DNA from: Candidatus Nitrosopumilus sp.
GTDB taxonomy: Archaea; Thermoproteota; Nitrososphaeria; Nitrososphaerales; Nitrosopumilaceae
Direction of reading: 5' to 3'
Length of the DNA stretch: 41,426 nucleotides
Assembly: GCA_028351415.1 (NCBI GenBank)
Contig: JAOMJV010000008.1
Span: 1 to 41,426 of the forward strand
This document shows positions 1 through 41,426 of this stretch, one piece after another; positions within the stretch are counted from its first letter, which is position 1; each line of letters starts with the position of its first letter. The notes beneath the pieces are model-generated. The model saw only the letters and a list, made by a program, of their open reading frames with translations. It did not search any database and had not been told where the DNA came from. The position numbers were made by a program, and so were the translations under genes.

Positions 1-152
1 TAAATCTAAAATATCTGTAATGACGTGTCCGTTTGATAACTTGGTATGCCGTGTTGAACATTCCAATTACCAATAATGCTTGATAAATTCAGACCAGTAT
101 TTTCATACATGAATTATGTTGGTAATGTTTTTTGAAATAACCTGCGATAATT

Positions 153-263
153 CTAGGGGGTCAAAACTGTATTCACGGAATTTGTAATGAGAAATGTTAT
201 TCCAATTGCCGTTGCGCTAATTATCCCTGCTACAACGACAACTGTCCATTTAATTATATTCAT
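153..263 (-). CDS. Small single-span membrane protein (36 aa)
   Basis: The reading frame starts at an ATG and begins MNIIKWTVVVVAGIISA, ending ...VNTVLTP. Residues 6-27 form one continuous hydrophobic span, so the product is probably a one-pass membrane peptide with almost no soluble part. Tiny membrane proteins of this kind recur through this window. No function can be assigned. The TATA-like sequence upstream is weak. It is called a gene because of the clean start, the plausible membrane span and the lack of any competing frame. Confidence 0.45.
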   Translation of the reverse strand: MNIIKWTVVVVAGIISATAIGITFLITNSVNTVLTP

Positions 264-378
264 ACAACACCTTTCAATTTTTCAAAGTTAAATGTTTTGA
301 AAATTATGGCTTCTTCTTATATCATATGTCGATTCTTGATACAGTGAGTTTTTTTAGTGTAATATCTGCTAGATTGGT

Positions 379-558
379 ATGGTCAATTCGGTTGAAGATC
401 CTGATAAATATGAAACAATATCCATTGAATCAAAAATACGAGAAGGTGTTTTTCATAAAGTCGTTAAAGACTTGGAAACTGGAAAAGCTGTCTCTTGTTC
501 TTGCAAATGCTGGAGCAACGGAAAAAAGCAATGTGCCGCTATGAGAACCATTAATTAA
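379..558 (+). CDS. Small Cys-rich protein (59 aa), CxCxC motif
   Basis: The frame starts MVNSVEDPDKYETIS and ends with a cluster SCSCKCWSNGKKQCAAM. The three closely spaced cysteines plus a fourth nine residues later suggest a metal-binding or redox site. An in-frame stop at 370-372 fixes the ATG at 379 as the first possible start. A longer frame (326-544) overlaps it in another register, but its composition is not protein-like, while this one has normal acidic/basic balance and a Cys motif. Function unknown. Confidence 0.6.
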   Translation: MVNSVEDPDKYETISIESKIREGVFHKVVKDLETGKAVSCSCKCWSNGKKQCAAMRTIN

Positions 559-778
559 AAAACAACCCTGCTTTCTTTTAGAGTAATTAAAAATCCCTGT
601 AATCTAACGATTGATGATAATTGGATATGACATGTTGTGTAAATTGAATCTAAATTACCTGGGATACTGACTTCTACACTTCAAACTTACCTGTATTGAA
701 GAATTTGGGCAGATGTTCAAATCTTCTTTCTTACTTAACATCATTAAGTTTAAACTTGCTTCATGTTTGATACTTTTT

Positions 779-964
779 ATGACTAATGAAACTCTGGTAA
801 AAATTGAAAAATCAGAACTTTCTACTGGTGAATTGATTAGTCATTTTAGAGAAAAATGTTCAATTTGTGCCCATCATAGAATTATGCATAATGATTTGGG
901 CAAATGTGAGGGAGTAATGAATAAACCATGTACTTCTGGTTGCGATAAATTTGATGCTGAATAA
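779..964 (+). CDS. Small zinc-binding-like protein (61 aa)
   Basis: The C-terminal half has cysteines and histidines spaced CSICAHH...C...C...C (residues 34-57), which looks like a small zinc site. The frame could start at 713, but a TATA-like TTTAAACT at 749-756 lies 30 bp before the ATG at 779, so a leaderless start there is preferred. The product begins MTNETLVKIEKSE. It is acidic and cytoplasmic, with no membrane segment. Function unknown. Confidence 0.65.
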   Translation: MTNETLVKIEKSELSTGELISHFREKCSICAHHRIMHNDLGKCEGVMNKPCTSGCDKFDAE

Positions 965-1022
965 TCTTTTTAAACTTAAATTATTTTTAATTCTTTAATA
1001 TCAGACATATGTTAAATTGCTG

Positions 1023-1673
1023 ATGAGAGATTTTCACCCCGACGATGATGTAGCTTTTCCTAAAGGATATGTCCCTGAAGTAACCCCTGATGACTATGAT
1101 CCTGGAATTCCAAATCAACTTCTTGATTTTATTTTAAGGTCTGAATCTACTGAGGTAGTTGATACTGATTTATTTGCTGTTCTGAAAAAACGACGCTCTA
1201 CTAGAAAATTTTCTGATAAACATGTTGAAACTATGAAAATTGACAAAATAATTGCTGCAGCTGACACTGCTCCTACTGCTGGCAATTTTCAAGGATTTGA
1301 AATATTTTATGTTAAAAGTCCTGAAAAGAAAAAATTACTAATTGATGCGTGCAATAACCAACCCTATGTTGATGCCCCTGTGGTGTTGGTTTTTTGTAAA
1401 AACCCTTCTAGAGTAAAATTTAATTTTCCTCCTTACGTTCTTAGAAAATTTGCCATTCAAGATGCTACTCTTGCAGCTGGATATTCTCAACTTGCATCTC
1501 AAGCCCTGGGATTAAGCTCTATTTGGATTGGGATGTTTGATGAACAAAAAATAATGGATATACTTGAAACTGATCTAGTTCCATCCTCTGTGCTGTGTAT
1601 CGGTTATCCTAAACAAAGCAAATTCCCAAAATCTAGACGTAATCTCAAAGATCTGGTCCATGTTGTATGGTAG
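1023..1673 (+). CDS. Nitroreductase family protein
   Basis: This 216-aa protein has the nitroreductase signature near its N-terminus: a KKRRSTRKFSDKHV stretch (FMN phosphate contacts) followed by APTAGNFQGFEIFYV. The middle carries ATLAAGYSQLASQALGLSS, the usual nitroreductase helix with the GLGS-type turn. Family members are FMN-dependent NAD(P)H oxidoreductases acting on nitro compounds, quinones or flavins; the substrate here cannot be read. A TATA-like TTTAATA at 994-1000 lies about 29 bp before ATG 1023, so this is preferred over TTG 1017. A second family member lies at 17910-18515. Confidence 0.88.
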   Translation: MRDFHPDDDVAFPKGYVPEVTPDDYDPGIPNQLLDFILRSESTEVVDTDLFAVLKKRRSTRKFSDKHVETMKIDKIIAAADTAPTAGNFQGFEIFYVKSPEKKKLLIDACNNQPYVDAPVVLVFCKNPSRVKFNFPPYVLRKFAIQDATLAAGYSQLASQALGLSSIWIGMFDEQKIMDILETDLVPSSVLCIGYPKQSKFPKSRRNLKDLVHVVW

Positions 1674-1724
1674 TCACACCTAACTTTCTCCATCTTTAAA
1701 TAATCACAACTAATTCTCTATTTC

Positions 1725-1958
1725 GTGACTGATGCATACGTGATGTTAAATTGTGAATTAGGTGCTGAAGAAGCTATCATTGAACAATTAAAAGAATTAG
1801 AACAAGTTGTGGATGTTTTTGAAACTATTGGAACTCATGATATGATGGTTAAACTTCAGGCTGAAAACTTTGAAAAAATTAGAGAAGTTGTATCCTGGAA
1901 TATTCAAAAACTTGCTAAAGTTCGCTCTACTGGGACTTTAATCAAAAAAGATAATTAA
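1725..1958 (+). CDS. Stand-alone AsnC/Lrp ligand-binding (RAM) domain protein
   Basis: The 77-aa protein consists only of the βαββαβ effector domain of the Lrp/AsnC family, starting TDAYVMLNCELGAEEAI and containing the conserved VFETIGTHDMMVKL segment. There is no helix-turn-helix. Stand-alone RAM domains are known to bind amino acids and to form oligomers with full-length Lrp proteins. The start is GTG. A TATA-like CTTTAAATAATC at 1694-1705 lies about 28 bp upstream, which fits a leaderless message. Confidence 0.88.
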   Translation: MTDAYVMLNCELGAEEAIIEQLKELEQVVDVFETIGTHDMMVKLQAENFEKIREVVSWNIQKLAKVRSTGTLIKKDN

Positions 1959-2008
1959 ATTAATTACTCATTCAATACCCTTAAGTTTAAAATTATTTGT
2001 GTTTGATT

Positions 2009-2218
2009 ATGGATATCTCTTCAAGCAAATTCCCTCTGATTTTGATATTTGTGCTTGCAGGAATTTTATTATTGCAATTTTTTGCCAGTGATAAGGATAC
2101 CCCTATGATTGATTCTGAAACATGTGAACTCTACATTCAAGATTCTCAAATTAATGCAAAAAAATATTTAAATGAATTCAATTCAAAATGTTTAGATTTT
2201 AAAAATCTTAACAAATAA
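2009..2218 (+). CDS. Small membrane-anchored protein (69 aa)
   Basis: The product starts MDISSSKFPLILIFVLAG, with one hydrophobic span at about residues 8-26 (signal anchor), followed by a polar domain with two cysteines (SETCELYI and NSKCLDF) that could form a disulfide outside the cell. A GTG 12 bases upstream is a possible alternative start. No family recognised. Confidence 0.6.
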   Translation: MDISSSKFPLILIFVLAGILLLQFFASDKDTPMIDSETCELYIQDSQINAKKYLNEFNSKCLDFKNLNK

Positions 2219-2260
2219 TATTTTTAATATTTATTTACGATGTTGTTTTTAGATAATGAT

Positions 2261-2437
2261 ATGGTTAGTGATAAAAATGAGATTGAGAATCTTATTGACA
2301 CAATGATTGAAAGTGGAGATGAATTGGTTGATAATTTAAAAACAGTACTCCCGAATTCTTTATCTGAATCCATGGTTGTGTTTCATGAATCACACGTTGC
2401 AAATTTAAAAAAAATTAAAGAATTCCTTAATCCTTAA
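2261..2437 (+). CDS. Small acidic hypothetical protein (58 aa)
   Basis: This short helical protein begins MVSDKNEIENLIDTMIESG. An upstream in-frame ATG at 2240 would add seven residues, but a TATA-like element (TTTTTAATATTTA, 2221-2233) lies about 30 bp ahead of 2261 and only 13 bp ahead of 2240. The later start is therefore preferred. No membrane segment, cysteines or family match seen. Confidence 0.55.
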   Translation: MVSDKNEIENLIDTMIESGDELVDNLKTVLPNSLSESMVVFHESHVANLKKIKEFLNP

Positions 2438-2445
2438 ATTTTATT

Positions 2446-2483
2446 CATGTGGAAAAATTAATTATCATTTACTCTTCCACATG
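2446..2483. terminator. Perfect 9-bp inverted repeat, hairpin
   Basis: CATGTGGAA (2446-2454) and TTCCACATG (2475-2483) are perfect inverted repeats around a 20-nt loop. They lie just after the stop of the gene ending at 2437. A terminator or mRNA 3'-end hairpin is the simplest reading, though no long T-run follows directly. Confidence 0.4.
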
Positions 2484-2583
2484 GGGTTGATGTCTTGTTT
2501 TATTTTAAATAACTCTAATGGTACACCTTGATTTAATTTTCTTCACCGTATGTTGTATATGTTGGAAACAATTTTTATAAAAA

Positions 2584-2811
2584 ATGAAATGCAAATATTG
2601 TGATAAAACATTTCCTGAAGATGATGACCTGGTTTTAAATTATTTTGAGCATACTAAGATTAATCATTATGAATTACTTGGCGATGAAGATAAAATGATG
2701 CACGATATTAGAGAAAAAATGATTAAATCCAAAATAGATCATGATCAATTTAAAAAAGAAATTGGTGACTCTGATTTATTTTTTAATTCCAATGATTCTG
2801 ACACTGTCTGA
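2584..2811 (+). CDS. Small C2H2-type zinc-finger protein (75 aa)
   Basis: Residues 3-28 carry a CKYCDKTFPE...EHTKINH pattern, i.e. C-x2-C followed by two histidines, as in a classical zinc finger. The rest is a charged helix. Single-finger proteins of this size are common in thaumarchaea and are presumed nucleic-acid or protein binders. The gene converges on the next one with only two bases between them. Target unknown. Confidence 0.72.
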   Translation: MKCKYCDKTFPEDDDLVLNYFEHTKINHYELLGDEDKMMHDIREKMIKSKIDHDQFKKEIGDSDLFFNSNDSDTV

Positions 2812-2813
2812 TG

Positions 2814-3128
2814 TTATTTTTCATTGCCTGGTCCAGTCATATCTTCTGGTTTTACTTTATTGTCCCAGTCTCCACGGGTTCCTTTGATCAGTGAAATTAT
2901 TCCTGATATCACAAATGATAAAATCAATGCAAAAAATACCGTCTGATCCATTATTTTGAATGAACAATTAATCTTTGATGGTGGTTTGTCTTCAAAATAT
3001 TCGTAACATGTCCCAAACTCATCTGATTCCAAGGTTGCGGCTTGATACTCATGACCAAACGCTCCTAAAATAATAAAACCTACAAAAATTAATGCGATTC
3101 CTAAAATTATGAATCTCATATCACTCAT
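2814..3128 (-). CDS. Two-span membrane protein (104 aa)
   Basis: Two hydrophobic segments are visible, at about residues 5-24 and 64-84. The loop between them is acidic with two cysteines (GTCYEYFEDKPPSKINCSF) and is likely exposed outside the cell with a disulfide. The start may be ATG 3128 or ATG 3119. No family recognised. Confidence 0.65.
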   Translation of the reverse strand: MSDMRFIILGIALIFVGFIILGAFGHEYQAATLESDEFGTCYEYFEDKPPSKINCSFKIMDQTVFFALILSFVISGIISLIKGTRGDWDNKVKPEDMTGPGNEK

Positions 3129-3244
3129 AATTTTTTTATTGATTCACAGTATTTACATTTTGACTAAAAAAACAACTAATGATATTTTATCCAAATTGCA
3201 TTGAATTCAAAAATTCATAAGAACCAATTTTTTATTTATTTATT

Positions 3245-4165
3245 ATGATTAAATCTATAAATTTTGTAATTTTAGGTAAACAGGATCTTGCACATGAATT
3301 TGGAAAAAAAGGAACTGAAACTGATCTAACTCTGTTTGATCGAAAGGAATCTGATATAATTAAAACATGGATTATTCCAAACGGTTTTCCTGAAAAAATT
3401 CAACCTCTATTTCAGGCAATTAATTTAGCTGAATATGTGATATTCCATGTTGATAAATTAGATAAATTCACTGGAGAGCAAATCATTGCACTTGATTCAT
3501 TAGGTAAGGAGAAAGGAATCTTGTCTCATACTTTTGATGTTGATGAATCAAAACTTGGGATGATGATAAAGGGCACCGTAGTTGAAAAATATTTGAAAGT
3601 TGAACCTGATAAAATTAAAGAAGAAATGAATAAACTACCGCCACTAGTTAGTACTGATCCTCCTGAGATGGTAATTGATCATTGTTTTGATGTTAAAGGT
3701 GTAGGAACTGTAATTTTAGGAAAGGTAACTGGTGGGATCATAAAACAATATGATAATTTAAAATTATATCCTCACGGAATTGATGTTTTAATAAAATCTA
3801 TTCAAATGCACGATGATCCTACTGTTGAATCTGTTTATCCTGCAAGAGTTGGAATTGCAGTAAAGGGTGCAAAACCTGACGAAGTTGGACGCGGTGATGT
3901 TATCTCCGCTGAAGATGCAGTGGATATTAAAACTGAAATTGAACTTGACTTTAAGAAAAGCCCTTTTTACAAAAATGACATTGCAGAGAATCAGGGATGC
4001 CTTGTTAGTGTTGGATTACAGATTAAGGCTGCAAAATTTTTATCAATCTCTCCATTAAAACTAACTTTTGAGAAACCAATTGTGTGTAAAAAAGGGCAAA
4101 TTGTTGTAATTTTAAAACCAGAGTCTACCACTATTCGTATTCTTGGTAGTGGTAGAATTATTTAG
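3245..4165 (+). CDS. Degenerate EF-1A/SelB-like translation-GTPase homolog
   Basis: The 306-aa protein resembles translational GTPases in its second half. Residues about 140-225 read like EF-1A/SelB domain II: KGVGTVILGKVTGG, then KSIQMHDDPTVESVYPARVG, then GRGDVIS. A domain-III-like β-barrel follows. The first ~125 residues occupy the G-domain position but lack a P-loop: the start reads VILGKQDLAHEFGKKGTE instead of GxxxxGK[ST], and no DxxG or NKxD is evident. It is therefore probably not a GTPase. A role in ribosome or tRNA interaction is inference; the exact job is unknown. Confidence 0.75.
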   Translation: MIKSINFVILGKQDLAHEFGKKGTETDLTLFDRKESDIIKTWIIPNGFPEKIQPLFQAINLAEYVIFHVDKLDKFTGEQIIALDSLGKEKGILSHTFDVDESKLGMMIKGTVVEKYLKVEPDKIKEEMNKLPPLVSTDPPEMVIDHCFDVKGVGTVILGKVTGGIIKQYDNLKLYPHGIDVLIKSIQMHDDPTVESVYPARVGIAVKGAKPDEVGRGDVISAEDAVDIKTEIELDFKKSPFYKNDIAENQGCLVSVGLQIKAAKFLSISPLKLTFEKPIVCKKGQIVVILKPESTTIRILGSGRII

Positions 4166-4332
4166 TTTGAACCTACTTTTTAATTAAATTTCAATATCTT
4201 TAAACTTCTTTTTAGCATGCGTTGTTCTAGGTTTCTATTTTTATGGGATAATTTCCTAAATTAATTTCAAATTGAAAATTTTAAGTTATAACGTTCATTT
4301 AAGAAAATACATTTTTTAAAAGAAATGCTCTA

Positions 4333-4443
4333 ATGCAATCAAGTGAGCAACATGCCACACACAAGACCTATGATAGAAATGCTGATTCCTTACTCTTCGC
4401 TCATCAAAATGCATTTGCTTTTTGCATAGAGTACAGGGAATGA
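4333..4443 (+). CDS. Possible small ORF (36 aa)
   Basis: An ATG-to-TGA frame encoding MQSSEQHATHKTYDRN... lies inside a 385-bp stretch otherwise without genes (4166-4550). A weak TATA-like AAAATACAT at 4302-4310 sits about 28 bp upstream. The composition is soluble and His-rich. Nothing else supports it, and it may be chance. Confidence 0.22.
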   Translation: MQSSEQHATHKTYDRNADSLLFAHQNAFAFCIEYRE

Positions 4444-4520
4444 ACATAGGCTACAATGATGTTTCTGGATTTTAGTTTAAGACATATGGGTTATTGTAAA
4501 AAATTTTATGTTAAACCAAA

Positions 4521-4528
4521 GTTAATCA
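4521..4528 (+). promoter_or_regulatory. GTTAATCA promoter box for the gene at 4551
   Basis: GTTAATCA begins exactly 30 bp before the ATG at 4551, where a TATA box is expected. The same GTTAATCA occurs 30 bp before the ATG at 16548, inside a longer shared string AAAGTTAATCAAG. A close CTTAATCA variant sits 30 bp before the ATG at 40918. Confidence 0.5.
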
Positions 4529-4550
4529 AGACCTATTCCCTCTGTAGATT

Positions 4551-4826
4551 ATGAACAACTCCCTTGACAACATGCTAATTGTAAGTGGTATCATATTTAC
4601 CATGTACGGGATATTTAGTTTACTTACTGCCTGGAATAGTACTGGTTCTTTTGAATGGCCTACCATTGTCATTCTAATTATTGGAATTACTTTACTACCT
4701 ATAGGAAAAATGATTAAAAAACAACAATTGAAAAAAGACACGGCATTAGAAGTATTAACAAAAAAACACAACAATGGTGAAATTTCTGATGAAGAATTCA
4801 ATATTGGATTTAAAAAATTCAGTTAG
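4551..4826 (+). CDS. Two-span membrane protein with SHOCT-like tail
   Basis: Two hydrophobic spans (about residues 8-28 and 36-54) are followed by a basic linker and a C-terminal ALEVLTKKHNNGEISDEEF segment. That segment matches the short SHOCT domain, which is found at protein ends and thought to mediate oligomerisation. Function otherwise unknown. The promoter resembles those of two other small membrane-protein genes in this window (16548 and 40918), which hints at shared control. Confidence 0.75.
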   Translation: MNNSLDNMLIVSGIIFTMYGIFSLLTAWNSTGSFEWPTIVILIIGITLLPIGKMIKKQQLKKDTALEVLTKKHNNGEISDEEFNIGFKKFS

Positions 4827-4828
4827 AA

Positions 4829-5152
4829 TTACATTAAGCCACTTTTTTTGAATCCTAACCTTGCACGCTTTGTAGGTCTTGCAGTAGGTCTTTCATCTGC
4901 GATTAGTTTGTTTATTTTTTCCATCTTCTCACCCCACCACCAAAACCTTCCAGATTCAACTTGTACTCCATCTTTGAATATTTTTGTTTTAATTTGTGTT
5001 TTGAAGTTGCAATAATTTTTAGGACTCAATTCGATTTCTTTGTGTTCTGCTAAAACGTGTTCTTTAACCATTGAGATTAATTCCTCTTCATTTTCTGATG
5101 ATGCTGACCATGTGCAATCTTTTTCTGCATCTTTGCAACTAATGTATTTCAC
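4829..5152 (-). CDS. DUF1059-domain small protein (107 aa)
   Basis: The N-terminal ~55 residues match the DUF1059 pattern: MKYISCKDAEKDCTWSAS, then a helix EEELISMVKEHVLAEHKEI, typical of this small archaeal and bacterial family of unknown function. The C-terminal half (residues 55-107) is basic with a GRFWWWGEK patch and a PTARPTKRAR tail, not part of the usual short DUF1059 protein. It converges on the SHOCT gene with a 2-bp gap. Confidence 0.7.
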   Translation of the reverse strand: MKYISCKDAEKDCTWSASSENEEELISMVKEHVLAEHKEIELSPKNYCNFKTQIKTKIFKDGVQVESGRFWWWGEKMEKINKLIADERPTARPTKRARLGFKKSGLM

Positions 5153-5285
5153 TACAATCCTTTGATTTTTTGGTTATTTATCTAATAGATGTAATTGCCA
5201 AACCCGTTTTGATGTTTATGCGTAACAATCGAGTTTGTTTTGTTAACAAAAAATGATATAAAATCTACATTATCTTAATTATTTG

Positions 5286-5405
5286 ATGGAGCCAGCACGT
5301 TCTTGCCCTATTTGTCCTAAATGTGGTTCTAAAAGATTCACACGACTTTCGGGAGAAAAAGTCACTGTAAAATGTCGCTCATGCGACAATGTTATTGAAA
5401 TTTAG
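5286..5405 (+). CDS. Zinc-ribbon mini-protein (39 aa)
   Basis: The frame reads MEPARSCPICPKCGSKRFTR and later KCRSCDNVIEI. The CPxCG...CxxC spacing of a zinc ribbon fills almost the whole protein. It lies 56 bp upstream of ilvC on the same strand. Small zinc-ribbon proteins in archaea are usually linked to transcription or translation; no specific partner is evident. Confidence 0.7.
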   Translation: MEPARSCPICPKCGSKRFTRLSGEKVTVKCRSCDNVIEI

Positions 5406-5461
5406 TTTTTTTATCTTGAATGTATTTGATAGTTAATATTTGCATATCCTTTAGGTTAGTT

Positions 5462-6460
5462 ATGGCAAAAACATGGAAAGATAACGATATCAGTCTAGAT
5501 CCTGTAAAGGATGAAATTATCGCTGTAATTGGTTATGGAATTCAAGGTGATGCACAAGCAAATAACATGAAAGACTCTGGTCTCAATGTTATAATCGGTC
5601 TTAAGGAAGGCGGTAAAAGCTGGAAAAAAGCCGAAGCTGACGGTCATAAAGTAATGTCTGTTGCAGATGCAACCAAACAAGGAGATATTATTCACATCTT
5701 AATTCCGGATATGATTCAGGGACAAATTTACAAAGATGAAATCGAACCAAATCTTTCAGACGGAAAAGCATTGTCATTTTCTCATGCAGCTGCAATCTAT
5801 TGGAAATGGATTGAAGCACCAAGCAATATAGATCTTATAATGGTTGCACCAAAAGGACCTGGAGCTAAAGTTCGAGAAACATATCTTGAAAACTTTGGAA
5901 CTCCATCTATTGTTGCAGTCGAACAAGATTTTACAGGAAAAGCTTGGGATAGAACTTTAGGAATTGCAAAAGCAATAGGTAGTGCACGAGCTGGATTAAT
6001 CAAAACAACTTTCAAAGAAGAAGTTGAAACTGATTGGTTTGGTGAACAAGCAGACCTTTGTGGCGGCACAGCTTCTATGGTTACAAACGCATTTGAAACT
6101 CTAGTTGAAGGAGGATATCAACCAGAAATTGCATACTTTGAAGTTTTACATGAGCTCAAACTCATTGTAGATTTAATTCAGAAATATGGAATTAATGGTA
6201 TGTGGAGACGTGTAAGTGAAACTGCTAGATACGGTGGTTTAACACGTGGCCCTATGGTTATGGATGCTGCAAGCAAAGATAACATGAAAAAAGTTCTCAC
6301 CATGATTCAAGATGGAACATTCAACAACGAGTGGATTTCTGAATACCAAAGTAAAGGTTCAGATGCATTTGATCAATACATGAAAAAATATGACGAACAC
6401 CAAATTGAAAAAGTTGGTAAACAAATGCGTAAAATGATGTGGCCTGATTCCACAGAATAA
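5462..6460 (+). CDS. ilvC: Ketol-acid reductoisomerase
   Basis: IlvC catalyses the NADPH- and Mg-dependent isomerisation and reduction of acetolactate or acetohydroxybutyrate in valine, leucine and isoleucine synthesis. From ATG 5462 the protein is 332 aa, the usual class I length. The nucleotide fold has GYGIQG at residues 24-29, HAAAIYW and APKGPG follow, and the C-terminal knotted domain carries the FGEQADLCGG metal-ligand segment and ETARYGGLTRGP. A longer frame from 5420 adds a non-conserved leader, so 5462 is preferred. No other branched-chain amino acid gene is adjacent. Confidence 0.96.
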   Translation: MAKTWKDNDISLDPVKDEIIAVIGYGIQGDAQANNMKDSGLNVIIGLKEGGKSWKKAEADGHKVMSVADATKQGDIIHILIPDMIQGQIYKDEIEPNLSDGKALSFSHAAAIYWKWIEAPSNIDLIMVAPKGPGAKVRETYLENFGTPSIVAVEQDFTGKAWDRTLGIAKAIGSARAGLIKTTFKEEVETDWFGEQADLCGGTASMVTNAFETLVEGGYQPEIAYFEVLHELKLIVDLIQKYGINGMWRRVSETARYGGLTRGPMVMDAASKDNMKKVLTMIQDGTFNNEWISEYQSKGSDAFDQYMKKYDEHQIEKVGKQMRKMMWPDSTE

Positions 6461-6472
6461 TCTTTTTTTATT

Positions 6473-6901
6473 TTATATTTTTCTTAATTTTGAAACGCCT
6501 GTATTGATATGATCAATAATTGTCGGTAATGGTGTACCTGGACCAAATACATGATCAACTCCTGATTTAACCAATTCTGCATGGTCAATTTCTGGTATTA
6601 CTCCTCCCCCTACAATCAGAACATCCTTGATTCCTTTCTTTTGTATTGTTTTTACAACTCTTGGAAACAATGTTCCGTGTGCTCCGTTTAACAAACTCAT
6701 TGCAACTGCATCTACATCCTCATCTTCTGCAATTTGTGCAATTCTGTCTGGAGTGGCAAATAAACCTGAATAGATTACCTCCATACCTGCATCTCTAAAT
6801 GCTCTACACAGTACTAGTGCGCCTCTATCATGACCGTCTAATCCTAATTTGGCAACTAAAATTTTGATACTTCGAGATGCAGTTTTTTGCTTCATTATCA
6901 T
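6473..6901 (-). CDS. Methylmalonyl-CoA mutase, B12-binding small subunit
   Basis: The 142-aa protein is a free-standing cobalamin-binding domain with the DxHxxG motif as D22-G-H24-DR-G27 (KLGLDGHDRG), SLLNGAH, and the IVGGGVIPE turn typical of mutase B12 domains. His24 is the expected lower axial cobalt ligand. Its catalytic partner is the large subunit at 12261-13862, about 5.4 kb away and on the other strand. Together they interconvert methylmalonyl-CoA and succinyl-CoA, a step of the 3HP/4HB carbon-fixation cycle in these archaea. A TATA-like AAAATATAC lies upstream on the minus strand near 6913-6921. Confidence 0.93.
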   Translation of the reverse strand: MIMKQKTASRSIKILVAKLGLDGHDRGALVLCRAFRDAGMEVIYSGLFATPDRIAQIAEDEDVDAVAMSLLNGAHGTLFPRVVKTIQKKGIKDVLIVGGGVIPEIDHAELVKSGVDHVFGPGTPLPTIIDHINTGVSKLRKI

Positions 6902-7092
6902 GGTTCTATTTTGTATATTTTAAAAGCTTTATTTTTCTTCGATCCAGTATAAAATAAAATAAAATTCCTTTTTGTTATTTTTCTTGTATTCTGTCTTAAA
7001 ATGAAAAATATGCTTAACATTGTCTCTAAACTATATTGATCGATAACTAATTGGACTATTTCCTTTAAATTAGACCTGAAAATTACTCTTGT

Positions 7093-7377
7093 ATGTCTAA
7101 TACTTCTAGAGATACTATTTTCATCGGTAAGAAACCATTGATGACTTATGTTACTGCAGCTATTATTCAGTTAGCTACGCAACCTGCAGTTACAATTAAG
7201 GCAAGAGGATTAACTACTGCCATTGCAATTGATGTTGCTCAATCTGTACTTAGTAAAACTAAACCTGCATTTGAGATTGCTAGTGTTACAATTGGTTCAG
7301 AATCTTTAGTAGCTGCTGATGGTAGAAATCGTGATGTCTCAACAATCGATATCTGTATCAAAAGGGCAGCTGCATAA
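7093..7377 (+). CDS. albA: Alba chromatin/RNA-binding protein
   Basis: This 94-aa protein has the Alba fold signature: FIGKKPLMTYVTAAI at the N-terminus with the nucleic-acid-binding lysine pair, KARGLTTAIAIDVA in the middle and VSTIDICIKR at the end. Alba dimers coat DNA and bind RNA in archaea. A TATA-like CTTTAAATTA at 7063-7072 lies about 28 bp before the ATG. The TFB gene starts 11 bp after its stop, so the two are probably co-transcribed. Confidence 0.93.
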   Translation: MSNTSRDTIFIGKKPLMTYVTAAIIQLATQPAVTIKARGLTTAIAIDVAQSVLSKTKPAFEIASVTIGSESLVAADGRNRDVSTIDICIKRAAA

Positions 7378-7388
7378 GGGGTACTGAA

Positions 7389-8330
7389 TTGGCAGCTGCA
7401 AACACCACTCCTAGTTGTTTACGTTGTGGAAAAAATTCTCTTCTCACTGATGATGTTACCGGTGAACAGTTTTGTTCTAAATGTGGTTATGTAATTTCAG
7501 AAAAATCTCAAGAATCTGGACCCGAATGGAGATCTTTTCAAAAAGACGGTGGTGCTGATCCTGCAAGAACTGGTGCTCCATCATCATTAATGATACATGA
7601 CATGGGACTATCAACTGTAATCAATCCATTAAACAAAGATGCATCTGGAAAACCATTATCAACAACAATGAAAAGTACAATTGAACGTCTTAGAACTTGG
7701 GATAGTAGAAGTCAAGTTCATGAACCCGTAGATAGAAACCTTAGACAAGCTCTTAGTGATTTAAATAAATTAAAAGATAAAGTTTCAGTTCCTGCAAATG
7801 TTCTTGAAAAAGCAGCTTACATTTACAGAAAAGCATTAGAAAAAAAATTAGTTCGAGGACGCTCTATCTCTGCAATGATTGCTGCATCCCTTTATGCTGC
7901 ATGTAGAGACACTGCAACACCTAGAACTCTAAAAGATATTGCTGACTCTGCAAATGTAAAAAGAAAAGATATTGCAAGATGCTATAGATTACTCCATCAC
8001 GAACTAGAATTAAAAATGCCTGTAGTTGATTCTATTCAATGCATTGCAAGAATTTCTAGTAAGTTAGAAATGTCTGAAAAAACAAAACGTTATGCAGTTA
8101 AAGTACTAAAAGATGCACAAGAGCGTAAAGAGTCTGCTGGTAAGGATCCAATGGGACTTGCAGCAACAGCATTGTATCTAGCATGTGTTAAAAATGGTGT
8201 ATCTATCACTCAGAGAGATCTTGCAGAGGCTGCAGGAGTTACAGAGGTAACAATCAGAAATCGTTACAAGGGATTAAAAGCAGATCAAGCTTCAACCCCA
8301 AAGCCAAAACCAAAACCTGAAACTGAATGA
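7389..8330 (+). CDS. tfb: Transcription initiation factor B (TFB), copy 1
   Basis: The 313-aa protein has a zinc ribbon CLRCGKNSLL...CSKCG (residues 10-32), a B-finger/linker GPEWRSFQ...DMGLSTVI, and two cyclin-like repeats (about 105-200 and 205-300) with RGRSISAMIAASLYAACR and DPMGLAATALYLACV. It recruits RNA polymerase to TBP-bound promoters. The start is TTG, just downstream of albA. A Pro/Lys-rich tail ends the protein. A second, diverged TFB lies at 32700-33611. Confidence 0.95.
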   Translation: MAAANTTPSCLRCGKNSLLTDDVTGEQFCSKCGYVISEKSQESGPEWRSFQKDGGADPARTGAPSSLMIHDMGLSTVINPLNKDASGKPLSTTMKSTIERLRTWDSRSQVHEPVDRNLRQALSDLNKLKDKVSVPANVLEKAAYIYRKALEKKLVRGRSISAMIAASLYAACRDTATPRTLKDIADSANVKRKDIARCYRLLHHELELKMPVVDSIQCIARISSKLEMSEKTKRYAVKVLKDAQERKESAGKDPMGLAATALYLACVKNGVSITQRDLAEAAGVTEVTIRNRYKGLKADQASTPKPKPKPETE

Positions 8331-8392
8331 TTTTTTAAACATTATTTTATTAGATGGAGAATCTAAATAAAGCCTAAAAATATAGTTGAATT

Positions 8393-10894
8393 GTGGATAC
8401 ATCTCCTACTAATTACAAATTAACCTTTGAACCTGATTTAAAAAAATTCACTTTTGATGGTTTAGAGTCTATTTCAATTAACTGCAAAAAACCTACCGAT
8501 GTCATAACTATGCATTGTGCTGAAATAAAAATAAAATCATGTGTTGTTAAATCCGGTAAAAAAATAATTACATCTTCTCCTAAATTAAATGAAAAAAAAG
8601 AGGAATTACAAATTAAACTTGCAGAAAAGATTCGTGGATCATGTGTTGTTGAATTAGAGTTTCAAGGAATTCTAAATGATCGTTTACTTGGATTTTATCG
8701 TAGCAAGTACGAACAAAACGGTAAAACCAAATATCTAGCCACTACACAATTTGAAGCAGCAGATGCTAGACGTGCATTTCCATGTTGGGATGAACCTGAA
8801 GCCAAGGCTACTTTTGAAATTTCAATTATCGCCGAGAATAAATTCACTGCAATCTCTAACATGCCTGTGAACTCCAAGAAAAAATTTGGAAGTAAAACTA
8901 CCTACAACTTTCAAAAAACACCATTGGTTTCAACGTATTTAATTTACCTTGGAGTTGGAGAATTTGAATATCTTACTGGAAAAGCTGGTAAAATTCAGAT
9001 TAGAGTAGTTACTACAAAAGGAAATACTTCTAGAGGTAAATTCTCTTTAGATTTAGGAAAAAAACTTCTTATTTCTTACGAAAAATATTTCGGAATAAAA
9101 TTTCCATTGCCTAAACTTGATTTAATTGCTATTCCTGATTTTGCTGCAGGTGCTATGGAAAATTGGGGCGCTATTACTTTTAGAGAAACAATTTTACTTT
9201 ATGATCCAAAAACATCTTCCACTAGAACTAAGCAATTCATTGCCGAAGTAATTTCTCATGAAATTGCACACATGTGGTTTGGAAATCTTGTTACAATGAA
9301 ATGGTGGAATGACTTATGGCTCAATGAAAGTTTTGCAACTTTCATGGCGACAAAATTTGTCGACAAGTTTTACCCTGAATGGGATTTATGGAATCAATTT
9401 GTAGAAGATGCCATGAACGTCGCAATGAGCCTTGATTCATTAAAAACTACACATCCGATAGACGTCAAAGTAAACTCTCCAGCTGAAATTCGCGAAATTT
9501 TTGACGCAATATCCTATGACAAAGGCGGATGCGTGTTGCGTATGTTAGAAAATTATGTCGGGGAACCAAATTTTCAAAAAGGATTAAAAAAATATCTTTC
9601 TGATTTTAAATACAAAAATGCTCAAGGTCAAGATTTGTGGAATGCCATTGGTAAGGCATCCAACATGCCTGTAACTTCAATGATCAATACCTGGCTAAAA
9701 CAACCTGGCTTCCCTGTCGTTGAAATTAATCAGGATGGCGATAATTTGAAACTTACACAGAAACGATACTTGCTAGAACATAATAAAAAATTCAGTAAAG
9801 GTTTGTGGTCTATCCCATTATCTTTGGGATTAGAAAAAGAAACAACAAAAAAACTATTTTCTAAAAAATCAATGTCAGTAAAACTACCTAAAAACACAGT
9901 TGGATTTGTGGCAAATTATGGCAGAAAGGGATTCTATCGTGTAAAATATGATGAAGGAATTTTACTTGATCTTAAAATGCTAGTTGACTCAAAACGTATT
10001 CCTCCAATTGATAGATGGGCAATACAAAATGATTTGTTTTCTCTTTGTGTTTCAGGCGACGAAAAAGTCCGCAATTATCTTGACTTTTCTGATGCATACT
10101 TTGATGAAGATAGCTACTTGGCATCCGTTAACGTTGCACATAATTTGGCGTCATTATATTTTCGTGCATTTGATGAGCCATTTGCAGAAGAAATTAGAAG
10201 TTATGCTATTAATTATTTCAGAAAAATATTGTCAAAATTAGGATGGGAACCTAGTAAATCTGATAAACATACTGATGCGCTATTACGTACGTTTGCAATC
10301 GCTGTTTTGGGAAAAATGAATGATGATGATGTTACCGAAGTAGCTTTGGCAAAATATGAAAAATTCTTAAAACAACCTGGTTCTCTATCTCCAGATTTAA
10401 CTGAAACAATTTGCTCAATTGCAGCTTGGAATGGAAATTCAAAAACTTTTGACGAGTTAAAGAAATTATATGCAAATGCAAAAACAATGGAACAAAAACT
10501 TCGTTTCCTAGGTGCAATGTGTGGATTTCAAAACAAAAAATTACTTCTTAAAACGCTTAATTTTTCACAAACACCTGATGTTCGTTCTCAAAATATGCAA
10601 TTACCCATAATGAAAGTTGCTGGAAATCCTCATGGTGATAAAGTCTTATGGCAATGGTTGAATAAAAATTGGAAAAAAATTAATAAAAAAGTTGGACACG
10701 GTAATCCATTATTTAATAGAATTGTAGCTAGCATTGTTGGTGTAGCTGATGATTCTATGGAAAAAGAAATTAAATTATTTTTTAAAAATAACCCTACTCC
10801 TGGAACTGAAAGAACTCAAACTCAAACTTTGGAGAGAATCCGAATAAATTCTAGATTTCTTAGAAGTATGAGAAAAGAATTCAAACATGGCTAA
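8393..10894 (+). CDS. M1-family zinc aminopeptidase
   Basis: The 833-aa protein is a gluzincin aminopeptidase related to tricorn-interacting factors F2/F3. The exopeptidase motif GAMEN is at 253-257. The zinc site is HEIAH at 289-293, with the third ligand Glu312 in WLNESF, giving HExxH-x18-E. The C-terminal ~400 residues form the β-sandwich and ERAP1-like helical domains. It releases N-terminal amino acids from peptides, probably those produced by the proteasome. GTG is the start. Its last eight bases overlap the next gene, indicating translational coupling. Confidence 0.94.
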   Translation: MDTSPTNYKLTFEPDLKKFTFDGLESISINCKKPTDVITMHCAEIKIKSCVVKSGKKIITSSPKLNEKKEELQIKLAEKIRGSCVVELEFQGILNDRLLGFYRSKYEQNGKTKYLATTQFEAADARRAFPCWDEPEAKATFEISIIAENKFTAISNMPVNSKKKFGSKTTYNFQKTPLVSTYLIYLGVGEFEYLTGKAGKIQIRVVTTKGNTSRGKFSLDLGKKLLISYEKYFGIKFPLPKLDLIAIPDFAAGAMENWGAITFRETILLYDPKTSSTRTKQFIAEVISHEIAHMWFGNLVTMKWWNDLWLNESFATFMATKFVDKFYPEWDLWNQFVEDAMNVAMSLDSLKTTHPIDVKVNSPAEIREIFDAISYDKGGCVLRMLENYVGEPNFQKGLKKYLSDFKYKNAQGQDLWNAIGKASNMPVTSMINTWLKQPGFPVVEINQDGDNLKLTQKRYLLEHNKKFSKGLWSIPLSLGLEKETTKKLFSKKSMSVKLPKNTVGFVANYGRKGFYRVKYDEGILLDLKMLVDSKRIPPIDRWAIQNDLFSLCVSGDEKVRNYLDFSDAYFDEDSYLASVNVAHNLASLYFRAFDEPFAEEIRSYAINYFRKILSKLGWEPSKSDKHTDALLRTFAIAVLGKMNDDDVTEVALAKYEKFLKQPGSLSPDLTETICSIAAWNGNSKTFDELKKLYANAKTMEQKLRFLGAMCGFQNKKLLLKTLNFSQTPDVRSQNMQLPIMKVAGNPHGDKVLWQWLNKNWKKINKKVGHGNPLFNRIVASIVGVADDSMEKEIKLFFKNNPTPGTERTQTQTLERIRINSRFLRSMRKEFKHG

Positions 10895-11294
10895 AAAACT
10901 AGGACCTCCATTAGTTCTTGGAATCTTTACAATTTTGGCACTTGTTTTTTTAACTGGAGGTGCAACTGATGACAAGGATCCACTTCGTGAAAATTTTCAG
11001 ATAAATGCAATTTATTATGATGCTGGATATGTTGAAGTTTCCTATATTGATAAATCTGATAAAACAAATTCTGTCATACTTGAAATTCTTGGAATGGAAA
11101 CTTCCTTCCAAAAAACGTTTTCTGATTCAGAATTTATAGAAATCATTCAATTTCCAAATGTACCGAAATATGGTTGGGAAATCCATCCTGTAGTTATGGA
11201 GATTGAACATGAAGAATTTGGTTACGTCCAATTAAAAACTGAAATTCATGAACTAAACACCCCTTCTCCAAATACTATCTATTCTACTCCTTAG
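10887..11294 (+). CDS. Membrane-anchored hypothetical protein (135 aa)
   Basis: The ATG lies inside the end of the aminopeptidase gene (8-bp overlap, different frame). Residues 6-25 (PPLVLGIFTILALVFLTGG) form an uncleaved signal anchor, so the β-rich remainder is probably extracellular. No family is recognised. The tight overlap suggests co-production with the peptidase, but a functional link is only inferred. Confidence 0.75.
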   Translation: MAKKLGPPLVLGIFTILALVFLTGGATDDKDPLRENFQINAIYYDAGYVEVSYIDKSDKTNSVILEILGMETSFQKTFSDSEFIEIIQFPNVPKYGWEIHPVVMEIEHEEFGYVQLKTEIHELNTPSPNTIYSTP

Positions 11295-11335
11295 ATCACA
11301 AACAAGATTTTATTGTACCCTCTAAATCTTATTGT

Positions 11336-12256
11336 ATGTTGGAATTACTTTCTGATTTAAAAAAAGGAAAACGCGGTGCAATTGCAAAGGCAATCACTAT
11401 TGTTGAAAATGATCCAAAAGAAACAAAAAAATTATTAAAAAAAATTTTTAAAGATTCTGGCAAGTCTAGTATAATTGGAATTACTGGACCTGCTGGTGCT
11501 GGAAAAAGCTCCCTGATTAACAAAACTGTAATCTCTCTCAAAAAATTAGGTTCAAAACCTGCTGTGTTGGCAATTGATCCTACTAGTCATGTTACCGGTG
11601 GGGCAATTTTGGGCGATAGAGTTAGAATGACTGAATCTACTGATTCTGGAACATACATTCGAAGTATTGCATCTAGAGGTGCAACTGGTGCGGTTTCACA
11701 CTCATTACGAAACAGTATTCGAATTTTAGAATATGCTGGATTCAATCCTATAATAATTGAAAGCGTGGGTGCTGGACAAACTGAAGTGGAAATATCTAAT
11801 ATTGCTGATATCACTGTAGTTGTTTTTAATCCAAATACTGGCGATAGTATTCAAACTATTAAAGCTGGTTTAACTGAAATTGGCGATATCTATGTAGTAA
11901 ACAAAAGTGATCTTGCTGGAACTAACCAACTCTTTGACGCTGTACGTGATTATATCGGTGATTCTAAACGAAACCCTACAATTTTGAAAACTTCTGTCAA
12001 AAAAAATTCTGGTATTGCTGTTTTTGCAAAAACTCTGAAAGATATGATGCTCATAAAAAATAAATTTAAAGTTGAAAAAGATTTAGAACGATTTGAGGCA
12101 GAACTAAAAGACATTGTTTTAAATAACATCAAGAAAAAGGTTGATGAAATGCTAGAATCTGATAAAACTTTCTCTAATTATATCAAAAAATTACAATTAA
12201 AGACACTTGATCCTTTTACTGTCGGTGACAAACTCACAAAATCTTTGTTAAAGTGA
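11336..12256 (+). CDS. meaB: MeaB/ArgK-type G3E GTPase, mutase chaperone
   Basis: The 306-aa protein has a P-loop GPAGAGKSS at 51-59, the family-specific GAILGDRVRM and SIASRGATGAVS segments, ESVGAGQTEVEI (switch/Walker B) and NKSD for guanine recognition. MeaB guards adenosylcobalamin loading and reactivation of methylmalonyl-CoA mutase. The mutase large-subunit gene begins only 4 bp after its stop, so the two form an operon, in line with that role. Confidence 0.94.
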   Translation: MLELLSDLKKGKRGAIAKAITIVENDPKETKKLLKKIFKDSGKSSIIGITGPAGAGKSSLINKTVISLKKLGSKPAVLAIDPTSHVTGGAILGDRVRMTESTDSGTYIRSIASRGATGAVSHSLRNSIRILEYAGFNPIIIESVGAGQTEVEISNIADITVVVFNPNTGDSIQTIKAGLTEIGDIYVVNKSDLAGTNQLFDAVRDYIGDSKRNPTILKTSVKKNSGIAVFAKTLKDMMLIKNKFKVEKDLERFEAELKDIVLNNIKKKVDEMLESDKTFSNYIKKLQLKTLDPFTVGDKLTKSLLK

Positions 12257-12260
12257 TATT

Positions 12261-13862
12261 ATGGTTGCAAAAAAATCTGTAAAATTAAAAGTCCCTGAAA
12301 AGAAAATATTCACTGATTCCACATTCCTTGTAAAACGTATTTATCAAAAATCCCCAAAAAAGAAACCTGCCGAAGATGCTGGGAAGTATCCTTTTACTCG
12401 AGGCATACATCCTGGAATGTTCCGTGAAAGATTTTGGACCATGAGACAGTATTCTGGATTTGGTGATGCGAAATTAACTAATGAACGATTCAAATTTATG
12501 CTTGAAAAAGGTCAAACCGGTCTTAGTATGGCATTTGATTTGCCTACCCAAATTGGATATGATTCTGATTCTCCTCAATCTGAGGGTGAAGTTGGAAAGG
12601 TTGGTGTTTCAATTACCTCCATTAAAGACATGATGACTGCCTTTGATGGCATTCCTCTTGGTAAGGTCAGTTCTTCTATGACGATTAATTCTAGTGCATC
12701 AACATTACTTGCGTATTACATTGCAGTTGGCGAGGCACAAGGATTCAAAAGTCATGAGTTGCGTGGAACTACGCAAAATGACATTTTAAAAGAATACATT
12801 GCAAGAAATACTTACATTTATCCTCCTCAACCTTCTATGCGACTGATTGGAGATATGATTGAATATTGTGCAGAAAAAGTTCCTTCTTGGTATCCTGTTT
12901 CAATTTCTGGATACCATATGAGAGAAGCTGGTTGTACTGCAACTCAAGAGATTGCATTCACTCTAGCAAATGCAATTGCATACATTCAAACTTGCATCGA
13001 CAAAGGATTAAAAATTGATGACTTTGCACCTCGTTTGTCCTTTTTCTTTTGTTGCACTATAGAGTTCTTTGAAGAAGTTGCAAAGTTCAGAGTTGCAAGA
13101 AAAGTCTATGCTAAAATTATGAAAGAAAAATTTGGCGCAAAAAATCCTCGCTCCTTACAATTAAAATTCCATACTCAAACTAGTGGTGAATCATTAACTG
13201 CACAACAACCAAACAACAACATTGTACGAGTTGCAATTCAAACAATGGCTGCAGTTGCAGGGGGTACTCAATCACTTCATACAAATTCCAGAGATGAGGC
13301 ACTTGCACTTCCAACTGAGGAATCTGCAAAAATTGCTCTTAGAACGCAACAGATTGTAGCACATGAGAGTGGAATTACTAAAACTGCCGATCCTCTTGCT
13401 GGCTCCTATTATCTTGAAGAGTTATGTGACCAAATTGAGGCTGATGTTTGGAAATATTTGAAGAAAGTAGAAAAAATGGGCGGTTCTGTTAAAGCAATTG
13501 AAAAGGGATTTTTCCAATCTGAAATTAGAGCAAATGCATATCGTCTCAAAAAAGAAACTGATAGTGGAGATAGGGTTATCGTTGGTGTCAATAAATATTC
13601 TGAGGATGAAGAACAACCTGATTTACTTAGAATTGATGGTAGGATTGAAATTCAACAAAAGAAAGCACTCAAAAAATTACGTGCAGATCGTGATTCTAAA
13701 AAATTAGAAAAAGCATTGTCTGCAATGCAAGCTGCTGCTGACACTAAAGAAAATCTTATGCCCTACATAGTTACAGCTGCAAAAGCATTTGCTACAACTG
13801 GTGAAATTAGTAATACTTTCAGAGAAGTGTTTGGAGAATACCGTCCAAAAGAAGTCTTTTAG
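12261..13862 (+). CDS. Methylmalonyl-CoA mutase, large catalytic subunit
   Basis: The 533-aa protein carries the TIM-barrel substrate domain of the mutase: FWTMRQYSGFGDA, LPTQIGYDSDSP, RGTTQNDILKEY, SISGYHMREAGCTATQE, FHTQTSGESLTAQQPNNN and AHESGITKTADPLAGSY are all typical. It lacks the C-terminal B12 domain, which is encoded separately at 6473-6901. It converts (R)-methylmalonyl-CoA to succinyl-CoA by a radical mechanism. It follows meaB directly. Confidence 0.95.
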   Translation: MVAKKSVKLKVPEKKIFTDSTFLVKRIYQKSPKKKPAEDAGKYPFTRGIHPGMFRERFWTMRQYSGFGDAKLTNERFKFMLEKGQTGLSMAFDLPTQIGYDSDSPQSEGEVGKVGVSITSIKDMMTAFDGIPLGKVSSSMTINSSASTLLAYYIAVGEAQGFKSHELRGTTQNDILKEYIARNTYIYPPQPSMRLIGDMIEYCAEKVPSWYPVSISGYHMREAGCTATQEIAFTLANAIAYIQTCIDKGLKIDDFAPRLSFFFCCTIEFFEEVAKFRVARKVYAKIMKEKFGAKNPRSLQLKFHTQTSGESLTAQQPNNNIVRVAIQTMAAVAGGTQSLHTNSRDEALALPTEESAKIALRTQQIVAHESGITKTADPLAGSYYLEELCDQIEADVWKYLKKVEKMGGSVKAIEKGFFQSEIRANAYRLKKETDSGDRVIVGVNKYSEDEEQPDLLRIDGRIEIQQKKALKKLRADRDSKKLEKALSAMQAAADTKENLMPYIVTAAKAFATTGEISNTFREVFGEYRPKEVF

Positions 13863-14017
13863 TTAGATCTTTTCACGATTTTATTTTAATTGTAGTTTGT
13901 AATTTAATGTCCCAGAGTAATGTTAGACCTGATTATGCGCAAAGATCAATTCCCTAATCCCTGTATGCTGTATTTGATGTTTAATTTTTTCTAACAGATT
14001 CATAATTTTACTATTTT

Positions 14018-14653
14018 TTACTTTTCTAGCACTTTTGCTTTTCTAAAACATTGTTGTGCTTCCTCATCTCTACCTAATTTTTTTAACGAATCACCTTTAC
14101 AAAATAATACGTCTGAATCTTCAGGGTCTATCTTGATTGATTTATCACAAAATTGTATGCATTCTTCATATTTTTCTAAATCAAATAGCAATTTACTTTT
14201 CATAAACAACACATATGCTGATTTATCATTTATTTTGATTGATTCATCATAACATGTCATAGCTTCTTCACACCTATCTAGGATGACTAGAGATTCGCCT
14301 TTATTTGACCATCCCATACCATCTTCAGGGTCTATCTTGATTGATTCATCATAGCATTCTATTGATTCTTCATATTTTTCAAGCATGAACAAGTTAACAC
14401 CTTTGTTTAACCATACCTCTTTGTGTGTAGGATCAATTTTGATTATTTGGTCATAGCACTTGTTGGATTCTTCAAATAAACCTTGATCAAATAATGCAAT
14501 GCCTTTGTTGTAATGTGCATCTCCATATTCAGGATCCAGTTTAATTATATTATCATAACATGATATTGCTTCACCATATTTGCCTTGTTGATATAATTCT
14601 AAACTCTGCTCAACTAACTTTAAAATTTTCTCTTCTGTATCTAATTCTTTCAA
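14018..14653 (-). CDS. Tetratricopeptide-repeat protein (211 aa)
   Basis: About six TPR units of 34 residues fill the protein, each with the pattern Y-x-EA/ESI-x-CYD-x-I/S-I-KIDP followed by W/Y-x-NKG (for example YGEAISCYDNIIKLDPEYGD). There is no signal peptide or catalytic domain, so it is probably a cytoplasmic scaffold. The neighbouring minus-strand gene encodes a methyltransferase-like protein; a link is not shown. Confidence 0.9.
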   Translation of the reverse strand: MKELDTEEKILKLVEQSLELYQQGKYGEAISCYDNIIKLDPEYGDAHYNKGIALFDQGLFEESNKCYDQIIKIDPTHKEVWLNKGVNLFMLEKYEESIECYDESIKIDPEDGMGWSNKGESLVILDRCEEAMTCYDESIKINDKSAYVLFMKSKLLFDLEKYEECIQFCDKSIKIDPEDSDVLFCKGDSLKKLGRDEEAQQCFRKAKVLEK

Positions 14654-14837
14654 TGATTTTAACTAATTTTATGAAATTTAAAATTTTGTAAATTAAAATC
14701 TATTCACATATATTTTATGATTCTACAAATGCTCTTATTTTCTTTCAAATTACACATACATGTTAATTTAAAAAATCGAGCACTTTTATTTTCCATTTTT
14801 AATTGTGTTACAATATTTTTTAATATTAATTTAAATC

Positions 14838-15656
14838 TTAATTTTTGTATTTTGCAATGTAGAAGTCCGCATAGAAATTACCGTCATCCTCATACTCTCT
14901 GGTATTAATTCCCATTCCATGTAATATGGAGACAGTTTCATCTTTTTCTTTAATATCTGAAAACTTTCTTTGAATTATTGGTTTCATATCCCTTTTTACA
15001 ATGGAGTAGTTGTACCTCTCAAATGTTTTTTCAATATCGTTCATATCAAACATTCTGAGAACAGAAAATGCAAAGATTGGGGAGTTGTATTCTGTTTTAT
15101 CTCCAATTGAGTTTGACTGTCTATTTTTAATCACTTTTAACAAATTTACAAATGCCATGTACCCGATATATCCAATACAACCAGTTGCAATCACCACATC
15201 TACTTTTGGCAACAATTCTAGTAGATCTAATTTCTCATCATCCAGATTAACCTTGATTCCTTTTTCACACAAACCCATCTCTTCGGAGAATTTTAGAGCT
15301 TCATCTGAAATATCTATTTGATAGAAGCACATCTTATCGTCACTAGTACATTTTTCATAGAATTGTTTAGTTTCTTTTTTTGTAGGTTCTGTTTCAGTTA
15401 AAAAGAAATTATTCAATTCTGTCATTGTTAAATTGTATTTCATTAATGCTGAGTTGATGCCATACGAACTTCCTAAATCTAGAATGTTGATGGGTCTGGA
15501 TAATTTATTTTCAAGTTCCTCTACGATTGAATTGTACAACGGTTTTGTTGAATCTGATATGGAGTATCCTAATTTTTTCATTTCCATTAGATATCCGCAT
15601 GGAGATTCTTGTGTGTAAATACCTGTAAAATCTTTTTTTACTTTTAATTCATTCAC
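14838..15656 (-). CDS. Class I SAM-dependent methyltransferase-like protein
   Basis: The 272-aa protein has a motif-I-like ILDLGSSYG at residues 58-66, then a strand ending in an acidic residue (FYQIDISDEAL) and VDVVIATGCIGYIG where motif IV would lie, as in class I Rossmann methyltransferases. The substrate is not recognisable. The motif-I glycine spacing (GSSYG) differs somewhat from GxGxG but is within family range. Confidence 0.65.
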   Translation of the reverse strand: MNELKVKKDFTGIYTQESPCGYLMEMKKLGYSISDSTKPLYNSIVEELENKLSRPINILDLGSSYGINSALMKYNLTMTELNNFFLTETEPTKKETKQFYEKCTSDDKMCFYQIDISDEALKFSEEMGLCEKGIKVNLDDEKLDLLELLPKVDVVIATGCIGYIGYMAFVNLLKVIKNRQSNSIGDKTEYNSPIFAFSVLRMFDMNDIEKTFERYNYSIVKRDMKPIIQRKFSDIKEKDETVSILHGMGINTREYEDDGNFYADFYIAKYKN

Positions 15657-15852
15657 GATGGAGAATTAGACCTTTTTACCCTTAATAACACTCCATAAAT
15701 CCCCAGTCACAACATTTGTTTTATTTTTCATAATTTTAAATAAACTAAACCATGTCAAAATTTTGTATTATTTTTTTACGTTCTAAATTTTCATCCATTA
15801 TAATTTATTAGAAAAATGTTAATGGTAGGACTTTTCTTTGTATGTTGGAATA

Positions 15853-15948
15853 ATGTCTGAAGAGAAAATTGAAGTAGTTGAAGATGAACCATTTGATGAA
15901 GAAGTTGATGAAGAAGAGCAAGAATACCTTGAGCAGGATAGAAGATGA
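15853..15948 (+). CDS. Very acidic 31-aa peptide upstream of the epimerase
   Basis: The frame MSEEKIEVVEDEPFDEEVDE...EYLEQDRR is almost entirely Glu/Asp, with no hydrophobic core, so it is likely disordered or a partner-binding peptide. It ends 38 bp before the epimerase start on the same strand, with only one short transcript seemingly possible. An ATG at 15842 in the same region stops after three codons. Confidence 0.5.
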   Translation: MSEEKIEVVEDEPFDEEVDEEEQEYLEQDRR

Positions 15949-15986
15949 AAAACCCTTAAAGTATCCAAACAATGTATATTTTTTAA

Positions 15987-16382
15987 TTGAAAATTGATCA
16001 TATTGCAATTGCTGTAGATGATGTTGAAGAATCTGCAAAAATCTACCAACAAGCATTGGGTGCAGACCATGTTGAATTTGAAACCGTAGAATCTGAAGGA
16101 GTAAAAATTGCTATCATTGAATTAGAAAACGGACGAATTGAATTAATGCAACCAACAAATGACTCTAGTCCGATTAAAAAATTTCTTGATAAGAAAGGTC
16201 AGGGACTTCATCATCTGGCATTAGACACTGATAACATTGAAGGTGAAGTTGAACGAATGGAGGGTTGTGGCATTCAATTTTTAGGTAAAATTAGACCTGG
16301 ATCTGCTGGAACTAAAGTCACCTTTATTCATCCTAAATCATTAAATGGTGTTTTAACTGAATTGTGTTCTCATCCAAAATAA
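15987..16382 (+). CDS. mce: Methylmalonyl-CoA epimerase
   Basis: The 131-aa protein is a vicinal-oxygen-chelate enzyme beginning KIDHIAIAVDDVEESA, with HHLALDTDNIE in the middle and a C-terminal metal ligand in NGVLTELCS. His5, His72 region and the final Glu are the expected metal ligands. It interconverts (S)- and (R)-methylmalonyl-CoA, feeding the mutase encoded at 12261-13862 and 6473-6901. TTG is the start. Confidence 0.92.
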   Translation: MKIDHIAIAVDDVEESAKIYQQALGADHVEFETVESEGVKIAIIELENGRIELMQPTNDSSPIKKFLDKKGQGLHHLALDTDNIEGEVERMEGCGIQFLGKIRPGSAGTKVTFIHPKSLNGVLTELCSHPK

Positions 16383-16444
16383 AATTTATCTTTAATTGTT
16401 TTTACTATTTATCTGATCATCGTGTTTAGAATAAACTTTTGATG

Positions 16445-16461
16445 ACTTTGAATCTCAAAGT
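16445..16461. terminator. 7-bp hairpin after the epimerase gene
   Basis: ACTTTGA (16445-16451) and TCAAAGT (16455-16461) form a perfect stem with a 3-nt loop, followed by a short AGTTTTG. It lies 63 bp past the epimerase stop and could end that transcript. Confidence 0.35.
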
Positions 16462-16517
16462 AGTTTTGAAGTTTAACTGTGATACTACAAAAAACTAGGA
16501 TTGGACATTTAATCAAA

Positions 16518-16525
16518 GTTAATCA
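16518..16525 (+). promoter_or_regulatory. GTTAATCA promoter box for the gene at 16548
   Basis: GTTAATCA begins 30 bp before the ATG, as at 4521, and is preceded by another AATCAA (16511-16516). The shared string AAAGTTAATCAAG is identical at the two genes. Confidence 0.5.
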
Positions 16526-16547
16526 AGCCCTGTTATCTCGATAAATT

Positions 16548-16835
16548 ATGATAAAACAAATTCCAATTCTTTTAGTTCTAGTTGGGATAGTAGTCATAAT
16601 TATTGGGTTTAACCTTGTCATGACTTACGGTCTAAGTTTCTATACTGGCATAGCGCTATTTTTTGGAATTGCCATGATTGTATCTGGAGTAAATCTAAAA
16701 ATGAAAATCAAAAAATTAGTGTCTAAAAATCAAAAGAAACAATATGACTATACAATTAAAAAAATGACTGAAGATATTCTAGAAGAAGATACGCCAAAGG
16801 AAGAATCTAAAGAGAAGAAACTAGATTTAGAGTGA
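16548..16835 (+). CDS. Two-span membrane protein (95 aa)
   Basis: Hydrophobic spans at about residues 5-28 and 33-50 are followed by a long charged cytoplasmic tail (KKLVSKNQKKQ... ending in KEESKEKKLDLE). No family recognised. Its promoter has the same unusual GTTAATCA box as the gene at 4551. Confidence 0.65.
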   Translation: MIKQIPILLVLVGIVVIIIGFNLVMTYGLSFYTGIALFFGIAMIVSGVNLKMKIKKLVSKNQKKQYDYTIKKMTEDILEEDTPKEESKEKKLDLE

Positions 16836-16918
16836 AAATTATTTCTTATCTGTTTTATTAAATTATGATCTTAAAATAAAAACACCAACATCTAATTTAG
16901 GTAATAGTTTTAAATTAT

Positions 16919-17227
16919 TTACTTCCTATCTTTCATTTGTACATCCCAGTATTCTTGTACTTTGGCTATATTTTCTTCAACAAATTTTATTCCGTCTTTT
17001 TTCAATATGATTGATGGATTGGTGTTTCTGATAAACCAATTTTCACTTGAATCAATTGTAATCCAATCCATGTCTTCTAATTCGTTAACATGTTCTCGAA
17101 ATTTTCCAGCATTAGTTTTTTTACAATTTTTAAAAATGCTTGTATACTTTTTTACTCCATTTTTAATACAAGCAAGAATCACATAATCAATAGCATCTAA
17201 TTTATCTGAATTCAATATAATCTTCAA
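16919..17227 (-). CDS. Small winged-helix-like protein (102 aa)
   Basis: The pattern DYVILACIKNGV..., a helix ending in KFREHVNELEDMDWI and a β-wing NWFIRNTNPSIILKKDG resembles a winged-helix DNA-binding domain of archaeal regulators. A terminal helix could dimerise. Neither operator nor effector can be seen. The assignment rests on pattern only. Confidence 0.5.
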   Translation of the reverse strand: MKIILNSDKLDAIDYVILACIKNGVKKYTSIFKNCKKTNAGKFREHVNELEDMDWITIDSSENWFIRNTNPSIILKKDGIKFVEENIAKVQEYWDVQMKDRK

Positions 17228-17332
17228 TCATGATGAGTATTTAGGAAATCGCTTAATTGTTGTATATTTCTAGAAATATTTTATCGTATGATTAACACTC
17301 CCTAGAACAATGTAATAACTGATCAAAGTTGA

Positions 17333-17794
17333 TTAATTTTTACTAGAAAATACTTTTAAAAATTCTTTTAATTCTTCTTTTTGTTTTTCAGGTGGGGTAT
17401 TTTCCCAAATTTTTAATTGATTAAATTTTGCTAATTCATAGAAGATATCTTTGTCTTCATCACTAAACTCATCATGTCCTTTTTTGTTAATTTTTCCACG
17501 TCTTCTTAATACTCCTTGCCTGCCCTTTGATTCTTCTTGATATTCGATAATTACTTTATTTTTAAAATCAATCAAATCTGGTACAAATTGCCTGAATCCT
17601 TTTTTTCTAAATTCTCCTGCCTCTTCTTCTGTTAAAAATGGAACTTTTTGCCATGTTCCAAACTCGTCTATGATTATTCTTGTTTTGCCTTCTTTGGTAT
17701 CTGTATCAATCATAAAATTATAATGATTTTCTTTATCAATTTGTTTGATCTGTTGATTAATGTCAAATAATTTTTCAAGATCTTGAACTCCCAT
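17333..17794 (-). CDS. Possible PD-(D/E)XK/VSR-like nuclease-fold protein
   Basis: The 153-aa protein is not one I recognise by name. Its middle reads FVPDLIDFKNKVIIEYQEE (Pro72-Asp73 and Glu84-x-Gln86), followed by KKGHDEFSDEDKDIF and LKIWE. The order PD...IExx...H...D..KD...L.I.. is that of VSR/DUF559-type PD-(D/E)XK nucleases. The N-terminal third is helical. It is a stand-alone gene with no methyltransferase beside it. Nuclease activity is an inference from motif order. Confidence 0.45.
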   Translation of the reverse strand: MGVQDLEKLFDINQQIKQIDKENHYNFMIDTDTKEGKTRIIIDEFGTWQKVPFLTEEEAGEFRKKGFRQFVPDLIDFKNKVIIEYQEESKGRQGVLRRRGKINKKGHDEFSDEDKDIFYELAKFNQLKIWENTPPEKQKEELKEFLKVFSSKN

Positions 17795-17909
17795 ATTCTA
17801 TCTGTTGAATTTAGATATATGAGCCGAAGGTTATCCTGTAATACAATGATCGATCATTTTTATTTTTTTCCAATCAATTAAATTGATACATGATTTAGAA
17901 TAATTGAAT

Positions 17910-18515
17910 ATGGATACTTTTGAAGCAATTTCTACTAGACGTGCAATTAAAAAATTTGATAGTACCTACAAAATGACATCTGAACAAATTGATTCCTTAA
18001 TGAAATTAACTATTCTTTCACCTACTAGCTACAATCAACAAAACTGGAGATTTGTAACAATTGCTGATCAATCCATAAAAGAAAAAATTGGAGTTGCTGC
18101 AAGAAATCAAGCACAACCTGTTGATGGATCCTTGGTGGTATTATTATGTGGAAATATGAATGCCTGGAAAGATGATCCGTTAAGATATTGGAAAAACCAT
18201 CCTGTTGAAAAACAAGAATTAGTTAAATCATCTTTAGAAAAAAAATATTCTGATAGCCTTCAAAATAGACGTGATGAGGCAATGCGTTCTTGTGGTTTTG
18301 CAGGTCAAACAATAATGCTTGCAGCCAGACAAATGGGACTTGATTCTTGCCCTATGGTGGGTTTTGATTATGATGAAATGGCAAAAATAATTGATCTTCC
18401 AGATGATCATTTGATTGTTTTAATGATAGTTGTTGGAAAATCTAGCGAACCTGCCAAAGAACGTGGAGGTCAATTGAGTTTAGATGAAGTTGTTTTTAAA
18501 AATAAATTTAATTAA
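17910..18515 (+). CDS. Nitroreductase family protein, second copy
   Basis: The 201-aa protein begins MDTFEAISTRRAIKKFD with the FMN-binding arginine pair, followed by LSPTSYNQQNWRFV and AGQTIMLAARQMGLDSCPMVGFD, the family's core helix and turn. It resembles NfsB/YdjA-like NAD(P)H-dependent FMN reductases. An upstream in-frame TTG at 17904 is less likely than ATG 17910. It ends one base before the convergent HTH-CBS gene. Confidence 0.9.
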   Translation: MDTFEAISTRRAIKKFDSTYKMTSEQIDSLMKLTILSPTSYNQQNWRFVTIADQSIKEKIGVAARNQAQPVDGSLVVLLCGNMNAWKDDPLRYWKNHPVEKQELVKSSLEKKYSDSLQNRRDEAMRSCGFAGQTIMLAARQMGLDSCPMVGFDYDEMAKIIDLPDDHLIVLMIVVGKSSEPAKERGGQLSLDEVVFKNKFN

Positions 18516-18516
18516 A

Positions 18517-19074
18517 TTATTCCATCATTTTTAGAGTGTCTGAGGCTGTGATGATTCCTATGATTTTTGAATTTTTTGATACTAGGATGCATTTTGTATA
18601 TCTTATCAGTGGAACTAAAACATTTGCTGGAGTATCAAAATTCACAATTGGTGGAATGGAATCCATTGTGTCAGATAGTTTTGCTTTTTTTAACTCTGCT
18701 TCTCCCTTATCTGCTAAATGTCTCACAATTCCATCTTCTGAAACCACTCCTACTACGTCTGTTCCATTAAAAACTGGAATTTGACTAATTGATAATTCGT
18801 GCATTTTTTTAATTGCATCATGCAATGTGTTTGTTGGTTTTAATTTTATGATTACCTTACTACAAAAATCTCCTGCTGTATGTGATGATGACTCCCCTTC
18901 TAACTTTGAAAGATTTTCAAAAATTTTCTTTGCTGTGTCATAACTTGGTTGACTTCTTCCTGACTCTATCTGATTAATCATTGATGTACTAACCTGTGTC
19001 ATCTCTGCTAGTTTTTTTTGTGTGATGCCAATTTTTAATCTTATTTGCTTTATGGAATCAATTCTTGGCAACAA
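18517..19074 (-). CDS. HTH (XRE) plus CBS-pair regulator
   Basis: Residues about 5-55 form an XRE-type helix-turn-helix (RLKIGITQKKLAEMTQVSTS, then NQIESGRSQPS). Two CBS domains follow (about 70-125 and 130-185: KPTNTLHDAIKKMHELS, IPVFNGTDVVGVVSEDG, SKIIGIITASDTLKMM). CBS pairs bind adenosine nucleotides or SAM, so this is probably an energy- or SAM-responsive regulator. The start is TTG, with its own TATA-like TTTTAAACT at about 19098-19106, between it and ppdK. The target is unknown; ppdK just upstream is a candidate. Confidence 0.85.
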   Translation of the reverse strand: MLPRIDSIKQIRLKIGITQKKLAEMTQVSTSMINQIESGRSQPSYDTAKKIFENLSKLEGESSSHTAGDFCSKVIIKLKPTNTLHDAIKKMHELSISQIPVFNGTDVVGVVSEDGIVRHLADKGEAELKKAKLSDTMDSIPPIVNFDTPANVLVPLIRYTKCILVSKNSKIIGIITASDTLKMME

Positions 19075-19110
19075 TTCAATTATAATTGATCTTGGTTAGT
19101 TTAAAATGTA

Positions 19111-21789
19111 TTATTTTCTACTCTTTTTTACTTTCTTTGGTTGCTCAATTGCTGCTTGTGCTGCTGCTACAATTGCAATGGGAATTCTATGCGGCGATGC
19201 ACTAACATAACTTAGTCCTTCCCCGTGGCAGAATTTAATTGAACTTGGATCTCCTCCGTGTTCCCCGCATATGCCCATCTCCATATTTGCTCTGACTCCA
19301 CGACCTGCCGATATGCCCATTTTAATTAAACTACCTACGCCTGTTACGTCAATTGATTGAAATGGATTTCTTTCTAGTAGTTCTTTTTCCATGTATTCTG
19401 GCAAGAATTTCCCCTCTACATCTTCTCTGCTGAAACTAAATGTTCCTTGAGTCAAATCATTAGTACCGAAACTAAAGAATTCTGCTGTCTTTGCAAGTTC
19501 ATGTGCGGTTAATGCTGCCCTTACTACTTCTATCATAGTTCCAAAGTTTATTTTTAATTTCATCTTGTATTTTGTTTCTGTCTCTTTTTTAATAACATCG
19601 TATATTTTCTTTATATGATTTAATTCTGCAATACTACTAATTTGCGGTATCATAATTTGTGGATGTGCTTTGACTTTTTTCTTTGTTAATTCAACTAATG
19701 CTTCAAACACTGCTCTGATTTGCATTTCATAAATTTCTGGATATGTAATTCCCACCCTTACTCCTCTGTGACCCATCATTGGATTAATTTCTGAAAGTTC
19801 CCTTGCTCTCTTTAGTACAATTTCTGCTTTATGTACTTCACTTGTATTCCCACTTGCTTTTAATTTTTGAATTTTTTCAACCAATTCTTCTGGATTAGGT
19901 AAAAATTCGTGTAATGGTGGATCTAGTAATCTAATTGTAACTTCATATCCTTCCATTGCTTTTAGAATTTGAATAAAGTCGCTTTTTTGTAATTGGCCTA
20001 ATTTTTTCAAAATTTTACTTCGTTCTTCAATATTTTCAGCCATGATCATTTCTACAAATAAGTTAATTCTATCACTGCCGTTGAACATTCTTTCTGTTCT
20101 GCATAATCCGATGCCTTGGGCTCCAAACTTCCTTGCTAATACTGCACCGTCTGGAGTATCTGCATTAGCTCTAATTCCTATTGTTTTTGTTTTTTGTGCC
20201 CATTCTAAGATTTGTTCAAACTCTTTTGTTACTTTAGGTTCCACTGTTGGGATTTCTCCAATAAAGACAGTTCCCTCACTTCCGTCAATAGTAATTGTAT
20301 CGCCTTCTTTGATTGTTATTCCATTTGCTGTACCTATGTTTTTATCATAATCAATTTTTAATTCTGGACATCCTACTATGCATGGTTTTCCCATTCCTCT
20401 TGAAACAATTGCCGCATGAGATGACTTTCCACCTAAACTCGTCAAAATACCTTCTGATGAAAAGAATGCTGGAACGTCTTCTGGTTTTGTTTCTTTTCTT
20501 ACTAGTATGATTTTTTTACCTGCGTCTCCTAATTCTATTGCTTTTTTCACACCAAATACCACTATTCCACTTGCAGCTCCTGGGGATGCTGCAATTCCCT
20601 TTGCTAATTGTTTAAAATCTTTAATTTTAGATTCATCCATTGTTCTATGCAGCAATGCTTCTAATTGCTGTGCTGGAATTCTTGTAAGTGCCCTATTTTT
20701 ATCAATTAATTTTTCTTTAACCATATCTACTGATGTTTTTACTAATGCCCCTGCACTCATCTTTGCAGTTCTTGTTTGTAACAGGTAAAATTTTCCTTGC
20801 TCAATTGTAAATTCAATATCTTGTGGCTCTCTGAAATATTTTTCTAATTTTGTACACGCACTGCTTAATTCTTTATATGACTTTGGCATATCTTTTTTTA
20901 ATAATTCAATACTCACTCCTGTTCTTACACCTGCAACAACATCTTCTCCTTGAGCGTTAATCAGATATTCTCCTTCAATCTCTTTTTTACCATTATGACC
21001 GTTTCTTGTAAACACAACTCCCGTTGCACTATCATCTCCCATATTTCCAAATACCATTGCCACGATGTTTACTGCAGTTCCATTTGCAATGTCTTTTGTA
21101 ATGTTATTTTTTTCACGATAAACTATTGCTCTTTCTCCCATCCAACTTTTAAAAACTGCTTCAATCGATAACACTAATTGCTCATCTGGTGTATCTGGAA
21201 ATTTTCTTTTTGTATGTTTTTCACAAATTTTTTTATATTCTAACACAATTGTTTTTAGTGATTCTACGTTTAGTTTACTATCATCTGTAATCCCTTGTTT
21301 TTCTTTTACTGCATCTAAAACATGATCAAATTTTTCATCATTTACCCCAAATACAACTTTGCCAAACAATTGAATAAATCTCCTATACGAGTCCCATGAA
21401 AATCTTGGATTTTTTGTTTGTTCTGCAAAACCCTCTACTGTCTGCTCATTTAGCCCTAAATTCAAAATTGTATCCATCATTCCTGGCATCGATGTTGCTG
21501 CACCTGAACGAACTGAAACTAGTAATGGATTTTTTATTGAATTCCATTTTTTCCCTGTCTTTTTTTCCATTTTTGCAATGTTCTTCATAACTGCTGGCAT
21601 CAAATCTTTTGGAAGTTTTTTATTATTGTCATAATACTTGTTACAAACTTCAGTTGTAATTGTAAACCCTGCAGGTACAGGTAGTTTTAATCGAGTCATT
21701 TCACTTAAGCCTGCACCTTTTCCGCCTAACAACATTCTATTTTTACTATCTGCTTCTTCAAATGAATAAACTGGCTTATTCTTTACCAT
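19111..21789 (-). CDS. ppdK: Pyruvate, phosphate dikinase
   Basis: The 892-aa protein is a full PPDK: ATP-grasp domain with GGKGAGLSEM and VRSGAATSMPGM, swivelling phospho-His domain with GGKSSHAAIVSRG (catalytic His458), and PEP/pyruvate TIM barrel with GLCRTERMF, MGHRGVRVG, FSFGTNDLTQ and catalytic Cys841 in GICGEHGGDP. It converts pyruvate, ATP and phosphate to PEP, AMP and PPi, here most likely as the entry to gluconeogenesis. It begins 27 bp after tpiA and is probably co-transcribed. Ser456 stands where bacterial and plant enzymes have the regulatory Thr. Confidence 0.96.
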   Translation of the reverse strand: MVKNKPVYSFEEADSKNRMLLGGKGAGLSEMTRLKLPVPAGFTITTEVCNKYYDNNKKLPKDLMPAVMKNIAKMEKKTGKKWNSIKNPLLVSVRSGAATSMPGMMDTILNLGLNEQTVEGFAEQTKNPRFSWDSYRRFIQLFGKVVFGVNDEKFDHVLDAVKEKQGITDDSKLNVESLKTIVLEYKKICEKHTKRKFPDTPDEQLVLSIEAVFKSWMGERAIVYREKNNITKDIANGTAVNIVAMVFGNMGDDSATGVVFTRNGHNGKKEIEGEYLINAQGEDVVAGVRTGVSIELLKKDMPKSYKELSSACTKLEKYFREPQDIEFTIEQGKFYLLQTRTAKMSAGALVKTSVDMVKEKLIDKNRALTRIPAQQLEALLHRTMDESKIKDFKQLAKGIAASPGAASGIVVFGVKKAIELGDAGKKIILVRKETKPEDVPAFFSSEGILTSLGGKSSHAAIVSRGMGKPCIVGCPELKIDYDKNIGTANGITIKEGDTITIDGSEGTVFIGEIPTVEPKVTKEFEQILEWAQKTKTIGIRANADTPDGAVLARKFGAQGIGLCRTERMFNGSDRINLFVEMIMAENIEERSKILKKLGQLQKSDFIQILKAMEGYEVTIRLLDPPLHEFLPNPEELVEKIQKLKASGNTSEVHKAEIVLKRARELSEINPMMGHRGVRVGITYPEIYEMQIRAVFEALVELTKKKVKAHPQIMIPQISSIAELNHIKKIYDVIKKETETKYKMKLKINFGTMIEVVRAALTAHELAKTAEFFSFGTNDLTQGTFSFSREDVEGKFLPEYMEKELLERNPFQSIDVTGVGSLIKMGISAGRGVRANMEMGICGEHGGDPSSIKFCHGEGLSYVSASPHRIPIAIVAAAQAAIEQPKKVKKSRK

Positions 21790-21816
21790 TTAGGAACTTG
21801 TAGATGTTTTAGCTTT

Positions 21817-22473
21817 TTAAACTAATGCCTTTGAAAATTCAGAAATAATCTTATTCCAATTTTTTGCTTTAATTATGCCACTTGCAACAAGAATTCCTTT
21901 TGATCCTAACTCAATTGCTTTTGATACATCCTCGCCTGATACAATCCCTGCACCGCAAAGCAATTCTGTTTTATTTTTTGAATTGTTAACTATGCTTGCA
22001 GCCTTTGCAATTAATTCTGGTTTTTCTTTAGAAATTGCTTTCCCTGAACCAATCAGCTCTGGTGGTTCTATTGCAATGAAGTCTGGATCAAGTTTGATGT
22101 ATTTTTTAACTTCTGCAATATCTTTTACACATAATATGGATATCATTTTTAACTCCTTTAGCTTTAAAACCAGTTTTTTAATTTCTTTACTTGAAATTCT
22201 ATGTTCACTATGATTGATTAATGATCCATCAACTTTAGATTTTTTTAATAATTCTGGAACTATGAACCCTGTGGTGCTTCCAATTTTTGAATCATCTATG
22301 TGTTGAGCTAAGATTGAAATTGAACTATTTGCAACTAACCCTATTAGGTGCTGTGGTGGCGATATGGCGATTTTAATTTTATATTTTTTAGAAACCTGTT
22401 CTGCAATTTTTATAAATTTAATAATTTTATCACCTGATACTTCTTCATAGTTTTTACAATTAATTACAAACAT
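21817..22473 (-). CDS. tpiA: Triosephosphate isomerase (archaeal short form)
   Basis: At 218 aa it matches the short archaeal TIM. It has VINCKNY (Lys7) at the N-terminus, NHSEHR with the electrophilic His88, AIEPPELIGSGKA with the general base Glu136, and a phosphate-binding end with GILVASGI. It interconverts DHAP and glyceraldehyde 3-phosphate. A TATA-like TTAAATAC at 22496-22503 on the minus strand lies 30 bp before the ATG, so it has its own promoter inside the block. Confidence 0.95.
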   Translation of the reverse strand: MFVINCKNYEEVSGDKIIKFIKIAEQVSKKYKIKIAISPPQHLIGLVANSSISILAQHIDDSKIGSTTGFIVPELLKKSKVDGSLINHSEHRISSKEIKKLVLKLKELKMISILCVKDIAEVKKYIKLDPDFIAIEPPELIGSGKAISKEKPELIAKAASIVNNSKNKTELLCGAGIVSGEDVSKAIELGSKGILVASGIIKAKNWNKIISEFSKALV

Positions 22474-22520
22474 CTTTGTATGGATTTTTTTATATCGTAT
22501 TTAATTCTTGGTTGAATTTA

Positions 22521-22802
22521 TCATGCCTTAACTATTTTTTGATACTTTCTTTTCATTGCTGAAACGATGATCATCAAAATTAGTCCTGCAATATTCGTGC
22601 CTATAATAAACACGTCTGATACGATTGATCCGTAAACTAGCCATAATGTTGATCCTGCTGCAATGAATATCATTAAAAATTTAGAAATATCTTGCATGCT
22701 TTTGGTTTTGTAACCTTTGTAGATTTGTTCTACCCATCCACTAAGAATTAAAATTCCTGCCAATGTTCCAAGAATTGTTAAGTATAATCCGTCAACTTCC
22801 AT
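22521..22802 (-). CDS. SemiSWEET / PQ-loop-like membrane protein
   Basis: The 93-aa protein has three hydrophobic spans (about 7-24, 40-58 and 63-82) with GWVEQIYKGYKTKSMQDIS and FIAAGSTLWLVYG between and within them, the MtN3/SWEET repeat pattern. Single-repeat SemiSWEETs dimerise to move sugars or other small molecules. The classic PQ dipeptide is replaced by EQ. It begins 7 bp after the polB stop, so it is probably co-transcribed with polB. The substrate is unknown. Confidence 0.8.
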   Translation of the reverse strand: MEVDGLYLTILGTLAGILILSGWVEQIYKGYKTKSMQDISKFLMIFIAAGSTLWLVYGSIVSDVFIIGTNIAGLILMIIVSAMKRKYQKIVKA

Positions 22803-22809
22803 TATTCAA

Positions 22810-25365
22810 TCAACTCCAAAAGAATTCATCTAATCCTGTCTGTTTTGGTTTTCCAAGCATCACATCAAAATCTAAATCCATGGATGATGTTATTTGTTCC
22901 AATGTTGATTCTAAAAATTCCAAGTATTTTTTAGAATCTATTTCTTCTTTTTTTGCTAACTCTGCTGGTTTAACCCCTGGTTTGTTTAATATCTTGATAA
23001 ATGATATCCTGTCTCCTTTTTTTATTTCTCTTATTCCTTCTAACTGCTTTGCTGCCCTAATGTGCTGTGGTATCGTTTTTGTATATTCTGATGGTGCTTT
23101 ACTTAACATCACATTAAATGTTAAATCTTCTAAAGGAATTTCTTTTGCTTGCAATTTTTTACCGCAAACTGAAATTTTTTCAGAAATTTGTTTTTTTGCT
23201 TTCACAAAATCTTCCATTGTTTGAACTTCAGACAGAACATCTACCAATTCAAAAAATAGTTTTTTAATGAATGCAGGAGTGTGGGATTTTTTTCCAGTAA
23301 GGCCCTTTACATCTACTTTTCCAGAATTTGTTACCCCCAAATAATTTTTCTTTCTATTGCTCAGTACACAATACCTGTACGTCTTGTCAATTTCTAAATC
23401 TACTCCGTGATCATTTTTAGCTTGTTCAATTACTTTTTGAATTTGTTCTTCTGTAGGATTTTTAATAAATAATGAATCTGTATCCCCGTATAGAACTTCA
23501 ATGTCAATGTCTTCGCATTTTTTAATTGTCTCTAAAATTGTATGTCTACCCACTGCCGTTGTTGCTTCTGCTACTGGGAGGAAATATAATGGAAATATTT
23601 CTGCACCCATCACGCCATAACTAGCATTCAAAATTACCTTCAGTGCTTGACTGACAACTGTATACTGTTGTCTTTGTTCGTCAGTTAACGTCTCCTTTTT
23701 AGAGAGGCTTTTGTAATAATTTACTCTCAAGTCTCGTAATGAGCCTATGATCAATGCAGTCAATCCATTTTTTTTAGAACATGTCCAATGATTTGTTTGG
23801 GGGATTGTATTTTTTTTACATTTTTCGTGAGAACATCTGACTGTTTCGTAGGATAAATTTTTAACTTTGATTATGCTTGGATATAGACTTGCAAAATCCA
23901 TTACAACTACTTTGAAATGAATTCCTTGTTTTGGCTCAATAACTAACCCTCCTCTATATTTTTTATCTTTAATTACTGCATCTGACATAACTCCTTCTGA
24001 TCTTTTTTGTAATTCTTCTCTTTTTGGAATGAGTGCATTTCTTTTTCTATGTTCATAATACATTAAACTTCTAATCCATTGTGACACTCCTACCCTTGCA
24101 ATGTCATCAATTGGCATTCTTCCAATTCTTGCAATAATTACAAGTAAGTTCATCAGCAAGTCGCTGTTGAAACTTGTAAGTTCATAAGTTAATTGTGCAT
24201 CATTATAACAATAATTTGCAGTTTGATATAGTGATAACTTGTCAAACTCTAAACCATAATCAATTTTTTCTTTTCCTAGCAGTGCTTTTGATACGCTGTT
24301 TAAAGAAAAATCTGTGTATGCTTGACTGAATGCATATATTTGAAATGAGCGATTTGATAACGTTCTATACAAATCTATGTGTACTCCGTGTTTTAGAGTT
24401 GCAGAATCTCTCATCATGTATAGGGGATTATCTTGATTTGAAATTCCTAATCGTTCTGCTCTATTGTACAAATATGGTAAATCAAATTCATCCCCATTGT
24501 ATGTGAGTACAAATGGAAACCCTTCAATTATTTTGAATGCATCTGTAATCATTTCTTTTTCTTTATCTAGATCATAGAACGTAACTTTGATATTTTCATT
24601 TAATTCGTTATGTCCCTGCTCAGTTCCTTCTGTTTTGAGCACAAAAATTTGGTCATAATCGTCTGTCCCTTTAAGTCCTATTGCAGTAATTCTTTTTTCA
24701 GCAAGTTTAGGATCTGGAAATCTTCCTGGATCAAATTCAACTTCAATGTCTACACTTAATCTTTTTATTTTTGGAATTGGTTGATTGAGTAAATCTGCCC
24801 ACTCTGAAATAAATTCTTTAAATTCGTCTGCATCCACCATGCTATCACTATCTACCTTGTCCCACAACAAACTCTTCAGTGCAAGTTTTACTTCATCTGA
24901 AATTTTCATGCTATGAGGTTTTAGTAGTCCATCTACTACCTCATAATATTTTCCAACGATTAATTTTCTATCTTGAAGATATGTTTCATAATATTTTATA
25001 TCTGACTCCCACGTTTCAATTTGATTTTTAATGCTGTCTCCATAGTTCCCTCCAATTGTAAGTGGATTGTCTACTGTTATCTTGGATACTTGGATTTCTT
25101 TATCTATAATTAAATCATATTTTTTAACTATTTTAATTTCTAAAACATCTTCTCTCTCTTGTAAAAAATCTAATTCGTCGGGAGCTAATTTTGAGTAGCA
25201 GTATGGTTTGTGCCCTATTTCATCTTTCCATAAGAATAATTTTTGTGATGTCGGTTCATAAAATTTTAGAACCGCTGATTTACTAACTCCATCATATGTT
25301 GCAGATACTAACATTGAAGGTAACATTGTTTCTATTTTTTCTACTTGTGCTACTTTGGCTTGCAT
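22810..25365 (-). CDS. polB: Family-B DNA polymerase
   Basis: The 851-aa protein has the 3'-5' exonuclease Exo I motif with Asp206 and Glu208 (SVDIEVEF), Exo II FVLTYNGDEFDLPYL, polymerase motif A DFASLYPSI from Asp490, motif B KVILNASYGVMGAEIF, and motif C YGDTDS at 626-631 with the two catalytic aspartates. The extreme C-terminus QTGLDEFF fits a PIP box (QxxLxxFF) for binding the PCNA clamp. It is the replicative-type PolB of these archaea. It begins 4 bp after the dCMP deaminase gene. Confidence 0.96.
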   Translation of the reverse strand: MQAKVAQVEKIETMLPSMLVSATYDGVSKSAVLKFYEPTSQKLFLWKDEIGHKPYCYSKLAPDELDFLQEREDVLEIKIVKKYDLIIDKEIQVSKITVDNPLTIGGNYGDSIKNQIETWESDIKYYETYLQDRKLIVGKYYEVVDGLLKPHSMKISDEVKLALKSLLWDKVDSDSMVDADEFKEFISEWADLLNQPIPKIKRLSVDIEVEFDPGRFPDPKLAEKRITAIGLKGTDDYDQIFVLKTEGTEQGHNELNENIKVTFYDLDKEKEMITDAFKIIEGFPFVLTYNGDEFDLPYLYNRAERLGISNQDNPLYMMRDSATLKHGVHIDLYRTLSNRSFQIYAFSQAYTDFSLNSVSKALLGKEKIDYGLEFDKLSLYQTANYCYNDAQLTYELTSFNSDLLMNLLVIIARIGRMPIDDIARVGVSQWIRSLMYYEHRKRNALIPKREELQKRSEGVMSDAVIKDKKYRGGLVIEPKQGIHFKVVVMDFASLYPSIIKVKNLSYETVRCSHEKCKKNTIPQTNHWTCSKKNGLTALIIGSLRDLRVNYYKSLSKKETLTDEQRQQYTVVSQALKVILNASYGVMGAEIFPLYFLPVAEATTAVGRHTILETIKKCEDIDIEVLYGDTDSLFIKNPTEEQIQKVIEQAKNDHGVDLEIDKTYRYCVLSNRKKNYLGVTNSGKVDVKGLTGKKSHTPAFIKKLFFELVDVLSEVQTMEDFVKAKKQISEKISVCGKKLQAKEIPLEDLTFNVMLSKAPSEYTKTIPQHIRAAKQLEGIREIKKGDRISFIKILNKPGVKPAELAKKEEIDSKKYLEFLESTLEQITSSMDLDFDVMLGKPKQTGLDEFFWS

Positions 25366-25369
25366 TTTT

Positions 25370-25897
25370 TTACCCTGAATTCTCGTACTTACTAACTAAC
25401 TCTTTTGCCCACCTTACAATTTTATTTTTATCTAAATGAATTATTTCTACACCTGCCTCTTCTAGTAAATCATAATCTGTTTCAGGATATTTATCCAGAC
25501 AAACAAATTTTTTAATTCCAATCGTTATTGCCATTTTTGTACATTCTAGGCATGGAACAAATGTTGTGTATAATACTGCACCTGCTGCACCTGCCTCAAT
25601 TCCTAAAATTGCACAATGCATTATTGCATTTGCTTCTGCATGATTACACAGACATCTGTCTAATGCTGCACCTGATTCAATTTTTCCTTCCATTCTAAGT
25701 TGACATCTTTTACATCCTCCTTCAAAACAATTTTTGATTCCCGGAGGTGTTCCATTGTACCCTGTTGCCAATTGCCTGTGATTTCTAACAATTACTGCTC
25801 CTACTTGCCTGGTTATACAATTTGAACGTAATTTTGCCAATTCTGCTTGTAACATAAAATACTCGTCCCAATTTGGCCTCTCAAAAGAATTACTCAT
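25370..25897 (-). CDS. dCMP/CMP deaminase family protein
   Basis: The zinc-dependent deaminase signature is complete: CNHAEANAIMHC (His and catalytic Glu) and FVPCLECTK (two Cys ligands). An extra C-x-GGCKRCQLR...CLC segment is typical of ComEB-like dCMP deaminases. It makes dUMP for dTTP synthesis. The start at MSNSFERPNWDEYF (25897) is preferred over 25921, because a TATA-like ATATATGG lies about 28 bp before it. It leads the polB block, a sensible pairing of nucleotide supply and replication. Confidence 0.9.
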   Translation of the reverse strand: MSNSFERPNWDEYFMLQAELAKLRSNCITRQVGAVIVRNHRQLATGYNGTPPGIKNCFEGGCKRCQLRMEGKIESGAALDRCLCNHAEANAIMHCAILGIEAGAAGAVLYTTFVPCLECTKMAITIGIKKFVCLDKYPETDYDLLEEAGVEIIHLDKNKIVRWAKELVSKYENSG

Positions 25898-26023
25898 ACG
25901 AATTATGACTAATTGTTCCATATATGGATCTCGTTAATTACGACTTTTTTGCGATCATAATTTATTTTAAAAACTATTTCTGTTCACACCCTTTAAATTC
26001 AAATTAAAACACTGAATAACGAA

Positions 26024-26578
26024 ATGAAACTTAACGTATTTTTAATAATTACAATGGTTTCAATCTTTGCTGTTTCTGCAATTGGTCAATCTGCTTTTGG
26101 ATATGGTGGCCCTCCTGCAAATAACTCTGCAAATAACTACGCTGTAGAAATTATGTCTGATCAAGAATCCTATACTCTTGGAGAATCCGTGATGTTTACT
26201 GGTTCTGTAAATAAAATTGATGATGATCGTTCTTTGAGAATCTCTGTTTTTGATTCTAGTAATAATTTAATCATAACTAAAAAAACACCTGTTGATACTT
26301 ATGGTAAATTCTCTTACACTGTTGTATTAAACGAAAAATTTTCTGATGGAAAATATATTGTAAAATCTCAATATGGAAATTCTAAATCAACTGTTAACAC
26401 GTCTTCTTTTATGATTACTGCTGGAAATAACTCTACAATGACTTCAAATGTGTCTGAAATCCCTGTGTGGATTAAGAACAATGCAGGATGGTGGGCTGAC
26501 GGTTCCATTGATGATGCTTCATTTGTACAGGGGATTCAGTTCTTAGTTAAAGAAGGATTTATGAAAATTACCAATTAA
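26024..26578 (+). CDS. Secreted protein with MG2-like domain and WIKNNAGWW motif
   Basis: A signal peptide (MKLNVFLIITMVSIFAVS...) is followed by one Ig-like β-domain (about 40-130: DQESYTLGESVMFTGSV...GKFSYTVVL) of the MG2/extracellular-polysaccharide-binding type. The C-terminal ~35 residues carry IPVWIKNNAGWWADGSIDD, a short module that recurs in many secreted thaumarchaeal proteins. It is probably cell-surface or exported; function unknown. Its last bases overlap the convergent gene. Confidence 0.82.
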   Translation: MKLNVFLIITMVSIFAVSAIGQSAFGYGGPPANNSANNYAVEIMSDQESYTLGESVMFTGSVNKIDDDRSLRISVFDSSNNLIITKKTPVDTYGKFSYTVVLNEKFSDGKYIVKSQYGNSKSTVNTSSFMITAGNNSTMTSNVSEIPVWIKNNAGWWADGSIDDASFVQGIQFLVKEGFMKITN

Positions 26579-26783
26579 CTTTTTTCTTTGCTAGTTTTTT
26601 TCTAATCTTCATACCTATTCCAAATGATATGATCATTCCAGTTATTGAAAGTATTACTAGCGAATTAGTATCGACTGTTGACGGCGTTTCAAAAATCAGT
26701 GGAACAATTAATGAAAATGTAAACATCATTCCACTCAGATAACTAATGTTTTTTAAAATTGGTAATTTGCATGGAATTGTCAT
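26568..26783 (-). CDS. Two-span membrane protein (71 aa)
   Basis: Hydrophobic spans at about 14-32 and 41-59 are followed by a basic RKKLAKKK tail. It overlaps the end of the secreted-protein gene on the other strand by 11 bp. No family recognised. Confidence 0.6.
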   Translation of the reverse strand: MTIPCKLPILKNISYLSGMMFTFSLIVPLIFETPSTVDTNSLVILSITGMIISFGIGMKIRKKLAKKKVNW

Positions 26784-26959
26784 GATAATTCTTTTTTTAT
26801 AAATTATTTAGTCTTTGGTAATTATACCCATGCCTGATGAATTCTTAATTTCTTTATGTGTTTTTTAAAATTAACTTTTAATTTATTTTTATGATTCTAA
26901 CTATGTGTAACATGATTAGATTATAGAATACTGTAATGTATGTAGAAAACCAACTCTGG

Positions 26960-26970
26960 GGTATAATACC
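26960..26970 (+). promoter_or_regulatory. Palindromic TATA region GGTATAATACC
   Basis: GGTATAATACC is a near-perfect palindrome that starts 32 bp before the ATG at 26992 and contains the TATA-like core ATAATACC. A symmetrical TATA region could bind a dimeric regulator or simply be a strong promoter. Confidence 0.5.
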
Positions 26971-26991
26971 TAAAATAAAATGAAATGATTA

Positions 26992-28320
26992 ATGACTTGG
27001 AAAACTTCGTTACTGATTTTATTTGCAACAGTAATGGTTGCTTTGGTACCTCTTTCTGCATACGCTACAGTTGAAGATGGTGATTTAAGAAAAATTACGT
27101 CTGATGGACAGTATGAAATTGGTATGACTTGGCAACCTGCAGGACCTATACAGCCAGGAATTGACTACCTCTTTAATTTTGAGGTACGTGAAGGTATGAC
27201 CCAGAAAAGCATTGATGATGCATCATTTAATTTTGACATTGTAAAAGATGGAATAGTTACTGATAGCACATCAACAAATTCTGGAGCAATCACGCAAACA
27301 ATATCCTTTGACAAACCTGGAATAGTTAATCTAATGTTGACTGATGTTAACTCATCAACACAACAAGTTGATTTTACTATGCCTGTAGGAACTGAAACAA
27401 CGACAAAAGATGGAATATCCTTTATTAAAAAGAACTACAACTCAGAACCAAAAATTTACTTTTGTGGAAGTGCTAAAGATCTAAAGACTTGCCTTGACAA
27501 AGAAGTTGATGGTGATGTAGGTTGGTTTGGTAAAGTAACTATCATGATCTATGCACCTGGTTGGAATACTGACTCTGATAAAAGAGATGCAATTGGAAAC
27601 ACTGCAGAATCTGCACTTACAATTACAGCTCGTGGAGACGGTAATACCAATTTTGAAGTAGGTCATTGTAGCAGTACAGGATTAATTGAAACTGGTGAAG
27701 ACACTGGTGTCTTTTATGGACGCCTAAAACTTAGTGCATCAGATCACGACGTCAATAACGACGGCGTAATTGACACTAAACTTGGTGGAACCGGTTGCAA
27801 GAACTCTCCATTTGATGAATATGCAAAAGTTGAAACAGGTAGAGATGGTGCAGTTACTGTTAACTGGGAATATAATCCTGAAGACAATAAAGTTGTAACA
27901 AAAACTATGACTTATGGATGGAATATAGCCACAATCAAATTCCTAGAGGATGAATACCCAATGAACAGTGAGGTTCAATTCCAACTCAATGAGAAAGATT
28001 TGGGCGACATGCCAAAAGACAAACTCAAATTAACTTTTAGAGTTTGGTCTGACAGTGATCTTGCCGGTATAACCGTTGAGGCTACACAGGACAAGAACTA
28101 CAAACACACGAAACCATACCACTTCAACATACAAGATGACGATGAATCAAATGGTGATAACTTGTTTGCACAAGAAGGCGATACCCTATATGTTGAATAC
28201 GTTGATACAACATTACCTAGAGTTGGACCTAATGGAGAAATAAACTCTAAAAGCGACACTCTTGATATTATTGGAACAACCTCTGTAACATCTGGATACC
28301 CATACGTCACACTTCGTTGA
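26992..28320 (+). CDS. Secreted S-layer-like protein with EF-hand-like loop
   Basis: The 442-aa protein has a signal peptide (MTWKTSLLILFATVMVALVP...AYA) and a β-rich body with GETGEDTGVFYGRL-type and LYVEYVDTTLP elements like those in thaumarchaeal S-layer and surface proteins. At about residues 250-260, DHDVNNDGVIDTK fits a calcium-binding EF-hand/dockerin loop (DxNxDGxID). Four cysteines are present. Codon choice looks more C-ending than neighbours, suggesting high expression. There is no C-terminal membrane anchor. It is much smaller than the main S-layer protein and is probably an accessory surface protein. Confidence 0.75.
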   Translation: MTWKTSLLILFATVMVALVPLSAYATVEDGDLRKITSDGQYEIGMTWQPAGPIQPGIDYLFNFEVREGMTQKSIDDASFNFDIVKDGIVTDSTSTNSGAITQTISFDKPGIVNLMLTDVNSSTQQVDFTMPVGTETTTKDGISFIKKNYNSEPKIYFCGSAKDLKTCLDKEVDGDVGWFGKVTIMIYAPGWNTDSDKRDAIGNTAESALTITARGDGNTNFEVGHCSSTGLIETGEDTGVFYGRLKLSASDHDVNNDGVIDTKLGGTGCKNSPFDEYAKVETGRDGAVTVNWEYNPEDNKVVTKTMTYGWNIATIKFLEDEYPMNSEVQFQLNEKDLGDMPKDKLKLTFRVWSDSDLAGITVEATQDKNYKHTKPYHFNIQDDDESNGDNLFAQEGDTLYVEYVDTTLPRVGPNGEINSKSDTLDIIGTTSVTSGYPYVTLR

Positions 28321-28321
28321 T

Positions 28322-28400
28322 AAAATCAGAAAGCAAATAATACAAACACACGACCCCTGATTTTTCTACTTTAACCGGTAGAGAATCTTTTTTTATTTTT
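28322..28400 (+). terminator. Inverted repeat and T-run after the surface-protein gene
   Basis: AAAATCAG (28322-28329) pairs with CTGATTTT (28357-28364), followed by T-rich DNA and a second run of seven Ts near 28389. This fits transcription termination of a strongly expressed gene. Confidence 0.5.
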
Positions 28401-28464
28401 ATAAATTAATTTTTATCTCCATCATAATGAATTAACTTATATTTTTTGAATATTACCATGAGTA

Positions 28465-28617
28465 ATGAAAACTGAAAAAGAAATTGAGGCGTTTAGGAAA
28501 GACATAGAGCAAAGATTAGAAAACGTATCTAAATTACCTGATCCTATGACTGCCATGAATTATTATCAAGGTGCACTTCGAACACTTGAATGGATGACTA
28601 CTGGACAGGATATTTGA
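28465..28617 (+). CDS. Small helical hypothetical protein (50 aa)
   Basis: The frame MKTEKEIEAFRKDIEQRL... reads as one amphipathic helix, then LPDPMTAMNYYQGALRTLEW. It is soluble and well balanced in charge, and it lies in a gap with no competing gene. A short frame from ATG 28458 stops at once, so 28465 is the start. Function unknown. Confidence 0.6.
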   Translation: MKTEKEIEAFRKDIEQRLENVSKLPDPMTAMNYYQGALRTLEWMTTGQDI

Positions 28618-28620
28618 GAA

Positions 28621-28815
28621 TTATTTCTGAGTGATTCTGAGAACTATTCCAATTATCATAAAAATAATCGTAAAGTACGATGACATTACTGTCCATTGAG
28701 TGATAGCGCCTAATTCTAAATCATTTAATAACAAAATTGCGGACAACATCACAAATATTATTCCGATTACCATGGTGATATTTCTAATTATATTTTTTTT
28801 ATTGAAAATTCCCAT
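28621..28815 (-). CDS. Two-span membrane protein (64 aa)
   Basis: Basic N-terminus MGIFNKKNIIRN, then hydrophobic spans at about 12-30 and 43-60. It converges on the 50-aa gene with a 3-bp gap. No family recognised. Confidence 0.6.
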   Translation of the reverse strand: MGIFNKKNIIRNITMVIGIIFVMLSAILLLNDLELGAITQWTVMSSYFTIIFMIIGIVLRITQK

Positions 28816-28856
28816 GATGTTGATTTAAAATTAAATTATTTATTCTAATGTATTTT

Positions 28857-29093
28857 CTAATTTACGCCGCTACGTCTTTTAATTTCTGGAGTTTTTTCTG
28901 TTGTTACGCCCTTGCTAAAATCATCTAATTTCACTTTATTTTCTTCCATTTCTTTTTCGGTCCAATCCCGAACAAATTCATCCTTGATATTTGTAAAATT
29001 TTTACACTTTTCACAAAGCCACAATGCATCTCTCTCTTCTGGAAATGCAATAGGGAATCTTCTTCCATTGCATTCCTTGCATAATAACGGCAT
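28857..29093 (-). CDS. Zinc-ribbon protein (78 aa)
   Basis: The N-terminal CKECNGRRFP...LWLCEKCKNF forms a C-x2-C...C-x2-C zinc site, followed by a charged helix and a basic tail. A longer frame starting at GTG 29111 is possible; the ATG at 29093 (MPLLCKECNG) puts the zinc site at the usual place. It is probably a cytoplasmic nucleic-acid or protein binder. Confidence 0.65.
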   Translation of the reverse strand: MPLLCKECNGRRFPIAFPEERDALWLCEKCKNFTNIKDEFVRDWTEKEMEENKVKLDDFSKGVTTEKTPEIKRRSGVN

Positions 29094-29190
29094 AATTTTA
29101 TCTATTTGCACTTCTATTTGTACTCACATATTTTGTTTATTTTTTTAATTTATTGCAAAACTTAATGAATCAAATAATATTTTATTTAAT

Positions 29191-29301
29191 ATGGATAAAT
29201 TTTGGAAAAAGTATACTGATTCAGTATTCTCTGGCAAGAGCATGATTATTCTTGTAGTTGGTGGGTTGATTGCTGGTGGTATTTTAGCCGTTTTAAGATA
29301 A
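29191..29301 (+). CDS. Single-span membrane peptide (36 aa)
   Basis: MDKFWKKYTDSVFSGKS precedes a hydrophobic stretch IILVVGGLIAGGILAVL that reaches the C-terminus, i.e. a tail-anchored peptide. It is in the size range of other small membrane proteins here. Function unknown. Confidence 0.55.
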   Translation: MDKFWKKYTDSVFSGKSMIILVVGGLIAGGILAVLR

Positions 29302-29314
29302 ATTATTTATTTCA

Positions 29315-29398
29315 TTATGGTTGTAGACCTGTTAGCGTTAGTAAAATTGCTCCTATCCCCATCACAGACATTCCTAAAATAAGACCTTTGGAAATCAT
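29315..29398 (-). CDS. Single-span membrane peptide (27 aa)
   Basis: The ATG frame MISKGLILGMSVMGIGAILL ends LTGLQP. It is one membrane span only, convergent with the 36-aa peptide gene and 13 bp from it. A TATA-like stretch (GATTTAGATAA) is present about 28 bp upstream on the minus strand. It is very short, so the call is tentative. Confidence 0.35.
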   Translation of the reverse strand: MISKGLILGMSVMGIGAILLTLTGLQP

Positions 29399-29565
29399 GA
29401 TTATTTTATCTGAACAAATTATCTAAATCTATCTTATGTGCAACTACCATTTTAGTCACAAATACGTGTGCCTGAACTATTTTTCTTATTTTTTTTATTG
29501 ATCAACATGTAGTATTTTACACAGGGAACACATAAAATTCCTAAATTTTATTTTTTCTTTATACT

Positions 29566-31074
29566 TTGATTGAATATATTGAAAAAAATTACATACAGAA
29601 AAATTCTGTAGAGAAACGAGATTATCAAATCAATCTTGCAAATCAGGCAATGAATGAAAATTGCGTTGTTGTTTTACCTACTGGTCTTGGAAAAACCACT
29701 ATCGCACTACATGTAATTGCTGAATATTTATCCAAGAATTCTTTTGGAATTTTATTTTTAGCCCCTACTAGAGTTTTAGTTAACCAACACTTTGAGTTTT
29801 TAAAAAAAAATCTAACTATTGATGACATCACATTGATCACTGGAGAGGATGCAGTTGAAAAACGAACTGAACTTTGGAATGGCCGTATAATTTGTGCCAC
29901 GCCTGAAGTTGCTAGAAATGATCTAAACAAAAAAATCATAACTTCCAAACAATTTAGTTTGGTAGTTTTTGATGAAGTACATCGCACTACCGGAGATTAT
30001 GCATACTCTAGTATTGCTAAACATTTTGAGGATACAGATACTCGACTTTTGGGAATGACTGCAACACTCCCAAGTGAACAAGAAAAGGCTACTGAGATTT
30101 TAACGCGATTAAAAATTTCAAGTGTTGCTGAGAGAACTGAAAATAGTCCTGACGTAAAACCTTACATTCAAGAAACTGAAACTGAATGGATTAATGTTGA
30201 ACTACCTACTGAATTAAAATCCATTCAGAAATTTTTAAAATTATCTTTAGATGAGAGATATGACACTCTTAGAAAAAATGGCCTCCCTCTAAATAACCAG
30301 CAATCCCTTTCAGCACTACTTCGATTGAGACCGTTTGTACTGGCAAAAAGTAGAAAATCTGCAAAGCCATTGTTTTCTGGAATTAGAATTCATTATGCTC
30401 TTAACATGCTTGAAGCTCATGGCATCACTCCGTTTTTACAATTTTGTAAGCGTGCACAGGCAAAAAAAGGAGTAGGCGTAAAAGATCTTTTTGAACTTGA
30501 TCCTAATTTTACTAAGGCACTATCTCTTGCAAAAGAAGCGCAATCCAAAGGCATAGAGCACTCCAAAATCCCCAAACTAAAAGAAATTTTAGACTCTGTT
30601 CCAGGCAAGGCCTTGATCTTTACTAGTTATCGTGATTCTGTAGATATGATTTTTAACAAACTCACTGAACTTGGAATTCCTGCAGGCATTTTGATTGGGA
30701 AAGCTGGGGATGCTGGTTTAAAGCAAAAAAAACAGATAGAGGTTGTACAGAAATTTAGAGATGGTGAATTCAAAGTATTAGTCGCAACACGAGTTGGGGA
30801 GGAGGGATTGGATATTGCAGAAGTTAATCAAGTAATTTTCTATGATAATGTCCCAAGTTCAATTAGATTCATTCAACGAAGGGGACGAACGGGTAGAAAG
30901 GACACCGGCAAGTTAGTTGTACTAATTGCTAAAAATACAATTGATGAGACATACTATCACATCGGCAGGAGAAAAATTACCGCGGCAAAATCAATGGGAT
31001 CCAAAATGACTAAGGTTCTTGAAAAAAACAAGACAGGGGAATCGCCCAAAACTGGTCTTGATGCTTTTATTTAG
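29566..31074 (+). CDS. Hef-type DEAH/DEVH helicase without nuclease domain
   Basis: The 502-aa protein is the helicase half of Hef/FANCM/Mph1. It has Walker A PTGLGKTT at 38-45, DEVH at 136-139, TATLP, an insert domain of helices (about 220-340), GKALIFTSYRDSVD, VATRVGEEGLDIAEV and motif VI QRRGRTGR from residue 437. In euryarchaea Hef is fused to an XPF nuclease; here the protein ends after the helicase and a short tail. It is likely to act on stalled replication forks. TTG is the start. Its stop overlaps the convergent gene. Confidence 0.92.
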   Translation: MIEYIEKNYIQKNSVEKRDYQINLANQAMNENCVVVLPTGLGKTTIALHVIAEYLSKNSFGILFLAPTRVLVNQHFEFLKKNLTIDDITLITGEDAVEKRTELWNGRIICATPEVARNDLNKKIITSKQFSLVVFDEVHRTTGDYAYSSIAKHFEDTDTRLLGMTATLPSEQEKATEILTRLKISSVAERTENSPDVKPYIQETETEWINVELPTELKSIQKFLKLSLDERYDTLRKNGLPLNNQQSLSALLRLRPFVLAKSRKSAKPLFSGIRIHYALNMLEAHGITPFLQFCKRAQAKKGVGVKDLFELDPNFTKALSLAKEAQSKGIEHSKIPKLKEILDSVPGKALIFTSYRDSVDMIFNKLTELGIPAGILIGKAGDAGLKQKKQIEVVQKFRDGEFKVLVATRVGEEGLDIAEVNQVIFYDNVPSSIRFIQRRGRTGRKDTGKLVVLIAKNTIDETYYHIGRRKITAAKSMGSKMTKVLEKNKTGESPKTGLDAFI

Positions 31075-31346
31075 TTCTCGTATCTTTTAGAAACCGTTTC
31101 TATGATCTCTTGTTTTTTTTGTATTACTTTGTTTTTCATTCCTGATTCTAAATGATGTATGCTACTTTTTTTTGCAATTAGCAAATTCTCTAACCTGATA
31201 TCAAATTGATTTTCTAGGAAATTTTTCACCCCTTGAATTCCTCCCTCAATTTCTAAATTATCAAATGCGTCTGTTGCTAGATTTGTAATTGATTTTTCTA
31301 AATATGCCAAAATATCATTTAGCATTTTATCTGTTAGAATTGTCAT
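31071..31346 (-). CDS. Helical hypothetical protein (91 aa)
   Basis: Mostly helical and soluble (MLNDILAYLEKSITNLATD..., then KNKVIQKKQEIIETVSKRYE), with no motif I recognise. It starts 16 bp after the parvulin stop on the same strand, so the two are probably co-transcribed, and its end overlaps the helicase end by 4 bp. Confidence 0.65.
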   Translation of the reverse strand: MTILTDKMLNDILAYLEKSITNLATDAFDNLEIEGGIQGVKNFLENQFDIRLENLLIAKKSSIHHLESGMKNKVIQKKQEIIETVSKRYEN

Positions 31347-31362
31347 TTTTATTAAAACTATG

Positions 31363-31638
31363 TTATCCTAATCTTTTGATAATATGATATCCGAATTCTG
31401 TTTTAACAGGCTCAGAAATCTCTCCAATTTCTAATTTAAAAGCAACATCCTCAAATTCTTTAACCATTTGCCCTTTTGTAAAATATCCTAAATCTCCTTC
31501 CTTTTTTCCGCTAGGACACGTGGATGTCTCTTTTGCAACTGCTCCAAATTTTTTACCTTTCTTAATTTCCTCTAGTAATTCTATTGCTTGACTTTGTTTT
31601 TCAACAAGAATGTGTGAGCATTTTACTTTATTAGACAT
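31363..31638 (-). CDS. Parvulin-type peptidyl-prolyl isomerase
   Basis: At 91 aa the protein is just one parvulin domain: KCSHILVEKQSQA at the start, GGDLG-equivalent KKEGDLGYFTKGQMV in the middle, FEDVAFKLEIGEISEPV and FGYHIIKRLG at the end. It catalyses cis/trans isomerisation of X-Pro bonds in the cytoplasm; there is no signal peptide. Single-domain parvulins are typical of thaumarchaea. Confidence 0.94.
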   Translation of the reverse strand: MSNKVKCSHILVEKQSQAIELLEEIKKGKKFGAVAKETSTCPSGKKEGDLGYFTKGQMVKEFEDVAFKLEIGEISEPVKTEFGYHIIKRLG

Positions 31639-31793
31639 AGTAATATGCTCATTACCTCATCTTTTATTTGTTTTTCTTAACCTCATTTAGATAAAAATAA
31701 AAATTATGGCGTTATCTTTTCTAAATTTTTGTATAGTGCCAAATCTTGAATCTACACAGTTGACCTAAAATACTAATTTTTTAAAAAAATGAC

Positions 31794-32471
31794 ATGAAGA
31801 AAATTATTATTTTATTTTTCCTTATGATTATTATTTCAACCAGTCCTGCATACGGTCATAAATTAATTAGTCATGATGATTCTCACAGAGATTTTGCTTC
31901 GGCATTACAGATACCTGATCATAAAATTTCATGGGCAATTTATGACAATCTAGGTGTTGGTGAAACAAAATTTTATAAATTTGATGCTAAGGCTGGCGAT
32001 TCATTTTATTCAAGTATCGTGATACCTAAACTAGAAGGTCTTGAAAATTATTCGCCTTCTTTAGTTTTAATGAATGATGATTTGTTTACTGGGGATGCAT
32101 CATCAGATATCCAATCAAATATTCAAAAATTTCTCTATGAGGGTGATTACCCTGGAAATGAATTTTATGAACCATTTGGACAAGTGACCTACTGGGAAAG
32201 ACAAGAAGTAACAACGACAATCCCTGCTGACGGGCAATATTTTATCCTAGTTTTGGATGAGAAAAACCAAAGTGGAAAATATGCTTTAGCGGTAGGTACA
32301 ATTGAAGATTTTTCTGGTTCTGATTTTTTTAGTGTTCTTCCAAAAGCTTGGTTTGACACAAAGTTATTTTTTAATGACTATGTCTCTTTTGCAATTGCAA
32401 TTTCTATATTGTTTGCCATTCCTGCATTGTTAGTTGTGTTTATCTTAAGAAAAAAAATATTTAAAAAATAA
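31794..32471 (+). CDS. Exported protein with C-terminal membrane anchor
   Basis: A signal peptide (MKKIIILFFLMIIISTSPAYG) leads into a β-rich extracellular domain of about 170 residues with GETKFYKFDAKAGDSFY and PADGQYFILVLDEKNQSGKYAL, similar to prepeptidase-like or PPC-like β-sandwiches. A C-terminal span (about 196-217) and basic RKKIFKK tail anchor it. TATA-like TAAAATAC at 31766-31773 sits 28 bp before the ATG. A TAGTGCCA octamer (31734-31741) lies further upstream. Confidence 0.75.
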   Translation: MKKIIILFFLMIIISTSPAYGHKLISHDDSHRDFASALQIPDHKISWAIYDNLGVGETKFYKFDAKAGDSFYSSIVIPKLEGLENYSPSLVLMNDDLFTGDASSDIQSNIQKFLYEGDYPGNEFYEPFGQVTYWERQEVTTTIPADGQYFILVLDEKNQSGKYALAVGTIEDFSGSDFFSVLPKAWFDTKLFFNDYVSFAIAISILFAIPALLVVFILRKKIFKK

Positions 32472-32521
32472 TTTTCAAGTAAAACTTGTTAAAAATAAAT
32501 TAAAAATAAAAAAATATTTTC

Positions 32522-32707
32522 CTAATCTTTTTTCTTACTTCTAGGCTTTGTTCTTAAAACTGCTTTACAACAAATACACCTAACATCATCTATGGATAAG
32601 AAAATTCCACAAAATGTGCATCTTTTTTGTCCAATTTCATACCTAATTTTGTTGGGAACCGGGTCTGCCCGATATCTTGTACAAATGTTTCTACAAGTTC
32701 TACCCAA
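32522..32707 (-). CDS. Small basic zinc-finger protein (61 aa)
   Basis: The protein has KRCTFCGIFLS and VRCICCKAVLR, two C-x2-C pairs of a zinc ribbon, with further Cys at the N-terminus and a KPRSKKKD basic tail. It starts with TTG inside the last codons of the TFB gene (8-bp overlap) and is probably translated from the same transcript. Possible nucleic-acid binder; its link to TFB is by position only. Confidence 0.65.
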   Translation of the reverse strand: MGRTCRNICTRYRADPVPNKIRYEIGQKRCTFCGIFLSIDDVRCICCKAVLRTKPRSKKKD

Positions 32708-33611
32708 TTTTCACATCTCCTATTTTCATTACTATCTCTTTTCTTCTTTCTCTGATTGTGACGGCACTGATTCCTGAGATTTTTGAAATTTTTAACTGCG
32801 AAACACCTTCAACTGTTATAGTTGATGCAAGGTATACTGCAGCGGCTGCCATGGCCATTGGATTTTTACTTGCTGAAACTTGTTTTTTTGCACACAAATC
32901 TAATATTTTAAATGCCAATCTTTGTGTTTTTTCAGATAGCACCAATCCTTTTGAAATTCTTGTGACAAATTCTGATGGCGAATATGCTTCAGGGCTCAAG
33001 TCTAATTCTTTGGCAAGAAATCTATACGTTCTTTGCAACACTTTTTTCTTGATATTTCCTGCATCTACAACGTCCTGAAGTGTTCTAGGTGTATCTGTAA
33101 TTCTGCAAGTAATGTAAATTGTTGCACACAACATTGCGGTTGTAGATCTACCTGCTAGAATTTTTCTTGCTGCAATTTTTCTAAACAAATATGCTGTTTC
33201 CTCCACAACTGATTCAGGCAATCCTAACTTTGAACTAATTGCATCTAACAGTATGAATGCTTTTTGAAATGATTTAGAGGATACTGCTGAGCGACTGTTT
33301 CTGTCCCACATTCTTAATCTGTAGAACATCCTTCTGTTTTCTAATGACAATGGTTTTCCTGTAACATCTCTGTCCTTGGCTTCGATTATTGTTGATAGTC
33401 CCATGTCAATCATTTTCAATGATCTTTTTGCACCCACTCTGGAATTATTCATATAATCATTTGGATTCGAACCAACTGATTCAGAACCTTGATCTACTAC
33501 TTGGTCTGATGATACGATGCCACAACTACCGCATGCAATTTCACCGGTATATGCATCTGTGATCATTTCATTTTTTTTACAATTTTTTTGATGGATTAAT
33601 TCAGTTAACAT
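32700..33611 (-). CDS. tfb: Transcription initiation factor B (TFB), copy 2
   Basis: The 303-aa TFB paralog retains the ribbon cysteines only partly: CKKNEMITDAYTGEIACGSCG, with the first pair reduced to one Cys (HQKNCKKN). It keeps the B-finger-like DMGLSTII segment and two cyclin repeats (AGRSTTAMLCATIYITCR and NPMAMAAAAVYLASTI). Multiple TFBs allow promoter selection in these archaea. A TATA-like TTTAAATA at 33633-33640 (minus) lies 29 bp ahead of the ATG. It borders the B12-regulator cluster, and a degenerate copy of that cluster's octamer lies in its promoter. Confidence 0.9.
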   Translation of the reverse strand: MLTELIHQKNCKKNEMITDAYTGEIACGSCGIVSSDQVVDQGSESVGSNPNDYMNNSRVGAKRSLKMIDMGLSTIIEAKDRDVTGKPLSLENRRMFYRLRMWDRNSRSAVSSKSFQKAFILLDAISSKLGLPESVVEETAYLFRKIAARKILAGRSTTAMLCATIYITCRITDTPRTLQDVVDAGNIKKKVLQRTYRFLAKELDLSPEAYSPSEFVTRISKGLVLSEKTQRLAFKILDLCAKKQVSASKNPMAMAAAAVYLASTITVEGVSQLKISKISGISAVTIRERRKEIVMKIGDVKIG

Positions 33612-33632
33612 GTCGTAACTAAAATTTTATTT

Positions 33633-33667
33633 TATTTAAAAGACCAAAAATTCCTTATCTAGTGGTA
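33633..33667 (-). promoter_or_regulatory. TFB-2 promoter with degenerate octamer
   Basis: On the minus strand TACCACTA (33667 to 33660) differs from TGGCACTA at two positions and lies 26 bp upstream of the TATA-like TTTAAATA (33640 to 33633). The spacing nearly equals that in the four cluster promoters, so weak co-regulation is possible. Confidence 0.35.
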
Positions 33668-33702
33668 ATATGGGCAAAAATAACTATTTTTTTATACTTT
33701 TT

Positions 33703-33768
33703 TAGCACTAGGTTATTTTTATTTTTATTCATGGCACTAGTTTTTTTTGAATTATTTCTTTTTATAAA
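33703..33768 (+). promoter_or_regulatory. Cluster promoter A: TGGCACTA operator plus TATA
   Basis: TGGCACTA at 33732-33739 has its first G 28 bp before TATA box TTTATAAA (33761-33768), which lies 28 bp before the TTG start at 33789. A further TAGCACTA at 33703-33710 is 29 bp upstream of the first in the same orientation, near three helical turns. Confidence 0.7.
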
Positions 33769-33788
33769 AAATTCAGTAAAAAAGTGTA

Positions 33789-34148
33789 TTGCCACATATC
33801 GTGTTAGATGCAAGTTTGAATCTTTTTGATTTCTCTGTATTGTTTACTCCAATTCTTGAGAAATCACCTTTGATTAGAATTCAAAACATGTATGTTGAGT
33901 CTACTGGAATCAGTGCTTTATTTTCTGTAGTTGTAATTGATGAATCTCATCATGAATTTTTTATTCATGTGTCATCTGGAAAGGACAGGACTACAATTCG
34001 ATTGTTGCCTCTAACTGATCCTGTAAAAACTGATTCAGTAAAGAAATCCTTGGCTCTACTCTGTTTACAAATTCAAAAACACTATCCTAGCATGAGTGTT
34101 ACCAAATCAAATTTATGGGATTATCTGCCAAAAAAAATAGTTAATTGA
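33789..34148 (+). CDS. Hypothetical protein of the B12-regulator cluster (119 aa)
   Basis: Begins MPHIVLDASLNLFDFSVLF and is a soluble α/β protein of about 119 residues, with a His-rich VVVIDESHHEFFIHVSSGKD strand pair. I do not recognise the family. The TTG start at 33789 is fixed by the TATA box 28 bp upstream (leaderless). The next gene overlaps its stop by 4 bp, so the two are co-translated. Its promoter carries the shared octamer, which places it in the putative regulon. Confidence 0.7.
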   Translation: MPHIVLDASLNLFDFSVLFTPILEKSPLIRIQNMYVESTGISALFSVVVIDESHHEFFIHVSSGKDRTTIRLLPLTDPVKTDSVKKSLALLCLQIQKHYPSMSVTKSNLWDYLPKKIVN

Positions 34149-34585
34149 CTGTTTGTAATCTAGTACAAAAAAGTAATTTAAATTGCAATGCTATTTTTAA
34201 AATCAGCACTGATGTAGAAAATTTTCATAAAATAATGCCAAAATATTTTAAATCTTTAGTCGTGATTAGTGATTCATTGAATGAAAAAATTGTTTCAGAA
34301 TCCATACATTTCTTGGGCAGAAAAATTAAAATTAAAACTAAGCATGTTATTTTAAAACCCAATGTACACAAGGTGTTTATTTTAGATGGTCCTGTGAGGG
34401 GTACTTCTTTTATTGAAACATACAATTCAAGTTTGTCTGGAACCGATATTTCCATTTTGGTGGATTTAAAACTTCATGGACTTCTTAAATTAATTCCATT
34501 TTTAAAATTTTTTCTACTAAAAAGAATGAATTCTGTTATGTCTGAATTCATTACATGTGCTGAAATTTATTCTAAATCTAACTAA
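34145..34585 (+). CDS. SRPBCC (polyketide-cyclase/START-like) protein
   Basis: The 146-aa protein shows the SRPBCC layout: an initial strand then FKISTDVENFHKIMPKYFKS, a series of β-strands (KIKIKTKHVILKP, VRGTSFIETYN, TDISILVDLKL) and a long C-terminal helix (LKRMNSVMSEFITCAEIY). Such folds bind hydrophobic ligands (quinones, lipids, polyketides). TTG start, overlapping the previous stop by 4 bp. SRPBCC genes also occur in bacterial light-induced clusters, as far as I recall; the ligand here is unknown. Confidence 0.75.
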   Translation: MTVCNLVQKSNLNCNAIFKISTDVENFHKIMPKYFKSLVVISDSLNEKIVSESIHFLGRKIKIKTKHVILKPNVHKVFILDGPVRGTSFIETYNSSLSGTDISILVDLKLHGLLKLIPFLKFFLLKRMNSVMSEFITCAEIYSKSN

Positions 34586-34591
34586 ATTCAT

Positions 34592-34634
34592 ATTTAGTTG
34601 GCACTATTCAATTTAGTTAGGCTCTATTAAATAG
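34592..34634 (+). promoter_or_regulatory. Cluster promoter B: tandem operator plus TATA
   Basis: TGGCACTA at 34599-34606 lies in ATTTAGTTGGCACTATT, followed by an imperfect direct copy ATTTAGTTAGGCTCTATT (34611-34628) that runs into the TATA box TTAAATAG (34627-34634). First G to TATA is 27 bp and TATA to ATG (34656) is 29 bp. The 43 bp share 31 identities with promoter D (36932-36974). Confidence 0.75.
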
Positions 34635-34655
34635 AAAAATATACAACAACTTTTG

Positions 34656-36011
34656 ATGTCTCTCCCTACAATCATTATTGGTGCAGGCGTGGGTGGTTTA
34701 ACTACTGGTGCTTTGTTAGCCCATGACGGTAATGATGTAATTGTTTTAGAAAAATCATCCAATTTAGGCGGACGAACTGCGTCGATGAAATTTAAAAATC
34801 ATATTCTTGATAATGGATTCCACATAATGCCTTTTTATAAAAAATCTGCAATTTTTACTATTTTAAAAAATTTAGGCATTGAATCTAGATTAAAACTGGC
34901 AAAAGTTGATGACATTGCATTTTATGCGGCAACAGGATTTCATATCTATCCCAAAGGCATGGTTGATTTACTTCGCCTATCTTTAATTCCTTTTAAAAGT
35001 AGGATTAGACTTTTAAAATTATTACTTCCTCTAGCGTTTTCTTCAATTGAAAAAACTGAATTGTGGGATAACATACCTCTAACAAAAATAACTCATGATT
35101 TGGATGCTGACACAAATGCTTTTTTTGAAGCTGTATGCATGCTAGCCTTTGCCGACACTGCTGACCATATTTCATTAGGAGAATTTGCTCGAACAATTAT
35201 CCGTGCAAACCCGTTTAAGGGCGGAACGAGTGAATTTGCGTACCCTGATGGGGGTGGATATGATTCAATATGCCATGTTCTTGGAGATTTTATTTTAGAA
35301 AATAACGGGATCATTAAAACCAAAGAATCTGTAAAAAAAATAATTGTTAAAGATTCTAAAGTTACCGGTGTTGTTGTTAATGATTCTTTAAATTCTGAAA
35401 AAATAATTCCTACAAACTCTGTGGTGGTTTCATATCCTGCATACACTGCACTAAATCAATTATTTGAAAAAAATATTATTGATACAAAATTTGTTGAAAA
35501 AATTGATAAATTAAATAAAACAACTTCTGTTGTCGAAGTACATTTTGCATTAAATTCACAAATTGATACTCGCCAAGTTGTATTTCCAGTAGGCAAGGAT
35601 TATGTTACTAAGGGCATATTTTTCATATCCAATATCACTCCTTCTGTTTCACCTGTTGGGGAGCATTTGATAATTGCAGGAACTCCCGTGTCATCTGCAG
35701 ATACTGAAGATTCTAAAAAAGTCAAAAATATTGTTATCAAAATGAAGGAAGAGATATCCTCGATTTACCCTAAATTTGACTCTGCACTGCTCTGGGAACG
35801 TCCTATGGCCTGGAAGTTAGTTGAATCTGTTGTTAAGGAACCTGGTAAAGTTTGGAAGTCTAAGATGCCTCATCAAATTCCTGGCATTGAAGGTTTATTT
35901 TTTGTTGGTGATTCTACAATTAGCTATGGTATTGGAACTGATTCTGCCGCACACAGTTCTATTTTGTGTCATCCAAAAATTAAATCTTTTTTAAATTCTT
36001 CAATTAACTAG
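34656..36011 (+). CDS. Phytoene-desaturase-like FAD oxidoreductase
   Basis: The 451-aa protein belongs to the CrtI/amine-oxidase-type flavoproteins. N-terminal GAGVGG (9-14) with Glu32 ending β2 and LGGRT (38-42) bind the FAD; C-terminal GLFFVGDSTISYGIGTDSA (from about 415) is the second FAD contact. The middle substrate domain is not specific enough to name a substrate: carotenoid, lipid or isoprenoid are options, and no phytoene synthase is in the window. ATG 34656 is chosen over TTG 34653 by TATA spacing (29 bp). Its stop shares CTAG with the stop of the convergent B12 regulator. Confidence 0.82.
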   Translation: MSLPTIIIGAGVGGLTTGALLAHDGNDVIVLEKSSNLGGRTASMKFKNHILDNGFHIMPFYKKSAIFTILKNLGIESRLKLAKVDDIAFYAATGFHIYPKGMVDLLRLSLIPFKSRIRLLKLLLPLAFSSIEKTELWDNIPLTKITHDLDADTNAFFEAVCMLAFADTADHISLGEFARTIIRANPFKGGTSEFAYPDGGGYDSICHVLGDFILENNGIIKTKESVKKIIVKDSKVTGVVVNDSLNSEKIIPTNSVVVSYPAYTALNQLFEKNIIDTKFVEKIDKLNKTTSVVEVHFALNSQIDTRQVVFPVGKDYVTKGIFFISNITPSVSPVGEHLIIAGTPVSSADTEDSKKVKNIVIKMKEEISSIYPKFDSALLWERPMAWKLVESVVKEPGKVWKSKMPHQIPGIEGLFFVGDSTISYGIGTDSAAHSSILCHPKIKSFLNSSIN

Positions 36012-36853
36012 TGTTGTATTCGTAGGATTTTTGGAATTTCATCAAGTCTAGCATCTTTTATTATTTTTCCCTCAAATTTAGGAACATCATCTGCTTGTAA
36101 CGCATAACCTCCGACGAGTATTGGGATTTTACTGTGCTCTCTGATTTTTTTTGCCAATCTTTGACCTGCTGTGATGTTGTCATTAATTGTAATTGAAATT
36201 AGAACTATGTCTGGTTTTTTCATATTTATGAATTCTAGTATTGCATCACTTGGAATCGAAGTTCCCATGTTGAATACTTTGAAACCTTTGATTGTCAGAT
36301 ATGTTTCAAGCACATCGCACCCAATGTGATGTTCCTCCCCCACTGGTACACACAGCAATACTTTCTTTTTATTTCCAGAACCTGAAACCTGCTCCATGAT
36401 TATTTTTACTAATGTTTGAGCTACATTACTTGCAACGTGTTCTGTCGCAATTGCTAATTTCCCTGTCTCCCAATCTGAACCTATTTTGCTCATTACGGGT
36501 CTGAGAATTTTATCAAAGAAATCTGATATGTTGAATATCTGCACGTATTCTTTGTAAATTTTTATACATTCTTCTATATTTCCATCTGTTAATTTTTTAA
36601 ACAACTGTTGCCTTGATCTTTTTGTAGCGTCCTCTCTTTTTTGTATGTCTTGCGGGTTGTAGGATGCTAACACCGATAGAATTTTAGCATCATTTCTAAA
36701 TTCAATTGGAATGTCATCTTTTACCACTAGTGATGCCTTTCCAAGATATTTTATTATTTCTTGTTTTGATGTCTTTTTTTTAGAATCCCAAACACTTTTC
36801 ACTAAATACAGATATTGCTCAGATTTTACTTTTTTAAACCTGATATACACCAT
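36008..36853 (-). CDS. CarH-like B12-binding regulator with novel N-terminal domain
   Basis: The 281-aa protein ends in a full CarH/MtaC-type cobalamin module. A helical bundle (about 85-155) has W128-x9-E138-H139 in IGSDWETGKLAIATEHVAS, the adenosylcobalamin-capping signature of CarH. The Rossmann B12 domain (about 163-280) has E173-x-H175-x2-G178 (VPVGEEHHIGCD; His175 is the likely lower ligand), FNMGTSIPSDAIL and ILVGGYAL. Instead of a MerR helix-turn-helix the first ~45 residues read YLYLVKSVWDSKKKTSKQE then IIKYLGK, a small β-domain also seen at the N-terminus of some transposases, possibly DNA-binding. Glu129 replaces the second His used by Thermus CarH after light. A light- or B12-responsive regulator is inferred. 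Confidence 0.78.
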   Translation of the reverse strand: MVYIRFKKVKSEQYLYLVKSVWDSKKKTSKQEIIKYLGKASLVVKDDIPIEFRNDAKILSVLASYNPQDIQKREDATKRSRQQLFKKLTDGNIEECIKIYKEYVQIFNISDFFDKILRPVMSKIGSDWETGKLAIATEHVASNVAQTLVKIIMEQVSGSGNKKKVLLCVPVGEEHHIGCDVLETYLTIKGFKVFNMGTSIPSDAILEFINMKKPDIVLISITINDNITAGQRLAKKIREHSKIPILVGGYALQADDVPKFEGKIIKDARLDEIPKILRIQH

Positions 36854-36873
36854 GAACTTTTTTTATATTGTTT

Positions 36874-36910
36874 GTATATAACATAATGGTAATATTATTT
36901 TCTAGTGCCA
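36874..36910 (-). promoter_or_regulatory. Cluster promoter C (regulator gene): operator plus TATA
   Basis: On the minus strand TGGCACTA (36910 to 36903) has its first G 28 bp before TATA box TTATATAC (36881 to 36874), which is 28 bp before the ATG at 36853. With promoter D it makes an inverted pair of octamers in the divergent region. Confidence 0.75.
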
Positions 36911-36931
36911 TCAAATTTATTTTTAAAATTG

Positions 36932-36974
36932 ATTTATTTGGCACTATGCTAATCTAGTATTCTCTGTTAAATAT
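36932..36974 (+). promoter_or_regulatory. Cluster promoter D: operator plus TATA
   Basis: TGGCACTA at 36939-36946 lies in ATTTATTTGGCACTATG, 27 bp (first G) before TATA box TTAAATAT (36967-36974); the ATG at 36996 is 29 bp further. The whole 43 bp aligns without gaps to promoter B with 31 matches. Confidence 0.75.
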
Positions 36975-36995
36975 GATAAATTAAAAAACTACATC

Positions 36996-37187
36996 ATGGC
37001 AGAAGAACAAGAATGGGCTAACCTACTTGCTGAAATCTTTGACAAACTTACACAAAAACATGCCTCAATCACTTATGATTTTGACAATCTTGAGATGGCC
37101 GGTAAAATAGTCAAAGAGGGCGAAGTAGTACCAACAGGAACTGTTTCCCTTAGCGGGAAACTGACTATTACAGCAAAAGAACTTTGA
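36996..37187 (+). CDS. Small cluster protein (63 aa)
   Basis: An N-terminal helix (EEQEWANLLAEIFDKLTQKH) is followed by four short β-strands (SITYDFDNLEMA, GTVSLSGKLTITAKEL). I recognise no family. It is the first gene of the three-gene unit driven by promoter D and ends six bases before the start of the next. The TATA spacing and ATG make the start secure. Confidence 0.7.
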   Translation: MAEEQEWANLLAEIFDKLTQKHASITYDFDNLEMAGKIVKEGEVVPTGTVSLSGKLTITAKEL

Positions 37188-37193
37188 GTGTGG

Positions 37194-37565
37194 ATGACAA
37201 TGAAAAACTTTGATATTCCCGCTAATTTTTTATCTTATCTAGATACTGGCAAGTTAAGCATAACTTGCAATGACTCACCTACAGTTAATTTTCATGTTGA
37301 TGGAAGTACAAAAATAATTGATATAATCGACATACCCATTGAACTTACAAAAATGCCTGGTCTCTTAAAGCAACTTTCTGAAGCTAAAGAGCTTGCAAAA
37401 GATTTGGCACAGAAAAAAACTACTATAGAGGTTAGACTGCGCGGTGATACCGTATTGAAACTTGGCGAAAAAGCAAACCCTAAACTTGCAAAAATTATCA
37501 CTCTTAGCAGTAACATTGAAATCACCGATTTAAGAAAATTAAAAAAATTGAGTGATGAATTTTAA
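37194..37565 (+). CDS. Cluster protein with β-α-β pattern (123 aa)
   Basis: Reads MTMKNFDIPANFLSYLDTGK with strands KLSITCNDSPTVNFHV, a helix LLKQLSEAKELAKDLAQK and then TIEVRLRGDTVLKLGE. It is soluble, with no catalytic motif I know. Starts at GTG 37188, ATG 37194 or ATG 37200 are possible. It lies between the 63-aa gene and the SDR gene, with 2 bp to the latter, so the three form one operon. Confidence 0.7.
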   Translation: MTMKNFDIPANFLSYLDTGKLSITCNDSPTVNFHVDGSTKIIDIIDIPIELTKMPGLLKQLSEAKELAKDLAQKKTTIEVRLRGDTVLKLGEKANPKLAKIITLSSNIEITDLRKLKKLSDEF

Positions 37566-37567
37566 AC

Positions 37568-38995
37568 ATGAGTGACAATTTTTCTCAAAAAAATGCCTAT
37601 GATATTCTGGTAACTGGTTCGAGTGGTTTTATCGGAAAAAAACTTTTGAACAAATTAACTGATTATGGATTTACAGTCACTGCGATGTCTAGATCAAAAT
37701 ATCCTGACACTCAAAACGTTAAACGTGTTCAAGCCGATGCATTTGACGTTAACTCTTTGATTGCCGCTACAGAAGGTATTGAAACTGCATTTTATTTGCT
37801 TCATTCCATGGAAGGTTCAAAAAAGGAATGGGCTGAATTTGCAACTAGGGAGAAGCAGCAGGCTGAAAATTTCTTAAAGGCTGCAACTGATTCTGGTGTA
37901 AAGAGAATCATATACTTGGGTGGATTGGTTAACGAAGGTCTAGAGTTATCAAAACATATGAAAAGTAGACACGACGTGGGAAAGATTTTGGCAAGTGGGG
38001 ATATCCCTGTTACTGAATTGAGAGCATCCGTTATCGTTGGTGCGGAAGGCGGATCTTATGCTATGCTTAGGTATCTTGTTGAAAGATTGCCTCTAATGGT
38101 TTGTCCAAAATGGGTCAAATCCCAAACACAACCAATTGCTGTTGACAATGTAGTTGATTATCTGATAGGTTCAATGAAAAATCATGAAACCGCAGGAAAA
38201 ATTCTAGAAATCGGTGGGCCTGAAACAATGACGTATGAACAATTAATGAGACTGTACTCTTCAATTCTTAATAGAAATTTGAACGTAATTCAAATTCCAT
38301 TTCTAACCCCTAGACTCTCTTCGTATTGGATTGATTTAGTAACTCCAGTTAAAGCCTCTTTGGCAAGACCTCTGGTTGACAGTCTTGTACATGATTCTGT
38401 AGTTAAAGATGATTCTGCACAAAAATTGATTCCAGTCCAACTGGCATATATGACTCAGGCAATTCAAACTGCTAGAGAAGAAGCAAAAGTTTTCAATTCA
38501 ATTTCTAAATCTGAAGGAGAAAAAACTTCTTACAAAATGAATCAGAAAATTCTCTTAATTACATTGTGTGCTATGGCTTTTGTTGGTACGACATACTACT
38601 GGCTAGATGACAGATCTGACGTCTGGCAAATACCGTGGTTAGCTGGTTCAGCTATTTGGTATGCCGCAATTCTTTTTGCTATTTCTTTTGTAAGGCAAAA
38701 GGCTAGACTAGGTTATTTGATTGGCGGTTTGTTGTCATGGGTCACTCTTGCATTTTGGCTATTTGACAATTTCTATGTTGTATTTGAACTCTCACTGGTT
38801 GCATCTGAACCAAGTTTGGAAATCACAATCAGAAATTTCATTGGTGCTGCACTCGCTGGATTGGCAATATTCTCATCACACAACGTATTTCATAAAGTAA
38901 GAGTCTATCAAGTTAGGGGCAAACCTGTGTCTGAATCTGCCTCATCTGAAGTTCCAACTGGTGCACGACCTGTATACAACACCAATTTTGCCTAA
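37568..38995 (+). CDS. NAD(P)-binding SDR protein with membrane tail
   Basis: The first ~300 residues form an atypical/extended SDR: TGSSGFIG (16-23), YLLHSMEGSKKEW, RIIYLGGLVNE in place of the usual YxxxK region, PVTELRASVIVGAEG and GKILEIGGPETMTYEQL. This resembles the NDUFA9-like/nucleoside-epimerase relatives common in bacterial light-responsive clusters (recalled, not checked). From about residue 324 (MNQKILLITLCAMAFVG) at least four hydrophobic spans follow up to about 445, ending in a soluble tail. A lipid, quinone or isoprenoid substrate at the membrane is plausible but unproven. Confidence 0.82.
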   Translation: MSDNFSQKNAYDILVTGSSGFIGKKLLNKLTDYGFTVTAMSRSKYPDTQNVKRVQADAFDVNSLIAATEGIETAFYLLHSMEGSKKEWAEFATREKQQAENFLKAATDSGVKRIIYLGGLVNEGLELSKHMKSRHDVGKILASGDIPVTELRASVIVGAEGGSYAMLRYLVERLPLMVCPKWVKSQTQPIAVDNVVDYLIGSMKNHETAGKILEIGGPETMTYEQLMRLYSSILNRNLNVIQIPFLTPRLSSYWIDLVTPVKASLARPLVDSLVHDSVVKDDSAQKLIPVQLAYMTQAIQTAREEAKVFNSISKSEGEKTSYKMNQKILLITLCAMAFVGTTYYWLDDRSDVWQIPWLAGSAIWYAAILFAISFVRQKARLGYLIGGLLSWVTLAFWLFDNFYVVFELSLVASEPSLEITIRNFIGAALAGLAIFSSHNVFHKVRVYQVRGKPVSESASSEVPTGARPVYNTNFA

Positions 38996-39383
38996 CCACA
39001 AAATTATTTTTTTTAAAAAATAGAAACAGCGTAGCAGAAATATGAGACAGAAACTATGAATGTCAAATAGATTTGATTTCTTATGGTCTTTGGAACAAAA
39101 TACTATGTGAAAGATAATACTTCATTATTTTTATTTTTCTCGAGAAATTTTTCTTTTTCTTTCTTTTGATTTATTTTACAATAAAAACATGCTTTGGTAT
39201 TATTATCATGTATGCAATAATCCATGTTTTAAAAAGACTCTTGTTTTATTTTAAGAAGTTTTTGTAATTCTTTACACATGTTTATTTTTCTTAATATTTT
39301 TTAATTTTTAATAATATATTTTTTAATTTATGCATGATTTTTTATGAAAAATTCTCTTTAGGATTTTATTTAATATCTTAGAA
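38996..39383. other. Gene-poor AT-rich stretch after the SDR gene
   Basis: No plausible reading frame on either strand. A T-rich run with a complementary A-run (ATTTTTTTTAAAAAAT, near 39006-39021) immediately after the SDR stop is likely a terminator. The rest is poly-T/A-rich DNA in which I see nothing more. Confidence 0.5.
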
Positions 39384-39415
39384 TACGATCGTAAAATTTC
39401 ATATGTGTATAATAC
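39384..39415 (+). promoter_or_regulatory. Palindrome TACGATCGTA plus TATA-like box
   Basis: The perfect palindrome TACGATCGTA (39384-39393) lies 24 bp (start to start) upstream of TATA-like TATAATAC (39408-39415). Transcription would start near 39436, where a structured but non-coding segment begins. It could be the promoter and operator of an RNA gene. Confidence 0.4.
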
Positions 39416-39435
39416 TTTGATTGTCGTATCAAAAT

Positions 39436-39585
39436 AGATCTTATGTGCTTAGTCTGCCATAGACGTGAGTGAAATAGATAGGATCATGGAGTAGTGGAAA
39501 TACTGGAATCTATAATAGTAATCTGATTAACCGACCAAGGACTTGTTACTATTGGCATTCATTCTAAATTATTTCCAGTGCTCTT
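39436..39585 (+). ncRNA. Candidate structured RNA
   Basis: No reading frame fits here, but the segment is less AT-rich than its surroundings and has clear stems. CTTAGTCT (39448-39455) pairs with AGAC-G-TGAG (39461-39469, one bulge, GU allowed). AGTA (39490-39493) pairs with TACT (39501-39504). AATAGTAA (39514-39521) pairs with TTACTATT (39546-39553). A TATA-like box is 28 bp upstream and T-runs follow from about 39582. No tRNA or C/D-box signature is seen. Confidence 0.35.
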
Positions 39586-39654
39586 TTTAGATTTTTGTAA
39601 CAAGATTCTATAATCTTCTGATATTTTTTAAATGAATTTTTCTATACTGTAATT

Positions 39655-39834
39655 ATGAAAAACCAATGTGATTTTTGTAATGAAGCAAATAAAACACAAA
39701 AAATTCATTGCAATAGTTGTGTTGAAAACCATGAAATTTGTTTAACGTGTTTAACAAACTACAAATCTGAAATGGGAATTAAACCTGTTAGAAAACATAC
39801 TCTTTATGAAAGCAATTTAAAAAAATGGGCATAA
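39655..39834 (+). CDS. Small Cys-rich zinc-finger protein (59 aa)
   Basis: Reads MKNQCDFCNEANKTQKIHC, then CVENHEICLTCL: cysteine and histidine pairs spaced like a B-box or double zinc knuckle. The remaining residues form a basic tail ending LKKWA. A TATA-like TTTTTTAAAT about 28 bp upstream supports a leaderless start. Function unknown. Confidence 0.65.
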   Translation: MKNQCDFCNEANKTQKIHCNSCVENHEICLTCLTNYKSEMGIKPVRKHTLYESNLKKWA

Positions 39835-39930
39835 ATGGATGTGTGTGTTGTTCTTACATAATGCGATGTGCATGCAGCAGAATTTTTTATAAAATAAAAA
39901 AATAAAGTTAATTTTTAAAATGGAATTAAT

Positions 39931-40548
39931 CTATAAACCCATTTCTGATTTAACTTGAGTACACCAATTTTTGACTCGTTCTTCAGTAAGTTCGCCTTCA
40001 CTGTCTTCATCTACTGGAAGACCACAAAATTTTTCACCGTTTTCAGGTTCTGTAATTTCGTTAAGATGTGGAATTAAACATCTTGAAGAGACAAAATTGT
40101 ATCCTTCAAGGGGTACATATCCTACCATTTTTGCTCCTGCTTTTTCAAAGAATCTATGTAATTCTTCCATAGCATCGACGAAATCTTCGCCGTAACCTAC
40201 AGAATCACCTAGACCAAATAATGCAACAGGTTTATCCTTGAGGTCTAATTCACCAATTTTTTCTAAAAGGTCATCCCAAACAGTTCCAGATCGTAGTTCT
40301 AAAGCGCCTGTATTCCAAGTAGGAATACCGCATATTAGACCATTAAGATTTGGAAAATGTTCTAGATCCCCTTCAGCAACATCGATAGCATCTGTTATTG
40401 CATCGCCGAATTCTGCTTTAATGTATCCACAAACTTGTTCTGTTTTACCAGTTTGTGTACCAAAATAAAGTCCGATTCCTGCTGTTGGTGCGTCAGTTGG
40501 TGTAACATCATGTTGACCATTGTCGTCATGTGCGTGTGGACCAGCCAT
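39931..40548 (-). CDS. Long-chain flavodoxin, algal/cyanobacterial type
   Basis: The 205-aa protein has an FMN phosphate loop GTQTGKT (30-36), flavin-stacking Trp78 in GIPTWNTGALELRSGT and Tyr119 in GLGDSVGYGEDF, and the ~20-residue insertion of long-chain flavodoxins. The end (PLEGYNFVSS, FCGLPVDEDSEGELTEERV) looks much like cyanobacterial and algal proteins that replace ferredoxin under low iron. A ~20-residue His/Asp-rich N-terminal extension is extra. A TATA-like TTTATATC lies 28 bp before the ATG. The coding region looks richer in GC than neighbours, suggesting transfer or high expression. Confidence 0.9.
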   Translation of the reverse strand: MAGPHAHDDNGQHDVTPTDAPTAGIGLYFGTQTGKTEQVCGYIKAEFGDAITDAIDVAEGDLEHFPNLNGLICGIPTWNTGALELRSGTVWDDLLEKIGELDLKDKPVALFGLGDSVGYGEDFVDAMEELHRFFEKAGAKMVGYVPLEGYNFVSSRCLIPHLNEITEPENGEKFCGLPVDEDSEGELTEERVKNWCTQVKSEMGL

Positions 40549-40568
40549 GATTCAGATTCAGATATAAA

Positions 40569-40576
40569 CTATTTAT
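40569..40576 (-). promoter_or_regulatory. Flavodoxin TATA box
   Basis: TTTATATC on the minus strand begins 28 bp before the flavodoxin ATG. Between it and the start codon TCTGAA is repeated in tandem (ATCTGAATCTGAATC), an oddity in the initially transcribed region. Confidence 0.6.
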
Positions 40577-40767
40577 TTGAATCGGATGGTTATAAGCACA
40601 CATTCTAAGGTTCGATTATGAATATTTATTTCAAATTACCAGGAAAAAACATTGATCTCAGTTGTCAAATATAATTAAATTTTTAAAAAAACAATATTTG
40701 ATAATAAATTAAAACAGTGTATTCGTTTTTTATTCTATAGTGTTAATCTCTGGTTAAACATTCATCA

Positions 40768-40866
40768 TATCACTATTATGTAAATTCCCTGTAGTGATTA
40801 TTGTCAATTAGTTGTGATGAGAAGAACGGGATTTATTTCACCTGTGTTTTACTATCTTCTTATCAC
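40768..40866. other. Hairpin-rich stretch in the flavodoxin/membrane-protein gap
   Basis: The 369-bp gap 40549-40917 has no convincing gene. It contains ATCACTA (40769-40775) paired with TAGTGAT (40792-40798), and a 12-bp stem GTGATGAGAAGA (40814-40825) with TCTTCTTATCAC (40855-40866; one G-U) around a 29-nt loop. These could be an RNA gene, a leader structure or regulatory DNA. Confidence 0.35.
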
Positions 40867-40887
40867 TTCTATAGTAATTAAACAAAA

Positions 40888-40895
40888 CTTAATCA
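40888..40895 (+). promoter_or_regulatory. CTTAATCA promoter box for the gene at 40918
   Basis: Begins 30 bp before the ATG and matches seven of eight bases of the GTTAATCA boxes at 4521 and 16518. Confidence 0.45.
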
Positions 40896-40917
40896 GTATA
40901 CCTTGTTTTTGCACAAT

Positions 40918-41130
40918 ATGAAAAAGGGATCTGTCAACTTGCTAATTATATTTGGTTTACTATTTTTAGTAATTGGAATCACTGTCCCATACTTGAATTG
41001 GATGGGCGGTGCAACTTGGTATGACTCTATTTTATTATTAGTAATTTTTACAATCATCGGTTCTCTTTTATTCTTGGTAGGAAGATCTAACCAAAAACAA
41101 TCCACTCTAAAAGAATCAAAAAATGATTAA
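40918..41130 (+). CDS. Two-span membrane protein (70 aa)
   Basis: MKKGSVNLLIIFGLLFLVIG and a second span at about 38-58 (DSILLLVIFTIIGSLLFLV), followed by a charged tail KQSTLKESKND. A frame from TTG 40903 adds five residues, but the ATG has the promoter box at the exact distance. Similar in layout to the genes at 4551 and 16548. Confidence 0.65.
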   Translation: MKKGSVNLLIIFGLLFLVIGITVPYLNWMGGATWYDSILLLVIFTIIGSLLFLVGRSNQKQSTLKESKND

Positions 41131-41216
41131 TTTTCATAATAACCCGTATGTTTAATGCCTTTTTTGAGTAGGAATATTCCTAATGATTTTTGGTTTGTAG
41201 CCATTGCAGGAGGACT

Positions 41217-41316
41217 CTCATATTTTATCAGGTGCAAATGATTTGGGATTGATATCTATCGCCAAGATTGTGTAGAGCACGTGTCCACTGATAAAATATG
41301 GGAAGTTGTTTTTTTA
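41217..41316 (+). ncRNA. Candidate structured RNA with long nested hairpin
   Basis: A perfect 13-bp inverted repeat CATATTTTATCAG (41219-41231) and CTGATAAAATATG (41288-41300), extendable to 15 with a G-U pair, encloses GTGC/GCAC (41232-41235 with 41277-41280) and an apical stem TTGG-GAT/ATC-G-CCAA (41243-41249 with 41258-41265). A run of seven Ts (near 41310-41316) follows. There is no reading frame. A TATA-like GTTTAATGCC near 41149 would start it at about 41177. Confidence 0.5.
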
Positions 41317-41390
41317 CTCTTTATTTAATGTAGAGTTATAGAAATTACGTGTTCTGGAACAAATACTCTTTTTAAAATTAGAATAATTTC

Positions 41391-41398
41391 ATAAATAC
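41391..41398 (+). promoter_or_regulatory. TATA box of the gene entering at the window end
   Basis: ATAAATAC begins 29 bp before an ATG at 41420, the standard leaderless spacing of this genome. Confidence 0.45.
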
Positions 41399-41419
41399 CT
41401 AAAAGAATCACAAAATAGA

Positions 41420-41426
41420 ATGGCAA
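41420..41426 (+). CDS. Partial gene start at the window edge
   Basis: ATG GCA A is the last sequence in the window and lies 29 bp after a TATA-like box. Only Met-Ala can be read; the product is unknown. Confidence 0.35.

Follow-up and report, generated by a model that had tools for sequence, protein, structure and literature searches.

A Rigidly Spaced Promoter Motif as the Probable Operator of a CarH-like B12 Regulator in Nitrosopumilus

Introduction

CarH and class I LitR, described in Thermus, Bacillus, and Myxococcus, are MerR-type AdoCbl photoreceptor repressors. They share a defined signature, Wx9EH together with D/ExHx2G-x41-SxT/V-x22-27-GG, and it is their dark form that represses (PMC9304148). 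In the open-access literature, with subscription papers outside our search, we found no report of CarH-type sensors in Thaumarchaeota. Light inhibits ammonia oxidation by ammonia-oxidizing archaea, which are very abundant; how they sense light was left unexplained in the open-access literature that we searched. Archaeal activators usually sit upstream of the BRE, and those of the Ptr2 or GvpE type bind just upstream of BRE/TATA.

We analyzed a stretch of 41,426 nucleotides from Candidatus Nitrosopumilus sp. (the window). An earlier note on this DNA had proposed that an octamer, TGGCACTA, repeated in one gene cluster, is the operator of the B12 regulator encoded there. Here, we describe the full motif TT[A/G]GCACTA[G/T], which stands a fixed 28-29 bp ahead of the TATA box in apparently leaderless promoters, as the probable operator of the adjacent CarH-like B12 protein, a proposed light sensor, and of a photorepair regulon.

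Results

The window contains five copies of TGGCACTA. Four are the cluster sites that the earlier note had listed, all of which we found again (Table 1), and the fifth, at 31734-31741 on the minus strand, had gone unlisted. We rejected this fifth copy as a promoter site, as a correctly spaced start codon or TATA box is absent. Dinucleotide shuffles of the window (n = 100) yielded a mean of 0.74 octamers and a maximum of four; five copies were reached in 0 of 100. In all four cluster promoters, the octamer starts exactly 57 bp upstream of the start codon, and a TATA-like element begins 28-29 bp downstream of its first T. The distances given earlier (27-28 bp from the first G to the TATA box and 28-29 bp from there to the start codon) are therefore correct. 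Among 20,000 Monte Carlo draws of five random sites, none placed four at a common offset to an ORF start, which bears out the claim that the identical spacing is not due to chance. The sites had also been said to occupy all four promoters of the cluster; the four sites are real, but the TFB gene adds a fifth promoter to the cluster, and the site there is decayed.

Table 1. Features of the cluster, with positions in the window; operators and target assignments are predictions.
Feature	Position	Strand	Remarks
TFB paralog, divergent	32700..33611	-	Predicted target, here with a decayed site; also predicted in relatives
Decayed operator TACCACTA, TFB gene	33660..33667	-	56 bp before ATG 33611; relatives have TTAGCACTAG there
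Extra upstream copy TAGCACTA	33703..33710	+	29 bp before main site, free spacing; extra copies in relatives
Operator core TGGCACTA, 119-aa gene	33732..33739	+	57 bp before start 33789 (TTG); site in orthologous promoters
TATA-like element, 119-aa gene promoter	33760..33767	+	28/29 bp after octamer
119-aa gene, without Pfam family	33789..34148	+	Predicted target
146-aa gene, no family above cut-off	34145..34585	+	Overlaps end of 119-aa gene; predicted target
Operator core TGGCACTA, FAD oxidoreductase gene	34599..34606	+	57 bp before ATG 34656; conserved in orthologs
Degenerate proximal copy (TTAGGCTCTA), FAD oxidoreductase promoter	34617..34626	+	Abuts TATA box; read in the sequence, compare family profile
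TATA box, FAD oxidoreductase promoter	34627..34633	+	
FAD-dependent oxidoreductase, HpnE/phytoene-desaturase-like	34656..36011	+	Predicted target
CarH-like B12 photosensory regulator	36008..36853	-	
TATA box, B12 regulator promoter	36875..36881	-	
Degenerate proximal copy TACCATTA, B12 regulator promoter	36884..36891	-	Adjoins TATA box; consensus TAGCATTA in orthologs
Operator core TGGCACTA, B12 regulator (predicted autoregulation)	36903..36910	-	57 bp before ATG 36853
Operator core TGGCACTA, 63-aa gene operon	36939..36946	+	57 bp before ATG 36996; conserved in orthologs
TATA box TTAAATA, 63-aa operon promoter	36967..36973	+	
63-aa gene, first of operon	36996..37187	+	Predicted target
122-125-aa gene	37188..37565	+	Within 63-aa gene operon
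NmrA/SDR-type NAD(P)-binding protein	37568..38995	+	Final gene of 63-aa operon

The octamer is one form of the full motif, and in relatives the TAGCACTA form is more frequent. We built a family profile from 173 distinct sites located 55-59 bp from the ATG. Offsets of 56, 57, and 58 bp account for 76, 71, and 18 sites, respectively, while every other offset between 20 and 149 bp has 0-8. Between octamer and TATA box the spacing is rigid as well: of the 174 family promoters with an assigned TATA box, 164 have 28 or 29 bp. In 54 of the 173 promoters, about a third, a weaker proximal copy of the motif follows at a spacing of 18/19 bp, overlying the BRE directly beside the TATA box. It is clearest in the B12 regulator's own promoter (consensus TAGCATTA in orthologs); the distal site is invariant, and many promoters, including those of TFB and the 119-aa gene, have no clear proximal copy. 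Relatives also carry additional upstream copies, 24-43 bp before the main site. Across the family, the pattern TRGCACTAN{47,50}ATG proved too loose, its reversed control also giving a substantial number of matches, and was superseded by patterns that include the TATA box. The strict promoter pattern of this kind gave 208 matches in 62 of 151 genomes, against a single match for its reversed control.

The earlier note had held that a site common at unrelated promoters, or not conserved in orthologous clusters, would not be a cluster operator. Neither is the case. Genome-wide, by pattern searches and inspection of single stretches, the exact octamer occurs 22 times versus 14 for the reversed control. 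Copies outside the cluster fall nearly all within reading frames, and only two, both on contig C14, lie 57 bp ahead of a start codon. The spaced site precedes only a handful of genes outside the cluster. Among orthologous clusters, it lies upstream of the B12 gene in 12 of the 13 named Nitrosopumilus loci and in most other regulator neighborhoods that we examined, marking this promoter across several genera. Promoters of distant B12 homologs (genera g2, g9, and most of g19) showed no site.

Presence of the site follows presence of the B12 protein. Strict-pattern matches were found in 55 of 68 genomes with the protein versus 7 of 83 without it (Fisher p = 8e-21, uncorrected for relatedness). 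Within genus g1, the 17 B12-positive genomes had 2-11 matches each and the five negatives 1, 0, 0, 0, and 0; within genus g14, positives had 2-7 and negatives 0-1. Two genomes, G041 and G101, contain regulon-like sites with no B12 protein detected, which may or may not reflect assembly gaps.

The few sites elsewhere in the genome include one ahead of a DNA-photolyase operon and, in the TAGCACTA form, one ahead of the gene for RudS, a tRNA s4U desulfidase; both targets are typical light-regulon members. With the FAD oxidoreductase and the SDR of the cluster, they form a photoprotection and photorepair target set, as far as predicted sites can define one. In one relative (G017), a photolyase gene lies immediately behind the site-bearing B12 gene, and in two others (G059 and G022) a ferritin-like (Dps-type) gene is among the predicted targets.

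The B12 protein consists of a 59-aa N-terminal domain, a four-helix bundle, and a Rossmann B12 domain. Its sensor signature is complete: Wx9EH in the four-helix bundle (W128-x9-E138-H139) is invariant in 13 orthologs, and the B12 motif reads E173xH175x2G178 x41 S220xT222 x25 GG (G248/G249). The top NCBIfam match is CarH (E = 1.5e-15 over residues 81-267, under that family's full-length cut-off), and Foldseek matched CarH (E about 2e-11) and photocobilins. For the N-terminal domain, searches of Pfam, PHROGs, NCBIfam, and the PDB returned nothing solid or above chance, and MerR is not present. We claim no fold for this domain because AlphaFold models have low confidence there. It is lysine-rich and the best-conserved part of the protein. 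A second paralog (L087, L088) has kept this domain and ExHxxG, has lost Wx9EH, and carries the same sites in its neighborhood.

Discussion

We infer that the B12 protein physically binds the motif and that its N-terminal domain reads the DNA. The proposed regulon would comprise the regulator itself, the FAD oxidoreductase, the SDR operon, and the TFB paralog, with the photolyase operon and RudS elsewhere. In the dark, an AdoCbl-loaded oligomer would sit on the strong distal site, extend to the weak repeat over the BRE, and block TFB/TBP. In the light, which we infer to be the signal, the Co-C bond would be broken, the oligomer would dissociate, and the genes would be turned on. Weak points are the absence of binding or expression data and an N-terminal domain without a recognizable DNA-binding fold.

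The sign of regulation is inferred, and without expression data we lean only slightly toward a repressor. The earlier note had taken a site just upstream of the promoter core to fit an activator or a co-operative regulator; an activator is one of two open readings, because the weaker second copy, overlying the BRE next to the TATA box, also fits a repressor. An activator at about -57 to -48 would recruit TFB or RNA polymerase through a contact that needs fixed spacing, and the rigid distance to the TATA box, the location upstream of the BRE, and the invariant distal site in promoters lacking a clear proximal copy all suit it. The strongest site also lies outside the expected TBP/TFB footprint, a position more natural for an activator than for a repressor. 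However, occlusion is the simple reading of the second copy found in about a third of promoters, this copy is clearest where autorepression would place it, and the closest characterized relatives, CarH and LitR, repress in the dark form (PMC9304148). Activation remains possible but is the less likely sign.

From co-occurrence alone, we cannot rule out that a different DNA-binding protein is inherited along with the B12 protein. Such an undetected, unlinked protein could read the site, with the B12 protein acting indirectly, e.g. by protein contact; the lack of a known DNA-binding fold in the N-terminal domain and the two genomes with several sites and no detected B12 protein would allow this. 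We consider it unlikely. In several genera, the B12 gene has the site in its own promoter, and the lysine-rich N-terminal domain is the most conserved part of the protein and is shared with a paralog that has the same sites nearby; an autoregulated neighbor is the parsimonious binder.

Even less probable is that the site is to be assigned to the TFB paralog of the cluster and defines an alternative promoter class with a dedicated TFB. The TFB ortholog does lie in the cluster, occurs within the genus only in genomes having the B12 protein and the sites, and would account for a fixed distance to the TATA box. However, the ortholog is missing in G032, G105, and genus g17, where sites are kept. 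We rejected the TFB paralog as the binder on six genomes without an ortholog (G032, G105, G017, G034, G050, and G013), whose best TFB matches are at 41-43%, the level of other TFBs, and which carry sites, the B12 promoter among their locations. The TFB match of G092 consists merely of two overlapping pieces, and this genome still has sites. The site also lies some 20 bp past the BRE, the element recognized by TFB, and the TFB gene itself bears it. The original proposal of a B12-regulator operator is supported, without binding data, by the co-occurrence of site and B12 protein and by sites that persist where this TFB is absent. An octamer recurring by accident of composition can be set aside: the reversed-control octamer is also present genome-wide (14 vs 22), but the common offset, conservation, and 208:1 pattern ratio exclude this reading on present data.

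Control of photorepair genes by a B12 light sensor is known in bacteria and, as far as the open-access literature shows, apparently undescribed in these archaea of sunlit waters. We think it somewhat likely that marine ammonia-oxidizing archaea possess a true B12 photoreceptor-regulator, in which a CarH-type sensor joined to an undescribed DNA-binding domain is adapted to TATA/BRE promoters and controls a family-wide photorepair regulon. If so, archaea would possess a light switch for transcription that is built on B12 and uses an apparently novel domain to bind DNA. Cultured Nitrosopumilus offers an immediate test of the candidate light sensor, the operator defined here, and the small set of targets, and the operator would serve as a sequence signature separating light-adapted from dark-adapted lineages.

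Compared with CarH and class I LitR, the archaeal sensor half has the same Wx9EH four-helix bundle and a Rossmann B12 domain whose motif is complete. The predicted sites likewise suggest an autoregulated neighborhood and photoprotection targets. Likeness in the operator is more tentative: the invariant distal box and, in about a third of promoters, the weaker proximal box over the BRE may amount to repeated boxes that extend into the core promoter, but repeat unit and spacing differ from those of CarH, which has 11-bp TnnACA repeats where the archaeal operator repeats TRGCACTA directly at 18/19 bp. In contrast, the archaeal protein has its 59-aa N-terminal domain instead of the MerR winged helix, and its system works on TATA/BRE promoters. 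The second archaeal paralog, in losing Wx9EH, recalls CarA, the B12-independent CarH paralog of Myxococcus that lost the Trp. However, it is an independent lineage with no evidence of an antirepressor, and the EH kept in CarA is not kept in it. Ptr2- and GvpE-like activators have a similar fixed-spacing site upstream of BRE/TATA with no sequence relation, and the sensor here is a B12 domain. Class II LitR of Pseudomonas has the four-helix bundle only and works with LOV proteins, whereas the archaeal protein has both B12-binding domains and their motifs intact. The predicted targets nonetheless resemble those of the Pseudomonas class II LitR regulons, which include photolyase (phrB), an SDR/epimerase, an FAD oxidoreductase, and RudS (PMC9758184, PMC11417400).

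A regularly spaced octamer at the cluster promoters

The octamer TGGCACTA occurs five times in the window, and four of these copies lie in the cluster at 33700-37000 with their first base exactly 57 bp upstream of a start codon. At these four promoters, the TATA element starts 28-29 bp past the octamer and thus also 28-29 bp upstream of the start codon, which matches the expectation for leaderless archaeal promoters. The identical spacing described in the earlier note is borne out; its count of four marked promoters is one short, since the divergent gene for a TFB paralog carries a decayed site where relatives have TAGCACTA, making five. The remaining octamer (31734-31741, minus strand) is intergenic, between genes for a PPIase (31638, minus) and a 225-aa protein (31794, plus), and has no correctly spaced start or TATA element. 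The 225-aa ortholog in genome G080 (locus L238) has a TAGCACTAG site at near-correct spacing.

As the earlier note estimated, fewer than one octamer is expected per window (shuffles gave a mean of 0.74 vs. the 5 observed), and its view that the shared spacing is not chance agrees with 20,000 random draws, which never placed four of five sites at a common offset. Genome-wide, there were 22 octamers vs. 14 for the reversed control. Outside the cluster, almost every copy falls inside a reading frame, and just two lie 57 bp before a start codon, so the spaced octamer is not common at unrelated promoters.

Sites and predicted targets in the window's genome, G000 (Nitrosopumilaceae; relatives named Nitrosopumilus). 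C, contig; L, locus; the window is on C49
Feature	Location	Site	Remark
119-aa gene	C49, start 33789	octamer, 57 bp	
FAD oxidoreductase	C49, start 34656	octamer, 57 bp	
B12 protein	C49, start 36853, minus	octamer, 57 bp	predicted regulator
63-aa gene operon	C49, start 36996	octamer, 57 bp	
TFB paralog	C49, 32700-33611, start 33611, divergent	TACCACTA (decayed), 56 bp	conserved beside B12 cluster
184-aa gene	C14 (L230)	correctly spaced	unknown family
DNA photolyase	C14, L230:8593-9936, minus		~25 bp behind 184-aa gene, apparent operon; Pfam FAD_binding_7, 1.4e-79
182-aa gene	C14, after photolyase operon	own, correctly spaced	related to 184-aa gene
133-aa gene		correctly spaced	
RudS	C23, L233:1600-2565	TAGCACTA, 56 bp	322-aa TudS-DUF1722 fusion

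In B12-gene neighbourhoods from 40 loci, smaller loci, and 13 named Nitrosopumilus loci, TAGCACTA outnumbers TGGCACTA. The 173 distinct sites yield the consensus TT[A/G]GCACTA[G/T]; downstream of it come A/T-rich DNA, a weaker motif copy at +18/+19 abutting the TATA element, and TTAWATA at +28. Offsets to the ATG peak at 56, 57, and 58 bp (76, 71, and 18 sites, with 0-8 at other offsets), and of 174 assigned promoters, 164 have the TATA element 28 or 29 bp from the octamer. Some promoters have a further, loosely spaced copy 24-43 bp upstream, as at 33703 in the window.

Co-occurrence with the B12 protein

The strict pattern TTRGCACTAKN{17,20}TTAWATA had 208 matches in 62 of 151 family genomes; its reverse had one. 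Scoring genomes as B12-positive when they encode the B12 protein at E below 1e-40, we found matches in 55 of 68 positive and 7 of 83 negative genomes (P = 8e-21, uncorrected for kinship), which supports the earlier proposal of the octamer as candidate operator of the B12 regulator. Match counts differ in the same way within genera: the window's own has 17 B12-positive genomes, each with 2-11 matches, and five B12-negative ones with 1, 0, 0, 0, and 0. As exceptions, G041 and G101 have sites with no B12 protein detected, and in some genera the more remote B12 homologs come without sites. The sites might instead belong to the TFB paralog, which also co-occurs with them within the genus, but six genomes (G032, G105, G017, G034, G050, and G013) lack a TFB ortholog yet keep sites, including at the B12 gene promoter, which argues that the sites follow the B12 protein; binding by the protein itself is inferred from sequence.

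Predicted regulon

By its predicted targets (see table), the regulon reads as a light or photorepair response. RudS strips 4-thiouridine, a near-UV-sensitive tRNA residue, and in Pseudomonas an operon of PhrB, LitR, and RudS is under light control (PMC11417400). Photolyases have been reported in epipelagic clades of marine Thaumarchaeota (PMC9239080); in G017, one lies directly behind the site-bearing B12 gene. Sites also precede ferritin-like Dps-type genes in G059 and G022. Because the TFB paralog is operator-marked in relatives and family genomes have several to a dozen TFB genes each, it may pass the light signal on to more promoters.

In many genomes, the operator also stands at the gene for a secreted-looking protein of ~300 aa in which 'SWIKNNAGWW' segments recur (L053:1897-2841 in G119, and orthologs); the proximal copy is often clear. 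The window encodes a related repeat protein (26024-26578) that has no site. A conserved TTRGCACTAG...CATTGCCTTAAATA stretch, found at one place per genome (G080 C1:216587, G098 C1:171198, G068 C1:208009, and G092 C1:1632000), may represent either another promoter of the regulon or conserved coding sequence.

Proposed mechanism and relation to known photoregulators

Residues 81-267 of the B12 protein best match CarH in NCBIfam (E 1.5e-15), B12-binding families in Pfam, and B12 photosensors including CarH in the PDB; CarH and photocobilins are also the top matches of its predicted structure. Wx9EH and the B12 motif, features for recognising CarH photoreceptors (PMC9304148), are present letter by letter. 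The N-terminal 59 residues do not resemble MerR, have no match in Pfam or PDB, and yielded no reliable structural model; this is where conservation is highest, with 18 positions invariant across 17 diverse homologs.

The sequences themselves show the motif, how it is spaced and conserved, its co-occurrence with the B12 protein, that protein's sensor signature, and the predicted targets; that the B12 protein binds the site through its N-terminal domain, with light as the signal, is our inference. As a first choice, held with limited confidence, the protein would repress in the dark and release in the light, since the proximal copy sits on the BRE and CarH relatives act as repressors in the dark (PMC9304148). 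Both points weigh against an activator, which nevertheless stays a possibility to be taken seriously, as the rigid spacing and the invariant distal site outside the expected TBP/TFB footprint would suit one.

The searched open-access literature, of incomplete coverage, contained no report of this kind of B12-based photoregulation in thaumarchaeota. A few genomes have a second B12-regulator paralog (L087 and L088; G077 and G119) that retains the N-terminal domain and ExHxxG but no longer has Wx9EH, an arrangement that loosely recalls CarA beside CarH; in G119, its neighbouring genes bear the same sites. As inferred from sequence, the archaeal B12 protein would work much as CarH does but lacks the MerR domain, a defining CarH feature. 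It is therefore not classed as CarH and is best placed among the B12-based photoregulators as a novel form.
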